DNA of 64,000 bases, taken from assembly GCA_017640605.1 (NCBI GenBank), contig JAEPQH010000007.1:1-64000 (forward strand). The letters are read 5' to 3'. Made by a program: the position numbers and the translations under genes. Shown one piece after another: positions 1-64,000 of this stretch. Under the pieces are notes generated by a model. It worked only from the letters and a program-made list of their open reading frames with translations, was not told the DNA's origin and ran no database searches. Numbering within the stretch: position 1 is the stretch's first letter; the number at the start of each line of letters is the position of its first letter. The DNA is from Balneolaceae bacterium. GTDB lineage: Bacteria > Bacteroidota > Rhodothermia > Balneolales > Balneolaceae.

Positions 1-321
1 AACGATTTGCGACCTTAATGCGCTCACAGTAAGACTGTATTTTTTCATGGATTAGTGTTTATGTGGATAAATAAGCACTTCGTGGTTAGTAATTCAGCCA
101 CTAAAACAAATTTAAGCTAATTCTCAACTGGGCAGACTCATCGTTATCACTCTGAGTGACTGATTTCTCGAAGAAGTTTGAGGTAGTCCGCACAAGCTAT
201 TCGTCTGTCGGGCAAACGCCCGGCTGATGGAATCCCGCAAAAGGCTCTTAAATTCTGTTGTACTTAATTGCTGATTTTGTTAGCCTTGCTTGCGTTCCAG
301 AACATCAAGAAACGGGGAAAA
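1..321. other. upstream region without a recognisable gene
   Basis: All three forward frames hit stops within the first 60 bases and I recognise no protein, tRNA or rRNA here. One compact hairpin is visible at 207-224 (7-bp stem including one G-T pair, 4-base loop), with no T-run after it, so it is not a classical terminator. The region presumably holds the promoter of the restriction enzyme gene that starts at 322. Confidence 0.5.
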
Positions 322-3300
322 ATGAAAAAAGTACGGCAATCGATCAATAAGGCATGGTTAAAGGTTAAACCCAACCGAAGCGATATCGATTGCTTTAAGC
401 GAAATCTGATTCAATTAATTGATCGGATAAACGAAAATGAGTCGGAAGAGCACCACAAAAAGCTGGTGTCCGATTTTTTGGAAGAAACCTACTATCGTGG
501 CAAGCATTACATAAATACCAAAGGGCGTAGCGATCAGGTAATACATAACGGTAAAGAGCCGGAAAGTAACGTTGGCGTAATTATTGAAGCCAAAAAGCCG
601 ACCAATCAGTCCGAGATGCTTTCAAAAAGCAACATCAACACCAAAGCCTTTCAGGAGTTGTTGCTATACTATCTGAGGGATCGCATCACCCACAAAAACC
701 TTGGAATTAAACACTTAATCGCCACCAATATGTACGAGTGGTTTGTGTTTGATGCCAACACTTTCGAAAAAGCGTTTGCGAAGAATAAAAAACTGCTTAA
801 ACAGTTTGAGGAATTTGAAGCAGATCGTCTTTCGGGCACAACCACCGATTTTTTTTATAAGGAAATTGCCCAGCCTTTTATCGAAGAAGTAAAAGATACC
901 ATCGAATATACTTGGTTCGATATCCGCACGTACGATAAACCGTTGCGTAACAACAACAAAAAGGACGATGCAAAACTAATTGCCCTCTACAAGTTTTTCT
1001 CGCCGGAACATCTGCTAAAGCTGCCGTTCGCCAACGACAGTAATTCGCTCGACAATCGTTTTTACAAAGAACTGCTGCACTTGATTGGGTTGGAAGAAGT
1101 GAAAGACGGTGGCAAGAAAGTGATTCAGCGCCCAAAAAAGGAAGATCGCAATTCTGGTTCTTTGCTCGAAAATACCATCGATCATCTGGAAAGCAGAGAT
1201 AAACTCAGCCGATTAAGCAACAGTGCATCATTTGGGTCTACAAAAGAAGAACGTTTGTTTAATGTGGGATTAGAGCTTTGCATCACCTGGGTGAATCGCA
1301 TACTGTTTCTGAAATTATTGGAAGCCCAGCTAATTAGTTACCACAAAGGAAATGCTGAATTTTCTTTCCTTAATATGAAATTCATAAAAGATTATGATGA
1401 GCTGGACACGCTCTTTTTTGAAGTGCTGGCGGTAAAAGTTGAGCAAAGAGATCGAGAACGGCTGAAACGCTTTCTCCATGTTCCGTACTTGAATAGCTCT
1501 TTATTTGAGCCCACCGATTTGGAACACGATACGCTGTTCATCAGCAATTTGGCGGATAATCGATCGCTTCCCATCATTAGTGGAACGGTGTTGAAAGGGG
1601 AGAAGGGTAAAAAACGTACCGGCGAATTAAGTGCACTTGAGTATTTATTCGCTTTTTTGGATGCCTACGACTTCAGCAGCGAAGGTGGTGAGGATATTCA
1701 AGAGGATAACAAAACACTGATCAACGCCTCGGTGCTTGGACTCATTTTCGAGAAAATAAACGGCTATAAAGATGGCTCGTTCTTTACGCCCGGCTTCATC
1801 ACCATGTATATGTGTAGGGAAACTATTCGTCGCGCTGTGGTTCAAAAGTTTAACGAGGTGAAGGGCTGGAAGTGTTCCAACTTTTCGGAACTAAAAGAAG
1901 ATCTGGCCGACTATATCCACGAAAACGACCGAATTAAAGCTCGCCAAGAAGCCAATGCTATCATAAACAGTCTCAAAATTTGCGATCCGGCAGTGGGATC
2001 GGGCCATTTCTTGGTATCGGCACTGAATGAGTTGTTGTCGGTAAAAGCCGATCTTAAAATTTTGGTAGACCGAGAGGGCGAGCGACTTTCTTCCTATGAA
2101 ATTACCATAGAGAACGACGAATTGATTGTTACCGATTTGGATAATGTGTTATTCGAATATCATCCCGAAAGCAAAGAAAGCCAACGCGTACAGGAAACGC
2201 TGTTCCACGAAAAGCAAACCCTCATCGAAAACTGCCTGTTTGGGGTAGATATCAATCCCAACTCAGTAAAAATCTGCCGCCTCCGTTTGTGGATTGAGCT
2301 GCTGAAGCATGCGTATTACCATAGTCATTCAGAACCCGATTCATCGGGTGAAGAATCTGCCCAAGCTGATAACAAACAAAACTCGTCAACTAGGGTACTC
2401 GAAACCCTGCCCAACATCGACATCAACATAAAAACGGGGAACTCGTTAATTAGCCGCTTTGCGCTGGATGCCGATTTAAAAGATGCGTTGAAAAAAAGTA
2501 AGTGGAGCATAGAAAGTTACCGAGCCGCTGTACAAAGTTACCGCACCGCCCGCAACAAAGACGAAAAGCGAGAAATGCTGCGCTTGATGGAAGATATTAA
2601 AGGCGATTTTCGCACCGAAATTCAGCGCAATGATCCCAAAGTGGTAAAGCTGAAAAAGCTAAGCGACGAGTTAGTAGTGCATACCACCCAAACGAGTATG
2701 TTCGACCAAACAGCGAAAGAGAAAAAGGCGTGGCAGAAAACTACCGAAAAACTCACCCAAGCCATTGCCAAGCTGGAAACCGAGATTGAAGAAATAAAGA
2801 ACAACAAGATTTTTGAAAACGCCTTTGAATGGCGTTTCGAATTCCCCGAAGTGCTGAACGAACAAGGCGACTTTGTGGGCTTTGATGTGGTGATTGGGAA
2901 TCCGCCGTATATCCGTCAGGAGGAATTCAAGGAGATTAAACCCTACTTACAAACGCACTATGCCTCCTACGCAGGAACCGCCGATATTTATGTGTATTTT
3001 GTGGAGCGTGGTTTCCAGAACATGAAGCAGGGCGGACAGTTTACCTATATCATTCCCAATAAATGGATGCGTGCAGGATATGGAAAGAGTCTCAGAAACT
3101 ACCTGAAAGAACAGAAACTGAACACCATTCTTGATTTTGGCGACCTTCCTGTGTTTGAAGAAGCCACAACCTATCCTTGTATTCTGGGAGCAGAGAAAAC
3201 AAATCCTTCTAACCGTTTTGAAGCACTGAATGTGGAATCGCTGGACTTCCCAGAAGGTTTAAATCGATTTGTTGAACAGCATAAAATGGACATGTTAGCA

Positions 3301-4164
3301 GATGAACTCCCCGATCATGGCTGGACGTTAACCAGTGCCAAAGAACAGCGATTGATAGCCAAACTGAAAAACAAAGGAACATCATTAGGGGAATATGTTG
3401 ATGGGAAAATATTCTATGGGATAAAAACCGGATACAACAAAGCATTTGTGATTGATGAGGAAACCAAAGATCAATTGATTGCTGAGGATACGGGTTGCAC
3501 TGACATCATCAAACCGTTTTTGGCGGGAAAGGAAATCAAGAGATATCAACAGCCAGAAGCCAATAATTATCTCATTCTTTTTAAAAATGGAGATACAAAA
3601 AATTGGTTTGGAGAGTTAAAAGAAGATGAAGCTTGGGAGAAGCTATGTGATAAATATCCCTCGATCACTACTTATTTAATACAGTTTGTAGAGCCGGCAA
3701 AGAAACGATATGATCAGGGTGAATATTGGTGGGAGTTACGAGCTTGTGCTTATTATGATGAATTTGAGAAACCGAAGATTATGCTTCCAGACATTTCAAT
3801 TCGATGTGAAGCACTTATGGATAATGAGGATGGGTTTTATTGTGCTAATACCGCTTACATCATTCCTGGATTGAGTTTGAATGACTTAGGTCAGCTAAAC
3901 TCAAAACTAATTCTATTCTTTTATTCAAATCTTACTCAGACTATTCGCGGTGGTTACTTTAGATTTATCAGGCAATATCTTGAACAGATTCCTTTCATTA
4001 AAACAGATAAAATTGAATCCAAAGTCACCGAAATCCTATCCCTAAAAAAAGAAAACCCACAGGCGGATACGAGTAAGTTAGAGGCGGAAATTGATCAAAT
4101 GGTGTACGAGTTGTACGGGCTTAGTGAGGAGGAAATTGCGATTGTGGAAAGTAGTTTTGAGTGA
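322..4164 (+). CDS. fused type IIG-like restriction-modification enzyme (Eco57I-type methylase)
   Basis: This single chain of 1280 residues should both cut DNA and methylate adenine. Near the N-terminus there is a PD-(D/E)xK nuclease pattern: Asp71, then Glu89-Ala-Lys91 after a hydrophobic strand. Methyltransferase motif I (DPAVGSGHF) lies near residue 555 and catalytic motif IV (NPPY) near residue 860. The remaining 400 residues would hold the target-recognition region. The order nuclease, helical part, N6-adenine methylase, specificity domain is that of type IIG / Eco57I-family enzymes, and no separate M or S gene is present. I start it at the ATG at 322, after GGGGAAAA; the longer frame from a TTG at 268 adds 18 residues that look like chance. 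The frame is intact, so the enzyme may be active. Confidence 0.88.
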   Translation: MKKVRQSINKAWLKVKPNRSDIDCFKRNLIQLIDRINENESEEHHKKLVSDFLEETYYRGKHYINTKGRSDQVIHNGKEPESNVGVIIEAKKPTNQSEMLSKSNINTKAFQELLLYYLRDRITHKNLGIKHLIATNMYEWFVFDANTFEKAFAKNKKLLKQFEEFEADRLSGTTTDFFYKEIAQPFIEEVKDTIEYTWFDIRTYDKPLRNNNKKDDAKLIALYKFFSPEHLLKLPFANDSNSLDNRFYKELLHLIGLEEVKDGGKKVIQRPKKEDRNSGSLLENTIDHLESRDKLSRLSNSASFGSTKEERLFNVGLELCITWVNRILFLKLLEAQLISYHKGNAEFSFLNMKFIKDYDELDTLFFEVLAVKVEQRDRERLKRFLHVPYLNSSLFEPTDLEHDTLFISNLADNRSLPIISGTVLKGEKGKKRTGELSALEYLFAFLDAYDFSSEGGEDIQEDNKTLINASVLGLIFEKINGYKDGSFFTPGFITMYMCRETIRRAVVQKFNEVKGWKCSNFSELKEDLADYIHENDRIKARQEANAIINSLKICDPAVGSGHFLVSALNELLSVKADLKILVDREGERLSSYEITIENDELIVTDLDNVLFEYHPESKESQRVQETLFHEKQTLIENCLFGVDINPNSVKICRLRLWIELLKHAYYHSHSEPDSSGEESAQADNKQNSSTRVLETLPNIDINIKTGNSLISRFALDADLKDALKKSKWSIESYRAAVQSYRTARNKDEKREMLRLMEDIKGDFRTEIQRNDPKVVKLKKLSDELVVHTTQTSMFDQTAKEKKAWQKTTEKLTQAIAKLETEIEEIKNNKIFENAFEWRFEFPEVLNEQGDFVGFDVVIGNPPYIRQEEFKEIKPYLQTHYASYAGTADIYVYFVERGFQNMKQGGQFTYIIPNKWMRAGYGKSLRNYLKEQKLNTILDFGDLPVFEEATTYPCILGAEKTNPSNRFEALNVESLDFPEGLNRFVEQHKMDMLADELPDHGWTLTSAKEQRLIAKLKNKGTSLGEYVDGKIFYGIKTGYNKAFVIDEETKDQLIAEDTGCTDIIKPFLAGKEIKRYQQPEANNYLILFKNGDTKNWFGELKEDEAWEKLCDKYPSITTYLIQFVEPAKKRYDQGEYWWELRACAYYDEFEKPKIMLPDISIRCEALMDNEDGFYCANTAYIIPGLSLNDLGQLNSKLILFFYSNLTQTIRGGYFRFIRQYLEQIPFIKTDKIESKVTEILSLKKENPQADTSKLEAEIDQMVYELYGLSEEEIAIVESSFE

Positions 4165-4174
4165 TGAGTTTTGA
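4031..4174 (+). repeat. intact copy of duplicated restriction-gene tail
   Basis: This stretch, the last 45 codons of the restriction gene plus 10 bases, is the parent of a decayed copy at 5352-5452. The copies match closely at both ends; the second lacks 42 bases (4105-4146 here) lying between short direct repeats. Confidence 0.75.
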
Positions 4175-4210
4175 GTGTTTAGTGTTTAGTGTTGAGTGTT
4201 TAGTTTTTCT
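4147..4210 (+). repeat. short degenerate tandem repeats after the restriction gene
   Basis: The end of the gene and the bases after it are built from repeated units of the type TGAGTG / TTTAGTG / TTTGAGTG. The first 25 bases after position 4150 recur exactly at 5428-5452. The rest of the gap to 4379 is AT-rich, with repeated words (ATTAAGAAT twice, AGGAATG twice) and no gene. Confidence 0.6.
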
Positions 4211-4379
4211 TGCAGGGATGCTTTTGGCAGTGTTTTGAGTTGATCTATTAAGAATGGTTCAATGATCAATTAAGAATAAGGAATGATTTAATTAGGAATG
4301 GGGAGTTCGGAATATTCAACATACAATAAGCAAGATTCAATGTCAGTGAGCAGTTTAGGTTTCATGAATTGTTAAAAGT

Positions 4380-5225
4380 ATGATCCGGGAGTTAATTATA
4401 TATGCAGATGAATCGGTAAAGAAAGGCGAATATTTTTCGAACTTCTATGGTGGAGTACTTATAAGAAGCAAAGACCTTAAAGAAGTTGAGGATGGCTTAC
4501 TAGAAAAAGCAGAGGAATTACATTTACATAATGAGCTAAAATGGCAAAAGGTTACGGCTCAGTATTTGGACAAATACCAAGAGATGATGAAGCTCTTTTT
4601 CGAGCTTATAGCAAACGATAAAGTGAAGCTTCGTATCATGTTTACCCAAAATAATATCGAAGCGATTGGCATTGATGCTTACCAAAAAGAACATGAGTAT
4701 TTCCTGCTATACTATCAATTTATAAAACATGCTTTTGGATTGCGACATATCCCCAATCAAGCAGAGCCTATTAAACTCAGAATCTACTTTGACAAGTTAC
4801 CCGATACTAAAGAAAAAGTGAGTTTATTTAAATCCCATATCATTTCGTTGAATAAATATCCTGATTTTAGAAATAAGAAGATTCAAATACTTGCCGACCA
4901 GGTTACAGATGTGGATTCCAAACAGCGTATTATCATGCAATGTACAGATATTGTTCTTGGGGCAATTCAATTTAGGTTGAATAATCTGCATTTGATTAAA
5001 CCTGAGGGGTCTAAAAGACGTGGTAAAAGAACGATTGCGAAAGAGAAGCTTTATAAATTTATAAATCGAGAAATTCGCAAAATATATCCGGGTTTTAACA
5101 TTGGTATAACTACCGGAATAAATGGAGAGAGTCGGAACAGATGGATTCACCCATACCGGCATTGGAATTTTACACCTTCTAATTACAAAAGAGATGATTC
5201 GAAAACCAAAAAAAATGCCCCGTAG
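4380..5225 (+). CDS. DUF3800 domain protein
   Basis: This 281-residue protein has the hallmark start of the DUF3800 family: a hydrophobic strand leading into Asp10-Glu11-Ser12, followed by a GGVLI strand and an E-L-K-W segment. A later strand ends in Asp (YFDKLP), and the central part has a conserved DIVLGAIQF helix. DUF3800 proteins are predicted to have an RNase H-like fold and are often found near defence genes; their biochemical role is not established. The start has no Shine-Dalgarno sequence, as is common in this group. The gene lies directly behind a restriction enzyme and between two copies of that enzyme's tail, so it was probably gained as part of a defence island. Its last codons form the left arm of a hairpin (see 5212-5289). 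Confidence 0.8.
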   Translation: MIRELIIYADESVKKGEYFSNFYGGVLIRSKDLKEVEDGLLEKAEELHLHNELKWQKVTAQYLDKYQEMMKLFFELIANDKVKLRIMFTQNNIEAIGIDAYQKEHEYFLLYYQFIKHAFGLRHIPNQAEPIKLRIYFDKLPDTKEKVSLFKSHIISLNKYPDFRNKKIQILADQVTDVDSKQRIIMQCTDIVLGAIQFRLNNLHLIKPEGSKRRGKRTIAKEKLYKFINREIRKIYPGFNIGITTGINGESRNRWIHPYRHWNFTPSNYKRDDSKTKKNAP

Positions 5226-5289
5226 CTGCTATGAAATTCTTTTCGTATCCCAAGTGGAACTTAGGACTTCGCAACGTACAGGGCATTTT
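5212..5289 (+). ncRNA. structured RNA candidate overlapping the end of the DUF3800 gene
   Basis: The arms 5212-5224 and 5277-5289 pair over 13 positions with one mismatch. Inside, 5225-5229 can pair with 5271-5275 (one mismatch), 5233-5235 with 5268-5270, and a terminal hairpin forms from 5248-5255 and 5259-5266 around a 3-base loop (one mismatch). This nested structure is larger than a normal terminator and no long T-run follows. Several families of structured RNAs are known to sit next to DUF3800 genes, which makes a partner RNA plausible. It could also be only a 3' stabiliser or weak terminator. Confidence 0.45.
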
Positions 5290-5351
5290 AATATAGGGTT
5301 ATTTTTGAAATCGTAACATTAGATTATTAATGTGCGCTGAGCAAATTCGGC

Positions 5352-5452
5352 AAATCCTATCCTTCAAAAAAGAAAACCCTCAGCTGATACGAGAAAATTA
5401 GCGGCGGGATTTGATCAGATGGTGGAGAGTAGTTTTGAGTGATGAGTTTTGA
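5352..5452 (+). pseudogene. decayed copy of the restriction gene 3' end
   Basis: This is a degraded second copy of 4031-4174. It begins with the codons for I-L-S-x-K-K-E-N-P-Q, then is frameshifted by a one-base loss and runs into a stop. It lacks a 42-base block relative to the intact gene, and its last 25 bases (5428-5452) are identical to 4150-4174. No start codon or upstream part of the gene is present. Confidence 0.75.
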
Positions 5453-5517
5453 TTTTTGAGTGATGCAGGTTAGTATCGGGTTATAATCCAATAAATGTGT
5501 AAAATCGGTTAATTAGC

Positions 5518-5658
5518 CTATATGTTTATTTTGCCGTTTTTTAAAATGCGAACGAATAACCAATCACGAAAACGAATAAAGTATTTAATATCATCTTCGT
5601 GTTTTAGCCCTTCATAAATATTCCATTTCCAAGGGCGCTCATTCGTGCGTATTTCTTT
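5518..5658 (-). pseudogene. coding-like orphan fragment, no start codon
   Basis: On the minus strand a 46-codon open stretch reads like a real protein end: a tryptophan-rich motif (RPWKWNIYEGL), then an acidic and aromatic helix (HEDDIKYFIRF), then RDWLFVRILKNG, then a stop. There is no ATG, GTG or TTG in frame before the upstream stop. It lies next to the decayed restriction-gene tail, so I read it as a remnant of a lost gene. I do not recognise the family. Confidence 0.35.
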
Positions 5659-5659
5659 T

Positions 5660-5667
5660 TATCTTTG
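5660..5667 (+). promoter_or_regulatory. possible -7 box (TAnnTTTG) of the aguB promoter
   Basis: TATCTTTG fits the Bacteroidota -7 consensus TAnnTTTG. It ends 4 bases before the aguB ATG, so transcription would begin at or near the start codon, giving a leaderless mRNA. I see no clear -33 TTG at the usual distance. Confidence 0.3.
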
Positions 5668-5671
5668 AAGC

Positions 5672-6556
5672 ATGAAGAAAAAAAACGTACACGTTGCTTT
5701 AGTGCAAATGAGCTGTTCTCCCGATCCTGAGGAGAATATGACCAAAGTAGAACAGGAAATTAGAGCTGCAGCCGATCAGGGCGCGCAAATTATTTGTTTA
5801 CAGGAATTATTCCGATCACTCTATTTTTGTGATGTAGAAGATTACGATAATTTTGCCCTCGCCGAATCTATTCCGGGTCCAACAACCGATCGCTTTTCTG
5901 TATTAGCCAAAGAACTGGAACTGGTGATCATTGCTTCACTATTCGAAAAAAGAACAGCCGGGATTTATCACAATACAACTGCGGTGATCGATGCTGACGG
6001 TTCCTATCTGGGTAAATATCGAAAAATGCATATACCCGACGATCCCGGTTATTTCGAGAAATTTTATTTCACCCCGGGTGATATGGGATATAAAGTGTTC
6101 AATACTAAGTACGCGAAAATTGGCGTGCTCATTTGCTGGGATCAATGGTATCCCGAAGCGGCACGACTCACAGCGATGAAAGGGGCCGACTTTTTATTTT
6201 ATCCAACAGCAATCGGCTGGCATAAAGATCAGGACGAGCAAACGAATGCAGAGCAGCTAAATGCATGGCAAACGATTCAGAAATCGCACTCCGTTGCTAA
6301 TGGAATTCCCGTTGTTTCGGTGAATCGTACCGGCATCGAAGGGGAGATGAAGTTCTGGGGTAACTCATTTGTCACCAACAGTTTTGGTTATGTTACTTAT
6401 CAAGCACCCTCAAGTGAAGAAGTGACTAAAGTTGTAGCGTTAAACCTGAATGAATCGGATGAAAAAAGAACGCATTGGCCGTTTTTCAGAGATCGACGAA
6501 TTGATAGTTATGCTTCCATCACCAAACGATTTTTAGACGACGATGAATCTAATTGA
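5672..6556 (+). CDS. aguB: N-carbamoylputrescine amidase
   Basis: This cytosolic enzyme hydrolyses N-carbamoylputrescine to putrescine, CO2 and ammonia. It belongs to the nitrilase superfamily, and the catalytic triad is visible: Glu45 (LQELF), Lys118 (KYRKMHIPD) and Cys155 (LICWDQW). The 294-residue length, the YFTPG segment and the C-terminal motif with two adjacent arginines (RDRR) are typical of the AguB branch. The next gene, agmatine deiminase, overlaps it by 14 bases, and the two enzymes catalyse successive steps of the arginine decarboxylase route to putrescine. That coupling strongly supports this assignment over other nitrilases. No arginine decarboxylase is seen in the window. Confidence 0.95.
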   Translation: MKKKNVHVALVQMSCSPDPEENMTKVEQEIRAAADQGAQIICLQELFRSLYFCDVEDYDNFALAESIPGPTTDRFSVLAKELELVIIASLFEKRTAGIYHNTTAVIDADGSYLGKYRKMHIPDDPGYFEKFYFTPGDMGYKVFNTKYAKIGVLICWDQWYPEAARLTAMKGADFLFYPTAIGWHKDQDEQTNAEQLNAWQTIQKSHSVANGIPVVSVNRTGIEGEMKFWGNSFVTNSFGYVTYQAPSSEEVTKVVALNLNESDEKRTHWPFFRDRRIDSYASITKRFLDDDESN

Positions 6557-7622
6557 ACCGAAGGATAATGCCGGGTTAAAAACATTTGAGGGTATTCCTT
6601 CTGAGGACGGTTATTACTTCCCGGCGGAGTGGGCGCCTCACGAAGCTTGTTGGTTAAGTTGGCCGCATAATCGCGACACCTGGCCGGGTAAAATGGATAA
6701 AATCTGGACTGCATATTTGGAGTTTGTGAAGCTATTATCGCTAAGCGAAAAAGTGTTCATCAATGTGAATTCTCTCGAAATGGCGAAAAAGGCGCATTCG
6801 ATGATTTTTGCTCATGGTGCGGAAATGGATCAGGTATTCTTTTACTTGCATCCCACCAATGATGCTTGGTGCAGAGATCATGGACCGAGTTTTCTTATAA
6901 ATCAGAATCCATCAAAAGAAAAAATAATTGTGAATTGGGGATACAATGCCTGGGGAGGGAAATATCCCCCGTTTGATTTGGATAACGAAATCCCTAAAAA
7001 AGTAGCGACACACCTTGACCTGAAAATTGCCCAAGCCGGAATAATTATGGAAGGAGGTTCGGTAGATTTTAACGGCGAAGGTGCGTTGATTACTTCAGAA
7101 TCCTGTTTGCTGAATCCCAATCGAAATCCGGACTTATCCAAACCGGAGATTGAGCAAAAGCTAAAGAATTATTACGGGGTAGAAGAAGTACTATGGGTAA
7201 AAGATGGCATTGTTGGTGATGATACCGATGGCCACATCGACGATACCGTCCGATTTGTGAATCCTTCAACGGTAATCACGATGGTGGAAGCGAATACATC
7301 GGATGAAAATCATTCGATTTTAAAGGAGAACAGAGAAATTTTGGAGCAATTAACGGTTAGAAGCCATTCTCTAGAAATCGTTGATATTCAAATGCCGGAG
7401 CCTCTTTATTATGATGGCCAACAGTTACCGGCATCGTATGCCAATTTCTATATTTCGAATGAGCATGTGATTACTCCTATTTTTAACTCAAAGCACGATG
7501 AGCAGGCACTTTCAATCTTACAAGAATGCTTTCCTGATCGTAAAGTAGTAGGAATTGATTCAACGCATCTGGTGTGGGGCTTGGGGAGTTTTCATTGTTT
7601 GAGCCAACAACAACCGGTTTAA
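6543..7622 (+). CDS. aguA: agmatine deiminase
   Basis: This enzyme converts agmatine to N-carbamoylputrescine and ammonia, the step before AguB. The 359-residue protein is a member of the peptidyl-arginine deiminase-like family: it has the early E-W-x-P-H-E-A-x-W-L-x-W-P motif, a DAWCRDHGP segment, an EGGSVDFNG strand, a DDTDGHIDD acidic/His motif, and the nucleophile Cys352 in SFHCLSQQQP near the C-terminus. It starts inside the end of aguB (14-base overlap), implying translational coupling. A strong terminator follows at 7626-7651. Confidence 0.95.
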   Translation: MNLIEPKDNAGLKTFEGIPSEDGYYFPAEWAPHEACWLSWPHNRDTWPGKMDKIWTAYLEFVKLLSLSEKVFINVNSLEMAKKAHSMIFAHGAEMDQVFFYLHPTNDAWCRDHGPSFLINQNPSKEKIIVNWGYNAWGGKYPPFDLDNEIPKKVATHLDLKIAQAGIIMEGGSVDFNGEGALITSESCLLNPNRNPDLSKPEIEQKLKNYYGVEEVLWVKDGIVGDDTDGHIDDTVRFVNPSTVITMVEANTSDENHSILKENREILEQLTVRSHSLEIVDIQMPEPLYYDGQQLPASYANFYISNEHVITPIFNSKHDEQALSILQECFPDRKVVGIDSTHLVWGLGSFHCLSQQQPV

Positions 7623-7625
7623 CAA

Positions 7626-7651
7626 AAAAAGCTCACCGGAGTGAGCTTTTT
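7626..7651 (+). terminator. rho-independent terminator, probably bidirectional
   Basis: GCTCAC and GTGAGC (7631-7636 / 7641-7646) form a GC-rich stem with a 4-base loop, flanked by an A-run before and a T-run after. It ends the aguBA operon; the A-run also lets it serve the minus-strand SDR gene that stops at 7682. Confidence 0.9.
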
Positions 7652-7681
7652 GATGAAATAAGACTGATAAGTAAACTACAA

Positions 7682-8551
7682 TCAAGCTTTAGGGCCGTCC
7701 CAGTCTCCAACTCCCATGCCTTCAAGTCCGGCTTTTCGGATGGGTTCTGTGGCGTCGTTTAATGCCTGAAATCCGAAGTCTAACCCGGAAATGGTTCTAA
7801 GAGGACGTGTTCCTTTTTCCATATTGATGAGTTTTTCAAAATCATGCACTACCAACATCGGATCGGTAGGGGCGTTTTCATCTGCAAATAAACTCATCAC
7901 TTGTTGTTGGAATCCTTGCCCGAATTCAACCACATGTTGGTAGGCAGTTGCTGTTTCTGCATCGGATGGACTGGTCATGTTGGCAAAGAAATTTGTCTCG
8001 AAAGGACCCGGTTCCACAATTACTACATCGATGCCAATGGGAGCAAGTTCGTAGCGTAAAGCCTCGCTTAAGCCTTCTAATCCCCATTTGCTGGCATTGT
8101 ACACTCCAAAGCCCGGAAAGGCTGCTCGACCCGCAGTAGATGAAACCTGAATAATTAAACCGTCTTGTTTTTTTCTGAAAATTGGGAGTACGGCGTTTGT
8201 TACTCGTATGGGACCTGCAATATTAAGATCCAGTTGATTGAGCACTTCCTGTCCGCTAAAAGCTTCTACCGGTCCGCCATACCCTGAACCTGCGTTATTG
8301 ATGAGTACATCCAAATCGTCGATTTGTGAAACAGCTTTTTTGATGCTTTCATCATTTACAACATCAAGTTCGATTATTTCTATGGATAAGTCATGTTCTG
8401 AAGCAAAATCATTGAGCGCTTTAGCGGCATCTGCGTTTTTTGAGGTCACATTCCTCATCGTAGCGTAAATATGATGACCTTGCTGTGCTAAATATTTCGA
8501 GGCATCGAAACCAAATCCACTGCTGGTTCCTGTAATTAGTATTTTTTTCAT
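7682..8551 (-). CDS. short-chain dehydrogenase/reductase (classical SDR)
   Basis: This 289-residue NAD(P)H-dependent oxidoreductase has all classical SDR signatures: the cofactor loop TGTSSGFG (residues 7-14), the NNAG motif at 85-88, the active-site Ser138, and Tyr151-x-x-x-Lys155, followed by the PGPFxT motif. The substrate cannot be told from sequence. The next gene upstream on this strand (8731-9285) is separated by 179 bases rich in inverted repeats, so the SDR probably has its own promoter there. Confidence 0.9.
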   Translation of the reverse strand: MKKILITGTSSGFGFDASKYLAQQGHHIYATMRNVTSKNADAAKALNDFASEHDLSIEIIELDVVNDESIKKAVSQIDDLDVLINNAGSGYGGPVEAFSGQEVLNQLDLNIAGPIRVTNAVLPIFRKKQDGLIIQVSSTAGRAAFPGFGVYNASKWGLEGLSEALRYELAPIGIDVVIVEPGPFETNFFANMTSPSDAETATAYQHVVEFGQGFQQQVMSLFADENAPTDPMLVVHDFEKLINMEKGTRPLRTISGLDFGFQALNDATEPIRKAGLEGMGVGDWDGPKA

Positions 8552-8560
8552 AATTGATAG

Positions 8561-8655
8561 TGTGTGTTAATAAATAATTGTACAACTGCGATAGTTGCGG
8601 AGCGATCATTTAATAATGATTAGCCCGAATATTCACTTTTATTTGTTAACACACG
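8561..8655. repeat. long inverted repeat enclosing two hairpins
   Basis: Arms 8561-8577 and 8639-8655 pair almost continuously (17 pairs, two of them G-T). Within the enclosed 61 bases there are two further perfect hairpins: CAACT/AGTTG (8583-8597) and ATCATT/AATGAT (8605-8620). The result is a three-way junction. It sits just upstream of the SDR start on the minus strand. It could be a structured leader, a regulator site or a small MITE-like element. Confidence 0.5.
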
Positions 8656-8685
8656 AATAAAAGCACTCCGGCAGCCGAAGTTATT

Positions 8686-8726
8686 CTTGATAACAATTAT
8701 CGAGATTGTCAATGTTTCAACATTGA
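8686..8726. repeat. two further palindromes downstream of the DUF427 gene
   Basis: 8686-8704 forms an 8-bp stem (one G-T pair) around the loop CAA. 8709-8726 is a perfect 8-bp inverted repeat, TCAATGTT/AACATTGA, with two bases between the arms. They follow directly after the DUF427 stop on the minus strand and may end that transcript, although there is no T-run. Confidence 0.45.
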
Positions 8727-8730
8727 AGTG

Positions 8731-9285
8731 TTACAGGTAGGTGTTGGGGGCTTCTCCTTTAACCGGTCCCACAATTTCATTGGTGATCCAGCCACCATAA
8801 AAACCGCCGGGTTGAGGGCGCACTCGTTCATCATCAACGAAGCAATCGGCTTTGGCGGGATAAAACGCCAAGTACTCTCTTATCTCTTTGTAGTCTTCAA
8901 AAGGATTAGGATAAGACCACGCAATATGATCGATCTGGTGATTCTCTGATTCTACTTTCCAGTATTTGGCAACTCCTTTCCATTCGCATCTGGATTCGCC
9001 GGCTGAAGGCTTCAGAAACTCAAAATTTATATCAGAAGGAGGGAGGTAAAAAGTAGGTGGACTGGCTGTTTCTAAAATTCGTACGGCATTCGTGGTGTCA
9101 GCAATAATTAAATCGCCAACTTTTACAATAATATGCCTATGATCGTAATCGATTTTTGGAGGGCGCGGATAATCCCACACCGATTCCTGACCTTTTTTTG
9201 GCTTGATGGCAAAAGATGGACGCTTTTGTCCGTAGTACTTCCAATTTGATCGGGCATGTTTTGCCCAATAGGGTAGTTCAGTCAT
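8731..9285 (-). CDS. DUF427 domain protein
   Basis: A 184-residue soluble protein. It has the features of the DUF427 family: an ESVWDYPRPP motif near residue 35, a strand with VKVGDLIIADT, a CEWKGVAKYW segment around residue 100, and AWSYPNP in the second half. The family has a compact beta-rich fold and no settled biochemical role. Here it lies between two small membrane proteins and an SDR enzyme, all on the same strand but spaced widely enough for separate promoters. Confidence 0.85.
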   Translation of the reverse strand: MTELPYWAKHARSNWKYYGQKRPSFAIKPKKGQESVWDYPRPPKIDYDHRHIIVKVGDLIIADTTNAVRILETASPPTFYLPPSDINFEFLKPSAGESRCEWKGVAKYWKVESENHQIDHIAWSYPNPFEDYKEIREYLAFYPAKADCFVDDERVRPQPGGFYGGWITNEIVGPVKGEAPNTYL

Positions 9286-9329
9286 AGTAGTAAAACCCTA
9301 TCCAACTGAACTACATTCCGGCTACTTTT

Positions 9330-9539
9330 TTACGCTGTTTCAACCTTGCAAGTTTGGATCCCGAAAATTTTATACAACGGGCAAAAACTTACTAAACTGG
9401 TTAGAAGAAATACACCTGCAATTACTGCTAAAACAATGGCTAAAGTGCCGCTAATTATTCCACCGAAATAAAGTCCTGCTATAACTAAAGCTATTACGGT
9501 TCTGATGATTCTATCTGCCGAGCCCATATTCTTTTTCAT
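9330..9539 (-). CDS. small DUF2892 / YgaP-like membrane protein
   Basis: A 69-residue inner-membrane protein with two hydrophobic helices and a CPLYKIFGIQTC motif at the C-terminal end, matching the DUF2892 family (the membrane part of YgaP-type proteins). An N-terminal MKKNMGxxDRIIR segment is also typical. AAAGGT lies about 8 bases before the ATG. No rhodanese domain is attached. Confidence 0.8.
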   Translation of the reverse strand: MKKNMGSADRIIRTVIALVIAGLYFGGIISGTLAIVLAVIAGVFLLTSLVSFCPLYKIFGIQTCKVETA

Positions 9540-9557
9540 GATTGTACCTTTATGTTT

Positions 9558-9656
9558 TTAAGAAAATAAATATTGAATTCCCACAACTATCGCATAAATA
9601 ATTCCTATGCAGAGTACGCAAGTGAGGATTAGTTTTCCGATGAGTTGTTTGTTCAT
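9558..9656 (-). CDS. 32-residue single-pass membrane peptide (hypothetical)
   Basis: A short minus-strand frame starts with ATG and codes for a lysine-containing head (MNKQLIGK) and one continuous hydrophobic helix with two cysteines, then stops. It lies 18 bases upstream of the DUF2892 gene on the same strand, so they may be co-transcribed. The ribosome site is weak. The membrane-peptide composition makes chance less likely, but there is no homology evidence. Confidence 0.4.
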   Translation of the reverse strand: MNKQLIGKLILTCVLCIGIIYAIVVGIQYLFS

Positions 9657-9713
9657 GTTAAAATATAATCCTGCTGTATCACTCTTTCTGTTACTTCGGT
9701 TACATAAGGTGGA

Positions 9714-10577
9714 TTAATTTAACACCTTGAAGGAGCGAACGTACTGCTTGCCCAGCCACGAATTGTGAACTTCATCCCAAGTAGAATAATGCCCAAAATC
9801 TGATAATCCGGATGCAGTAGCTCCCCACGTTCCTACGCTTAATTCGTATTCTTTCGGGAATACATTATTAGGTAATGTTCGGGTATGGTACTCGGCATAT
9901 AAGTTTAGAGTGCAACCGGGAAATGATTGCGCAATCTGTTGAAGGAGTTTTGAACTATTTAAATGATCAGAGTGATCACCCGGATTTATTACCGGATCGG
10001 TATCAGCTATATGAATAGATAAATCAGTGCCAACGTGATGCTCTTTAATCAGAACACTAATTACAAGCTCGAGATCCAATTTCGAAAAAGTGTTTGTTCC
10101 ATCGGCACTCTGAATGGTTTCAATCTCGCCATTCATCAACTTCTGCAGGCTTTTATACTGATGCGTGGGATAACCGGCTCCATCCACATTTCCATCAGGT
10201 AGTCGCAAAAAGTAGCTCACCGTATTACGATAAGTGTAGCTCAAGATATCGAAGTCAGCTACTCTTTTTCGTTGTTCGTTCATGGAGCTTCCTAATCGTT
10301 TTTCCGGCCAAGCGGCATTAACCATGAATCGAATCGCTCGTTTACTTCCTTCTTCTCGTGCAAGCGTGTAGTTATTGGTCATTGCCGCCCCGGCATCACC
10401 GGCTGTTATGTGTAAAAATATCACAGTATGATTGGAATCAGCCACTGCGTGATAAGCATTCGGATTCATAAACAGTTGCCAGTCATCCGGATGTGCAGCC
10501 ACAAATACCGACGTTGATTGTGCTAAGCTCAAACTTGAAAGAAGCAGAATGCAGATACTCGTATAGAAAAATTTCAT
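9714..10577 (-). CDS. secreted PIG-L family deacetylase
   Basis: The 287-residue protein begins with a signal peptide (about 19 residues, ending SLAQ). The zinc-binding AHPDD motif of the GlcNAc-PI de-N-acetylase (LmbE/PIG-L) family follows at residues 28-32, and a second metal motif of the form GDHSDHxN lies in the C-terminal half. Family members remove N-acetyl groups from sugars. Unlike the cytosolic BshB1 at 19868 this one is exported, so it probably acts on cell-envelope or external glycans. The true substrate is unknown. Confidence 0.82.
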   Translation of the reverse strand: MKFFYTSICILLLSSLSLAQSTSVFVAAHPDDWQLFMNPNAYHAVADSNHTVIFLHITAGDAGAAMTNNYTLAREEGSKRAIRFMVNAAWPEKRLGSSMNEQRKRVADFDILSYTYRNTVSYFLRLPDGNVDGAGYPTHQYKSLQKLMNGEIETIQSADGTNTFSKLDLELVISVLIKEHHVGTDLSIHIADTDPVINPGDHSDHLNSSKLLQQIAQSFPGCTLNLYAEYHTRTLPNNVFPKEYELSVGTWGATASGLSDFGHYSTWDEVHNSWLGKQYVRSFKVLN

Positions 10578-10739
10578 GGTCTAGTTCACTAATTAATTGG
10601 GAATCAATCTCTTTGGTAAATCCGGTGTACAGTACTAAATGGATGGTATTGTTACAAGAATTCACTTCAAAATAAGTCAAAAAAGCGCTACCATAATGAA
10701 GGAATCATCACAATCATCAGGTAATTTAATCCTATTAAG

Positions 10740-12503
10740 ATGGAAGCGCATTTTGAGCTAAATGAAGTCACAGAAAAACTGCCTAAGCATCTTCACAAGT
10801 TTATTGTAAAACAACCTTACGACGAATATACTCCACAAAATCAGGCTGTATGGCGTTACGTGATGCGCATGAATGTGGATTATCTGAGTAAAGTAGCGCA
10901 TGGCTCTTACCGAGATGGACTTAAAAAAACCGGTATTTTCGTGGATGAGATTCCTCGGATGGAAGGAATGAACAGAATCTTAAAAGAAATAGGCTGGGCG
11001 GCAGTTTCAGTAGATGGATTTATCCCGCCCAATGCTTTCATGGAGTTCCAGGCTTATAATGTATTGGTGATAGCGAGCGAAATGCGAACCATCAATCATA
11101 TTGAGTACACACCCGCGCCCGATATTATACACGAAGCGGCCGGACATGCACCGATAATTGCGAATCCGGAATATGCCGAATACCTGCGCAGATTTGGAGA
11201 AATTGGAAGTAAAGCGATTTCCTCTTCCAAAGATTATGATATGTATGAGGCAATTCGATTATTAAGCATCCTGAAAGAAGATCCGAATTCATCGCAGGAA
11301 GAAATTGACAATGCTCAAGCCGAAGTTGAATATTTACAAAATAATATGGGTGAGCTTTCAGAAATGGCCATGATTCGCAATTTACATTGGTGGACAGTGG
11401 AGTATGGGTTAATTGGTGATCTGGAAAATCCAAAAATATACGGAGCAGGATTACTTTCATCGATTGGGGAAAGTAAGAATTGCTTGCGCCCGGAAGTGAA
11501 GAAAATACCGTATTCATTAGATGCTGCTTACCAAAATTTTGATATAACCAGTGAACAGCCACAGTTATTTGTTACTCCCGATTTCGCATACTTAAGTTTA
11601 GTATTAGAAGAATTCGCAAACACCATGGCATTACGAAATGGTGGACTGAGTGGAGTGAAAAAGCTCATTGATTCCAAAGGATTGGGCACCATCGAATTAA
11701 GTACGGGCATTCAAATTTCAGGTAATTTTTCGAAAGTAATCGAAGACCAAAAGGGAAGAGTAGCTTACGTGCAAACTACCGGACCAACGGCACTCGCCAA
11801 TCGAGATAAGGAACTGATTGGTCATGGTGTTAATAATCATCCGAATGGATTTGGCAGCCCGATAGGTAAACTTCGAGGCATTAACTTACCGATTGAAGAT
11901 ATGGCTCCGCGTGATTTGGACGCTTACGGTATTTACGAAGGTAAAACTGTGACTCTCGAGTTTGAAAGTGGAGTAGTGGTAGAGGGTAAAGTAATTACGG
12001 GAACCAGAGATTTACGAGGACGAATTCTGCTTATCTCATTCGAAGAATGCACGGTTAGATACAAAGATGAATTGCTTTTTACGCCCGATATGGGAGTATA
12101 TGATATGGCGATTGGTAAAGAAGTAATCTCGGCTTATGCCGGCTCTGCCGATGTTCGTTCTTTTGGCGATGTTGGAAAGGTTTCGAAAAATAAGTCGCAT
12201 AAAATTGTGTATTCTGATCGTGAAAGAGCACTCTACAAGTTATATGCAGAGGTTCGTGAAATGAGACAAAATCAATCGCACAATGAGCCAAGGATTGGAG
12301 AAATACTTACGATTTTAAAAAACGATTACCCCAAAGACTGGTTGCTCGCATTAGAGATGTATGAACTTGCTGGTAAAAACGATTTGGAAATCGCGGTTGA
12401 TCTAAGAACCTATCTGACTAAGCTAAAATCGGATGAAAAATACACTAAGCTTATTGATAACGGTCTACGTTTGATCGAAGAAAGTACTCCGGCTGAAGTG
12501 TAG
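10740..12503 (+). CDS. aromatic amino acid hydroxylase (phenylalanine 4-monooxygenase-like)
   Basis: This 587-residue protein contains the catalytic domain of tetrahydropterin-dependent aromatic amino acid hydroxylases in its first 330 residues. The iron ligands are visible: His131 and His136 in HEAAGHAP, and Glu221 in WWTVEYGL; the pterin-side motif TPAPDIIHE is also present. The usual product would be tyrosine from phenylalanine. Bacterial phenylalanine hydroxylases are usually around 260-300 residues, so about 250 residues at the C-terminus are extra. They are not the N-terminal ACT domain of animal enzymes, and I cannot name them. No pterin-recycling gene is next to it. Confidence 0.88.
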   Translation: MEAHFELNEVTEKLPKHLHKFIVKQPYDEYTPQNQAVWRYVMRMNVDYLSKVAHGSYRDGLKKTGIFVDEIPRMEGMNRILKEIGWAAVSVDGFIPPNAFMEFQAYNVLVIASEMRTINHIEYTPAPDIIHEAAGHAPIIANPEYAEYLRRFGEIGSKAISSSKDYDMYEAIRLLSILKEDPNSSQEEIDNAQAEVEYLQNNMGELSEMAMIRNLHWWTVEYGLIGDLENPKIYGAGLLSSIGESKNCLRPEVKKIPYSLDAAYQNFDITSEQPQLFVTPDFAYLSLVLEEFANTMALRNGGLSGVKKLIDSKGLGTIELSTGIQISGNFSKVIEDQKGRVAYVQTTGPTALANRDKELIGHGVNNHPNGFGSPIGKLRGINLPIEDMAPRDLDAYGIYEGKTVTLEFESGVVVEGKVITGTRDLRGRILLISFEECTVRYKDELLFTPDMGVYDMAIGKEVISAYAGSADVRSFGDVGKVSKNKSHKIVYSDRERALYKLYAEVREMRQNQSHNEPRIGEILTILKNDYPKDWLLALEMYELAGKNDLEIAVDLRTYLTKLKSDEKYTKLIDNGLRLIEESTPAEV

Positions 12504-12515
12504 CTTTAAAGTCGT

Positions 12516-13763
12516 TTATTTAGGAAAACGAAAGGAAAGTTGATACTTATTTTCGGTATTAAGCGTGTAGGTTGCTTCGATTTGTTGAAGCAAAGATTCG
12601 ATTAAAGTTTTACCTAAGCCACCCACCGAGTTTTCACTTTCGGAAAGTGTAATTCCGCTACCGTTATCGGCATAGGTGATGGAATAATGATCCATTTCTT
12701 CGAGTGCAGAAATCGTAATTTGATAGTTTTCTTGATGCTGACTAAAACCATGTTTCAAACTATTAGTAATCAATTCATTCAGGATAATACCTACAGGCAC
12801 TCCATGATTGATATTCAGATATGGGATGTGAACATCTAGACTTAGCTTCACCTCTTTTCCTGTTTTGTTGAAGCTATCAATAATGATATCTGCCAGCTCT
12901 TTCACATACTGCTTAAAATGAATGCGGCTGATATCTTCAGATTGATACAAAAGTTCATGAACCTTGGAAATCGATAGAATGCGATTCGTGCTCAGTTTCA
13001 ATGTTGTTCTCGAAAAATCATCCGGAGCACGATTACTCTGTAAGTCCAACAAACCGGACACCACGGCTAAGTTATTCTTTACCCGATGATGGATTTCTTG
13101 TAACAGCACTTTTTTCTCCTCGATGTTTTGTTTGAGGATGGTATCCTGCTTTATCAGTTGCTGATTATTGAGTTCTATACGATTTATGAGTCTCAACATG
13201 GAATCGTTCAGGTAATAAACCAGTAATGCAACCACAAGGCAAACCAAGGATAAGAGCAAAGCATAAATGCCCCACTCGATCAAACCATTGGTAAACTCCG
13301 GATTACCAAAGCTGTACGGTTTTTCCAGATGAACTTTTCCGACACCTAAGAATGAGAGAATAGCCAAAGCATGGATTCCAATAGTTTGCCGAACGCTAAA
13401 AATCTGAATGCTTAAAAAGGGCACTAATATGATCAGTGAGTTCGAAAGTGCACCTAATCCTTCTTGAAATAAGTTTGTGATAAAAAAGGAGTAGATTATT
13501 ACAATGATGAAGCTAATCTTAAAAGAAAGTGACAGCTTATTCTTTAAAAGATATATGGTTAGAAGTGCACCTAAGTTGATGAAATCAAAATAAAATCCTT
13601 CAGATAAGGGCGCAGTATTAATAGGTAAAATTGGGATAATAACTGCTATAAAAGCAACGATTAAGCCAAAAAGTAAAAACCGATTTACTAATAGGTTCTT
13701 AATCTTATCGAACGACACCCGAAAGTTATCTAATTCGCTATTCAGCGTGGTGCTGTTTCCCAT
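12516..13763 (-). CDS. HisKA_2 membrane histidine kinase, paralog 1 of 5
   Basis: A 415-residue sensor kinase. About six hydrophobic helices fill residues 30-190, a short linker follows, then the HisKA_2 box with the phospho-acceptor His226 (EIHHRVKNN). The ATPase domain follows with N-box NELITNSLKHG, G1 DNGSG and G2 GGLGKTL. There is no HAMP, PAS or receiver domain, so the membrane part is probably the sensor. From the kinase core on it is almost identical to the next paralog (13955-15190). No response regulator is adjacent; HisKA_2 kinases often signal to separate regulators. Confidence 0.88.
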   Translation of the reverse strand: MGNSTTLNSELDNFRVSFDKIKNLLVNRFLLFGLIVAFIAVIIPILPINTAPLSEGFYFDFINLGALLTIYLLKNKLSLSFKISFIIVIIYSFFITNLFQEGLGALSNSLIILVPFLSIQIFSVRQTIGIHALAILSFLGVGKVHLEKPYSFGNPEFTNGLIEWGIYALLLSLVCLVVALLVYYLNDSMLRLINRIELNNQQLIKQDTILKQNIEEKKVLLQEIHHRVKNNLAVVSGLLDLQSNRAPDDFSRTTLKLSTNRILSISKVHELLYQSEDISRIHFKQYVKELADIIIDSFNKTGKEVKLSLDVHIPYLNINHGVPVGIILNELITNSLKHGFSQHQENYQITISALEEMDHYSITYADNGSGITLSESENSVGGLGKTLIESLLQQIEATYTLNTENKYQLSFRFPK

Positions 13764-13954
13764 GATGAAAGTGTTACTATATCAAATGTTAAATAGGGGG
13801 GAGAGGACTGAACCTTGATCACTCTCATCACAAAAGTGATAGATGATTTTGCCATGTCCATGTCTGTTAGTGCTCCAATCTATTAGGTGCTTTATCTTGC
13901 TTCTAACTTAAAAGTATGGACGAATAATCACTAATATTTTTTACTGCTCTATTG

Positions 13955-15190
13955 TTAACTATACACTTTAGGAAACCGGAAGCTCATAAGATATTTATTC
14001 TCGGTTTCTAAATGGAAGCTTGCTTCTATTTGTGTTAACAGCGATTCAATGAGGGTCTTTCCTAGTCCGGGTTGTTTTTTGTGATTGGAAGTATCAACAC
14101 CGCTACCATTATCTAGATACACAATTTCGTAATCATTGGCTTCTTCGATGGCAGAAATCCGAATCACATAGTCCTCTTGCGGTGAATTAAACCCATGTTT
14201 TAAACTGTTGGTAATTAATTCGTTTAAGATTATGCCAATGGGAACTCCGTGATTTACACTCAAATAGTGAATGTTAATATCAAGCTGCAGGCTGATGTCT
14301 TTCCCGGTTTTGTTAAAACTATCAAGGATTATTTGTGCGAGCTCTTTAATATATCGCTCTAAATGGATTCGGCTAACATCATCCGACTGATAAAGCAACT
14401 CATGTACTTTCGAGATCGATAAGATGCGATTGGTGCTAAGCTTTAAGGTTGTTCGCGAAAAGTCATCCGGTGCAAGGTTCGATTGAAGATCAAGCAAACC
14501 GGACACTACGGCTAGATTATTTTTAACTCGATGGTGGATTTCTTGAAGCAACACTTTTTTCTCTTCAATATTTTGCTTCAGTTCTTGATCTTGATGTTTC
14601 AGCACTTTGTAATTTTCATCCTGTTGCCCAATAATTCGCAAAAGAGAGTCATTTAGCTTTTGCACTAACAATGCAATGATGATACTTACAATGGAAAAAA
14701 TGATTCCGTTATTCACCCATTTATAGGCAATTAACTGAGTGGGATGAGGTTCATCACCAACCAAATACCCATTTAAATAGCCATAAGCGATAGCTATGTA
14801 GCTTACCAAAACCACACAAAATAGAATCACTGCCCATTTTAATTTATATACCAATATTGCCAAAAATGGAATCATTACCACAATTAGCTCGATGGTAGAA
14901 TACAATCCATTTTGAACCATATCTCCCACATAAGCCGCATAAATAGTTGCTATGATGAGTCCGGTTTTAAAAGCAAGGGACAAACTGTTTCTGAAGATGA
15001 ACACAGCATACAGCAACACGATGAAGGTTAAATCAAAATAATTGTAGACATCGAAATGAGCTTGATCTAAAGGGAAGCGTCCTGCTACAAAAACTAAACT
15101 TGCAAATACTGCACCCAGAAGTAGAAAATAATCGATTAACTTCGTTTTCAGGACCTCAATGGAGGTGACTATCTCTTGATTAATGGACAT
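13955..15190 (-). CDS. HisKA_2 membrane histidine kinase, paralog 2 of 5
   Basis: 411 residues with the same layout as its neighbours: a six-helix membrane part, a Gln/Lys-rich linker, phospho-acceptor His220 in EIHHRVKNN, then the ATPase domain with NELITNSLKHG and DNGSG. The stretch from the linker through the dimerisation helices matches paralog 1 nearly residue for residue, while the membrane parts have diverged. That pattern suggests duplication followed by change in what is sensed. A gap of 191 bases separates it from paralog 1, enough for a separate promoter. Confidence 0.88.
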   Translation of the reverse strand: MSINQEIVTSIEVLKTKLIDYFLLLGAVFASLVFVAGRFPLDQAHFDVYNYFDLTFIVLLYAVFIFRNSLSLAFKTGLIIATIYAAYVGDMVQNGLYSTIELIVVMIPFLAILVYKLKWAVILFCVVLVSYIAIAYGYLNGYLVGDEPHPTQLIAYKWVNNGIIFSIVSIIIALLVQKLNDSLLRIIGQQDENYKVLKHQDQELKQNIEEKKVLLQEIHHRVKNNLAVVSGLLDLQSNLAPDDFSRTTLKLSTNRILSISKVHELLYQSDDVSRIHLERYIKELAQIILDSFNKTGKDISLQLDINIHYLSVNHGVPIGIILNELITNSLKHGFNSPQEDYVIRISAIEEANDYEIVYLDNGSGVDTSNHKKQPGLGKTLIESLLTQIEASFHLETENKYLMSFRFPKVYS

Positions 15191-15440
15191 TAATTATTGA
15201 ATACTCTCTTAAAAAACAAAAAATACGCATTTTGAATGAGTGTTAGTGAAGATTATCAAATTCCAATCTAAACTGTAATCTCATAAGCTTCTGCAGGTTT
15301 ATTATCGGCACTAAAGCTCAAATTTGAATCAAAAAGAATTTTTAAGAATTCTATAGCTAGTTGAAATTTTATATTGTTTATAGATTAGTTTAGATATAAT
15401 TCACGAAGATTAAAGTCGTAAACACAAATGAAGTATAAAA

Positions 15441-16694
15441 CTATTGCCCCTGTTTTTGAAAACTTCGGTTGGCACTGTTTTGCAATGCTAGGAAATTAAA
15501 CGATAACTTAAAGATACCATCCGTTTCATATTGGTATTCTGCCTCTATTTGTTCCAATAATGATTGAATTAAAGTAAATCCGAGACCAGTTTGTGATGCA
15601 ATTTCGAAGTTCTCAATTCCTTTCCCTCTATCCGAATAATCAACATAAATCCTTTCATCTATGTAGTTGATTTTAATATATATTTTCTTTTCATCTGCAT
15701 GTATTATTCCATATTTGAATGAGTTGGTAATTAATTCATTTAATATAATTCCTAATGGTACGCTTAAGTTCACATCTATTGATTCAACATTTACATCAAA
15801 GTCAAATTCTACCTCATTGGAAAGTTCATTTAAACTATTTGCAATAAGTGAAGTGAGTTCTTTTAAATACTGTTCGAATTGTATGTTATTGAAATTCTCC
15901 GATTCGTAAAGCATTTCATGAACCTTCGCAATACTCAAAATTCTATTGGTGCTTTTCTGGAGAATGAATCTACTTTCGGCATCTTTGACACGGAAAAGTT
16001 GTAATTGAAGCAAACTTGAAACAACCGCTAAATTATTTTTAACTCGATGGTGAATTTCTTGCAACATAATTGACTTCTCTTGATTTTTTTCGAGCAAGTC
16101 TTTGTCTCTGAGTTGGAGAGTTTTATTCGTTTCTTGTAAATCGTCAATAAAATTTTGAATTGCACTATTAAAATTACCCATAAAAATGGAATAAACGATA
16201 GTTACAATTATTGTTATAAAGGCAGTATCGATCCACTTGAAATGATCAGAATTCAAAGGTACTTCCGGAGTAAAAATTAAATTACCCGATAGAAATAAGT
16301 ATGAAAATAGAATATAAGTGATTAAACAAAAGATTGAGATAAATACAGTAGTTCTTGCCGGGTAAACTAATGTTGAAATGAAAGGAATAATAGTTATCAA
16401 AAGTATGTTATTTGATGTTACTCCTACTTCATATACATCATTAAACGTTAAAATATAGATTACAAAAATTATGTAGGCAGACTTAATAGAAAGTGGAATC
16501 TTTTTACGGAAAAAATATAACCCATAAAATGAGGAGATTGTGATTGCAGGAAATAATAATTTAAATGTGAATATACTTTGAATAGGATAGGTCAGAATAA
16601 AGTAGGTAACCGTACCAAGTATTCCAGCAGATATCAGTAATAAATCAATTAAGTGATTTTTTACAGCCAATAATGAATTACCGTGATCATTCAT
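15441..16694 (-). CDS. HisKA_2 membrane histidine kinase, paralog 3 of 5
   Basis: The most diverged member of the array, about 417 residues from the ATG at 16694 (a start 15 bases further upstream is possible). It has six N-terminal hydrophobic helices, phospho-acceptor His216 in EIHHRVKNN, N-box NELITNSFKYG, and a G1 box reading YSDRGKG instead of the usual DNG. Replacement of the conserved Asn before Gly may lower or change ATP binding. Base composition is more AT-rich than in the neighbours. The 250 bases between it and paralog 2 hold no gene. Confidence 0.86.
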   Translation of the reverse strand: MNDHGNSLLAVKNHLIDLLLISAGILGTVTYFILTYPIQSIFTFKLLFPAITISSFYGLYFFRKKIPLSIKSAYIIFVIYILTFNDVYEVGVTSNNILLITIIPFISTLVYPARTTVFISIFCLITYILFSYLFLSGNLIFTPEVPLNSDHFKWIDTAFITIIVTIVYSIFMGNFNSAIQNFIDDLQETNKTLQLRDKDLLEKNQEKSIMLQEIHHRVKNNLAVVSSLLQLQLFRVKDAESRFILQKSTNRILSIAKVHEMLYESENFNNIQFEQYLKELTSLIANSLNELSNEVEFDFDVNVESIDVNLSVPLGIILNELITNSFKYGIIHADEKKIYIKINYIDERIYVDYSDRGKGIENFEIASQTGLGFTLIQSLLEQIEAEYQYETDGIFKLSFNFLALQNSANRSFQKQGQ

Positions 16695-16871
16695 GTACAT
16701 AATAAACAATAGTTACTAAAAGGTATTTAGTCTATAATTCAAATATTGGCCTTCTAAAAAAATTTATAAAAAAAAAAAAACGTGAATCAAATGTTAAAAA
16801 TAGAATTAAATTGACTTAATTATTTGTATTAAAGAATGAAGAGTATAATTGATATTCTATTTTAGTAACTG

Positions 16872-18113
16872 TTAACCAGCAAGTAGGTTAAAGCTAAATC
16901 TTAAATTGAATGAATTCTTTGTTTCATATTGATAAGCGGCATCAATCTGACCGAGTAAAGATTCGATGAGCGTAAATCCTAAACTTTTGGTAGCGGCTGC
17001 ATCGAAATCTGAAATACCTGTGCCGTTATCTTGATAACAGACATGAATTACATCGTCTTTTTTAGACACCTCGATGGAAATTTTTTTACTTGGTATACCT
17101 TTAAAACCGTATTTGATCGAATTTGTGATGAGTTCGTTGAAAATAATTCCTAAAGGCACTCCATGATTTATACTGATATACTCGATCTTAATATCAGTAA
17201 ATAACTCGATATCATCGCCTTCCATGCTGTCAAAAATTACTGTCGTTAACTCATCAATATATCGCTGAAAGGGGATTTTGGTGAAGTTTTTCGATTCATA
17301 CAGCATTTCATGAACCTTAGCAATGCTCATAATTCGATTTGTACTTTTGCGAAGTACATACTTGCTTTTGGGGTCATCAATATTGTAAGATTGCAATTCC
17401 AATAAACCGGAGACAACGGCTAGATTGTTTTTTACCCGATGATGAATTTCCTGAAGAAGAACATTCTTTTCGCCCAGTGATTCTTCTAATTGATCATCTC
17501 TGAGTTGAAGTTTTTCGTTTGCTTCTTCTAGTGATACAATGAATCGATCGATAGAATCATTATAGCTGTAAACAAAAGTGCTGATGATTAAGGCAATCAT
17601 AACGTGCACACTAGCATGATTTATCCAATCTGAAGCTCGATAACCACCGGAAAGGTAGGTCTCTGTTACTAATAATCCCTCCAAATAAAAAAAGGCAACA
17701 ATTGCGTAGCCAATTAAGCTTACCGTAAAAAGGGTTAAGGTAGTACGTAAGTTATATACAAGGATAGATAAGAAAGGTATAAGTATGATTAATGATATGC
17801 CGGTCGCATTGATATTATTTTCGATTAAATCGCTTATATAAGCAATGAAAACAAGTAAAATTATTATACCGGCTTTTATATTTAATCGAATTTTATTTCT
17901 TGCAAAATAAATCCCAAAAAACAGGCATTGAATAATGATATCAATAAATAAATCTGCATTTACATAGGATGCATCCCAAGGAAAAAGAGACAGCAAAAAA
18001 ATGGTAAGCCCTAAAAGTGCACCTATCAAGATAAAACGATCTAGCAAACGATTTTTGAGCTCATTTACAACATTCTTTGGCGTATCATTGGTATTGAATA
18101 TTGTATCAATCAC
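16872..18113 (-). CDS. HisKA_2 membrane histidine kinase, paralog 4 of 5
   Basis: 413 residues: six membrane helices, phospho-acceptor His225 (EIHHRVKNN), ATPase domain with NELITNSIKYG and DNGTG. Its kinase core is closest to paralog 5, which it follows after only 76 bases, so these two may share a transcript. The 5' gap towards paralog 3 contains a run of twelve A residues. Confidence 0.88.
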   Translation of the reverse strand: MIDTIFNTNDTPKNVVNELKNRLLDRFILIGALLGLTIFLLSLFPWDASYVNADLFIDIIIQCLFFGIYFARNKIRLNIKAGIIILLVFIAYISDLIENNINATGISLIILIPFLSILVYNLRTTLTLFTVSLIGYAIVAFFYLEGLLVTETYLSGGYRASDWINHASVHVMIALIISTFVYSYNDSIDRFIVSLEEANEKLQLRDDQLEESLGEKNVLLQEIHHRVKNNLAVVSGLLELQSYNIDDPKSKYVLRKSTNRIMSIAKVHEMLYESKNFTKIPFQRYIDELTTVIFDSMEGDDIELFTDIKIEYISINHGVPLGIIFNELITNSIKYGFKGIPSKKISIEVSKKDDVIHVCYQDNGTGISDFDAAATKSLGFTLIESLLGQIDAAYQYETKNSFNLRFSFNLLAG

Positions 18114-18189
18114 AATGACGATGGAATAAAATTAATCATTTATAGAAGTGATGTAGGTGTCACCAATAAGTGTTAGAAGTTGTACAATG

Positions 18190-19788
18190 TTACTTTATTG
18201 ATGAATCAGTAGCAATATGAGGAGAAAAGCGAAAGGTAAGTTCAAATTTGTTATCCGTATCATATTGGTACTCCGCTTCAATCTGATCCAATAAAGAATG
18301 GATTAGCGTAAACCCAAGACTTTTAGAAGTAGCAGCTTCAAAATTTTCGATTCCAATCCCGTTGTCTCTATAAATTACAGTATATAAATCTTCCGATTTA
18401 TCCACATAAATTTCTATGATTTTATCATTTTGTCCATTAAATCCATATTTGATGGAATTAGTAATCAATTCATTAAAAATTATCCCAAGTGGAACACCGT
18501 GATTTATGTTAACATGCTGTACAGAAATATTGGTTGATATTGATATATCAGAACCATCAATATTTAAACTATCGATAATGATTTCTGTTAACTCATTGAT
18601 ATAACGTTTAAATGGAATTTTGGTAAAATTTTTCGACTCATAAAGCATCTCATGTACTTTGGCGATGCTTAAAATCCGATTGGTACTTTTACGAAGTATC
18701 AGTTTAGTTTTGTCGTCCTCAATATTGTAACTCTGCAATTCAAGCAATCCAGAAACTACCGCAAGGTTATTCTTTACACGATGATGGATTTCCTGCAATA
18801 ACACACTCTTTTCTTCGAGGTTATCTTCAATCAGTTTTTTAGTTGCTACTTCTTCGGTAATATTTTCGGCTACTACTAATATTGATTTTACTTCGTCATT
18901 ATCAGAAGTAAGGGGTAACATTTTATAAATGAGATTTTGTCCGCTTACAACCAATTCTACATTTTGAGGGACGCCAGCAAAGGTAGCTTTATAAGCGTTT
19001 TCCATTTGTAGTAAAACAGCCTCTCCTAAGGGCTCGAACGACTTTAACGCCGGTTGATTGTAAAAGGATTTGGGGTCTAGGCCAAAGGCTTCATATTCAC
19101 CTCCATCGGTGTAGGTGATGTTTAAATCCTTATCAATTACCGTTAAAAAGGTTCGGGGAATGTTTTTTGTGATTGTAGCAAGTAAATATTCCCGTTCACT
19201 TAGTTCCTTGTTTTTCTTGTCTTGATCACTTAGCAATTGATTGATAGTGGCGTCAAATTTATTTAGGAACAGTGAAATCATTAATGATACAACAGTAAGT
19301 ATCAGAACAACTTCAATCCATCTAATATATGATACTCCACTTGAATCATAGTAAGGAGAACTGATGGCACCAACGTGAAATAAGTACCCTATAGTGAGAT
19401 AAATCGAAATAGCCAGAATATAAGTGAGAAGTGAAACTGTATAACGATAGATGAGCGTAGTTAAAAAAGGGATAAGAATGATGATTGCGAAGTCAGGGGT
19501 ATCAAGTCCATTTTCCAGCACATCTGAGATAAATAACACAAAGAGCATGGCGATAATCACATTAGATTTAAACACCAGGCTTAATTTATTTCTCAAGAAA
19601 TATGTGAGATATAGCAAGCTTAAACCTAAAATATCTACGTAGAAGTCTACATTCAGCAAGCCTTTATCAAAGGGAAATAAAGAACTTATTAGAACTAGCA
19701 ATCCAACAGAAGTACCTGCAATAAGAATAGTATCAACCAGCTGATTTTTGATGCCGGCAATACTTTTACTAGTAATCGTTTTATTCAT
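18190..19788 (-). CDS. HisKA_2 histidine kinase with extra PAS domain, paralog 5 of 5
   Basis: At 532 residues this is the only member with an added cytoplasmic sensor. After the six membrane helices (to about residue 190) comes a PAS-like segment at about 200-310. It is followed by the HisKA_2 box with His336 and the ATPase domain (NELITNSIKYG, DNGIG). The kinase core closely matches paralog 4. It is the first gene of the array in the direction of transcription. Confidence 0.88.
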   Translation of the reverse strand: MNKTITSKSIAGIKNQLVDTILIAGTSVGLLVLISSLFPFDKGLLNVDFYVDILGLSLLYLTYFLRNKLSLVFKSNVIIAMLFVLFISDVLENGLDTPDFAIIILIPFLTTLIYRYTVSLLTYILAISIYLTIGYLFHVGAISSPYYDSSGVSYIRWIEVVLILTVVSLMISLFLNKFDATINQLLSDQDKKNKELSEREYLLATITKNIPRTFLTVIDKDLNITYTDGGEYEAFGLDPKSFYNQPALKSFEPLGEAVLLQMENAYKATFAGVPQNVELVVSGQNLIYKMLPLTSDNDEVKSILVVAENITEEVATKKLIEDNLEEKSVLLQEIHHRVKNNLAVVSGLLELQSYNIEDDKTKLILRKSTNRILSIAKVHEMLYESKNFTKIPFKRYINELTEIIIDSLNIDGSDISISTNISVQHVNINHGVPLGIIFNELITNSIKYGFNGQNDKIIEIYVDKSEDLYTVIYRDNGIGIENFEAATSKSLGFTLIHSLLDQIEAEYQYDTDNKFELTFRFSPHIATDSSIK

Positions 19789-19867
19789 TCAGAACTCCAA
19801 CTCCTTAATACACAGTTTTAAAACGGTTTCTTCGACTTATCGGATAAAAATTTAATTGCGTAAAGCC

Positions 19868-20590
19868 CTATCTCAAGTTGCTAATACTTGCTAACCCAAC
19901 AGGACCATTTGCCTTCTTAAACGGCTCACCAAATTCGAAGCCGGCTAAATGCCCAAAATAACGTGCCCTAGCTTCTATCTGCCTAAAGTACGTTTCGTTT
20001 GATATATAGGTGGAAGGTTCTTTACCAGCATCTGCGACGTTAAATTGAGAATTGAAGGCAAGAATAGCCTCTTTTTTGACATCCCAATGGTTTGTAATAT
20101 CTACAATAAAATCGGGTTCAAATGGACGATCTTGCATGTAATGAGCAATAATTTTTGGTCGCCAAGCTTCTGATGCAGTTACATCATATTCTAATTCATA
20201 CTTCACTAATCCCGAGTAGAACAGAGCATCTAAACATAGTTGCGTTGCTTTCCCATGATCCGGATGTCGATCATAAGGAGCGCCGATTAGGCACATATCT
20301 GGTTTAAGTGAACGAATTTCAGCTATTAATTTAGACTGATTTTCTCGGCTGTTCTCAATAATCGAATCTCCAAGATCTAAATTTGAGCGATAATGAATAC
20401 CTAAGATAGAACTTGCTCGATTTACCTCAGCTTTGCGCGTTTCCGGGGTTCCACGTGTGCCCATCTCACCACGAGTAAGGTCCAAGATCCCAACTTTTTT
20501 TCCTTCTGCAACCAGCGAAGCAATAGTACCACCAGCATTTAATTCTGCATCATCCGGATGTGCTGCAATTACCAATACATCTAATTTCAT
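19868..20590 (-). CDS. bshB1: bacillithiol biosynthesis deacetylase BshB1
   Basis: A 240-residue cytosolic zinc enzyme that deacetylates N-acetylglucosaminyl-malate, the second step of bacillithiol synthesis. The metal site is visible: AAHPDD at residues 9-14 and HPDHGKA in the middle. The motifs TRGEMGTRGTPETR and YMQDRPFEPDFIVD are typical of BshB1 rather than of general PIG-L enzymes. No bshA or bshC is in the window, but the enzyme implies that this organism uses bacillithiol. GGAG lies before the start on the minus strand. Confidence 0.93.
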   Translation of the reverse strand: MKLDVLVIAAHPDDAELNAGGTIASLVAEGKKVGILDLTRGEMGTRGTPETRKAEVNRASSILGIHYRSNLDLGDSIIENSRENQSKLIAEIRSLKPDMCLIGAPYDRHPDHGKATQLCLDALFYSGLVKYELEYDVTASEAWRPKIIAHYMQDRPFEPDFIVDITNHWDVKKEAILAFNSQFNVADAGKEPSTYISNETYFRQIEARARYFGHLAGFEFGEPFKKANGPVGLASISNLR

Positions 20591-20726
20591 AAATAAGAAC
20601 TACTCCAATTAATCAACAAGCCTAAAAAACGGTAACTTTATCAAATAAAGAAGTTTATTTTACATTTTTCTGAAACGAAAACTAAATCGAATCGTATTCA
20701 ATCACTTATAACCCCGGGAGATCATT

Positions 20727-21950
20727 ATGCGATTTTTTTTCAGCCTGATTGAAGGTTTAAAAGTAGCGCTTAGAGCGCTCAGTATTAACAAGGTGCGTTC
20801 TGTATTAACAGCACTTTGTATCATCATTGGTATTACGATGGTAACTGTGGTAGACGCAGTAACCACCGGAATGGATGAAAGCTTCGAGAACAGCATGGCG
20901 ATGCTTGGCCGAAATGTAATCTACATTCAAAAATGGCCTTGGGATGGAGATCAAGAGTGGTGGGAGATCATCGGGAGAAAAGAAATGGAAGTTGGGTACG
21001 CAGAGTTTTTAGATGAGCGCTCGAAATTAGCTTCCGTTGTTGCTGCCTACACAGAACGAAGCGTTCCAATCCGATTCGAGGATAAACTCATAGAAAATGT
21101 GGGGATTAATGGAGCATCTTCAAATTATCTAAATATTCAAGGGATTGACATCGTAGCCGGACGTATGTTTACCGAAGGAGAAGTTCGCTCTGCCAATAAA
21201 GTGGTGATTATCGGACAAACAATTCGATCTGAGTTTTTTGAGGATTCGGATCCGCTGGGTAAACAAATTCGAATAGGTGGACAGAAATTTACGGTAATAG
21301 GTGTTCTCGAAAAGCAAGGAAATTTTTTGGGTCTTGGAGATGCGGATAATCGCGTAATTATACCAATTAATGCTTACGGGCAGATTTATGGCCTGAGATC
21401 GGGAGTAAATATCGGTGTTAAGTTTCCGAATGAGGAAGCCATGCTGGATGGTGAATATGAAATTGAAGGTCTGATGCGGCAAGTTCGTAATTTGGATGCC
21501 ACCGAGGAAAACGATTTTGCGATTAACAAACCCCAAGCCTTTGAGGAAACTCTATCTGCATTTAAAAATGGCCTGTATTTCGGGGGATTTGTGCTTGTTG
21601 GCTTGTCTTTACTAATTGGTGGTATCGGCATAATGAATATCATGTTTGTTTCGGTTCGTGAGCGAACTAAAGAGATTGGAATTCGAAAAGCAGTAGGGGC
21701 AAAGTCCTGGGAAATACTTACTCAATTCCTTATCGAAGCAGTAATGATTTGTATCGTTGGAGGTGTAGTAGGAGTAGCTTTAGCCGGAGCAGCAACCTTG
21801 GCCATTGATCAGGTATTTACTGCCAAAATGAATTTGAGCGTTGTAGGTGTTGCCTTCTTAATCTGTACGTTTGTAGGAGTAATTTTTGGATTCATTCCGG
21901 CATACAAAGCCGCAAAATCAGATCCAATTGAATCATTAAGGTTTGAATAA
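20727..21950 (+). CDS. ABC transporter permease, MacB/FtsX type (first of two)
   Basis: 407 residues with the MacB layout. One N-terminal helix (residues 20-45) is followed by a large periplasmic domain (MacB_PCD, about 45-270). Three helices lie at the C-terminus, with the FtsX motif GIGIMNIMFVSVRERTKEIG and the ending P-I-E-S-L-R-F-E. There is no ATPase part; the ATPase is a separate gene at 27143. Two bases separate it from the second permease, so they are surely translated together and may form a heterodimer. Confidence 0.92.
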   Translation: MRFFFSLIEGLKVALRALSINKVRSVLTALCIIIGITMVTVVDAVTTGMDESFENSMAMLGRNVIYIQKWPWDGDQEWWEIIGRKEMEVGYAEFLDERSKLASVVAAYTERSVPIRFEDKLIENVGINGASSNYLNIQGIDIVAGRMFTEGEVRSANKVVIIGQTIRSEFFEDSDPLGKQIRIGGQKFTVIGVLEKQGNFLGLGDADNRVIIPINAYGQIYGLRSGVNIGVKFPNEEAMLDGEYEIEGLMRQVRNLDATEENDFAINKPQAFEETLSAFKNGLYFGGFVLVGLSLLIGGIGIMNIMFVSVRERTKEIGIRKAVGAKSWEILTQFLIEAVMICIVGGVVGVALAGAATLAIDQVFTAKMNLSVVGVAFLICTFVGVIFGFIPAYKAAKSDPIESLRFE

Positions 21951-21952
21951 AT

Positions 21953-23176
21953 ATGCAATTAACGGAATCATTTAAACAAGCCACCGACTCACTACTGGCT
22001 AATAAACTTCGATCGATACTAACACTGCTAGCGTTGGTTATAGGAGTATTTTCTGTGATTGTGTCGACAACTGCCGTAGCTGTTCTTGATAATTTTTTCA
22101 CAAATACGATGAGTATTCTGGGAAGTGATGTGGTAACCGTTCAAAAGAATCCGGCCGTTCAAATGGGGCCACGCGATGCGAGTTTAAGAAATAGAAAAAA
22201 TATTTCGTTTGAAGATGCTGAACGTCTCGAAGAGTTGGTTCGAATTGCCGAAGGAGTTGGCTCGATCAATACATTTAATTTTACAAGTGTTTCGTATGGG
22301 GATGAAAAAACAGATCCGAACGTAATTATTCGAGGTGGAAACGAAGAGTTCATCGAAAACAACGCCTTTACTCTCGAAGATGGGCGGAATATTAATGCGG
22401 AAGATGTTCAGTATAAACGAAACGTTGTTGTACTTGGAAAAGATGTTCAACAGGATTTATTCAAGAATGAATATCCACTTGGTAAAACTATCCGAATTGA
22501 TGGGCAACCTTATTTAGTGATTGGATTGCTTGAAAAAAAAGGACAAATACTCGGTTCCTCTTTCGATAACATTGCCATTATACCTTATACAACGGGTATA
22601 AAAAATTATGGTGGCAACAGAGGAATTGCCATTCAATTACGTGCGCCAGAAATCTCTAAACTAAGTGAAACTATAGAAGAAGTTACCGGAATTATGCGTG
22701 TAATTCGTGAGGTGGGACCGCTTGACGATAACGACTTTGAAATTACAACCAACGATTCACTTGCCGGAACATTTGATGGATTTACAGCTTTGTTGTACGG
22801 ACTTGGGTTTGTAGTTGGCTTTATCACTTTGGCAGGTGCAGGTATTGGGGTAATGAATATCATGCTGGTTTCTGTAACTGAACGAACGCGTGAAATTGGA
22901 GTTCGAAAATCGGTTGGTGCCACTAAAAAAGCGATTATTACTCAATTCTTAATGGAAGCCGTATTTATTTGCCAAGTGGGGGGACTTATCGGAATGGTAT
23001 TTGGAATTCTTGGTGGAAATATGGTTGCCGTTTGGATTGAAACGGATATGGTTGTTCCAATGGAATGGGTATTTGGGAGCTTTTTTGGAATGTTAATGAT
23101 TGGTTTGTTATTTGGAGTATATCCGGCTTATAAAGCTGCGCAACTCGATCCGATAGAAAGTTTACGGTACGAGTAA
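21953..23176 (+). CDS. ABC transporter permease, MacB/FtsX type (second of two)
   Basis: This is also 407 residues and homologous to the preceding gene over its whole length, with the same domain order and the motif GIGVMNIMLVSVTERTREIG. The two differ most in the periplasmic domain, which in MacB-like systems contacts the adaptor and substrate. Together with the downstream outer-membrane channel, adaptor and ATPase it makes a complete tripartite efflux or export system. Confidence 0.92.
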   Translation: MQLTESFKQATDSLLANKLRSILTLLALVIGVFSVIVSTTAVAVLDNFFTNTMSILGSDVVTVQKNPAVQMGPRDASLRNRKNISFEDAERLEELVRIAEGVGSINTFNFTSVSYGDEKTDPNVIIRGGNEEFIENNAFTLEDGRNINAEDVQYKRNVVVLGKDVQQDLFKNEYPLGKTIRIDGQPYLVIGLLEKKGQILGSSFDNIAIIPYTTGIKNYGGNRGIAIQLRAPEISKLSETIEEVTGIMRVIREVGPLDDNDFEITTNDSLAGTFDGFTALLYGLGFVVGFITLAGAGIGVMNIMLVSVTERTREIGVRKSVGATKKAIITQFLMEAVFICQVGGLIGMVFGILGGNMVAVWIETDMVVPMEWVFGSFFGMLMIGLLFGVYPAYKAAQLDPIESLRYE

Positions 23177-23238
23177 GATTTTGATGTTGAACCGGTTGAG
23201 GTTCAGTATATTACAGCATAATTCTAAAAGGGCATGTT

Positions 23239-23451
23239 ATGAACGAAGAAATCATTGAGAATATTAATTCCAGACTCGATAAGGCTATTGACAAAGGCAG
23301 AGTGTTGCTGGCTGATGAAGAATTACAGCAACAAGTGGATGAAGTTAAGAGAAAAGCAGAGTCTGCCATCAGAAAGCATCCTATAAAAAGTGTATTAGCT
23401 GGTTTAGCAGTAGGTGTTATCATCGGGGCGATTTTTAGTTCAGACGACTAG
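23239..23451 (+). CDS. small YqjD/DUF883-like membrane-anchored protein
   Basis: 70 residues: an amphipathic, charged helix over residues 1-45, then a glycine-rich membrane anchor (LAGLAVGVIIGAIF) at the C-terminus. This matches the YqjD/ElaB/DUF883 pattern, whose E. coli members tie stalled ribosomes to the membrane in stationary phase. It opens a three-gene set resembling yqjD-yqjE-yqjK. Confidence 0.7.
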   Translation: MNEEIIENINSRLDKAIDKGRVLLADEELQQQVDEVKRKAESAIRKHPIKSVLAGLAVGVIIGAIFSSDD

Positions 23452-23453
23452 TT

Positions 23454-23873
23454 ATGGATCAATTAAACGCTCGCTTAAAACAAATTACCAACGAACTTAA
23501 GCAGTACTTCGAAGCCAGAATTGACCTGATGGTTCTAAATATTGGTGAGAATATAACCGCTTGGTTAGGCAGCTCTATCCAAAAACTAATTGGGTTTATT
23601 ATTCTCGGGTTTGGTGGCTTATTTGGGATGATAGCTCTTGCTATCTGGCTGGGTGACATAATCGGAAATGAAGCAATAGGATATTTAATCGTTGCGATTC
23701 CTTTGCTTATAACAGGGGCGCTGCTTTCTTTCGCTAAACCGGGTAAAATTGCACGAGGAATTCAGAATCAATTTATGGATGGAATCATAAAATCCATCGA
23801 CAACAAACAAGAGCAAACACAAGAACAGCTACCACCTGCAAAATCAATTGAACTAACAAAAGGGCATGAGTAA
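23454..23873 (+). CDS. YqjE / holin-X-like membrane protein
   Basis: 139 residues: a charged helix at 1-35, then two hydrophobic hairpin helices (about 45-70 and 78-98) and a polar tail. This is the layout of the YqjE / phage_holin_3_6 superfamily. It starts 2 bases after the previous stop and overlaps the next gene by 8 bases. The holin name reflects fold only; nothing phage-like is near. Confidence 0.72.
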   Translation: MDQLNARLKQITNELKQYFEARIDLMVLNIGENITAWLGSSIQKLIGFIILGFGGLFGMIALAIWLGDIIGNEAIGYLIVAIPLLITGALLSFAKPGKIARGIQNQFMDGIIKSIDNKQEQTQEQLPPAKSIELTKGHE

Positions 23874-24237
23874 GAAAATAGATCGAATTGAAGCAAAAAA
23901 AAGAGAGCTAGAAGCGAAACTGGCACGCGTTCAAAGTGGGCTTGAACATAATCTTGAACACGTAAAACAGGATGTAACCGATACGGTAAGTCCGGCAGAA
24001 GTGGTTCGAAAATATCCACTGCAAAGTGTTGGATTAGCAGTTGTCGCCGGTTTTTTACTAACACGCGTTGGTAAATCCAAAAAAACGGTATACACACATT
24101 CTACAAAGAATAGCATTGCAGATTCTATTACCAGTTCGCTGAAAAAACGATTAAGTAAAAAAGCGATAGATATAGCACTTGACATCATTGAAGATAAATT
24201 GGCTTCTCGCTCGTCTAATAATCCGGAAGCCGAATAA
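23866..24237 (+). CDS. small coiled-coil membrane protein (YqjK-like position)
   Basis: 123 residues: a basic and acidic coiled coil at 1-45, a P-A-E-V-V-R-K-Y-P-L-Q-S-V-G-L motif leading into one membrane helix (about 52-66), then a lysine-rich tail. The proline-leucine step into the helix resembles the first gene of this trio, suggesting distant relation. It overlaps the YqjE-like gene by 8 bases. Confidence 0.65.
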   Translation: MSKKIDRIEAKKRELEAKLARVQSGLEHNLEHVKQDVTDTVSPAEVVRKYPLQSVGLAVVAGFLLTRVGKSKKTVYTHSTKNSIADSITSSLKKRLSKKAIDIALDIIEDKLASRSSNNPEAE

Positions 24238-24345
24238 TCTCCTGCCTTGTAAAAGCTTATGAAGGCAAAGAAAGGTTGAATTAAACCGTAACAATTTTCG
24301 GTTGACTTCGTGGAAGCCAACCATCACCAAAAATTATATACAGAC

Positions 24346-25740
24346 ATGAAAAAAACGATTCTTGCTGTGCTATGTACAGTGTTGTTAACAAGCGGGTCAA
24401 TACTAGGGCAATCCGCACAAAGAATTACCTTAGAAGACGCTATTCGAATTTCATTGGAGAACAACTATTTGCTAAAGCAGGCGGAGAATAATCTCGATCT
24501 TGCCGACGAAAGCATCAGAAATGAGATGGCAGACTTTCTACCCTCCGTAAGTGCAAATTTTAATGGAAGCCGAACCACCGGTCAACAGTTTATCTTCGAG
24601 CGGTTTAGTGCAGGTGAAAATCCATTTGTTGATATCACTTCTCAGTCGTTTAGTGGAAATTTAGGCGCTAGTATCCCAATTTTTAACGGATTCGAAAATA
24701 TTATCAGCCTGCGAAGAAGTCAGGAGGAGCAGCTTTCTCGTGAAGAACGATTGCAGCGCGCAAGAGAGCAGGTAATTTTCAATACGGCAACCAGTTTTCT
24801 ACAAGTGATTTTGGAAGAAGAACTACTTGAGATTGCCAAAGAAAATCTTACTACTTCATCGAAGCAATTAGAGCAAGTTCAGGCACAGGTTGAAGTTGGT
24901 TCACGTCCTGCAGTAGATCTATTTAATCAAGAAGCTCAGGTGGCAAACGATGAATTGGCGATAACACAGCGCGAAAACACCTTAAAGCTGAATAAGCTTC
25001 AATTAATACGACAATTGCAAATCGACCCACTTGGTGAGTACAACTTTGTGGTACCTGAAATTGATGAAAACAGAGATTTTAGTGCAGTTGAACAATATAG
25101 TTTGCAAGAATTGATTTCTCAGGCGTTATCCACCCGAAGCGATATTAGAGCAGAAGAAGCCGATATCAAAAGTTTAGAGTACCAGTTACTGAATGCACGT
25201 GCTTCTTTACTGCCTTCAATCAACGGTAGTGCTTCAATTTCTTCTCGATATAGCGATCAGTACACATTACCGGATCCAAATGGCGGTGCACCGGAAAAAG
25301 TAAGTTTTAATGATCAGTTTTTTGATCAACAAGTAAACCGATCCATCGGGTTGAGCATCTCTATTCCATTATTCCAGAATTACAATCGCTTATACAACAT
25401 TCAGGCGAGTAGAGTGCAATTGAAAAATGCCGAGTTGAATTTTGAGAATACTCAGCTTCAAGTTGTGCAAGAAGTAACACAAGCTTATAACGATTACAGC
25501 TCGTTTTTAAAGCAAAAAGATGCCACTCAAAAAAGTTTAATTGCAGCCGAAAAAGCATTCGAAACTCAACAAGAACGCTATAATGTTGGCGCAAGTACAC
25601 TTATAGAATTGAGCCAGGCACAGGCAAACTTCGTAAGTGCACAGTCTAATTTTACTCAGTCTATTTTCAATCTGATTTTTCAGGAAAAATTGCTTGATTT
25701 CTATTTAGGAAAATTGGCTGATCAAACCATCGAATTTTAA
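24346..25740 (+). CDS. TolC-family outer membrane channel protein
   Basis: I start at the ATG at 24346 because it begins a clean signal peptide (MKKTILAVLCTVLLTSG, cleaved near GQS). An in-frame GTG 36 bases earlier adds a non-signal stretch. The 464-residue product has the two outer-membrane-efflux repeats (about 25-230 and 250-455), each rich in long Gln/Glu helices, and the LEDAIRISLENN motif. It forms the outer-membrane duct for the adjacent adaptor and ABC permeases. Confidence 0.92.
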   Translation: MKKTILAVLCTVLLTSGSILGQSAQRITLEDAIRISLENNYLLKQAENNLDLADESIRNEMADFLPSVSANFNGSRTTGQQFIFERFSAGENPFVDITSQSFSGNLGASIPIFNGFENIISLRRSQEEQLSREERLQRAREQVIFNTATSFLQVILEEELLEIAKENLTTSSKQLEQVQAQVEVGSRPAVDLFNQEAQVANDELAITQRENTLKLNKLQLIRQLQIDPLGEYNFVVPEIDENRDFSAVEQYSLQELISQALSTRSDIRAEEADIKSLEYQLLNARASLLPSINGSASISSRYSDQYTLPDPNGGAPEKVSFNDQFFDQQVNRSIGLSISIPLFQNYNRLYNIQASRVQLKNAELNFENTQLQVVQEVTQAYNDYSSFLKQKDATQKSLIAAEKAFETQQERYNVGASTLIELSQAQANFVSAQSNFTQSIFNLIFQEKLLDFYLGKLADQTIEF

Positions 25741-25769
25741 CAAACACCATAAACTTTGGGGACAAATTA

Positions 25770-27143
25770 ATGGCTAAGAAAAAGTCATCAACAAACAAGT
25801 TATTCATCTGGATTGGAGTAATACTGGTGATTTTACTGGTAGGAGGATTCGGATTACGAAAAGCCGGTGTAATTGGCGGCGGTTTAAAAGGTACAGCCGT
25901 AGAAACCGACACTGCTAAGCTAAAAACTATCACTCAGGTTGTATCGGCTTCAGGTAAAATTCAACCGGAAGTAGAAGTAATTATTCGTCCTGATGTTTCA
26001 GGTGAGATTATCGAGCTACCGGTGAAGGAAGGTGATTTTGTTCGGAAAGGCGATTTGTTAGTTCGAATAAAGCCTGATATTTATCAAGCTACCATCGATA
26101 ACTTAAACGCAACCTTACTTACCCAAAAAGCAAGACTCGAACAAACGCGTGCCAGTCTAATCCAGGCAGAAGCTGCTTTTCGAAAAAACGAAGAGCTTTA
26201 CAAAAGGAATGTAATTTCGGAATTAGATTTCATTCAAACTAAATCGGCATATGATGCTGAGAAAGCAAATCTGAAAGCTGCGGAGTATCAAATACAAGCA
26301 GCAGAAGCACAATTGAGACGCGCTCAGGAAGAGCTTGAGCAAACCGTGATTCGTGCTCCTCAGGATGGGACCGTTACAGGATTAGCCGTTGAAGAAGGCG
26401 AGCGAGTTTTGGGAAACTCCCAAATGGCGGGAACAGAAATGATGCGTGTTTCTTTGCTAGATAGGATGGAAGTTCTGGTTGAAGTAAACGAAAATGATAT
26501 TGTAAACGTAGATTTACAGGATACCACCAGAATTGAAGTTGATGCATACCCTGAGCGACAGTTCAATGGAATTGTGACAGAAATTGCCAACTCCGCGCAG
26601 GTAACGGGAGCAGGATCGTCTGAGCAGGTTACTAATTATCAGGTGAAGGTTCGAATTGTGACTCCTCATAACCTAGGATCATCCGGCGAAAAATTAGTAG
26701 CTAGTGCTGCTCCTGAAAATCCGGGACAAGCGTTCGTGCCAAACTTTAAACCGGGAATGTCGGCCACGGTTGATATCGAGACAGAAACAGCAATAAATGT
26801 GGTTTCAGTACCAATTCAAGCCGTTACTGTTCGTGATTTTGCTAAAGACAAAGAAGTTGATGAAGCCTCCGATGAAGCTCAGGTACAAATGGTATCCGAT
26901 CAGGATGATTTATTGGTTCAACGTGAAGATATCAGAAAAGTGGTGTTTAAAGTTGAAAATGGCGTAGCAAAACGAGTAGAAGTTGAAACCGGGATTTCGG
27001 ATAATACACACATTCAAATCACCTCCGGTTTAGCAGCCGGCGACGAAATTGTAATTGGTGGATATCGAGTGCTTTCAAGATCGTTAGCAGATGGAGATGC
27101 ATTAGAAATCACAAATCGACCTAATGATACTGAGGAAAACTAA
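25770..27143 (+). CDS. HlyD/MacA-family periplasmic adaptor
   Basis: 457 residues: an N-terminal membrane anchor (about 10-28), a lipoyl-like half ([19 protein letters not shown]), a coiled-coil hairpin (about 110-195), the second lipoyl half ([13 protein letters not shown]) and beta-barrel domains. An acidic insertion near residues 355-385, inside the membrane-proximal part, is unusual for MacA. It links the permeases to the TolC-like channel. It shares one base with the ATPase gene (TAATG). Confidence 0.92.
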
Positions 27144-27862
27144 TGGAACAACCGGTAATTCAAATCACTGATCTCACACGCTTTTATCAGATGGGAGACA
27201 CCACCGTGAAAGCGTTGAACGGGGTTTCCTTTGATGTTAAGAAGAACGAATACATCGCAATCATGGGGCCTTCAGGTTCGGGTAAATCTACGTTGATGAA
27301 CATGATCGGATGTTTGGATACACCTACTTCAGGCGAATATATCTTAAATAATAATCGCGTTTCCGAAATGGATGACGCCGAACTTGCGGAAGTCCGAAAT
27401 CGTGAGATCGGATTTGTATTCCAAACATTTAACCTTCTGCCCAGAACTTCTTGCTTGGCGAATGTAGAATTGCCACTGATATATGCCGGAGTTAAAAGTG
27501 CTGATCGAAAGGAAAGAGCGCAGGAAGTACTTACAAAAGTAGGTCTTGGCGATCGCGTTGATCACAAGCCCAATGAGTTGTCAGGTGGACAGCGTCAGCG
27601 TGTAGCGATTGCAAGAGCTTTGGTAAACAATCCTTCTATTTTATTGGCAGATGAGCCAACCGGAAACCTTGATTCCAAAACCGGGGAAGAAATCATGCTG
27701 TTGTTTGAGGAATTATATCGCCAAGGCAACACCATTATTTTGGTAACACATGAAAATGAAATTGCTGATCATTCCCGCCGTATAGTTCGACTGAGAGATG
27801 GAGTGATCGAATCGGATACTCCCGTTGCCAATCCAACATTAGCAACTCAAGAAGTTGTTTAA
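27143..27862 (+). CDS. ABC transporter ATP-binding protein, MacB/LolD type
   Basis: 239 residues with Walker A (GPSGSGKST), Q-loop (FQTFNLLPR), signature ([15 protein letters not shown]), Walker B ([13 protein letters not shown]) and H-loop (VTHE). The LPR/TGNLDS pattern is typical of the MacB/LolD/FtsE group that powers FtsX-type permeases, so its partners are the two permeases at 20727 and 21953. It is the last gene of the cluster; a terminator follows at once. Confidence 0.94.
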
Positions 27863-27863
27863 A

Positions 27864-27894
27864 CAAAAAAAGACGCTCTAAAGCGTCTTTTTTT
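27864..27894 (+). terminator. rho-independent terminator, bidirectional
   Basis: AGACGCT / AGCGTCT (27871-27877 / 27882-27888) with a 4-base loop, an A-run before and a T-run after. It ends the efflux cluster and also lies just past the minus-strand gene that stops at 27921. Confidence 0.92.
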
Positions 27895-27920
27895 ATGTCT
27901 ATAAATGGGCAGGGTAAATG

Positions 27921-28910
27921 TTATCGAAGGCCGATTCCAATACCAACGTTGTATGTAGTGTACTCAGCAACAGTAACCTCACCGTAGATTCTGAAGATTG
28001 CTAACTTAAACTGCGCACCGGCCAATGCATGGATAGCAGCGTCTGAATCTGCTGAGAAAGAAACAGGATCGGTGAATGTTTGTTGAGCTTGACCGGAACC
28101 TACTGTGTAATCACCTAGCATATCGAGATTGAAGGTACCTGTTTGAAAACCTACACCGGCATAAGCCGAAATAAATGGAAGTGATTTACCAACCAATGCA
28201 TTAAGTACAAAGGTCTCTGTGGTAGTATTCACAAATTGTTCGGCTGAGGAAGAAATGGTAGCATTTAAATCGGTTTGTGAAAACGCAGCCATCAAAGAAA
28301 TATCTACCGGTAGTAATTTACCTCCGGGTAACCATTGGTTTAATCCGTGTTTAATACCGGCACCAACAACAGAGATACTTCCGTAATCTCCAATATCTGT
28401 TTCAGGGATATAACGCACGGTGATATCAGTGCCTTTTATTAATCCAATATTCCCTTGGAGCATAGCTGCAGGTACAGCATTAACGCCTGTACCGCCGGGC
28501 ACTTGAAATGTAAAATTGCCGGATCCATCAGAGATGGTTTGTCCGTTACCTTTCCCACCAGAAATGGTGTTAGATGAATTCCCGGTTATGTTAACATTTT
28601 GAAGACCGAGTTCACGTGCATCAAATGTAGTCCCTGAGCTTGGTACAGAAGCAAAAGCTGCTCTTACTTGAACACTGAATCCTAGTTTTTTTGTAGGCGC
28701 TGCACCAGTAGCCCATCCGGAGTTTAATGCAGTACTCATCCCAGTTGGCAGGGGAGACAAATATGCCTCGGCAAGTTTATTGGCGTTAGCTTCTCCCGAT
28801 TCCAGAAATGCTCTGATTTCATCGAGTTGTGCATTGGCAGGTTGCCATGCAAAAATAAGGCCTAAAACTACGAGAGTTATACCACTCGTTTTTTTAAAAT
28901 TTTTAGTCAT
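27921..28910 (-). CDS. predicted outer-membrane beta-barrel protein (DUF6588-like)
   Basis: 329 residues with a signal peptide (basic start, hydrophobic helix, cleaved near residue 27 after ANA). A short helix (LDEIRAFLESGEANANKLAEAYLSP, quoted in part: LDEIRAFLESG) is followed by alternating beta strands of the kind found in outer-membrane barrels, ending in an aromatic/Arg-rich strand. It resembles a family of uncharacterised Bacteroidota/Balneolota proteins; I am not sure of the family number. A strong AAAGGAG ribosome site precedes the ATG. Confidence 0.65.
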   Translation of the reverse strand: MTKNFKKTSGITLVVLGLIFAWQPANAQLDEIRAFLESGEANANKLAEAYLSPLPTGMSTALNSGWATGAAPTKKLGFSVQVRAAFASVPSSGTTFDARELGLQNVNITGNSSNTISGGKGNGQTISDGSGNFTFQVPGGTGVNAVPAAMLQGNIGLIKGTDITVRYIPETDIGDYGSISVVGAGIKHGLNQWLPGGKLLPVDISLMAAFSQTDLNATISSSAEQFVNTTTETFVLNALVGKSLPFISAYAGVGFQTGTFNLDMLGDYTVGSGQAQQTFTDPVSFSADSDAAIHALAGAQFKLAIFRIYGEVTVAEYTTYNVGIGIGLR

Positions 28911-29128
28911 TGATTTCTCCTTTATTCTTAGAAATGATTTGCGACAATATTAGTAATAATAATTGGAAAAGATATACCCTAGTTTGGGTAAATTGATATA
29001 GACCAGCTAATTAAATGTTATCAATTATTTAAATGTATTGGTTTAGTCAAAAGTGTATCTTTTGGGTAATTGTGAAAATCACCAGATTTTTGAATTCGTA
29101 AATACATAGTTGGCTCTCTATTTAGACA

Positions 29129-31012
29129 TTGAAAAAAACATTATTTGTTTCAGCGTTGCTCTGCTTAATTGGATATCAAGACGCTCTAGCTCAACAAAAT
29201 ATCTCCCCCAAAGATAGTATTCTTCAAATCATTAAAAGTTATACGATACGCGACACCGTACGGGTAAATGCTCTTATCGACATACAGCCTTATTTCTTGT
29301 TAGACGAGCATGAACAAGGACGAGCATTTATTGAAGAGGCGATTTCAATAAGTGAAGAACTGGACTACTCAACTGGCTATGGATTTTCTCTAAATGCGCT
29401 CGGTGCTTATTATCTGCGGCGAGGGCATATTGATTCTGCTTTAGTTTCTATTACAGAGGCAATTTCAGTATTCGAGAAAATAGGTGAAAATCATAACATC
29501 AATGCTGCTTTTAATAATCTTGCATTGGTTTACAAGAGCTCTGGCGATTTCGATAAAGCGTATGAAACCTATGTAAGTATGTTGAATCGACTTGAAGGGC
29601 GCCCAAAGACATCATCATTTGCTATCATATATTTCAATATTGCGGCACTTTATGAAGCACAGGAAGATTGGGACAATTTTGAGTATTGGATGATAAAGAT
29701 GGTAGAGCTTTCCGACTCCTTAAATTTTATACCGGGAGTAAAAGAAGGTAGTTTAGGGCTCGCAAAAACGGCTATTTATAAGAAGCAATACGATAAAGCT
29801 CTTAATCGCACCTCATTTGTTTTGAGCGATGCAACAACAAATGGGGAGATGGCTCAAATAGAAGCAAGAGCTTTTGATCTTCAAGGCGATATATTTGCAC
29901 TAAAAGGAGAGTATGCACTGTCGATAGTAAACTATCAGCGAAGTATCGAAGTGTATACTAAGATAAACTCAACCAGATACGCATCTGTTATTTATAAAAA
30001 GCTTTCTGATGTTTATATAAGCCTAGAAAACTATGAAGAAGCGTTTATAAGCAGCGAGATATATCATCAATTAAAAGACTCTCTGATGTCGGCTGAAAAG
30101 GTTGAGATTATTGAAGAACTACAAACTAAGTATGAAACAGAAAAGCTTAAACGGGAAATAGATTCAGCAGAAATTGAGAACTTAAAGCTCCTTCAATCTA
30201 ACCAAAGGAGTAGAAGCTTGATATTAGGGGCATTCGGCTTTGTATTTTTTCTCACATTATTTGGTGGTGTTTTGTTCAGGCAAAGAAGACTGCAACAAGA
30301 TGCACAGCTACAAATGCTTGAACTTAGGGAATCGCAAAAGCGCTTACTCGTTGAGCAGGAAAAAAGAGCGGCCGAGTTAAAAGCGGTAAGAGCTCAGTTA
30401 AACCCACATTTTATTTTCAATCTCATGAACTCTGTACAAGAGTTTATGCTAAAAGGTAAAGCTGAAGATGCTAATAAAGCCTTACACTTAGTGTCTAAGC
30501 TGATGCGCTTAACTCTAAAACACTCTGAGCAAGAATTAATACCATTAAACTCTGAGCTGGAATTGATAACAACGTATTTAGAGGCTGAAAAGCTGAGGTT
30601 TGGAAATAAAATATCTTATCAGATTAATGTGGATGAAGAAATTGAAACAGAATTTATTTCCATTCCACCTATGTTAATACAACCCTATGTCGAAAATGCT
30701 ATTCAGCATGGATTGATGCACAAAGAAGATCCCGGCGAAGTGCTAATCCAGATCAAAGAGCTTGAAAATGAACAATTACAAATTGTTATAAACGATGACG
30801 GAATTGGTAGAAAAGCAGCTGGTCTTATAAATTCAACCAAACCCGAGAAGCATAATCGATTTTCTACCAAAGCAAACGAACAACGTATCCTAAATTTATC
30901 TGAGCAATCAAATCAAAAAGGAAGTGTTTCAATTTGTGATTCTGAGAAAGATGGAACCGGAACTAAGGTAATAATTGAATTACCACTCGAAATTTTACTT
31001 ACAAGGGCATGA
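29129..31012 (+). CDS. TPR sensor histidine kinase, LytS type
   Basis: 627 residues, starting at a TTG that begins a good signal peptide (to about residue 21, ALAQ). Tetratricopeptide-like helices fill residues 50-320, a membrane helix lies near 363-384, then the His_kinase domain with His427 in NPHFIFNLMN and an ATPase domain with PYVENAIQHGL and DDGIG. This is the LytS-like architecture. The next gene, a LytTR regulator, overlaps it by four bases (ATGA), which marks them as a cognate pair. Confidence 0.9.
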   Translation: MKKTLFVSALLCLIGYQDALAQQNISPKDSILQIIKSYTIRDTVRVNALIDIQPYFLLDEHEQGRAFIEEAISISEELDYSTGYGFSLNALGAYYLRRGHIDSALVSITEAISVFEKIGENHNINAAFNNLALVYKSSGDFDKAYETYVSMLNRLEGRPKTSSFAIIYFNIAALYEAQEDWDNFEYWMIKMVELSDSLNFIPGVKEGSLGLAKTAIYKKQYDKALNRTSFVLSDATTNGEMAQIEARAFDLQGDIFALKGEYALSIVNYQRSIEVYTKINSTRYASVIYKKLSDVYISLENYEEAFISSEIYHQLKDSLMSAEKVEIIEELQTKYETEKLKREIDSAEIENLKLLQSNQRSRSLILGAFGFVFFLTLFGGVLFRQRRLQQDAQLQMLELRESQKRLLVEQEKRAAELKAVRAQLNPHFIFNLMNSVQEFMLKGKAEDANKALHLVSKLMRLTLKHSEQELIPLNSELELITTYLEAEKLRFGNKISYQINVDEEIETEFISIPPMLIQPYVENAIQHGLMHKEDPGEVLIQIKELENEQLQIVINDDGIGRKAAGLINSTKPEKHNRFSTKANEQRILNLSEQSNQKGSVSICDSEKDGTGTKVIIELPLEILLTRA

Positions 31013-31749
31013 AAGTATTACTTGTTGATGATGAGGTAAAAGCACGTTCGGTATTAACAAGCCATCTCTCGGAATTGGGTATTGATATCGAGATTGTTGC
31101 TAAGGCAGAAAATGTGGCACAAGCAGTTAAGGCAATTCATAAACATGAACCGGATCTGGTTTTTTTAGATGTGGAAATGCCGGGTCAGGATGGGTTTAAA
31201 TTATTCAATTATCTGGATGAGATTAATTTTCAAGTGATATTCGTAACAGGTTCCAGGGATCATGCCATAGAAGCATTTAAGGTTTCAGCACTTGATTATA
31301 TCCTTAAACCAATCGACCGAAATGAATTGTTAAAAGCAGTAGAAAAGGCAAAACGGAGCCATACCTTAAAGGTGTCTGAGCGACTAGAATTGTTGAAAGA
31401 GAATGTAGCTTCCCAAGCTAAATTAAACAGGATTGCTCTGTCGACCAGTGAAAGCATCGAATTTGTGGCACTTGAAGAGATTATCTACCTAAAAGCCGAC
31501 GGGCCATATACCGAATTCAACTTGTTAAATGGAAATACCATTGTGGTTTCGCGTTCACTTGGTGAGTTTTCATTTCTTGAGGAAGATCCCGGTTTTTTAA
31601 AGACGCACCGATCCTTCCTTGTAAATCTGGTACAGGTTCAACGTTATCAAAAAGAAGACGGGGGAGTGATTGTAATGCAGAATGGAGATCATGTAAGTCT
31701 ATCTCGGTACAGAAAAGATCTGTTTCTGCAAAAAATGCAGCAAATTTGA
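31009..31749 (+). CDS. LytTR-family response regulator
   Basis: 246 residues: receiver domain with acidic pocket (Asp7, Asp8), phospho-acceptor Asp54 (LVFLDVEMPG) and Lys100 (DYILKP), then a LytTR DNA-binding domain (about 140-245) with the KTHRSFLVNL motif. It should be phosphorylated by the overlapping kinase and bind DNA as a dimer. Targets are not evident; the T9SS surface protein at 31886 follows 136 bases later and could be one. Confidence 0.94.
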   Translation: MKVLLVDDEVKARSVLTSHLSELGIDIEIVAKAENVAQAVKAIHKHEPDLVFLDVEMPGQDGFKLFNYLDEINFQVIFVTGSRDHAIEAFKVSALDYILKPIDRNELLKAVEKAKRSHTLKVSERLELLKENVASQAKLNRIALSTSESIEFVALEEIIYLKADGPYTEFNLLNGNTIVVSRSLGEFSFLEEDPGFLKTHRSFLVNLVQVQRYQKEDGGVIVMQNGDHVSLSRYRKDLFLQKMQQI

Positions 31750-31842
31750 AGTAGATAAATTACCGCTGATAAGAAAACCTGCCATTCATTTGCCGGAACA
31801 TTCCATTCATTAAGCCGACCGGCTCCGACAAAAGACTACCCT

Positions 31843-31850
31843 TAGATTTG
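31843..31850 (+). promoter_or_regulatory. possible -7 box (TAnnTTTG) upstream of the DUF285 gene
   Basis: TAGATTTG matches the Bacteroidota -7 consensus and lies 36 bases before the ATG at 31886, a normal leader length. No clear -33 TTG is seen. Confidence 0.3.
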
Positions 31851-31885
31851 ATACTTATCATCAATTCTAAATTATTCTATTTGTC

Positions 31886-33415
31886 ATGAAATTAATAATA
31901 CGATTTATACTTACTCTGTTTGTAGCCAGTCCGTTGTACGCGCAAACCGCGATCAAAAATCCCGATCCGTTCGTTATGGTGTGGAGGATTACAGAAGCTC
32001 CGGATACCATTACCATCTTAAGCGCCGATTTTGGCTACGATTTTGATATCAACTGGGGCGATGGCACGACAGAAACCATAAACGGGAATAATCCTGTTAT
32101 TAAACATGCTTACGCCGATACAGGAAGCTATACCGTTGAAATTGATGGCATGTTTCCTCATATGAGCATTGATGAAGATGATGCGGAAAAGCTCATGGAA
32201 GTGAGTAGCTGGGGAGATATTCGTTGGTATGACATGACCGGGATGTTTGAAAATGCTGTTTATGTGCAAATTACTGCAACAGATGCACCGGATCTTTCTC
32301 AGGCCACCAGTATGTCGCGTATGTTCAAGCGGGCATTCTATATGGGCGGTGACATAAGTCATTGGGATGTATCTACGATTACCGATATGAGTAATCTTTT
32401 CGAGAGTGCTGTAACCTTTGATCAGGATATTAGCAGTTGGGATGTTTCTTCTGTTACAAATTTCTCGATGACATTCTATAACGCGAGAAATTTCAATCAG
32501 AATCTGAACACCTGGGATGTATCAGCCGCCGAAAACATGCAATTGATGTTTCAGAATGCGATTAAGTTCAATTCAGATATATCAGATTGGGATGTATCAA
32601 GTGTTACTAATTTTCAGCTTATGTTCGCCGAAGCCCCGGCATTCAATCAAGATATAGGCGACTGGGATGTGTCTTCCGGCACCAGGTTCACAAAGATGTT
32701 TAGTCGCGCGGTTGCTTTCAATCAGGACATAGGAAATTGGGACGTATCATCAGGTACTATTTTCCAGGGGATGTTTAATGGGGCAAGTTCCTTCAATCAG
32801 GATATCAGCGAATGGGATGTAAGTAATGCGTACAACATTGCAAATATATTCAGAAGTGCAGAGTCATTTGATCAGAATATTGGCAAGTGGGATGTATCGG
32901 GGGTGTCATCAATTTTTGATGTACTAACCAATGCCGAGCTATCTACAGAAAATTATGACAGTTTGTTAGTAGGATGGAGTAAGCTACCGGAATTGTTTAA
33001 CAATGTGAATTTTAATGGCGGGCGATCCACATATAGCAGTGTGGGTGCCGTTGCGCGCCAAAAGATCATAGACGATTTTGGATGGACATTCACAGATGGA
33101 GGACTTGCAGATTCGACTTCTGTATCGAGCGAGGTAGACAAATCTCTTCCTGCAGGCTTTTCACTTGAACAAAACTATCCGAATCCTTTTAACCCAAGCA
33201 CCAATATTGAGTATTCAATTCCTGTAGCTTCAAAGGTAGCTATTGATGTATATAATTTGACAGGGCAGAAAGTAGCAAGTCTTGTTAATGGCACTCGTGC
33301 GGCCGGTAAGCATTCGGTTCGTTTCGATGCATCAGGGCTTTCTTCAGGTATCTATATTTACCGGATTCAAGCCGGAGAATTTAATCTAACCAAAAGAATG
33401 ACCTTAATTAAATAG
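31886..33415 (+). CDS. DUF285-repeat surface protein with T9SS sorting domain
   Basis: 509 residues: signal peptide (to about residue 20), a PKD-like strand region (INWGDGT) at 40-90, then eight tandem 25-residue DUF285 (BspA-like) repeats of the type D-I-S-x-W-D-V-S between about 153 and 350. A C-terminal type IX sorting domain follows (YPNPFNPSTN near residue 432, ending KRMTLIK). Such proteins are exported by the Por system and fixed on the cell surface, where the repeats probably bind other surfaces or proteins. A terminator follows at 33446. Confidence 0.9.
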   Translation: MKLIIRFILTLFVASPLYAQTAIKNPDPFVMVWRITEAPDTITILSADFGYDFDINWGDGTTETINGNNPVIKHAYADTGSYTVEIDGMFPHMSIDEDDAEKLMEVSSWGDIRWYDMTGMFENAVYVQITATDAPDLSQATSMSRMFKRAFYMGGDISHWDVSTITDMSNLFESAVTFDQDISSWDVSSVTNFSMTFYNARNFNQNLNTWDVSAAENMQLMFQNAIKFNSDISDWDVSSVTNFQLMFAEAPAFNQDIGDWDVSSGTRFTKMFSRAVAFNQDIGNWDVSSGTIFQGMFNGASSFNQDISEWDVSNAYNIANIFRSAESFDQNIGKWDVSGVSSIFDVLTNAELSTENYDSLLVGWSKLPELFNNVNFNGGRSTYSSVGAVARQKIIDDFGWTFTDGGLADSTSVSSEVDKSLPAGFSLEQNYPNPFNPSTNIEYSIPVASKVAIDVYNLTGQKVASLVNGTRAAGKHSVRFDASGLSSGIYIYRIQAGEFNLTKRMTLIK

Positions 33416-33445
33416 GCCTAGACAAATAGAAATCAAGGTCTATTT

Positions 33446-33478
33446 AAAGCCAGTGGATGAACTCTACTGGCTTTTCTT
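33446..33478 (+). terminator. rho-independent terminator
   Basis: AAAGCCAGT (33446-33454) pairs with ACTGGCTTT (33466-33474), extended inward by three more pairs, followed by TCTTTTT. It lies between two converging genes. Confidence 0.85.
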
Positions 33479-33488
33479 TTTGATACAG

Positions 33489-34400
33489 TTATTCGCTGAG
33501 CGATTCCAACATATTGATATAAGAGTTATACCTTCCCGGGTCGATTTCACCGGCTTCGAATGCCGCCATCACTCCACAGCCCGGCTCATGAATATGCGTG
33601 CAGGTATTAAATTTACAATCCCGCCGTGGTTCAAGCATTTCAGGAAAGTAAAGTGATAATTCCCAGGGTTCGATATTGAAAAGTCCAAATTCTCTGATTC
33701 CAGGCGTGTCTACGATAAACCCGCCATTCTCAATTTCGATTAGTTTTGCAAATGTGGTGGTATGCTTCCCTTTGTTTGAGTAAGACGATATTTCGCCTAC
33801 TTTCTCCGCATAGTTTGGATCAATAGCGTTTAGTAAACTGGTTTTTCCGACGCCAGAAGGACCAACAAAAGCGGTTGTTTTGTCTTTGATTTCTTCTGTA
33901 AGCGCAACTAAACAATCAGGATCCATCGCAGAAGTAGTAAATACTTTGTACCCTAGCTGTTCATATAAATCCTGCACGTCTTCAAGATAGCCTTCATCTT
34001 TTTTTGTGGCCAAATCCAGTTTGTTTATGATGATGGCTGCTTGAACATCATAGGCTTCACAGGTTACTAAAAACCGATCCACGAAGCCTTCTTTCATTTT
34101 CGGTTTTCGGATGGATTGTACCACAAAGGCAATGTCTAGGTTCGAAACCAGAATATGTTCGCCCCTGCGACCATGCGTTGCTTGTCGGGTTAGATAGTTT
34201 TCCCGATCATGAATGCGTTCAATCGTACCGGATTCATCTTCGTTTTTGGATACATCCACCCAATCTCCAACCGCGATCGGGTTGGTAACTTCTTTTCCTT
34301 CTAGGCGAAATCTGCCCGGTAAACGACTTTCAATAATGCCGTTTTCGGTTTTAACTTTATACCAGCTTCCTGTAGATTGAATAACACGACCTTTTTGCAT
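33489..34400 (-). CDS. rsgA: small ribosomal subunit biogenesis GTPase RsgA
   Basis: A circularly permuted GTPase that acts late in 30S maturation. The 303-residue protein has an N-terminal OB fold, then the permuted G motifs: G4 (NKLD), G1 (GPSGVGKTS), G3 (DTPGIREF), and a C-terminal zinc site (CKFNTCTHIHEPGC). I prefer the start at 34400 (MQKGRVIQ), which matches family starts; an in-frame ATG at 34433 adds 11 residues. Neither start has a Shine-Dalgarno sequence. Confidence 0.95.
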   Translation of the reverse strand: MQKGRVIQSTGSWYKVKTENGIIESRLPGRFRLEGKEVTNPIAVGDWVDVSKNEDESGTIERIHDRENYLTRQATHGRRGEHILVSNLDIAFVVQSIRKPKMKEGFVDRFLVTCEAYDVQAAIIINKLDLATKKDEGYLEDVQDLYEQLGYKVFTTSAMDPDCLVALTEEIKDKTTAFVGPSGVGKTSLLNAIDPNYAEKVGEISSYSNKGKHTTTFAKLIEIENGGFIVDTPGIREFGLFNIEPWELSLYFPEMLEPRRDCKFNTCTHIHEPGCGVMAAFEAGEIDPGRYNSYINMLESLSE

Positions 34401-34460
34401 ACAAGAAAATACGTAAGTGTTTTCATTAGGCAAGCATTTAAATTACCGAATGATTCTATT

Positions 34461-34934
34461 ATGATACGTTTAATCTTGTTCTCACTTTTTATCAGTTCCC
34501 ATGTGCTTGCACAGTCAACCGTTAATCCTGAAATAAATGCATTTTGGAAGGAAGCAGAGCGACAGGTAATTGAAGGAGATTTTGAAGCTTACGTAGCCTC
34601 ATTTCACGCAGAAGCAGTTTTGGTAAATGGTATAAGCGATCAAAGTTATCCCATTCAGACTGCCTTGGATAACTGGAAACAAGGTTTTGATGATACTAAA
34701 TCGGGGAAAATGACGGCAGAAGTAGAATTTCGGTTTAGTAATCAAATACATAGTGCAACCACCGCTTACGATACGGGTATTTTCCGATATGCATGGCAAA
34801 ATGAGGGAGAGGAAGCTCAAGAGGTTTTTATTCACTTAGAAGCATTATTGATAAAATCAGATGGGGATTGGACCATTTTAATGGAGTATCAGAAATCCAT
34901 CGCAACGGTAGAAGAATGGGAAGCACTTGAATGA
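34461..34934 (+). CDS. secreted NTF2-like (DUF4440/SnoaL-type) protein
   Basis: From the ATG at 34461 the product is 157 residues and starts with a signal peptide (MIRLILFSLFISSHVLAQ). The mature part has the cone-like NTF2 pattern: a helix (INAFWKEAERQVIEGDFEAY), a strand with AVLVNG, and long strands ending in WTILMEYQ. DUF4440/SnoaL-like members bind small ligands; no catalytic residues can be assigned. Earlier in-frame starts overlap rsgA and lack signal character. Confidence 0.72.
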   Translation: MIRLILFSLFISSHVLAQSTVNPEINAFWKEAERQVIEGDFEAYVASFHAEAVLVNGISDQSYPIQTALDNWKQGFDDTKSGKMTAEVEFRFSNQIHSATTAYDTGIFRYAWQNEGEEAQEVFIHLEALLIKSDGDWTILMEYQKSIATVEEWEALE

Positions 34935-34949
34935 GATTCTTATAGAATC
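34935..34949 (+). terminator. weak hairpin after the NTF2-like gene
   Basis: GATTCT and AGAATC form a 6-bp stem with a TAT loop immediately after the stop. The following bases are AT-rich but there is no clean T-run. Confidence 0.35.
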
Positions 34950-34970
34950 AATTATCTTCAGAGTTATTTT

Positions 34971-35843
34971 CTATGGCAGAAGTGCCTTTTTTTCTCGGTG
35001 TATAAATTCTTGGAGAGTGCTGGGTTCTCTGCCTGTGATGTTCTTATAATCATTCGTGATTTCAGGAGGTTCTTGTAACCTAGGCAGAGAATGAAGCAAA
35101 GTCATTACCAGAGCAAAACTATGGTTGAGTCCTTCTCTTCTTTTCCTGAAATAAAACCGAAATGGGTTGATACTCTGAAACTCAACTTTCTTTGAAATTA
35201 GGCGTGATAATTCATCCGCAACCTGTTTAAAGTTAAGGTTCTCACTTCCTGTAATTTCAAAGGATTGGTTTTTATAGGTAGCAAAATCCCGGATCAGATG
35301 CGCTGTTGCCAACCCGATATCTTTTACATCAATCCAGTTAAATTGAGCTTTTTTCGATGGCAGAACAATGCGTCGGTGTTCAGTAATATCATCACGTAAT
35401 GCCGTGGTCAAGTTTTGCATAAAATAGCTCGGCCGAACAAAAATATAATCGAATCCAAATTCATTAATTAATCGCTCTATGCGGTTGTGAGGTATTAAAC
35501 TGCTTTTTTCAGCTCCCTGCACCGATAAAAAAATGATGCGTTCTATTCCAGAGCTTTTTGCAATTTCCAATAACGGACGAAATACTTTATCTACCTTAGA
35601 AATATGCGGCGGTCGAAGTAAAAAGAGCGTATTTACATCTTTGAAGGCAGATTTAAACGTTTGTGGATTCTCAAAATCATAAGACCGATAGGAGAGATGA
35701 GTAAACTTCATAAATGTGTCTTTTTCTTTTGCGATATCTCTAACAGCAGCAATTATTTCAGCTTTTACATTCAATGCAACTAGCGATTCTATCACTTCTC
35801 GGCCAATATTTCCTGTCGCTCCGGTAATTAGAATGGTTTGCAT
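34971..35843 (-). CDS. NmrA-like NAD(P)-binding SDR protein
   Basis: 290 residues: an atypical SDR with the cofactor motif TGATGNIG (residues 7-14) and a conserved FVRPSYFMQNL segment. There is no Tyr-x-x-x-Lys active site in the usual place, which fits the NmrA / NAD(P)H-binding branch (sensors or reductases such as quinone reductase-like proteins). Single gene with its own promoter region at 35844-36014; no functional partner visible. Confidence 0.82.
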   Translation of the reverse strand: MQTILITGATGNIGREVIESLVALNVKAEIIAAVRDIAKEKDTFMKFTHLSYRSYDFENPQTFKSAFKDVNTLFLLRPPHISKVDKVFRPLLEIAKSSGIERIIFLSVQGAEKSSLIPHNRIERLINEFGFDYIFVRPSYFMQNLTTALRDDITEHRRIVLPSKKAQFNWIDVKDIGLATAHLIRDFATYKNQSFEITGSENLNFKQVADELSRLISKKVEFQSINPFRFYFRKRREGLNHSFALVMTLLHSLPRLQEPPEITNDYKNITGREPSTLQEFIHREKKALLP

Positions 35844-36014
35844 CGCTTTTTTTTGCCTAAATCTATTTCAACAACACCCTTTCAAGAAGTCGATAACTCA
35901 AAAAAGGGTGATTTTTTTGAACTTTACTTTAGATAAGCATCATATATAAAATATACATGAAGGAGCCTAGAGATTGATTTGAAAAGCCAAATTCAGGTAA
36001 GAACAGAACCTAGC

Positions 36015-37529
36015 CTATTGCTTCCAAAAAGCAGGTGAGAAAATGATGAGCACCGTAAAAATTTCAAGTCGACCAATCATCATCAAAGAAATAAGAACCC
36101 ACTTTGCCAAGTAGGGCATCGGAGCAAAACTATCAGTTGGACCGAATTCGCCCCAACCCGGACCTATATTTCCAAGCGCGGCAATACTTGCGCCAATGGA
36201 ACTCATCATATCGTAGCCGAACAATGAGATGATAAATGCGCCCAGTCCAAAAATGAACATATACAGGATGAAAAAACTTAATACGGTTCGCTGGATGTTG
36301 GCATCGATAGCTCGCTCACCAATTCGAACAGGTAAAATCGCCTTCGGATGAATAATCTGTTTTATCTCTCGTCCGGTGTTTCGGATCAATATCATCCAGC
36401 GGATCATTTTTATTCCACCACCTGTTGATCCCGAGCTTCCTCCGGTAAAGAAAAGTAAGAATAGAAAAAAGGCCCCAAAACTATACCAAAGTTCATAATC
36501 GTCGGTACCAAATCCTGTGGTTGTCACAATAGCAACCACTTGAAAAGAACCATAACGTAGTGCTTCAAGGATACTTCGGCCATCAAAAAACCATAGTGAA
36601 AAAGAGACTCCAATTATACCAATCAGAACAATAAGTGCGTAAAAACGAGTTTCCCGATTATTAAAAAATGATTCATGATCACCACGAAGCAATCGGAAAT
36701 GCATGGCAAAGTTAATACCGGCTAAAAACATGAAAAAAGTAATCACAACGTCGATATAAGCGGAATCAAAACCCTGAATACTTGCATTTTTTGTTGAAAA
36801 ACCGCCGGTAGCCAGCGTTGCAAACGCGTGATTAAGCGCATCAAACCAATCCATGGAAGGGTGAACCCACAGCAGCAAAAACTCAGCAACCGTAAAGGCG
36901 AAATAAACCACCCATAAAAGCTTTGCTGTTTCTTGCACTCTTGGAGTTAGTTTATCGGTTGTTGGTCCGGGCGATTCTGCCTGAAATAGCTGCATCCCAC
37001 CAATACCCAGTAAAGGTAAAATTGCCAGAGAAAGTACAATAATTCCCATGCCACCTAACCAATGGGCCAACGAGCGCCAAAAAAGAAAGCTTTTCGGAAG
37101 GTCCTCAATCATTGGGTTTTGAAATCCATCGGAGGTAGTACCGCCCATAATGGTAGAGCCGGTAGTTGATAAACCACTCATGGTTTCGAAAACGGCATCG
37201 GTATAGGATGGAAGAATCCCGGCAATCACAAAGGGTAATGCGCCAACTAAGGATAGCATAAACCAAGTACCGCTAACTACCAAAAACCCTTCCCGAATTC
37301 GAAGTTCATGTTTGGGTTTAAAGAAGTACCAAAGTGCACCACCGAGGCTAAATGAAATTCCTGCCGAAATGAGCCAAGAATCCCAGTGATGCTCTGCATA
37401 AATCAAATCAATAATGAGGGGTAAAATGAGGGCAAATCCCATGAAAAAGATAAATGCACCTAATATTCCCAACACCACAGGGAAATCAATTTTGGGGCGA
37501 TTTAAAGCACTTATAGGGCTCTTTAACAT
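36015..37529 (-). CDS. trkH: Trk-type potassium uptake channel TrkH
   Basis: 504 residues with about ten membrane helices and four pore loops of the SKT family, including STTGSTIM, TGGFSTKN, TTTGFGTDD and GNIGPGWG, which hold the selectivity-filter glycines. It transports K+ across the inner membrane. Its ATG shares one base with the TAA of trkA (TAATG), so the two subunits are translated together. Confidence 0.95.
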   Translation of the reverse strand: MLKSPISALNRPKIDFPVVLGILGAFIFFMGFALILPLIIDLIYAEHHWDSWLISAGISFSLGGALWYFFKPKHELRIREGFLVVSGTWFMLSLVGALPFVIAGILPSYTDAVFETMSGLSTTGSTIMGGTTSDGFQNPMIEDLPKSFLFWRSLAHWLGGMGIIVLSLAILPLLGIGGMQLFQAESPGPTTDKLTPRVQETAKLLWVVYFAFTVAEFLLLWVHPSMDWFDALNHAFATLATGGFSTKNASIQGFDSAYIDVVITFFMFLAGINFAMHFRLLRGDHESFFNNRETRFYALIVLIGIIGVSFSLWFFDGRSILEALRYGSFQVVAIVTTTGFGTDDYELWYSFGAFFLFLLFFTGGSSGSTGGGIKMIRWMILIRNTGREIKQIIHPKAILPVRIGERAIDANIQRTVLSFFILYMFIFGLGAFIISLFGYDMMSSIGASIAALGNIGPGWGEFGPTDSFAPMPYLAKWVLISLMMIGRLEIFTVLIIFSPAFWKQ

Positions 37530-38881
37530 TACTTGAAAAGCTGGGTTACTTTTTCAATGGCTTCCGGCAGGCAAAACACCATAACCCGATCGTCGGCTTT
37601 TATAACCGTTTTACCCGTAGCAATTTCTACATTTCCATTGCATAAAACTCCGCCAATCACACAAGCCTCGGGCAATTTTAACTTTTGAACTTGCTTTCCA
37701 ACTACTTTCGATTTGGCGCCGGCTTGTAATTCAATCACCTCTGCGTTGATTCCCCGTAATTCAGTAACGGAAATTACATTGCCTTGTCTCACATATCGGT
37801 GAATTTCGTTAGAAGCTGCCACTTTTTTATTAATTACCGCATCCAGACCAATAGTTTGGCTTAGTGGTATAAAATCGGGTTTCGAAACCAAGGCAACAGT
37901 TTTTTTAACATCAAGATGTTTAGCCATCAAGCACGAAATAATATTGGATTCTTCATCGTCGGTCACCGCGATAAAGGCATCCATATCGGTGATTCCTTCG
38001 GTAGCTAATAAATCGGGATCGGTGGGGTTACCATGTAAAATCATGGCGTTTTTCAGTTCAATGGCGAGTTCTTCGGCAATTTCATAATCCGGTTCAATCA
38101 ATTTAATCGACCAGTTTTTGGTTGTATCACTACAAAGAATACGAGCGATCATCGATCCAATTGCCGAACCTCCGGCAATCATAATCCTGTTAAGTTCAGT
38201 CTCTTTTTTACCGGTCGTTTCGACGATTTTTGGAATATCTTCAGTTTTGGCTAAAACGAAAATCTGATCAAAAGCCTGTAGTTTTACAGGACCTTTAGGA
38301 ACTAGCGTAAGTCCACGGCGGCCAATAGCTACTACACGAAAAGTTACATCAGAATATTCTGAAGCGTAATCAATAAGCGATTTTCCGATGAGTGGAGAAC
38401 TTTTATCGAGTCGGATTCCGATCAACTGCATTCTGTTTTCAGCTAGGTTGATTACATCAGATGCGGCCGATCTTTTGAGCAGATGAGCAATTTCACTGGC
38501 AGCAGATAGCTCTGGGTGGATCATCACATCTATACCCAAATCTTTCGGAGTGAGAGGGGCGTTTTTGTGTGAAAATTCATCGCTTCTCACTCTGGCTATC
38601 ACCATTTTAGCTCCAAGTCGCTTACTCATCATCGCAGTAATGATGTTAACTTCGTCAACACTGGTAACCGAGATCAGAATATCAGCATTTTTAACACCGG
38701 CTCTTACCAAGTCTTTACCGGAAGTTGCATTTCCTTCAACGGTTAAAACATCGAGCGTGTCACCTGCTTTCGAAAGGCATTCTTTGTGGTGATCTACTAC
38801 GGTGACGTCATGTTTTTCTTTGGATAATACGCTTGCGAGGTCGTACCCAATTTCACCGGCACCGATTATAACAATCTTCAA
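37529..38881 (-). CDS. trkA: Trk potassium uptake regulatory subunit TrkA
   Basis: 450 residues: two RCK units, each with a Rossmann NAD-binding half (GAGEIG at 7-12, and GGSAIG near 237) and a small RCK_C half. This double arrangement is that of TrkA, the ring-forming cytosolic gate of TrkH. It lies first in the trkA-trkH operon. The signal for its control is not visible, although a perfect inverted repeat at 38916-38960 separates it from the PKD operon upstream. Confidence 0.95.
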   Translation of the reverse strand: MKIVIIGAGEIGYDLASVLSKEKHDVTVVDHHKECLSKAGDTLDVLTVEGNATSGKDLVRAGVKNADILISVTSVDEVNIITAMMSKRLGAKMVIARVRSDEFSHKNAPLTPKDLGIDVMIHPELSAASEIAHLLKRSAASDVINLAENRMQLIGIRLDKSSPLIGKSLIDYASEYSDVTFRVVAIGRRGLTLVPKGPVKLQAFDQIFVLAKTEDIPKIVETTGKKETELNRIMIAGGSAIGSMIARILCSDTTKNWSIKLIEPDYEIAEELAIELKNAMILHGNPTDPDLLATEGITDMDAFIAVTDDEESNIISCLMAKHLDVKKTVALVSKPDFIPLSQTIGLDAVINKKVAASNEIHRYVRQGNVISVTELRGINAEVIELQAGAKSKVVGKQVQKLKLPEACVIGGVLCNGNVEIATGKTVIKADDRVMVFCLPEAIEKVTQLFK

Positions 38882-38910
38882 ATGATTAGATCTAGATTAA
38901 AATAGGAAAG

Positions 38911-38960
38911 AAAAATTACCACCTTTTCAACTCACATGAAAGATGCTGAAAAGGTGGTAA
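38911..38960 (-). terminator. strong terminator of the PKD operon
   Basis: A perfect 14-bp inverted repeat (38916-38929 / 38947-38960) with a 17-base loop. On the minus strand it is followed by TTTTTCTTT. It lies right after the stop of the giant PKD gene and before trkA. Confidence 0.8.
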
Positions 38961-38970
38961 GTAACTGAAA

Positions 38971-41900
38971 TTATTGCGTAGTTACAATAAGATCGACAGT
39001 GATTGGTCGTGATTGTGCAACTTTAAGATCGGTAACTTCAACTGTGAATCTATTTTGCCCTCGGATTAATTCGGGGCTGATTTGTAATCCTTGCCCAATA
39101 ACCTCTCCATTTCGCTTCCATTCAATTTTTACATCAGAAGTCTGACGATTTACTTTAGGCGCTGTAAGGATAGTTGTAGGGTTTGTAGGATTCCATTCCA
39201 GAATGATAGGAGTAGCTTGTTCAGTAAATTGTAGAGGATCAACTACAGTAATAGGGAAACTGCGTTCGCCTAATGCTCTACCTTGTGGAGTCCATGCTAG
39301 CGTGAAAGTTGTTTCACCAGCGGTTGTTGGTCGCCAGGTAGATTCGAAGAAGTTTTGATTCTTAAACGCCCAATTTTGCCCAATATTCATTTCTGCAACA
39401 GAAAGAGCACCACCTAATGCTAACTTTGTTGGATAATAAGGATTGATGCTCGGTACCTTGATGGGGTTAATGGCCATTACAGTTGAATCAACGGAGTTCT
39501 CTAAGCCACGTCCATCATCTTGAATAAGTGTAACTCGATACGTTTTTGCTTCACTCGCAATAAATGTTGGAGTGGGCAAAAAATCGCCGTCCAATTTCCA
39601 TCTTGTGCTCAAAATATCGCCATCTGCATCTTGAGCTAACCCGGAACGAAGATTTACTGTTTGGTTTTGATAAACCACTGCCGGTGCCTCGATAGTTGGC
39701 TTAGGACTGCTATTTGCAAAGAAGTACTTTTCTATCGTCTGGAAGTTATTTGAAGCATTGGAATTGTCGGTTACTTCCAAAGTTACTTTATGACGGCCCG
39801 GCGTAATTGCTTTGATAATTTCGCTTGCATTGTAGCTTACAAATCCATCATCAACATACCATTTATACTGCCTGATGAATCCATCCGGATCGTTACTATT
39901 TAATGCATCGAGTCTTAAATCAGTGCCGGCGGGGACATTTTCTGGTAATTGCCAGCTTATAACAGGAGGCGCATTCACATTAATGGATTTTGTGAGACTT
40001 ACCGTATTACAATCAGTTTCTGCATTAGTTTCCAGATTGAGTGTTACAAAATATTCGCCGGGCTCATTAAAAATATGAGTTGCGGTCAGCCCATCTAATT
40101 CCTGAGATCCATTTTCTGTGTCGATGATCCACTTCGCATTTTTGAAACCACCCTGTGCAAAACTTTCGGAACCATCTAAAATTACCGGCTCGCCGGGTGC
40201 AACCCATTCAGGTAAGTCAAACGAGGCTTCAGGACCTTCGATTACCGTAATTTCAGCGGTTGTTTGTGAAGTATTTCCGCATTGCCCGGATCCCGATCCT
40301 TCAACAGTTAATGTAATGGTGTAGGTACCCGGTTCAGTAAACACATGTTGATATTTTGCACCTGTGGCTGTATTTCCATCTCCTAAATCCCAGCTAAAAG
40401 AGGGGAGCGACCCTGAAGGATCTGTACTAAGTGATCCATCGAGTTGAATGGCTGAATTCACGCAAACTGTAGTTTCATCCAACGAGAATTTTGCTACAGG
40501 TGAGCCTTCAATAATTACTGGAATTTTCGCAATGGAAGGCATTCCTGAGAATCCATCATCTAATGTAAGTCGGGCTTCGTAAACCCCGGGTGTTTCATAC
40601 ACGTGAGTTGGATTAGCTTCTTCGGAAGTCATCCCATTACCAAAGTCCCACTTAACACGGAATGCGTCTCCATCCGGATCGAAACTTTGGCTGCTGTTAA
40701 ACAACACTCGTTGTCCGGTACAGCTGGAAATCACAGAATCCACAACGGCTTCTACCGGACGATTTACCATAACTGTGATGGATTCAGATACCGATGAATT
40801 ACCTAACGAAAGTCCATCTGAAACGGTTAGACCGATTATATGAACACCTGCTTCCGGTGCTTTCCAAGTAAATGCTGATTCTTGACGTTTACTTCCATCT
40901 GGGAGTGTCCATTCGAAAAGGAGGGGGTCATTATCTAGATCGTAACTTTCTGATGCATCTAATCGAACATCTAACGAATTTGATCGCACCATCGATTCGG
41001 TAACGATGTAGGGTTGATGATTTACATTTACCACTCCATTTACTGAGGTGGATGAATTCCCAACTCCATCGTTATCAACTACGGTAAGAGTAAAATTCTT
41101 TTGTCCACCTTCTTCAAAAAATCGCTGAATAGTTTCTCCACGAATTTCAGTTCCGTCATCAAATCTCCAGATGTATCGCTCAATTTCTCCATCGTTATCG
41201 AAAGATAAGTCTGCGATAAATTTAATTTCTGTATTTGGAATCAAATCAACGGGTTCAGTTCTCCAACGTGCTACTGGTGGTTCATTAACTCTGATCTGTT
41301 GTGCTGAAAATCCCTTTGCTTCATCAAAACCAGAATTATCTGTTACTGTTAAACCAACGGTATGCAAACCGGGACTTTCTAACTCAAGGGAAGCCTGTGG
41401 TCCGGTTGTTGTTGGTGCTCCATTTACAATCCATTCGTAGCTGGAGATTTCCCCTTCAGCATCGGTACTTGCCGTTCCATCTACCGTGAAGCGTTCTCCG
41501 GGACCAACAACTGTAGGCGCAAAGAACGAGGCTTTAGGGTAACTATTTACAACAATTATGTGCTCGGAAGTTTGCACACTATTGGCCAGGCTTGCACCGT
41601 CATCTACGGTTAATTTAACAGTGTAAGTTCCGGTGCTTTGATAGGTATGGCTTACCTGAGGTCCTGATGCTCTATTTCCATCTCCAAAATCCCATAAGTA
41701 CGACTGAATATCGCTTTCAAGGTCAGTACTCTGGTTAGCTGCGAATTCCACATTTGCTTTCGATGTGATGGGAACAGCAGAAATTATTGGAGTAGGAGGT
41801 GCATTAACATGAATTACTTGTGTGAGCGACTGCGATGAATTTGAAGCGCCTCGCTGATCATCAACTGTTAATGTTACGTTATAATCACCCGGCTCATCTA

Positions 41901-43689
41901 AGCTAAGTGTTGTGATCTCGGAACTCGCGATGATTTGTCCATTCAGGCTCCATGTGTAAGCTAAGTCATCTACATTTGGATCACTAGATTCCAAGGCGTT
42001 AAGTGTTACGATATCGCCTGGAGCAATGTTTTCAGGCATGCTGAAATTTGGTTCAGGTGCAGCATTTATTTCATAAACCCGATTTACGGTAAAAGTAGCA
42101 TTTCTTGATCCGGTATTGTCATCAATAGTTAATCGTACAGGGTAAACTCCAGGTTGAGCATGCTCAACTGTTATTGACGATCCTGATGAATTAGGAGGGA
42201 CACCCAATCCCGCCCAGTTATAGGTTAAGTTATCGTTGTCAGAATCTGAGGCATTTTGAACCGTAATGGTGATTGGTTCGTCGGTCCCTGATACAGCCGG
42301 AACGATAATTTCTGCATACGGCTGGGTGTTTACTCGAATTTCGACCGATTCTTCGGCGATGCTACAATTAACCGAAGTTCCTCCATCAGAAACCTGAACT
42401 GCGATATTGTAAACGCCAGAAACTGTATTCGAAAAACGAAAAGTCGAACCTGAGCCCCGTCGCGTGCCGTTTACAAACCATGTATATTCAATTTCTTGTC
42501 CTTCTAAATCATAGGATTCAGATGCATCAAGTAGCAGTTCTTCCGATGGAGATAAAATTTGCTTAGGCGCAGATAACTCTGCTACGGGTGGCGTGTTTAC
42601 AAACACAATTTGTTGATAAGCCCAATATTCCGGGTAATACGAACGGTCATTCGGAATAAGAATTTCTAGTGGGATTTGGCCTCGATCTTCAAAACTAATG
42701 GTTGGTCGGCTTCCGGTAGTGAGTTGGCTGTTGTTTAAAATCCAAAGTGCTCTATTAAGATCAGAATTGGAGAAATCAGATCCTGAAAGCTCAAAGGTTT
42801 TATCGGTACAAGCGGAGGTTGCTTCAACCTCGCTTATCGATAGTTCCGGATTCGAAAAACCACTTAAGGCAATGGGATTAAACTCCCATAAAACAGGTTG
42901 ATCTACACCATAAATGGTAAGGGTATTCAACCATTGATCGGAGCCTGATAATTGAATTCCCCACGTATTTGTAAGCCCAAAATTTGAAAAGGGAAGTTCA
43001 GTTTCTGAGGCTTCGTAGGTATTTCCAAAAGAGTCGATTTTCCGAACTTCTGAATCTTCCTCGCCATTTACACTCAAGGCAGGAGAGGAATAATCATTAT
43101 CGGCGAAATAAGGTTGAAGTTGGTATACCGTGTTTTGATTTGAACCGTACACACCAATCGACAAATCAATTGCAATGATCTTCCAGGAATCAGAACCAAG
43201 AATTTGTCCGGCGCTACTAACTACGCGAAAATTGAAACTGTTTACGTCATCGCCGTCGTCGGCACTCACACGAATGATATAACCATTTCCGGTCCCTTCA
43301 ACATTCGATAAGGGAACCCATCGATTTTTAAAACGTTCTTCGTTGGTAGTAACAAGATTGGTAAGTGCGGTAGCATCACTGTTTTTAGAAACTACTGAGT
43401 TACCATTGGGTGTGTATACATCATCAAAATTGAAGAGCGCAAAATTTGTGGATGTATTTGCACTTTCTTGTGTGATTAAGTCTACCGCGCCCCCCAGCCC
43501 GGCATCAAATATTTGAATACTTCCGCCTTGAGCGGCTGATGAAGGTTTGATCCAGATATCATACTGATTTCGTTCATCACCACTAGCAACTTCTACATTT
43601 GTTCCGGATATAGAAAAATACATTTCCTGTGCATACCCAGAGATTGAAGAGGCTATTATTACCGCAACGAGTACGATTTTTTTGAGCAT
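38971..43689 (-). CDS. giant secreted protein with about twelve PKD domains
   Basis: 1572 residues: a signal peptide (to about residue 20), a beta-rich N-terminal domain (20-370), then about twelve consecutive PKD/Ig-like domains of 85-90 residues. These can be counted by their starts (VNxxP) and their YxWxxDDG/GDG cores. A last beta domain follows (from about 1410). PKD chains act as rigid spacers or adhesion modules in the periplasm or on the surface. Unlike three other proteins here it has no T9SS sorting domain. It is the last gene of an operon with a FecR-domain protein (7 bases upstream) and a sensor kinase. Confidence 0.9.
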   Translation of the reverse strand: MLKKIVLVAVIIASSISGYAQEMYFSISGTNVEVASGDERNQYDIWIKPSSAAQGGSIQIFDAGLGGAVDLITQESANTSTNFALFNFDDVYTPNGNSVVSKNSDATALTNLVTTNEERFKNRWVPLSNVEGTGNGYIIRVSADDGDDVNSFNFRVVSSAGQILGSDSWKIIAIDLSIGVYGSNQNTVYQLQPYFADNDYSSPALSVNGEEDSEVRKIDSFGNTYEASETELPFSNFGLTNTWGIQLSGSDQWLNTLTIYGVDQPVLWEFNPIALSGFSNPELSISEVEATSACTDKTFELSGSDFSNSDLNRALWILNNSQLTTGSRPTISFEDRGQIPLEILIPNDRSYYPEYWAYQQIVFVNTPPVAELSAPKQILSPSEELLLDASESYDLEGQEIEYTWFVNGTRRGSGSTFRFSNTVSGVYNIAVQVSDGGTSVNCSIAEESVEIRVNTQPYAEIIVPAVSGTDEPITITVQNASDSDNDNLTYNWAGLGVPPNSSGSSITVEHAQPGVYPVRLTIDDNTGSRNATFTVNRVYEINAAPEPNFSMPENIAPGDIVTLNALESSDPNVDDLAYTWSLNGQIIASSEITTLSLDEPGDYNVTLTVDDQRGASNSSQSLTQVIHVNAPPTPIISAVPITSKANVEFAANQSTDLESDIQSYLWDFGDGNRASGPQVSHTYQSTGTYTVKLTVDDGASLANSVQTSEHIIVVNSYPKASFFAPTVVGPGERFTVDGTASTDAEGEISSYEWIVNGAPTTTGPQASLELESPGLHTVGLTVTDNSGFDEAKGFSAQQIRVNEPPVARWRTEPVDLIPNTEIKFIADLSFDNDGEIERYIWRFDDGTEIRGETIQRFFEEGGQKNFTLTVVDNDGVGNSSTSVNGVVNVNHQPYIVTESMVRSNSLDVRLDASESYDLDNDPLLFEWTLPDGSKRQESAFTWKAPEAGVHIIGLTVSDGLSLGNSSVSESITVMVNRPVEAVVDSVISSCTGQRVLFNSSQSFDPDGDAFRVKWDFGNGMTSEEANPTHVYETPGVYEARLTLDDGFSGMPSIAKIPVIIEGSPVAKFSLDETTVCVNSAIQLDGSLSTDPSGSLPSFSWDLGDGNTATGAKYQHVFTEPGTYTITLTVEGSGSGQCGNTSQTTAEITVIEGPEASFDLPEWVAPGEPVILDGSESFAQGGFKNAKWIIDTENGSQELDGLTATHIFNEPGEYFVTLNLETNAETDCNTVSLTKSINVNAPPVISWQLPENVPAGTDLRLDALNSNDPDGFIRQYKWYVDDGFVSYNASEIIKAITPGRHKVTLEVTDNSNASNNFQTIEKYFFANSSPKPTIEAPAVVYQNQTVNLRSGLAQDADGDILSTRWKLDGDFLPTPTFIASEAKTYRVTLIQDDGRGLENSVDSTVMAINPIKVPSINPYYPTKLALGGALSVAEMNIGQNWAFKNQNFFESTWRPTTAGETTFTLAWTPQGRALGERSFPITVVDPLQFTEQATPIILEWNPTNPTTILTAPKVNRQTSDVKIEWKRNGEVIGQGLQISPELIRGQNRFTVEVTDLKVAQSRPITVDLIVTTQ

Positions 43690-43696
43690 GGAATAG

Positions 43697-45463
43697 TTAG
43701 TTAGCTTCTACTGTAAATGATTTTGATCGATAAATTTCACCGGTTCGAACATCCTTAAATGTAATAGAAAGTTCGCCTTGTTGCATATTCATTGTGATTC
43801 CCCAACGACCTTGCGGATCGGTTTGCACTCTTCGGGTTGTACCTCCATTATTAATAAGTACTTCAATTCCCGGATAGGCGCGCGAAGAAAGCGTTACATT
43901 GGGCTGATTAACCCGGATAGGATTCATACCCGAAGCCCCACTGAGTGCAAAGTTGAATAAAATTTCATCTGTCAGATAAACAACCCGAACTCCACGAACC
44001 GTGTTATTGCCTGAATCGTCGGTTGCAAGCACCGATACCATCTGATCGGCACTTAGATTTTCAATAGTTTTTGTAAATCTACCTGAGGCATCAATCTGTA
44101 CGGATTGATTATTGATTAAAACTTTAGCATCGGGCTGTGTTGCACCTGTAATTGTAACAGTTGGAGTAAGTGTAAACAGAATATTTCCATTTAGATTGTC
44201 TATAAATGCAGGAGGCGGCTGATTATCAATATTTCTAACGATGCGAGTTGTTTCAGAAAAAGGTCCTCTTAATCCAAGTCCATCAACGGATTGTACACGC
44301 ACATAGGTGTTTCCAAGTTGTAGATAGGAAAGTAGTGCGGTGTTTGTACTTACATTAATTTCTTCAATATTCGATTCAAAATTGGAATCAGTACTTCGTT
44401 GCACTATGTAAGAATCGGCGCCATCAACAAAACGGAATGGGAAAATAATCTGCTCTGAATAAATAATGGTATCATTACTTGCCCAAACCATCTCCGGGCT
44501 TGGTAATAGTTGTATTGGAGGAGAGGGTGGCTCACCTTCTTTAACAATAGTACCTTCATTTTCGCGAATGGTAACCGAAATATCGTTTGCGCTTACGTTG
44601 GCAACCCCGTCATAATTGGTTAATCGAACAGTTTCTGCTCCATCCGATTCGGCATAGAAATTTGTAGTGCGCAATTCAGATTGGGAGCTACCGGCATTCA
44701 AAATATAATTACTTCGTTCGCTTGCTACGGCAGAAAGTTTGGCAAGTAAACCACCTTCTTCTAGAGTTATTTCGGTATCAGACGACTCACTTAAACGGTC
44801 AATTCTTGCTTTTCTGATAATAGCCGTTGTATTTGGATCCACAATAATTTTCGAACCATCGGTAAATCCAAGGTTAGCATAACTCTGCTGCCCGGTTCGT
44901 AATCCATCAGCTTCTTTAAATAAATCTCCAACCAGAGCTTCATCCCAACTACCAAGTAATCCTTTCCTTTTATCAACATCACCTTTTTTTGCTTCAAGTA
45001 ATGCTTGTACTTCCACCATTCTGTTTTTCAACAGCGTTTCTTCAACAATATCTACTTTGTCTTTAATGCTGTTTCCAAAGCTGATAGCATCATTGATGTT
45101 GCCATTTTTTAAGGCTTCGTTGTAATTACTGATTGCAAGTGCGGCATCTATCAGTTCGTCATTTGCAAATACGGAAGCACCATCAGCAATTAAGTTCTTC
45201 ATCCTTGTTTTTTGCTCCAACACCTTGGCAGTAACGCCGGAAAGAGTTTCAAGCTGTTGTATATCAGATTGCGTGAGTGTGAATGAGTTATTCTGAATAT
45301 CACGATCAGCCAGTGACACAATAATGGGCCATGTTAGATTGTCGCCGGTGTAACGCAATGCTACATCCTGTAAATCTTCAGCCAGAAAAGTGATTTCACC
45401 ATTTTGCGCTTTTACACTGAAGCTTAAAGCACTGATTAATAAAATAGTTAGATAAAATTTCAT
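43697..45463 (-). CDS. secreted FecR-domain protein with Ig-like modules
   Basis: 588 residues: a signal peptide (to about residue 19), a helical part (30-185), a FecR-like beta domain at about 190-310 (GSKIIVDPNTTAIIRK, then LEEGGLLAKL), a fibronectin-like strand set (about 330-410), and two Ig-like 'bacterial big' units at the C-terminus. FecR domains usually sit in the periplasm and hand signals to a membrane partner; here there is no ECF sigma factor. The gene overlaps the upstream histidine kinase by four bases (ATGA), so that kinase is the likely partner. Confidence 0.82.
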   Translation of the reverse strand: MKFYLTILLISALSFSVKAQNGEITFLAEDLQDVALRYTGDNLTWPIIVSLADRDIQNNSFTLTQSDIQQLETLSGVTAKVLEQKTRMKNLIADGASVFANDELIDAALAISNYNEALKNGNINDAISFGNSIKDKVDIVEETLLKNRMVEVQALLEAKKGDVDKRKGLLGSWDEALVGDLFKEADGLRTGQQSYANLGFTDGSKIIVDPNTTAIIRKARIDRLSESSDTEITLEEGGLLAKLSAVASERSNYILNAGSSQSELRTTNFYAESDGAETVRLTNYDGVANVSANDISVTIRENEGTIVKEGEPPSPPIQLLPSPEMVWASNDTIIYSEQIIFPFRFVDGADSYIVQRSTDSNFESNIEEINVSTNTALLSYLQLGNTYVRVQSVDGLGLRGPFSETTRIVRNIDNQPPPAFIDNLNGNILFTLTPTVTITGATQPDAKVLINNQSVQIDASGRFTKTIENLSADQMVSVLATDDSGNNTVRGVRVVYLTDEILFNFALSGASGMNPIRVNQPNVTLSSRAYPGIEVLINNGGTTRRVQTDPQGRWGITMNMQQGELSITFKDVRTGEIYRSKSFTVEAN

Positions 45464-47601
45464 TCGTTACTATCAGCGTCGGGTTTAGGTAGTACAATGG
45501 TAAATCGGCTACCAATTTTATCGTTAGATTCAAGAAGTACATCACCATCGTGACGATTCACGATTTCCTTAACATAAGCCAAGCCCAAACCGGTTCCTTT
45601 TTCGCGAGCTGCTTTTATATTTGATCTTACTCTGAAGAATTTATCAAATACTTTTTTCTGATCCTCAAGACTTATCCCATATCCGAAATCGGTTACACTT
45701 ATTTCTTGTGAATCTTCGGTTTCTTTAAGCTCAATTTCTATGGTTCGATCTTTCTCACCGTATTTGATAGCATTACTCACCAAATTCTGGATGGCATCAA
45801 AAAGAAGATCTTTACTGCCTTTGGTTACAAAATTAGTTCCTTTCGCGATAATCTCAATTTTAAGATTCTTTTCGGTTAGCAAAGAGTTTGACACCGATTT
45901 CACATCGTTCACAATCTGGAACAAGTCGATTTCTGTAAACTCTACTGGTATGCGTCCATGTTCGAGGCGTTGAACGTCAAGGAAGCGATTTACTAGATCA
46001 TTCATGCGTTCGCCCGATAGATAAATCTCTTTTAATAATTCCCGATGTTCATCGGCACTCATACTGGAATTGTCGATCATTAATTTCGATAAACCTACCA
46101 CTCCGGTGATTGGATTTTTAAGCTCATGCACAATGATATTGATCATATCTGTGCGCTTCATATCTACCAATCGATCTTTGGTTTTATCGTGAAGAATTAC
46201 AAGAGCACCTTGAGGATTTTGCTCCTCATCTTCGAAGGAAACGTACTGATAATCATAGAAGTAGGTGGTTTCTTCATCTATGAAATGAGCCAACTCGGCG
46301 CGGTTGATCTTTATGGAGTAAGGATTTGGAAAGTGTACTGTTTGATTTGATTTGGTGAGCTCAATCTTAGAGCTATCCAATAGTTCGCGGAATTCCACAT
46401 CGTGTGGGTTTTTACCAAAACCTTCGATAAACTCTACAAAATGATTATTGGCAAACCTGAATTTCCCTGAGTTATCCAGTATACCGATCAGATCCTCCGA
46501 ATAGGTCATCATATAGCGATTCTTCCACTCTTCAAGGATGATCTTCTCGACGTTAATCTTTTGATAGCGGTGAAGCGTTATTCGGATGTTCTCTAAGGTT
46601 TCCCGCATATTTTGGAATTCAGGAAGTTCCACTTCTCTGATTGTATGATCGAAATCGAGATTGCTTATATAATCCACATCCTGCAAAATATTCTCGATAG
46701 GGCGGTTGATACGTAAGCTCACATAAAAACTAAATACAATCAAAAGTAACAGAATACCAACAGCGGTTAGTAATGAATAGAGGATGAGATTATTTACAGG
46801 TTCTAGGATAAAGTCGTCTTCAACCGCAATTAAATGCCAAAACGGAACGGTTTGAAAGCGTGATGACATCACAAACCAATCATCGCCATTTAAACGGATT
46901 ACCGTTTCTTCTGAATAACTTGCATCACCAACTAATTCTTGAGGAAACTCAAGTTGTTGATTTAAGAACAGGTTTTCACCGGATTCTGTGACAATATTCG
47001 CGGAATAGTTTCCTCCTAACGGTATATCCCGCAATTCGGTAGAAATGCCTGAGGCATTAAAGTACATCGTAAGATTTAAGAGCACCGAAACTACATTTCC
47101 GCTTCCATCAAAAGAATCAATTTGAAGCGCACGTTGGGCAGTAAAAAAAGAAAAATCCTGAGTGGTATCTGAAATCCATGAGACATTAGTGCGTGGATCT
47201 AAGCGTGACTCGTACCAATTATCAATTTCGGTGGGAAAGCTTAGGTTTTCGAAGATACTACGGGTGAATTCAACCGATTGCGAGTCACCGATTTCGTTGA
47301 TACTAATTCGAACCAAGCCGGGTGTATAGTTTATAGCTCTCCGTGCAATCGATTCAACCTGACCTGGGTTTTGGATGACATCCTCTGCCAAAAAACTTGT
47401 GGCATTTAACCAGTCTCGAATGGTTTCATCGGCGCGAAGTAACGAGTATTCCTGAAGTTGCGAAACAATAGTTGTGCGCTCGTTGATGATTGCTTTCTTG
47501 TATTCAGGCCTGATAAAGATCCACAACAACACAAAAGAGATCACCACCAACGTGGTTGAAATGACGAAAATTCGGTTTTGTAGGGTTAAGTCTTTATACA
47601 T
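45460..47601 (-). CDS. membrane sensor histidine kinase (Cache-HAMP-PAS-HisKA)
   Basis: About 713 residues from the ATG at 47601 (a TTG 18 bases upstream is less likely). There are two membrane helices (about 12-30 and 270-295) around a large double-Cache-like periplasmic domain, a HAMP segment (RINRPIENI), a PAS domain (about 360-470), then HisKA with His492 in HELKNPITG. The ATPase domain shows NLVSNAIKYG, DFGYGIS, FDKFFRV and KGTGLGLAYV. It heads a three-gene operon with the FecR protein and the PKD protein, suggesting that envelope or ligand status sensed outside controls its activity. No response regulator is adjacent. Confidence 0.92.
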   Translation of the reverse strand: MYKDLTLQNRIFVISTTLVVISFVLLWIFIRPEYKKAIINERTTIVSQLQEYSLLRADETIRDWLNATSFLAEDVIQNPGQVESIARRAINYTPGLVRISINEIGDSQSVEFTRSIFENLSFPTEIDNWYESRLDPRTNVSWISDTTQDFSFFTAQRALQIDSFDGSGNVVSVLLNLTMYFNASGISTELRDIPLGGNYSANIVTESGENLFLNQQLEFPQELVGDASYSEETVIRLNGDDWFVMSSRFQTVPFWHLIAVEDDFILEPVNNLILYSLLTAVGILLLLIVFSFYVSLRINRPIENILQDVDYISNLDFDHTIREVELPEFQNMRETLENIRITLHRYQKINVEKIILEEWKNRYMMTYSEDLIGILDNSGKFRFANNHFVEFIEGFGKNPHDVEFRELLDSSKIELTKSNQTVHFPNPYSIKINRAELAHFIDEETTYFYDYQYVSFEDEEQNPQGALVILHDKTKDRLVDMKRTDMINIIVHELKNPITGVVGLSKLMIDNSSMSADEHRELLKEIYLSGERMNDLVNRFLDVQRLEHGRIPVEFTEIDLFQIVNDVKSVSNSLLTEKNLKIEIIAKGTNFVTKGSKDLLFDAIQNLVSNAIKYGEKDRTIEIELKETEDSQEISVTDFGYGISLEDQKKVFDKFFRVRSNIKAAREKGTGLGLAYVKEIVNRHDGDVLLESNDKIGSRFTIVLPKPDADSNE

Positions 47602-47643
47602 AGCAATCAGAATTGCCAAATTTGAGGCTATCCGTAGTTAATT

Positions 47644-47657
47644 ACGATTAGAATCGT
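47644..47657. promoter_or_regulatory. 14-base palindrome upstream of the sensor kinase operon
   Basis: ACGATT-AG-AATCGT is a perfect dyad 42 bases before the kinase start codon, in the position of an operator. No binding protein can be named. Confidence 0.3.
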
Positions 47658-47810
47658 CTTAATTTTTCATTTCTTAAGTAGTACACGTTATGCTCAAATT
47701 GCTAGGACATAATGTAACTAATAAGCGAAGAAATAATGCTGTCAATAATTTAGAAAGTGACAGCAAACTAAGAATAACAACCGAAATTAATCCGGAAAAC
47801 TATATCAAAA

Positions 47811-47836
47811 AAAAGGAGCTGAAGAAGCTCCTTTTT
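47811..47836 (-). terminator. rho-independent terminator of the metalloprotease gene
   Basis: GGAGCT / AGCTCC stem extended by A:T pairs, 5-base loop, and on the minus strand a run of eight T. It lies 7 bases beyond the metalloprotease stop. Confidence 0.88.
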
Positions 47837-47842
47837 ATTTAT

Positions 47843-50290
47843 TTATTCATTGTCGAGAATGGCGTCTATTCTTGCGTCTATATCATCGAGATGTACTGAA
47901 GTCATTGCATCTGAAATTCGAGCTCTTCTTATGTCTGTTTGAAGAGTGTTAAGCTCGGCACGAAGCGCAGCTCTGATATCAGAATCTTTAATGTCGATAG
48001 AGCCAGATCGCGATCGCTGTACATCCGTTTCAAACATTGAATGTACGTAGCTAATGTATTCACGCTGAAGCGCCCGACGGAATGCATCAATTTCATTGTT
48101 TTGGTAAATCTCATCCCAAATACCTTTTCGAATATCAGCTAGCATTTCTAGAAGGGTATAGGCATTGTTGTCGATGGCTTCTTGTTCCACTAAACGCGTC
48201 ATGGAACCGGGATTCATGGTGGCAGTCAAAATTCTTGCTTGTAGATTTTTAACTGATTCTATGGCACCAGCATGTTCAATTCGGCGCAAAATATCTTCAT
48301 CCAATAACCAATCAGGAGTTGTGAATGCATGTTCATTTAGAAATGCTACCGCAGCTTTTTGATAATCTGCATCTACGGGAGTGTACACCATGCCTTCCTG
48401 ATCGGAAGCTAAACGATTTTGATACACACCTCCAACATTGGTCGAAACATGGCGAGCATACCTCGACCATTGGAAAATCAGTTCGTTGTAAATCTCTTCA
48501 AGATCGTCGTACCCTTGACCATCCGTGGAAGTCCACTCGACTAAATTTGGTACAACTCTCTTCAAATTCATCAAACCGTAGGTACTTGCTTTAATTGGAT
48601 CATCCGAAAGATCTTCAGTCTGTGCAGACGGATCATATCCCGTAGATGATGCGAACCGATAAATAGGGTCGCCGGCTTTTTCTTCAATCCATGAATCAAG
48701 AATATGGTTTTCATCTTCCGGAGATTCAGCACCTTCAATCAAACGATAGCCCCAGTTCACTGAATAAAGGTCATAGGGACCGATTTTTCGAATGAAGCTT
48801 ATGTTCTCATCTCCGGGTTGGGCAACATAATTCTGCCGAGCATACTCCATAATAGTAGTTGCAATACCATACTTTTGAGTGAAACTACCGCTTCTAAGTG
48901 AATCAACCGGATAGGCAGAACTAGACTGCATATTATGTGGTAACCCAATGGCGTGACCAATTTCATGCGAAATAACACGACGCATGGTTTCGCCGATCAA
49001 ATCATCATCAAGTTTTAGTCCGCGCGCAGCAGGATTTGCCGCACCAGTTTCAATCATAAGTCTGTTTCTGTAAGAACGCATGTGGTTGTGATACCAAACA
49101 ATATCACTTTCTATGATTTCGCCCGAACGCGGGTCAGAAACACTGGGGCCAACAGCATTACGGATGGTATTAGCAACCCATCGTACAGTGGAATAGCGAA
49201 TATCTTCGGGACTCCAATCGGGGTCTTCTTCCGGTGATGGAGGTAATTTTGCCTGCACTGCATTTTTAAATCCAGCAGCTTCAAAAGCTTCATTCCAATC
49301 TAAAATCCCTTGGATGATGTAAGATCGATACTTCTCTGGTGTCGCAGGATCCAAATAATAAACGATTGGCTTTACCGGTTCCACTAACTCGCCACGGAAA
49401 TAGGCTTCAGGATCTTTAGGCTCAAGTCTCCATCTTCGGATAAATCGCTTTGAGGCTGCTTTTTGCTCGTCTAATCCAAAATCAATTTGTTCGATAGTAA
49501 ACCAACCTACCCTGTAGTCGAACTCTCGTTTTTGCATCGGTTCTTTTGGTAACAGTACCATGGATTGACTCATACGCAACGAAAGTGTAGCTGTATTTCC
49601 ATCTGAAGGCGGATTCTGTGCCTGATAAGTCATTACATGGCGCACTTCAATATTCTCAGGAAAACTTTTGGCTGATTCGATATAGCTTCGATCACCATCC
49701 AGACGACGTACCTGATATTGGCGACGTAAAAAACTGATTACTCCACTAATGGCTTCAATATCAGACTCAAAAAAATCTGTCATTTCAATTACTACACCAT
49801 TAGAATCTTCGGTGTGAGCTTCAATATCGAAGGAGGCAAGAATGGGCGCAAAGTTATTGGCTTGAACTGATTTGTATACCGGCAGTTCTTCATCGGCAAT
49901 GTTTTCAAATGAGTGCTTTCGGATCAGAATCCGATCTTTCTGACGCTCAAACCGAATCACTTGCTCAGCGGTTTTAGCGCCAGCTGAAAAGAAGCCAAAA
50001 TAATCGGTGGGCACATCTGCAACGCGGCTCACTAAAAGCATATCTCTGCCTAATAAAGAGTCGGGGATGGCATAATAGAGTTTGTCATCTTGTTGATAGA
50101 CGGTAAAAAGTCCCTCGTCTTTTTCAGCTTTTGAAGTGATCACTTCATCATAGCTTTTGATACCATCGGTTGAGCGAGTTGGTCGGTTATCAGAAGATTT
50201 TGTTGGAGTGGCTGACTGTTTTGTTGATGTACATGCGCTCATGAACGTGGCTAGCATCAATAGAAAGACAGCGAATCGGGTAACTTTCAT
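47843..50290 (-). CDS. zinc-dependent metalloprotease lipoprotein (DUF5117-type)
   Basis: 815 residues with a lipoprotein signal (LATFMSAC, lipid on Cys20). The middle holds the metzincin-type zinc motif His442-Glu443-x-x-His446-x-x-x-x-x-His452 (HEIGHAIGLPH), and the N-terminal half has the beta-rich domains typical of the large Bacteroidota metalloprotease family with DUF5117/DUF5118 parts. It is probably anchored to the outer membrane and cleaves peptides outside the cytoplasm. Specificity is unknown. Confidence 0.88.
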   Translation of the reverse strand: MKVTRFAVFLLMLATFMSACTSTKQSATPTKSSDNRPTRSTDGIKSYDEVITSKAEKDEGLFTVYQQDDKLYYAIPDSLLGRDMLLVSRVADVPTDYFGFFSAGAKTAEQVIRFERQKDRILIRKHSFENIADEELPVYKSVQANNFAPILASFDIEAHTEDSNGVVIEMTDFFESDIEAISGVISFLRRQYQVRRLDGDRSYIESAKSFPENIEVRHVMTYQAQNPPSDGNTATLSLRMSQSMVLLPKEPMQKREFDYRVGWFTIEQIDFGLDEQKAASKRFIRRWRLEPKDPEAYFRGELVEPVKPIVYYLDPATPEKYRSYIIQGILDWNEAFEAAGFKNAVQAKLPPSPEEDPDWSPEDIRYSTVRWVANTIRNAVGPSVSDPRSGEIIESDIVWYHNHMRSYRNRLMIETGAANPAARGLKLDDDLIGETMRRVISHEIGHAIGLPHNMQSSSAYPVDSLRSGSFTQKYGIATTIMEYARQNYVAQPGDENISFIRKIGPYDLYSVNWGYRLIEGAESPEDENHILDSWIEEKAGDPIYRFASSTGYDPSAQTEDLSDDPIKASTYGLMNLKRVVPNLVEWTSTDGQGYDDLEEIYNELIFQWSRYARHVSTNVGGVYQNRLASDQEGMVYTPVDADYQKAAVAFLNEHAFTTPDWLLDEDILRRIEHAGAIESVKNLQARILTATMNPGSMTRLVEQEAIDNNAYTLLEMLADIRKGIWDEIYQNNEIDAFRRALQREYISYVHSMFETDVQRSRSGSIDIKDSDIRAALRAELNTLQTDIRRARISDAMTSVHLDDIDARIDAILDNE

Positions 50291-50430
50291 ATCAGAAATT
50301 GGATTTTTAAAAAAAGGTAGATACAGCCATCTAAAAACAGAGTAAATCTATTTAACAACAAATAACAAGATGTTGGTTTTTTTTAGGATTTTGTGTGTAT
50401 TGACAGGACATTCTTTAGCGGATAATTTTC

Positions 50431-50438
50431 TACCTTTG
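50431..50438 (+). promoter_or_regulatory. possible -7 box (TAnnTTTG) of the ald promoter
   Basis: TACCTTTG matches the Bacteroidota -7 consensus and lies 38 bases before the alanine dehydrogenase ATG. A TTGAC at 50400-50404 is present but at longer spacing than the usual -33 element. Confidence 0.35.
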
Positions 50439-50475
50439 GGGGCAAAAATTTAATCTGTAAGAAAACGAGTTAATA

Positions 50476-51588
50476 ATGATTATTGGAGTCCCCAAAGAGA
50501 TTAAACCACAAGAAAATCGTGTAGCCCTTCAGCCGGGTGGAGCACTGCAATTAATTAAGCACGGACATACCGTGCTTGTAGAAAAAGGTGCCGGACTTGG
50601 AAGCGGTTTTACCGATGATTTATATGCAGATGCCGGGGCAGAGGTATTAAGTGATGTTGATTCATTGTGGCAGCGCGCAGAAATGATCATGAAAGTAAAA
50701 GAGCCCATTGCTGTGGAATATCCACGAATGAGAGAAGGGCAGGTAATCTTTACCTATTTCCATTTTGCTGCCGATGAAGCCTTAACCAAAGCAGTTGTTG
50801 ATTCTAAATGTATTGCCATTGCATACGAAACCGTAGAGAAAGCTGATGGCTCGTTACCGTTGCTTATCCCAATGAGTGAAGTTGCCGGGCGTATGGCCAC
50901 TCAAGAAGGAGCCGTGTTTCTAGAAAAACCTAAAGGTGGTCGTGGTATGTTATTGGGTGGAATTCCCGGTGTGCAACCCGCAAAAGTATTAATTCTGGGT
51001 GGTGGAATTGTAGGTGTTAATGCGGCAAAAATCGCAGCCGGAATGGGAGCTGATACTACAATCATGGACATTAACATGCCTCGTTTACGATATTTGGATG
51101 ATGTGATGCCTGAAAATATCCATACCTTCTTTTCAACAGAAGCGAATATCCGAAGCTTGTTGCCTTCGGTTGATTTAATTATTGGTGCAGTATTAAAACC
51201 TGGTGCAAAAGCTCCGAATTTGATAACCCGTGATATGCTTAAGGAAATGCGTCCGGGTACCGTGTTGGTTGATGTTGCCATCGATCAGGGTGGTTGCTTC
51301 GAAACTTCTAAGCCAACTACTCACGAAAATCCAACTTATGTGGTTGACGATGTACTTCATTACTGTGTAGCTAACATGCCCGGAGCAGTTCCTTACACTT
51401 CAACACTTGGGTTAACCAATGTTACGTTGCCGTATGCTGTTGCTCTAGCTAATAAAGGTTGGAAGCAGGCAATTGCTGACGATCCTGAATTAAAAATGGG
51501 TTTAAATATTGCAAACGGAACTATTGTTTACGCCGATGTTGCTAATGCATTCGACATGGACTGGGAGCCGATAGAATCAGTTTTATAA
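50476..51588 (+). CDS. ald: alanine dehydrogenase
   Basis: 370 residues, the normal length of the hexameric NAD-dependent enzyme that interconverts L-alanine and pyruvate plus ammonia. The substrate and catalytic residues are in their standard places: Arg15, Lys75 and His96 (FTYFHF), and the NAD-binding GGGIVGVNAA motif begins near residue 174. The N-terminal MIIGVPKEIKPQENRVALQP is typical of the family. Monocistronic, with its own terminator. Confidence 0.97.
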   Translation: MIIGVPKEIKPQENRVALQPGGALQLIKHGHTVLVEKGAGLGSGFTDDLYADAGAEVLSDVDSLWQRAEMIMKVKEPIAVEYPRMREGQVIFTYFHFAADEALTKAVVDSKCIAIAYETVEKADGSLPLLIPMSEVAGRMATQEGAVFLEKPKGGRGMLLGGIPGVQPAKVLILGGGIVGVNAAKIAAGMGADTTIMDINMPRLRYLDDVMPENIHTFFSTEANIRSLLPSVDLIIGAVLKPGAKAPNLITRDMLKEMRPGTVLVDVAIDQGGCFETSKPTTHENPTYVVDDVLHYCVANMPGAVPYTSTLGLTNVTLPYAVALANKGWKQAIADDPELKMGLNIANGTIVYADVANAFDMDWEPIESVL

Positions 51589-51628
51589 TGAAAATTATTT
51601 TCTAATTTATTATAACTCATTATGTAAC

Positions 51629-51662
51629 AAGGAACTGTCTAATTTATGCAGTTCCTTTTTTT
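51629..51662 (+). terminator. rho-independent terminator after ald
   Basis: AAGGAACTG / CAGTTCCTT stem (51629-51637 / 51649-51657), 11-base loop, then a T-run to 51662. Confidence 0.88.
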
Positions 51663-51745
51663 ATAAATTCCCCTCAAAATTTGGCATTAAAACACATTTT
51701 GAATCATCTTTAGGCATTGAGTTAATATTTGTCATCTATTTTTCT

Positions 51746-53743
51746 ATGCTATTTAAAAGTTGTGCATCAACCTTGTTGATGATTTTTTGTTTTCAATGGT
51801 CAATTTATAGTCAAACATCAAGACCTCAAGTTCCTCAAAATCAACGCCCTCCTCAATTGACCGAACAGCAGTTCAGAGCAATGTTGCTTGAGTCATCCGA
51901 TCCCGACACTACGCTTGAGTTATATGTACGCTTCGCTGAAATTGCCGGCAGAAGAAATCCGGCTGTTTTTTTACAATTGATCGAAGAAATTGAATCGTTG
52001 GAGCAAGTACAGGAATTAAACAAAAATGCTTATAGCAATTTACTGAAAGCTACCTATTGGAACAGATCCAACATTGATTCGGCGGCGAATTATTATCGTT
52101 TGGCCGAACAGCAATTCAAAGCCTTAGAACTTTCACTTCGAGTGGTTGATGTGATGCAACAGCGTGCAAGGGCTTTATCACGTAAAAATGATTTCATTGA
52201 AGCGGAGAACGTATATTTCGACCTACTCGATTTTATGGAAGAAAATAAACTTGATGAAGAGACTAGGCAGATTATTTATAATGAATTAACCGATTTATAT
52301 ATCCGTGTTGGAGCAATAGAAATCGCACTTGATCGATACAATCAGTTGTTGGAGATGGGAGTGCAATCAAACAATGCTGAGTGCAGTATTCGGTTAAGGA
52401 TGAGTAATGCGTACAAGAGAAATCGAGAAATGGATAAAGCTGTTGCCGAGCTTGAACAATGCATAAACAAAGAAAATGTTCAGAACGAGTTAAAAGCATC
52501 CATTTACAGGAGTTTGGCCGATTTAGAAAAAATTCGCGGTAATCAGCAACAGCGTCTAGCATACAGCATAAAAGCATCCGAATTAGTTACTTCGGTTTCG
52601 GGTGTGTATTTCGGAACCAACTTGTTTTTAGGAGAATCATATTTTGAAAACAATATGTATCAAAAAACGGACTCCGTTATAGCAATTCTGAACGGCATTA
52701 ACCCTCGAAGAGTACAGCTTCCTGCTCGAATCAATTTTTTGATACTTAAAACAAAAAATAGCCTTCAAAAAGAGGAATATGATCAAGCTATACAGTTTGC
52801 AGATGAGGGGTTAACACTTGGGCAAAGAATGCCTCAAGCAATTTTAAACGTTGAATTACAACGATTAAAAGCTGATGCCTTACAGCAATTAGGGGAATAC
52901 GAAGAAGCTTTTGCGATCCTTCGTTCTTTATCAGAAAATGAACGTTTGATACAAGAAACCGGCAGAATTCAAATGGAAGAAATGAATAAAGTCAGGTTTC
53001 AAATGAGGGCGAAGAATCTGGAGTTAGAATCAGTAAATGCCAAGCTTTCACTAGTACGGTTTCGTACATTTTCAATTATATGTTTGCTAATAATTATTGG
53101 TGGTTTTTTTGTGTACAGATATCGATTAAAAACAGCCTTACAAGAAGAGCGAACCCGAACCAAAATTGCAAACGATTTACACGATGAAGTGAGCGCAACC
53201 TTAACGGGTATTACTTTTTTTGCAGAGGCAGTTCGAAAAGATCCGAATCAGGAAAAGAAATCACACTTCATCAATTTGATTGCAGAAAGTGCAGGCGAGG
53301 CCAAAGAAAAAATAACTGATATCGTTTGGTCAATTACACCGGAGAATGACAATTGGGAGCTATTGCTTGCGAAATGCAGGCGCTATGCGAGTGATTTATT
53401 CGAAAGTAAGGCTATCGAGTATGACTTAAATATTGCCAATTCTATAGAAGGTAAAATTGACATGAATTTGCGGCAACACATTTGGATGATCTACAAAGAG
53501 CTCATCACTAATGCTGTTCGTCACGCTCAGGCAACCAAGATAAGGGTAGAAATGAAGCAAGAAAATGACCATTTCTTACTCTCAGTTACCGATGATGGAT
53601 TGGGTTTTGACACCACCCAAGACTTTGAAGGGAATGGGTTAAAAAATATTAAACGAAGATCCGATAAAATCAAGGGTACGTTGAACTTGCAAAGTATTCC
53701 AAAGCAGGGTACACAGTGCGAATTAAAGATCCCTCTTCTATAA
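51746..53743 (+). CDS. TPR sensor histidine kinase, NarL/HisKA_3 type
   Basis: 665 residues: signal peptide (to about residue 25), helical TPR-like repeats at about 60-390, a membrane helix near 442-461, HisKA_3 with His479 in DLHDEVSATL, and an ATPase domain with NAVRHA and DDGLGFD ending at the C-terminus. Its transmitter part is nearly identical to that of the propeller kinase at 60576, although the sensor parts are unrelated. No response regulator adjoins; both kinases may use the NarL-type regulator that starts near 63626. Confidence 0.9.
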   Translation: MLFKSCASTLLMIFCFQWSIYSQTSRPQVPQNQRPPQLTEQQFRAMLLESSDPDTTLELYVRFAEIAGRRNPAVFLQLIEEIESLEQVQELNKNAYSNLLKATYWNRSNIDSAANYYRLAEQQFKALELSLRVVDVMQQRARALSRKNDFIEAENVYFDLLDFMEENKLDEETRQIIYNELTDLYIRVGAIEIALDRYNQLLEMGVQSNNAECSIRLRMSNAYKRNREMDKAVAELEQCINKENVQNELKASIYRSLADLEKIRGNQQQRLAYSIKASELVTSVSGVYFGTNLFLGESYFENNMYQKTDSVIAILNGINPRRVQLPARINFLILKTKNSLQKEEYDQAIQFADEGLTLGQRMPQAILNVELQRLKADALQQLGEYEEAFAILRSLSENERLIQETGRIQMEEMNKVRFQMRAKNLELESVNAKLSLVRFRTFSIICLLIIIGGFFVYRYRLKTALQEERTRTKIANDLHDEVSATLTGITFFAEAVRKDPNQEKKSHFINLIAESAGEAKEKITDIVWSITPENDNWELLLAKCRRYASDLFESKAIEYDLNIANSIEGKIDMNLRQHIWMIYKELITNAVRHAQATKIRVEMKQENDHFLLSVTDDGLGFDTTQDFEGNGLKNIKRRSDKIKGTLNLQSIPKQGTQCELKIPLL

Positions 53744-53822
53744 AAACTACATGAATATGTGGTATTAAAGCTATTTTTTCTTCACTCTTTCTTCATAAAG
53801 ATTCTTTAACCATATTTAGTCG

Positions 53823-53843
53823 GCTTTCTCGGGGGGAGAAGGC
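53823..53843 (+). promoter_or_regulatory. leader hairpin before the cohesin/dockerin gene
   Basis: GCTTTCTC and GAGAAGGC (one G-T pair) form an 8-bp stem with a loop of five G residues, 28 bases before the ATG. A strong AAGGAG ribosome site lies after it. The G-loop hairpin may be an attenuator or mRNA stabiliser. Confidence 0.4.
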
Positions 53844-53870
53844 TGCTTTTCTAATCTATTAAGGAGTCTT

Positions 53871-56800
53871 ATGCGAATACGTTCATGTTGGGGAATCATA
53901 GCTTTGTTGTTTGGTGCTATGTTCTCTTTTCCAACTATTGCCCAAACAACCTACGATTCTCTACAAGTTACATTTACCGTTGATCTAACGGTTTTATCAG
54001 ATTTGGATAATTTTGATCCTACCACTCAAACTCCAAAAATTGCCGGAAGTTTTACTGGTTGGCAAAACGGTGCAATCGATCTTGCAGATCAAGGTTCAAA
54101 TATATACTCAGAAACAATTCCATTCAGTTCAACTACTTCTGGAGATACCTTGCAGTATAAATTTATACTGGTTGATACCGCTGGCGTTGTTTATTGGGAG
54201 GCTAATTTTGAAACTACATCTAACAATCGTGAATACGTGATTGGTGATGCCGAAACTGACAGTGGGTCAGACGGAATTCCTGATATTGATTTAAATCATC
54301 TTTGGAATGACTGGCCACTAGACTTTTTGGATACACCAAGACCTGCATCAGCCGCTCCAAACCCTACACATCCAGAAGCAGATGTAATTTCACTATTCAG
54401 TGATGTCTATGCTGATGTTCCTGTTGATACATGGAATACTGTTTGGTCAAATGCACTCTTTTTAGAAGATGACATCGATGGGAACCCTGTAAAACGATAC
54501 AGAAAACTTGATTTCAATGGTGTTGAAACGGTGAATAATCAAATTGATATTACCGGAATGACTCACTTGAGCCTAGATGTATGGACCTCAAACGCCACTA
54601 CTTTCCGCGTGAAATTAGTTGACTTTGGAGGTGATGGAGTGTTTTCTCCTGATGCTGACGACACTGAAGGTGAAATAGCTTTTGAAAATTTACCACTTAA
54701 CGAATGGGTTACTTTAGAAATCCCAATTAATGACTTCGCAGGCCTAGAAGGCAAACAAAACATTGCTCAATTGATCTTTAGTGCAATTCCTGTATTTGAC
54801 TCAGAGGTGTTTATTGATAATGTGTTTTTTGCCAACTTACCATTGCCTTCGGTAGATGTTACATTTAATGTAAATCTGACGCCAGCTTTAATGGATAGCA
54901 TTTACATCCCTGAAACGGACGAAGTCAAGTTAGTAGGCTCGTTCAACAGCTGGGATACCGGCTTACCTATTGATATGGTTGATTTAGGTAACGATGAGTT
55001 TAGTACCACCATTAATCTTGAAAGTGAAACTTATCCCGATACTATTTTCTACAAATTTATTCTAAAGCGTGGAGGAGAAGTTGTTTGGGATGAGCCGGAA
55101 GAGCTATTGTTTGATGGTTCAAATAATCGAATGTTGGTACTCAATGGCGATGAAACGGATACTAATGAAGATGGTACGCCGGATGTTGACTTACCACTAG
55201 TGGATTTTGCTTATTCATTGCCGCTTCCATTTCCATTACCACCCTATGAGTTTGGAGATATCATCAACTACGATGGCAGTTTTGAAGGTCTTGATTTAGG
55301 ACCCGTTTCAGGTGGATATGATGGCTGGTTTTTCGAAACGGTCAATGGTCCTTCGACATACGAAATTGTAGATGATTCTCAAGATGGAGATGGGAAAGCT
55401 GCGAAAGCAACCATTAATTTCGATGGATCTGAAGATATATGGAGAGCTCAAATAGTAAATGAGCCAATTAATCCTAGTGAGGGAGATTTATATAACGTCT
55501 CATTCTGGATGAAGTCTAGTGAAGAAGGTTCAGTTGCAGAAGCTTTCCTTGGGTTGCCTGAAGAAGGTTCATTCCAAGATGTTTACACTTTCTTCGCTGA
55601 ACTAGGTACCGAATGGAATTATTACGAATTCCAGTATTTCGCATCTGATGTAGATGAAGATTTAGGATTCAGGTTTGGTGTAAAATTGAATTTTGAAGCC
55701 AACAGCAACGATATGATCTTCCTCGATAATGTACAGATCGAAAAAATCGAAGCAGTATTTACGCCGATCACATTCTCTGTAAATACTGCTATCCAGCAAG
55801 AACTTGGCAACTTCGATAAAGAAGAGCACATCATCGGATTGGTTGGAAGTTTTAATGGCTGGGATACGAATTCACCGATTATGATGGAGGCAGAGCCTGG
55901 TGATAGTGTTTATTCAGGTACTGTAGAATTGTTGAATGTTGCTGTTGATGACGAAGTTCGATATAAGTTCATTATGAAAGACGACTCAACCGGCGCATTT
56001 CAATGGGAATCTCCAGATCCGGAAAACCCAAATACGGAAGGTGAATTCAGCGATAGAGTTGTATTTATTGATGATGTAGCCGGAATGGTAATCCCAACCG
56101 ACTATTTCCACGATATTGATCGCGGAGATTTAGATGCGGATAACTACGGTATTTCTACGCTTATTGATGCAAGAAATGCAGTGTTTGGAAGTCATCTTGC
56201 AGTTCAGGGAATTGTAACTCGAATCACCAATAATTTTGTGTATGTACAAGATGAAACGGCAGCTACTACATTATTTAGTAGGCCATTTTTTGCTTCATCT
56301 AACTCTATTGGCTTTAATGAAGCTACTAAAAACGGAGATATACAGGTAGGAGACGAGCTAAAAATTGCTGGTGTTACGGCAGACTTTAACGGACTTCATG
56401 AGTTAATTAATCTTCATGGCTGGGAAGTTGTTTCAGTTGATAATCCACTTCCGATGGCTCAGTTAATGGATATTGATGAATACTCGATCAATGGAGAAGA
56501 ATATGAATCAGAAGTCGTACGTATTGAAAACGTTCGAATTTTAGATCCTGTAGATTCACTTAGGGCGGGATTTGTGTACGAAATCGTTAACGAAGAAGAA
56601 ACACAAATTGGTTGGATGTCGATTCAGGGTAGTTTTAACAGCGCTTGGGCTTTCCAGCCTGCACCACAAGGATTCTTTAACATAGAAGCAGTGGTTAAAG
56701 AATTCTTTATCCCTGGTCTTGGCGAAAATATCTACGCAGTTTCTATTCATAATGAAAGTGATATTGAAATTATCCCGGACGATTTCGATGCGGAGTTTTC

Positions 56801-58031
56801 AATCAATTCGTTGGCAACCTTACCTACATTCAATGAAACGGTAACCATCAATTTAGATCAACTTGGTGATACGCCCATTCAAGGTATGGAGCTAAGCATC
56901 AATTTTGATCCAGCACTTGTGGATGTAAGTTTAGGCGATCAAACAGGTACTGTGTTAGAGGGAACTGCATTGGTAACTAACACGCTAGAAGGTCAGCTAA
57001 ACATTGCTTTTGCTACCGACGGTACCGCTGAAAATGATATTTCAACTACGGGGGTGTTTCTTAATCTTAATGTCGAAGCACTCGCAGTTGGCGAAACTGA
57101 CATCATAATTTCCGATATTTCGATCAATGAGATGCCATCACCTGATCTGTTCTCCTTTATTAACATCGTTCCAAGACTTTGCGGCGATGTTACCGGCGAT
57201 GTTACGGTAAGTCCGGAAGATGCAACACTAGTGCTGCAGCACACTGTGAAACTTGAAGGCGTTTTCCCATTAATAGAATTAGATTCAACAGCTGCTGATG
57301 TAACCGGAAATGGTGATATTAGTGCCTTTGATGCCTCCTGGATTCTACAAAAAACGGTTGGTTTACGTGACAATCTTGGATGTATCAGTCTGCCACTTAA
57401 AGAAGATCAACAACCGGTGTCGGCAAGTTGGTTATTGGCAGAAACTTCTGAAAGTAACAGCTTGGTTCAATTAGATCTATCCAAAAACGAAATGGAGATT
57501 TATGCCATTCAAATGGAAGTTGAACTGACTGAAGGAGCGTTGTTTGCAGGAATTAAAAATCTGCCAAAGAACTGGAACCTTATCACAAATAGAAGCAGTG
57601 ATAAAACGTTAATCTCACTTTATGGCGTAACACCATTAGAGTTAGAAGTACTTGATTTGGAAATGGACATTCGCAACACACAGTCGGTGCCAAAAATCAA
57701 AGCAAATCTTGTACTTAACGAACGTGTAGTGCCGGAGCTAAATGAACTGGTAATTGGTGACGTACCTAGCGAGTTTGGGTTAAATCAAAATTATCCGAAC
57801 CCTTTCAATCCGAGCACAAATATCAGTTATACATTGCCCGAAAAATCGGATGTTGAGTTATCCATATTCAATATGCTGGGGCAAAAAGTAGCCACTTTGG
57901 TAAATCAATCTCAGGATGCCGGAACTTATTCCATTAATTGGAATGCGGGCTCAGTATCTAGTGGGGTGTATATTTACCAGTTAAGAGCGGGTGGCAATAC
58001 CTTCACTAAACGTATGATGTTGATCAAGTAA
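53871..58031 (+). CDS. secreted multidomain protein: CBM-like, cohesin-like, dockerin, T9SS domain
   Basis: 1386 residues. After a signal peptide (to about 24) come three CBM20/48-like sandwich modules marked by GSFTGW, GSFNSW and GSFNGW (near residues 60, 357 and 660). A CBM4/9-like jelly roll (about 464-625) lies between the second and third, and an OB-like domain follows (about 760-897). A cohesin-like domain comes next (about 972-1100), then a dockerin (about 1104-1173) with two calcium loops, DVTGDVTVSPED and DVTGNGDISAFD. A type IX sorting domain (from about 1302, YPNPFNPSTN) ends the protein. It should be exported to the surface and may bind glycans and other cohesin/dockerin proteins. 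No glycosidase domain is seen. Confidence 0.85.
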   Translation: MRIRSCWGIIALLFGAMFSFPTIAQTTYDSLQVTFTVDLTVLSDLDNFDPTTQTPKIAGSFTGWQNGAIDLADQGSNIYSETIPFSSTTSGDTLQYKFILVDTAGVVYWEANFETTSNNREYVIGDAETDSGSDGIPDIDLNHLWNDWPLDFLDTPRPASAAPNPTHPEADVISLFSDVYADVPVDTWNTVWSNALFLEDDIDGNPVKRYRKLDFNGVETVNNQIDITGMTHLSLDVWTSNATTFRVKLVDFGGDGVFSPDADDTEGEIAFENLPLNEWVTLEIPINDFAGLEGKQNIAQLIFSAIPVFDSEVFIDNVFFANLPLPSVDVTFNVNLTPALMDSIYIPETDEVKLVGSFNSWDTGLPIDMVDLGNDEFSTTINLESETYPDTIFYKFILKRGGEVVWDEPEELLFDGSNNRMLVLNGDETDTNEDGTPDVDLPLVDFAYSLPLPFPLPPYEFGDIINYDGSFEGLDLGPVSGGYDGWFFETVNGPSTYEIVDDSQDGDGKAAKATINFDGSEDIWRAQIVNEPINPSEGDLYNVSFWMKSSEEGSVAEAFLGLPEEGSFQDVYTFFAELGTEWNYYEFQYFASDVDEDLGFRFGVKLNFEANSNDMIFLDNVQIEKIEAVFTPITFSVNTAIQQELGNFDKEEHIIGLVGSFNGWDTNSPIMMEAEPGDSVYSGTVELLNVAVDDEVRYKFIMKDDSTGAFQWESPDPENPNTEGEFSDRVVFIDDVAGMVIPTDYFHDIDRGDLDADNYGISTLIDARNAVFGSHLAVQGIVTRITNNFVYVQDETAATTLFSRPFFASSNSIGFNEATKNGDIQVGDELKIAGVTADFNGLHELINLHGWEVVSVDNPLPMAQLMDIDEYSINGEEYESEVVRIENVRILDPVDSLRAGFVYEIVNEEETQIGWMSIQGSFNSAWAFQPAPQGFFNIEAVVKEFFIPGLGENIYAVSIHNESDIEIIPDDFDAEFSINSLATLPTFNETVTINLDQLGDTPIQGMELSINFDPALVDVSLGDQTGTVLEGTALVTNTLEGQLNIAFATDGTAENDISTTGVFLNLNVEALAVGETDIIISDISINEMPSPDLFSFINIVPRLCGDVTGDVTVSPEDATLVLQHTVKLEGVFPLIELDSTAADVTGNGDISAFDASWILQKTVGLRDNLGCISLPLKEDQQPVSASWLLAETSESNSLVQLDLSKNEMEIYAIQMEVELTEGALFAGIKNLPKNWNLITNRSSDKTLISLYGVTPLELEVLDLEMDIRNTQSVPKIKANLVLNERVVPELNELVIGDVPSEFGLNQNYPNPFNPSTNISYTLPEKSDVELSIFNMLGQKVATLVNQSQDAGTYSINWNAGSVSSGVYIYQLRAGGNTFTKRMMLIK

Positions 58032-58033
58032 TC

Positions 58034-59077
58034 ATGCAAAAGTTTCTATCCATCGTTTTTGTTATTGCAGTAGCTTTGTTCCCGATCTTAGTATCGGGAC
58101 AGGCTTCTGTGGTAATAGCAGATGAAACTACCATTATTGGTGAGCGATTACTGTATTCTGTAGAATTAATCAACGAAGGGGAGAATGTTACCGGACTGAA
58201 TTTTCAAATCAGTTTTGATACTCTTGCTCTTGATTATGTGGGAATTTCAGAAACATCTACCATGTCAGATACTGTATTGTCGATTGCTAATGGGAGCGAC
58301 GGTTTGTTGCGATTTTCATTGGCATCCACATATCCGATTCAATCATCAGGAACTATCGTTTTTGTAGAGTTTATTGGTAAGAAAACCGGTGATACCAATC
58401 TATCTTTGGTAGAGTACAGGATCAATGAAGAAGCAATAGTTGATGAAGCCACTGAGGCCAAAATCAGGGTTTTTGCTGAAGGTGGAAATCAACCGCCGTT
58501 TGCTGTATCCATACCTGATACTTTGGTTCTATTTTCGGGTGATACTCTTCAATTTACCATTGACGAGACTGTATTTGCAGATGCCGAGGATGCATTCGAT
58601 TCGTTGGATATTCAAGTGAATTTAGAACCTCAAGTAGTGTTTGGTACCTACGATCCTGAAACTGGGTTGGTAACTATTACAACTGCTGATTTTGTCGGAT
58701 TTGCCACATTAAGTATTCGAGTTGAAGATACAAATGGAGGAGTATTTGAAGAGTCGATTGTTATTGACATTCAGATGGGTGTTTCTAATGAGTTGGACGG
58801 TAATAACCAACCGATACAATTTGATCTCGCTCAGAATTATCCCAATCCATTTAACCCTACCACAAATATTAGTTTTACACTTCCAAGTTCAGGATTTACA
58901 CAGCTGGAAGTGTTCAACTTGCAAGGTCAAAAAGTAGCAACCTTATTAAAAAGCAGAGTTACAGCCGGTAATCACACCGTTACATTCGACGCTAGTGCTT
59001 TGGCAAGCGGTATATACATTTATCGCCTCACATCTTCAGCTAAGGTACAAACCAAAAAAATGCTGCTTATCAAATAA
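58034..59077 (+). CDS. secreted cohesin-domain protein with T9SS sorting domain
   Basis: 347 residues: signal peptide (to about residue 22), one cohesin-like domain at about 24-148 (with the typical LNFQISFDTLALDYVG strand and a late VFVEFIGKKTGDT strand), one cadherin/Ig-like domain at about 155-250, and a type IX sorting domain (YPNPFNPTTN, ending KKMLLIK). It starts 2 bases after the dockerin protein, so they are co-expressed and are likely binding partners on the cell surface. A terminator follows. Confidence 0.85.
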   Translation: MQKFLSIVFVIAVALFPILVSGQASVVIADETTIIGERLLYSVELINEGENVTGLNFQISFDTLALDYVGISETSTMSDTVLSIANGSDGLLRFSLASTYPIQSSGTIVFVEFIGKKTGDTNLSLVEYRINEEAIVDEATEAKIRVFAEGGNQPPFAVSIPDTLVLFSGDTLQFTIDETVFADAEDAFDSLDIQVNLEPQVVFGTYDPETGLVTITTADFVGFATLSIRVEDTNGGVFEESIVIDIQMGVSNELDGNNQPIQFDLAQNYPNPFNPTTNISFTLPSSGFTQLEVFNLQGQKVATLLKSRVTAGNHTVTFDASALASGIYIYRLTSSAKVQTKKMLLIK

Positions 59078-59104
59078 CCTTCTTACCATAAATTTAGAAC
59101 AGTA

Positions 59105-59132
59105 AAGCCGGGCAGTATGCCCGGCTTTTTTT
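59105..59132 (+). terminator. rho-independent terminator after the cohesin gene
   Basis: AAGCCGGGC / GCCCGGCTT stem (59105-59113 / 59119-59127), 5-base loop with one further A-T pair, then a T-run. Confidence 0.92.
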
Positions 59133-59449
59133 GGTTAATAACCACATAAACAGGTAGTGCGTTACCACATAAGAAGCATTAATGTGTTCAAAGCTGGTAA
59201 TGGCTTTTTCGGGGGAGATTCAGTATACGACCTCTTCTATTTTTGCACAGAGTAGAAGAAGATTAACACAAAAAAGCCGGCTGATAGTCGGCTTTTTTTA
59301 TTCATTTATGTTAAGTGTATATGAATAATAATTTACCTCTTGAAATTTAACTTCAAATAAACGTAATTCCTTCAGACTAAAAGATATTATTGGGGTACGG
59401 TGCCGTCTGCCGGGTCTGGGTGAATTAAATAATTATAAGGAAGGATGAA
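59133..59449 (+). other. gene-free region between the cohesin gene and the HPNVQHP pair
   Basis: This region holds a second complete terminator (59271-59299) with no gene between it and the first, so the 140 bases between the two may encode a small RNA. Further on, 59392-59422 is a GC-rich block (GGGGTACGGTGCC...) inside AT-rich sequence. The ribosome site AAGGAAGG lies just before the ATG at 59450. Confidence 0.5.
59271..59299 (+). terminator. second rho-independent terminator, no gene before it
   Basis: GCCGGCT / AGTCGGC stem (one G-T pair), 3-base loop, A-run before and seven T after. It shares the core AAAGCC with the preceding terminator but is not a copy. Confidence 0.85.
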
Positions 59450-60139
59450 ATGGCTAAAGTATCTAGATTATTAATTATCGTTTTTGTCATGGTTATTAGT
59501 CGAAACAGTGTCTTAGCTCAAACGACTAATGAGTGTAACACTATTTCGAGTAAACAGATAATTCTGAATTGTATGGAAGTGCCAGTAGATTTATTTGTAA
59601 GGATTAATAAATCTGAATTTAGACCGGCAGGTATATTAATTGGTAGCCAAAGAGTGGCAAGAATTGATGCTTTCGATCCTAACTTTCCTAGTTTAAATCA
59701 GCTTGAGTATGATATAATACCATCTAGTGGTCCACTTAATGAAATAGAGTTTATTTTTAAAGTGAATATTAAATCACTTCAAATTAAAAACAAACCAATT
59801 GGGGCCAAAGTAGCAATGGGAAAAAAGCACTTGATTCCAGGTTCATTCTATATTCCGCATCATTTTTCCACTAAAATAAATGGAGATTCGCTTGAGATAG
59901 TAATTCATTTTATGGATTTAAAGACTTCATTAGAGCCCTTAAGAAAAAGTGTTGAAGATGAGATAGAGAATAAATGTACAATTAATTGTGAAAACCTTTC
60001 CCCCTTAACTGAGCAAATGCTAAAACTCTATCAAAATGATATAGAGTCTCTGAAAAAAGGGATCATAAATGAACATATAACTCAAACACTTTTTTCTTTA
60101 ATAGTTACTGACATTCATCCTAACGTACAACACCCATAA
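59450..60139 (+). CDS. unknown exported protein ending in HPNVQHP
   Basis: 229 residues. A signal peptide (hydrophobic helix, cleaved near SVLAQ, residue 24) is followed by a beta-rich domain (about 45-165) starting with VDLFVRI and ending with IPHHFS and a GDSLEIVIHF strand, then a helical tail with two cysteines, and the C-terminus HPNVQHP. I do not recognise the family. The next gene is a paralog that lacks the signal peptide but ends in exactly the same seven residues. The ribosome site AAGGAAGG is strong. Context (a sensor kinase and a response regulator follow) suggests a signal or ligand role, which is inference only. Confidence 0.75.
   Translation: MAKVSRLLIIVFVMVISRNSVLAQTTNECNTISSKQIILNCMEVPVDLFVRINKSEFRPAGILIGSQRVARIDAFDPNFPSLNQLEYDIIPSSGPLNEIEFIFKVNIKSLQIKNKPIGAKVAMGKKHLIPGSFYIPHHFSTKINGDSLEIVIHFMDLKTSLEPLRKSVEDEIENKCTINCENLSPLTEQMLKLYQNDIESLKKGIINEHITQTLFSLIVTDIHPNVQHP
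60116..60136 (+). other. conserved C-terminal heptapeptide HPNVQHP, copy 1
   Basis: The last seven codons before the stop. They read CAT CCT AAC GTA CAA CAC CCA, and differ from copy 2 at four codons, all silent. Confidence 0.85.
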
Positions 60140-60140
60140 T

Positions 60141-60560
60141 ATGAACGAAAATAATACTAGCTACGATCTCGTAAATAAACTTAGTGAAACAGATATTGAT
60201 GTATTTGTAAGACATGATAGAGGACCAGAAATAGGTGCTTGTTTGAAAAACAATAAAAGAACATCACATGTTAAGCGAAGGTCTAAACTTGCATATAAGC
60301 CTACAGACGATAATACAGTTTTAAATAAAGATTTCTCTGTAATCTATCGCTTCTCAGATTTGCCTAAGGATAGATTGAAGGGAATAAAAATTGCGCTCGC
60401 TAATGAAGCTCTTATTGCAGAATTAAATAATCCAGACATTAATCCGATTCCTCATCATGTATCATTTTATAAACGAGCGGATGGAGACTTTGAGATTGAA
60501 ATTCACTATACAGAAATTAAGCAAAATGTTCATCTACACCCGAACGTTCAACATCCATAA
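60141..60560 (+). CDS. unknown cytosolic paralog ending in HPNVQHP
   Basis: 139 residues, no signal peptide or membrane helix. It matches the domain of the preceding protein: it opens with IDVFVRHDRGPE, continues with a lysine/arginine-rich stretch, and ends with IPHHVSF and a GDFEIEIHY strand. The C-terminus HPNVQHP is identical to the neighbour's. One base separates the two genes, so they are co-translated. Loss of the signal peptide suggests that one protein acts outside and the other inside. Function unknown. Confidence 0.72.
   Translation: MNENNTSYDLVNKLSETDIDVFVRHDRGPEIGACLKNNKRTSHVKRRSKLAYKPTDDNTVLNKDFSVIYRFSDLPKDRLKGIKIALANEALIAELNNPDINPIPHHVSFYKRADGDFEIEIHYTEIKQNVHLHPNVQHP
60537..60557 (+). 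other. conserved C-terminal heptapeptide HPNVQHP, copy 2
   Basis: The last seven codons read CAC CCG AAC GTT CAA CAT CCA. Protein identity is complete although four codons differ from copy 1, which points to selection on the peptide. Confidence 0.85.
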
Positions 60561-60575
60561 GTCCAGTTTTTTAAT

Positions 60576-63422
60576 GTGAATTTGTATAAATATTTTTTTT
60601 ATGCATTTTTAATAATTTCGTTTACCACTGATGAATCTAAGCCTCAAGCATTTGACTACAGGTTAATTGCGAATTTTACTACAGATGAGTTTAAAAATTC
60701 TGCTCAAATGTGGAGTTCATTAGAGAAAGAGACAGGTGAAATACTTTTTGGAAATAGTACGGCATTATGTTTTTTTGATGGAGTTGAATGGTCGTCGATA
60801 CATATTGGAGGCGAGGAGGTTGTTTTTTCTTTAGATAAAAATTTAGAAGGTACAGTCTTTTATGGAAGCACAAACGATTTTGGGTATTTGGTGGCTGACT
60901 CAGTTCAACAGATGACTTATGTTTCTCTCCTCGACATAGTCCCCAACCATGCAAGCGTATTTTCTCAGGTTAGACAGACTATTGCACATAAGAATCATGT
61001 ATATTTCCGAAGTCTGGAATATGTTTTTATATACGATATAATCGAAAATACGATCGATGTTATGCAAGGTGAAGATATTCTTGATAATGCATATTTAATT
61101 CAGGATGAAATCCTTTTAAATGTACATGGTTCAGGTATTTCTAAAGTGACCGAGAACGGATTTGAGCTACTAAAGGGAACAGAAGCTCTTAAAAACGATC
61201 GCATATATGGGATATTTGAGTTTAACAATGAACTCATAATTTACTCACGAGAAAAAGGTCTATTACAGTTAAAAGATAATCAGCTAGAGATAATTGAAAG
61301 TGATGTAAACCTTTTGCTTTCGGAATATGATGGGTACCGATTTTTAAAACTCAACGAAAATCGTTTTGTAATTGGCACATTGGGTGGTGGTTTACTTATT
61401 GTAGACAATAATTTTGATTTGGTTGATAGGATTACAACTAAAGATGGCTTGATTGATGATAATGTGTATGGGCTTTTTCAAGATTCTAATAACTTACTTT
61501 GGATTACAACGGATAGTGGAATTTCGGTTATAGATCTAGAACCGGACTTCTTGCAAATAGAGATTCCAGATGAAGCAGGTAACCCACTTAATTACTTCGA
61601 AATTGGAAATGAGCGCTACTTAGTGACTAATCAACTAATTTTTAGGGTTAATTCTGAGTTTGAACTAGTACCCATTTTAGATATTAACATAAATAATTTC
61701 ATTTTAGACGCCATTCCTCATCTTCAAACGTTAATTTCTGCTCAAATCAATGGATTATGGTCTGTGGGGGAAAAAATTGATCAAATAAGTGAATTAAGGT
61801 TTTCTTCTCTTACCGATTTAGATGGTAAGTTATATGGGATCAGTGAGTCGAGATTGTTTGAGATTGACAGTAATACAAGAGAGTTCGAAGAGTTTGGTCT
61901 CAACATTACTATATCAAATAAAATCAATACCTATCAAAACAAACTAGTATTCAATGCTACGAATGGTCAGGTATTTACCTATGATTTAGAAAATAATGAA
62001 GCCATCGAATTAACTAGTTCTGATAATCCTATATCAGGTATCAGAAGATTCGAAGTTATTGATGATAGTTTATATGTTCTTAGCTCTAGTAATGGTGTTT
62101 TTGTTTACAACGACTCACAATCGAATCTCATTCAGAAATCAAGATTAAGAGGCAATCCTATATCAACAAGTGATGTAAGCTTTTTTGAAAAATGTAATAG
62201 TGAATACTGGATAAGCTCCGGAAGATCCATGGTTCGAAGTGTTGAACATGATGGTTCATTCGACATTAAAGAAGAATGGTTTTCGGGAATTGGCTACGAA
62301 ACCGGTATTTATAATATCGGTTGTGGTAAAGATTACGTATGGTTTTTAGAGGAAGATAAAATGATTGGCGTCCCATACGATTACACTCATGTATCTGATA
62401 CCTTTCAAACAAATATCAGTCGCATTTTTGTAAACAGAGACTCACTTGTATATGGTGGTTTTGGAGAGCCTAATCAACAGCCAGTTTTCAAATATTCGGA
62501 TAATGAACTCCGGTTTAGGTTTGCATCAACCTATTATAAATCAAACGAACGGAATCGATACTCTTACAAACTAGAAGGCTTCGATGAAAACTGGAGCGAT
62601 TTCAGCCTCGAAACCCAAAAGGATTACACTAACATCCCTGAAGGGGAGTATGTATTCAAAGTGAAATCTAAAAATGTGTTTGGCGTAGAAGGCTCTACCG
62701 ATAGTTTCGCATTTACAGTTTTGCCACCGTGGTATCGTACGTGGTGGGCGTATTTGTTATATATGATAGGATTTAGTGGTTTGATGTACACAGCGCATCG
62801 AATTCGACTCAATCAATTGCTGAAAGTGGAGAGAATGCGCACAAAAATTGCCAGCGATTTACATGACGAGGTAAGTGCCACATTAACCGGAATCAGCTAT
62901 TTTGCGGAAGCTGTTAAAACTGATCGAGATGAAGCGCGAAAATCTCATTTCATCAATCTGATTACCGAAAGTGCAGGCGATGCCAAGGAGAAGATCACCG
63001 ATATCGTATGGTCAATTACTCCTGAAAATGACGATTGGACGTTATTCTTTTCAAAATGTCGCCGTTATGCCTCCGATATTCTAGAATCAGCCGATATGGA
63101 GTACAATTTAAATATCACTGATACTATACACAGTGAATTGTCAATGAATGTTCGGCAACACTTGTGGATGATTTTCAAAGAGATGCTAACCAATGCGGTA
63201 CGCCATTCTAAAGCAACACAATTAGACATCATTTTTGATGTAGATAACGGGGTGCTTAAGCTGATTGTGCAAGATAATGGCCAGGGGTTTGATATCGACG
63301 CCGACCAAATGGGTAATGGAGTTACGAATATTAAAAAAAGAGCGAATGCAATAGGGGCAAAAATCTATTTTAATTCCGAACCCGAAATGGGTACGCGTTG
63401 GCGATTAGAATACAATATTTAA
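60576..63422 (+). CDS. two-component sensor kinase with beta-propeller and Y_Y_Y domain
   Basis: 948 residues from a GTG that begins an imperfect signal sequence. A large periplasmic beta-propeller region (about 25-640) contains repeats of the 'two-component regulator propeller' type (DGLIDDNVYGLFQDSNNLLW). Next come a Y_Y_Y domain (about 642-715, YKLEGFDENWSDF), a membrane helix (about 722-742), HisKA_3 with His763 (DLHDEVSATL) and an ATPase domain (NAVRHS, DNGQGFD). In Bacteroidota such propeller kinases often sense glycans. Here the neighbours are the HPNVQHP proteins (15 bases upstream) rather than a glycan-use locus, so the ligand may differ. The response regulator downstream is the likely partner. 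Confidence 0.9.
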   Translation: MNLYKYFFYAFLIISFTTDESKPQAFDYRLIANFTTDEFKNSAQMWSSLEKETGEILFGNSTALCFFDGVEWSSIHIGGEEVVFSLDKNLEGTVFYGSTNDFGYLVADSVQQMTYVSLLDIVPNHASVFSQVRQTIAHKNHVYFRSLEYVFIYDIIENTIDVMQGEDILDNAYLIQDEILLNVHGSGISKVTENGFELLKGTEALKNDRIYGIFEFNNELIIYSREKGLLQLKDNQLEIIESDVNLLLSEYDGYRFLKLNENRFVIGTLGGGLLIVDNNFDLVDRITTKDGLIDDNVYGLFQDSNNLLWITTDSGISVIDLEPDFLQIEIPDEAGNPLNYFEIGNERYLVTNQLIFRVNSEFELVPILDININNFILDAIPHLQTLISAQINGLWSVGEKIDQISELRFSSLTDLDGKLYGISESRLFEIDSNTREFEEFGLNITISNKINTYQNKLVFNATNGQVFTYDLENNEAIELTSSDNPISGIRRFEVIDDSLYVLSSSNGVFVYNDSQSNLIQKSRLRGNPISTSDVSFFEKCNSEYWISSGRSMVRSVEHDGSFDIKEEWFSGIGYETGIYNIGCGKDYVWFLEEDKMIGVPYDYTHVSDTFQTNISRIFVNRDSLVYGGFGEPNQQPVFKYSDNELRFRFASTYYKSNERNRYSYKLEGFDENWSDFSLETQKDYTNIPEGEYVFKVKSKNVFGVEGSTDSFAFTVLPPWYRTWWAYLLYMIGFSGLMYTAHRIRLNQLLKVERMRTKIASDLHDEVSATLTGISYFAEAVKTDRDEARKSHFINLITESAGDAKEKITDIVWSITPENDDWTLFFSKCRRYASDILESADMEYNLNITDTIHSELSMNVRQHLWMIFKEMLTNAVRHSKATQLDIIFDVDNGVLKLIVQDNGQGFDIDADQMGNGVTNIKKRANAIGAKIYFNSEPEMGTRWRLEYNI

Positions 63423-63625
63423 CCACTACATTACAGACCACATATTTGTGTGGTGAAAAACTGCGCTCATACAATTATCCTGCTGCATGTCCTTCTAATT
63501 GAAGAATTAAACACAATCTTGCTCAGGTTTTTGATAGAACCTGAGTTCATTTAAATTACACGCACATGCAAACTGTAGTAATGCCCAATGCAACTCATAC
63601 CAATCAGCTTAAATGGGGGAGCACT

Positions 63626-64000
63626 TTGATTAAAGTTATTATTGTAGAGGACAACAAATATATGCGAGAGGGTTGGCAAACCTTTATCGATTATGATAAA
63701 AACCTTTGTGTGTTAAAGAGTTTTGGGTCGGTAGAGGCCGCATTAGAATCGGAAGAATTGAAAAAAACGGATGTAATCATCATGGATATCGGGTTACCCG
63801 GTATGAATGGAATTGAAGGCGTTCGGGCCATTAAAGCTACCCATCCTAAAGTGCAAATCATTATGGCCACAGTGCACGACGATAACGAGCATATTTTCGA
63901 GGCCATTAAAGCCGGTGCCGTAGGCTATCTCATGAAAAAAGTAACACCAGATGAATTGGTTGCTGCTGTTAAGGATGCCCATGAAGGAGGTTCGCCGATT
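63626..64000 (+). CDS. NarL-type response regulator (partial, cut by window end)
   Basis: The receiver domain is readable: the acidic pair (VEDN), the phospho-acceptor Asp in VIIMDIGLPGMNG, the conserved Thr (MATVHDD) and the Lys (GYLMKK). The DNA-binding half lies beyond the window. I place the start at the TTG at 63626, which gives MIKVIIVEDN and follows GGGGGAG; ATGs in the same frame at 63566 and 63581 are alternatives that add 15-20 residues. The order HisKA_3 kinase then NarL-type regulator supports pairing with the upstream kinase. Confidence 0.88.
   Translation, partial: MIKVIIVEDNKYMREGWQTFIDYDKNLCVLKSFGSVEAALESEELKKTDVIIMDIGLPGMNGIEGVRAIKATHPKVQIIMATVHDDNEHIFEAIKAGAVGYLMKKVTPDELVAAVKDAHEGGSPI

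Follow-up and report, generated by a model that had tools for sequence, protein, structure and literature searches.

A polymorphic locus of Balneolales joins small proteins with a conserved C-terminal tail to a hypervariable propeller sensor kinase

The window analysed in this study is a stretch of 64,000 nucleotides from a Balneolaceae contig. Towards its right end, two adjacent genes for small proteins are followed on the same strand by those of a sensor histidine kinase and a LuxR-type response regulator (Table 1). The original prediction, made from the letters of this DNA, drew attention to the small genes, stating that one product bears a signal peptide and the other does not, and that both end in the heptapeptide HPNVQHP. 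Reading of the open reading frames bore this out, with signal peptides judged here and below by a hydrophobicity heuristic only; in both genes the heptapeptide is followed by TAA. It was also correct that four of the seven tail codons differ silently (CAT CCT AAC GTA CAA CAC CCA versus CAC CCG AAC GTT CAA CAT CCA). These two are the only HPN-x-QHP-stop ends in the window genome, and there was none in 128 other genomes of the order. Upstream lie adjacent genes for T9SS-sorted proteins, one with a starch-binding CBM_20, a cohesin and a dockerin (53871-58031) and one with a cohesin (58034-59077), which represent a cohesin-dockerin pair in this lineage.

Table 1. Genes and parts of genes at the tail-protein locus, in positions of the window
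Feature	Position	Strand	Basis
Exported tail protein, 229 aa, 4 Cys, signal peptide MAKVSRLLIIVFVMVISRNSVLAQ	59450..60139	+	ORF and translation
HPNVQHP tail codons, exported protein	60116..60136	+	
Leaderless tail protein, 139 aa, all-beta body	60141..60560	+	ORF, AF2
HPNVQHP tail codons, leaderless protein	60537..60557	+	
Sensor histidine kinase, 948 aa: propeller region, Y_Y_Y, HisKA_3, HATPase_c	60576..63422	+	Pfam; PDB relatives 4a2l/4a2m, 3v9f
Hypervariable propeller region, kinase residues about 25-600	60648..62375	+	Region identities
Y_Y_Y domain, kinase residues 654-715, start of conserved module	62535..62720	+	Pfam
HisKA_3 and HATPase_c, kinase residues 755-944, conserved module	62838..63407	+	Pfam
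LuxR-type response regulator	63566..64000, continuing to about 64258 past the window	+	ORF; Response_reg and GerE domains

The two proteins had been proposed to share a domain in spite of strong divergence. A direct BLASTP comparison gave a match confined to the tail, but a single homologue from genome G027 matched each of them independently (E 3e-7 for the exported and 3e-6 for the leaderless protein); seen via this intermediate sequence, the bodies are true, if remote, homologues. Each has an orthologue in G032, a genome of the same genus, 49% identical for the exported and 56% for the leaderless protein. No named family had been recognised for them, and searches of both against Pfam, NCBIfam, PHROGs and PADLOC yielded nothing above cut-off. 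The PADLOC models of anti-phage defence matched neither the tail proteins nor the kinase; only the proteases encoded in some related cassettes, described below, matched protease models. A Foldseek search of PDB with the model of the window protein gave no match at E < 0.001, a scan of genome contigs with P0002 revealed no relatives, and no account of this locus was found among open-access papers. In the AF2 model of the leaderless protein (mean pLDDT 69.6) the body is all-beta and the tail disordered, with residues 128-139 below 50; membership of a known fold, named beforehand as an argument against a tag, is thus not what the model shows.

The kinase combines propeller repeats, Y_Y_Y, HisKA and HATPase_c in one polypeptide, as do propeller (Reg_prop/Y_Y_Y) sensor histidine kinases; its single Reg_prop match lies just below the Pfam cut-off, and the propeller is predicted to be periplasmic. 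Identity to G032 amounts to 48% in the propeller region and 82% in the kinase domain, and to all other relatives to 15-30% and 32-75%, respectively; the response regulator is 91% identical in G032. Viral contigs scanned with the kinase contained no relatives.

The small proteins of the window belong to a family (A4, the IPHH family) which a profile search, run on 395 genomes from the whole phylum, detected only in the window's own taxonomic family, apart from two weak hits elsewhere. Every member found adjoins the same type of kinase, as a check proposed beforehand had asked. When ten members were aligned, the heptapeptide at the end of the window protein ranked first among 133 seven-residue blocks, and mean pairwise identity was 0.59 in the tail versus 0.26 in the body, so that the tail is, as expected, the better conserved part; among the invariant residues are the P, H and P of the tail, two His in the PHH region and a single His in the IH strand. 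The notion of a conserved extreme C-terminus needs some correction, since in relatives 0-8 residues follow the HP (HPG, HPETDPGGG, HPDGFG). Variable C-termini, named beforehand as an argument against a tag, were also met in part: the exact heptapeptide is private to the window genome, but family members in general have the motif P-x-[VI]-x-HP. In G032 both genes are present in the same order, with the ends THIHPAIHHP and LTDIHPDIHHP, and more distant members end in TDVDPLVKHPG, VDVDPNVGHPGGGG, TDVDPNIEHPETDPGGG, EHVDPQVKHPDGFG, NHIDPTVFHPNEPGSG and IHKDPTIIHPDDPGGNG.

Comparison of the two congeneric pairs revealed a concerted change, VQ in both tails of the window versus IH in both tails of G032, while the bodies follow orthology (48-56% between orthologues). 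Together with the silent codon differences in the window, this makes the match between paralogous tails appear to be kept by selection. The original prediction had gone further and dismissed recent copying. In the window the silent differences speak against it; in G032 copying is possible, because HPAIHHP and HPDIHHP are codon-identical at every shared residue, unlike the window pair.

The HPNVQHP pair is one allele of a larger polymorphic locus. Close relatives of the kinase occur in 52 of 129 genomes of the order, and a clear small co-directional gene lies upstream in about 47 of the 50 kinase loci with intact flanks. Two of the remaining loci have candidates of 38-46 aa only and one has none; such very short reading frames are uncertain, because they were picked by position and direction. 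Upstream of kinases outside Balneolales there was no tail gene in the loci inspected. The bodies of the small proteins fall into A4, A5 (Fodinibius and others), A6 (the order's second family), A7 (the GHC type) and singletons. Profile comparison related A5 to A6 (probability 94), gave a hint only for A4 and A7 (probability 14) and detected no relation of A4 to A5 or A6, so that it does not unite all the bodies; an N-terminal pattern that they have in common, x-I-x-N-x(5)-I-x-V, points tentatively to a single superfamily.

Across these bodies a few types of C-terminal tail recur, namely HP, GH[IV]CxP..C, and DIxIxxP or EP, the motif and the classes having been chosen after inspection of the data and the classes assigned by eye. 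A loose pattern (hydrophobic-x-hydrophobic/P-x(1,4)-P within the last 22 residues) is present in 40 of 51 tails and 84 of 548 control reading frames, counts that are descriptive only, as the pattern was chosen after seeing the tails. A search for orphan GHC tails elsewhere in the order returned chance-like matches besides the known loci. In four genomes, two tail proteins differ in body but agree at the end: HPNVQHP twice in the window, HPAIHHP/HPDIHHP in G032, GHICDPSKPGC[ND]S twice in G005 and DVDIRHP/DVNVKHP in G075; the similarity of the bodies is at or below the detection limit. In G075 the two reading frames upstream of the kinase (L027 1093-1388) comprise 47-49 aa, little beyond the tails, and end in DVDIRHPDQ and DVNVKHPIEEG. 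Many leaderless members (L060-L074) have an acidic low-complexity linker before the tail, as if holding it off the body. A bin labelled Osedax symbiont Rs2 carries a Balneola-type locus (L107 4543-4926); the bin is probably mixed and the contig from Balneolaceae.

Most of the small proteins lack a signal peptide, and the GH[IV]CxP..C tail is confined to exported or anchored ones. Exported members contain 3-6 Cys and leaderless ones 0-3, a difference which suggests that both locations are probably real.

Alignment of whole loci, with one genome per species compared, showed at the level of sequence that the small gene or genes and the part of the kinase gene that encodes the propeller constitute one AT-rich hypervariable cassette in Balneolales. 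Outside it, the remainder of the kinase, the LuxR-type regulator and the genes on either side are conserved. The cassette holds one small gene, sometimes two, and sometimes a serine protease gene as well. Between G027 and G023 the flanking genes are 90-99% identical, the regulator 100%, Y_Y_Y 99% and the kinase domain 98.5%, versus 26% for the propeller and no detectable similarity between the small proteins. At the DNA level, similarity of 86.7% ends about 60 nt before the likely start of the small gene and resumes, at 96.7%, at kinase residue ~624. The same gap was seen in G039/G040, G005/G007, G005/G002, G030/G023 and G030/G027, and in six genomes the GC content of the cassettes is 31-36% versus 37-45% in the flanks. 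Sister propeller kinases without a tail gene, from the same genomes and genus, served as a control and lacked the contrast: their propeller and kinase identities are, for example, 76 and 85% (G007/G005) or 65 and 71% (G007/G002), unlike the 27 and 89% of the tail-linked kinases of G007/G005.

Serine protease genes were found in the cassettes of three loci only. The gap begins just before a trypsin-like gene in G039, a subtilase gene occupies the same place in G040, and in G003 a subtilase gene directly precedes the small gene; given these positions, the protease appears to be part of the cassette in those three. The trypsin-like and subtilisin-like genes, inside or at the edge of the cassettes (L171 4278-5150; L170 574-1947, minus strand; L181 741-1970, minus strand), have no evident leader.

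A tandem duplication in G005 (L182 3360-5522) offers a view of the exchange within one genome. Between the copies, the DNA is 95% alike in the 5' flank, as far as the start codon; the likeness is lost throughout the body and returns, at 82%, with the tail codons, from where it runs on into the beginning of the kinase gene. Between the two tail-protein genes, the bodies of which have been replaced, lie remnants of a kinase start and of a PDZ-protein gene. As read from the DNA, this is a mosaic in which the tail goes with the kinase and the body does not.

An association of tail and propeller was also found across loci. Tail similarity correlated with propeller identity given kinase identity (partial rank r 0.50; 45 loci; 0 of 2000 permutations) and also exceeded within-genus permutations, although tests of this kind leave shared ancestry partly in. 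With the kinase and the body both taken into account, the partial rank r between tail and propeller was 0.49, versus 0.15 between body and propeller given kinase and tail. That the tail signal is the stronger favours recognition, whereas linkage explains part of the covariation, because the cassette moves as a block. Positions specific to tail class, compared in four genera, fall in kinase residues 30-604, mostly 30-320, and none in 605-948. One motif, HI[GE][EK]xGRG at residues 76-83, is invariant in five kinases of three genera linked to GHC tails and absent from the other kinases compared. G027 and G023 combine different tails with near-identical kinase modules, which makes it unlikely, by this comparison, that the specific reader of the tail is the conserved kinase domain. 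Reading of the tail by the propeller would be the most economical account, and among the functions initially listed for the tail, docking is favoured by the way in which its similarity follows the propeller.

On balance, we lean towards the view that the two proteins supply a polymorphic receptor locus with its ligand or accessory half, with the tail as recognition element, and that this locus would work like agr or comQXPA while being unrelated to them. In such a mechanism, the cognate propeller would recognise the tail by insertion or strand addition, and the small protein would thereby switch its own kinase and regulator, leaving the body free to diverge. Each lineage might, less certainly, gain in this way a private signalling channel, by analogy with AgrD/AgrC and ComX/ComP. 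Two points speak against this reading from the outset: the propeller is predicted to be periplasmic while most small proteins are leaderless, and linkage within the cassette could alone make tail and propeller co-vary. Candidate ways for leaderless proteins to meet a periplasmic receptor are release by lysis, another export route, or an accessory role.

The last of these leads to a different and, in our opinion, possible though less likely explanation, in which the small protein is an accessory sensor subunit acting within one cell: it would bind a variable environmental ligand and dock on its own kinase via the tail, without any cell-to-cell signal. The exported forms (lipoprotein, TM-anchored or secreted) reside in the compartment of the propeller and contain the 3-6 Cys given above, and the anchored ones could hardly be diffusible signals. 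Nevertheless, exported and leaderless paralogues of one genome carry the same tail, and a body and a receptor that are hypervariable together are typical of signal-receptor pairs more than of ligand-binding subunits.

A separate problem is whether the tail has to be recognised by another protein at all. It might serve folding alone, as the final beta strand of a small beta-sandwich that diverges fast, and be linked to the propeller in an exchanged cassette, an explanation that we find improbable. The main structural argument for it, and against recognition by the propeller, comes from the A6 group, where AF2 models residues 128-132 of the tail as a strand of its own protein (pLDDT about 79) after a disordered linker; the exchange of small proteins and propellers as one block fits it as well. 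Yet the tail is disordered in models of the window family, the G075 products are little more than tail, tails match between paralogues with different bodies, and body similarity does not account for the association between tail and propeller.

It seems more improbable still that the tail is a tag for export, processing or quality control, such as a C-terminal secretion signal, instead of a receptor motif. Leaderless proteins would indeed need an exit route if they act on a periplasmic receptor, and the protease genes of the three cassettes might be seen in this light, but proteins with an ordinary signal peptide also bear the tail, and a tag for general machinery should be the same in near-identical genomes and independent of the type of propeller. 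A signal of the T1SS type was set aside because of these same signal-peptide-bearing proteins. The RiPP core suggested earlier was likewise set aside: the neighbourhoods, judged by reading their ORFs, displayed no modifying, maturing or exporting enzymes of that kind. Nor did direct evidence emerge for the cleaved signal peptide suggested alongside it, serine proteases being encoded in the cassettes of three loci only.

Returning to recognition of the tail by the propeller, we may extend it to a more specific scenario, which we offer as a speculation and consider doubtful. Pherotype-like private signalling would operate in diderm Balneolota, the protein, or a peptide cut from it, being read via its C-terminal tail by the hypervariable periplasmic propeller kinase. 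Leaderless forms would be freed when kin lyse and would tell the surviving cells that others of their type are present or have died, and the exported paralogue with the same tail would set the baseline.

The agr and com systems are textbook loci of private bacterial communication in Gram-positives. The hypervariable region of staphylococcal agr lies in agrB, agrD and agrC (PMC10482373). As there, the hypervariable segment described here comprises the small (signal) gene and the receptor part of the kinase, with a conserved kinase domain, constant surroundings and a response regulator gene downstream; the order small gene(s)-kinase-LuxR-type regulator, a likeness of order only, was found in the window and its relatives. 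Unlike in agr, there is no thiolactone peptide, a predicted periplasmic beta-propeller takes the place of the membrane domain as receptor region, the candidate ligands are folded proteins and the bacteria are diderm. The loci read contain no AgrB-type processing membrane protein, only the leaderless-looking trypsin or subtilase genes of the three cassettes. In Bacillus comQXPA, conservation decreases from ComA through ComP to ComX, and the N-terminal domain of ComP is variable versus a conserved cytoplasmic domain (PMC4008528). The order of signal, kinase and LuxR-type regulator on one strand is common to both systems; however, the small proteins of Balneolales share a conserved tail, the sequences are unrelated, and no ComQ isoprenyl transferase gene was seen upstream in 17 extended neighbourhoods read by ORF.

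Exchange of variable cassettes beside conserved sequence is also described for polymorphic toxin systems (PMC3482391); here, by contrast, the short C-terminal tail is constant and the body variable, and domain and family searches found no toxin or immunity domain. With respect to the receptor, the closest parallel is Bacteroides BT4663 (PDB 4a2l/4a2m), in which a propeller and Y_Y_Y likewise form a periplasmic sensor on a transmembrane histidine kinase; this hybrid two-component system binds disaccharides on the entry faces of its propeller (PMC5121618). The locus described in this work differs in that the LuxR-type regulator is a separate protein, the propeller is hypervariable and a small protein is almost always encoded next to the kinase. 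If our interpretation is true, an order-wide polymorphic locus in Gram-negatives would open peptide or protein kin signalling there to direct test, and it would provide a concrete peptide-ligand hypothesis for propeller kinases, whose best-known characterised member, BT4663, binds sugars.
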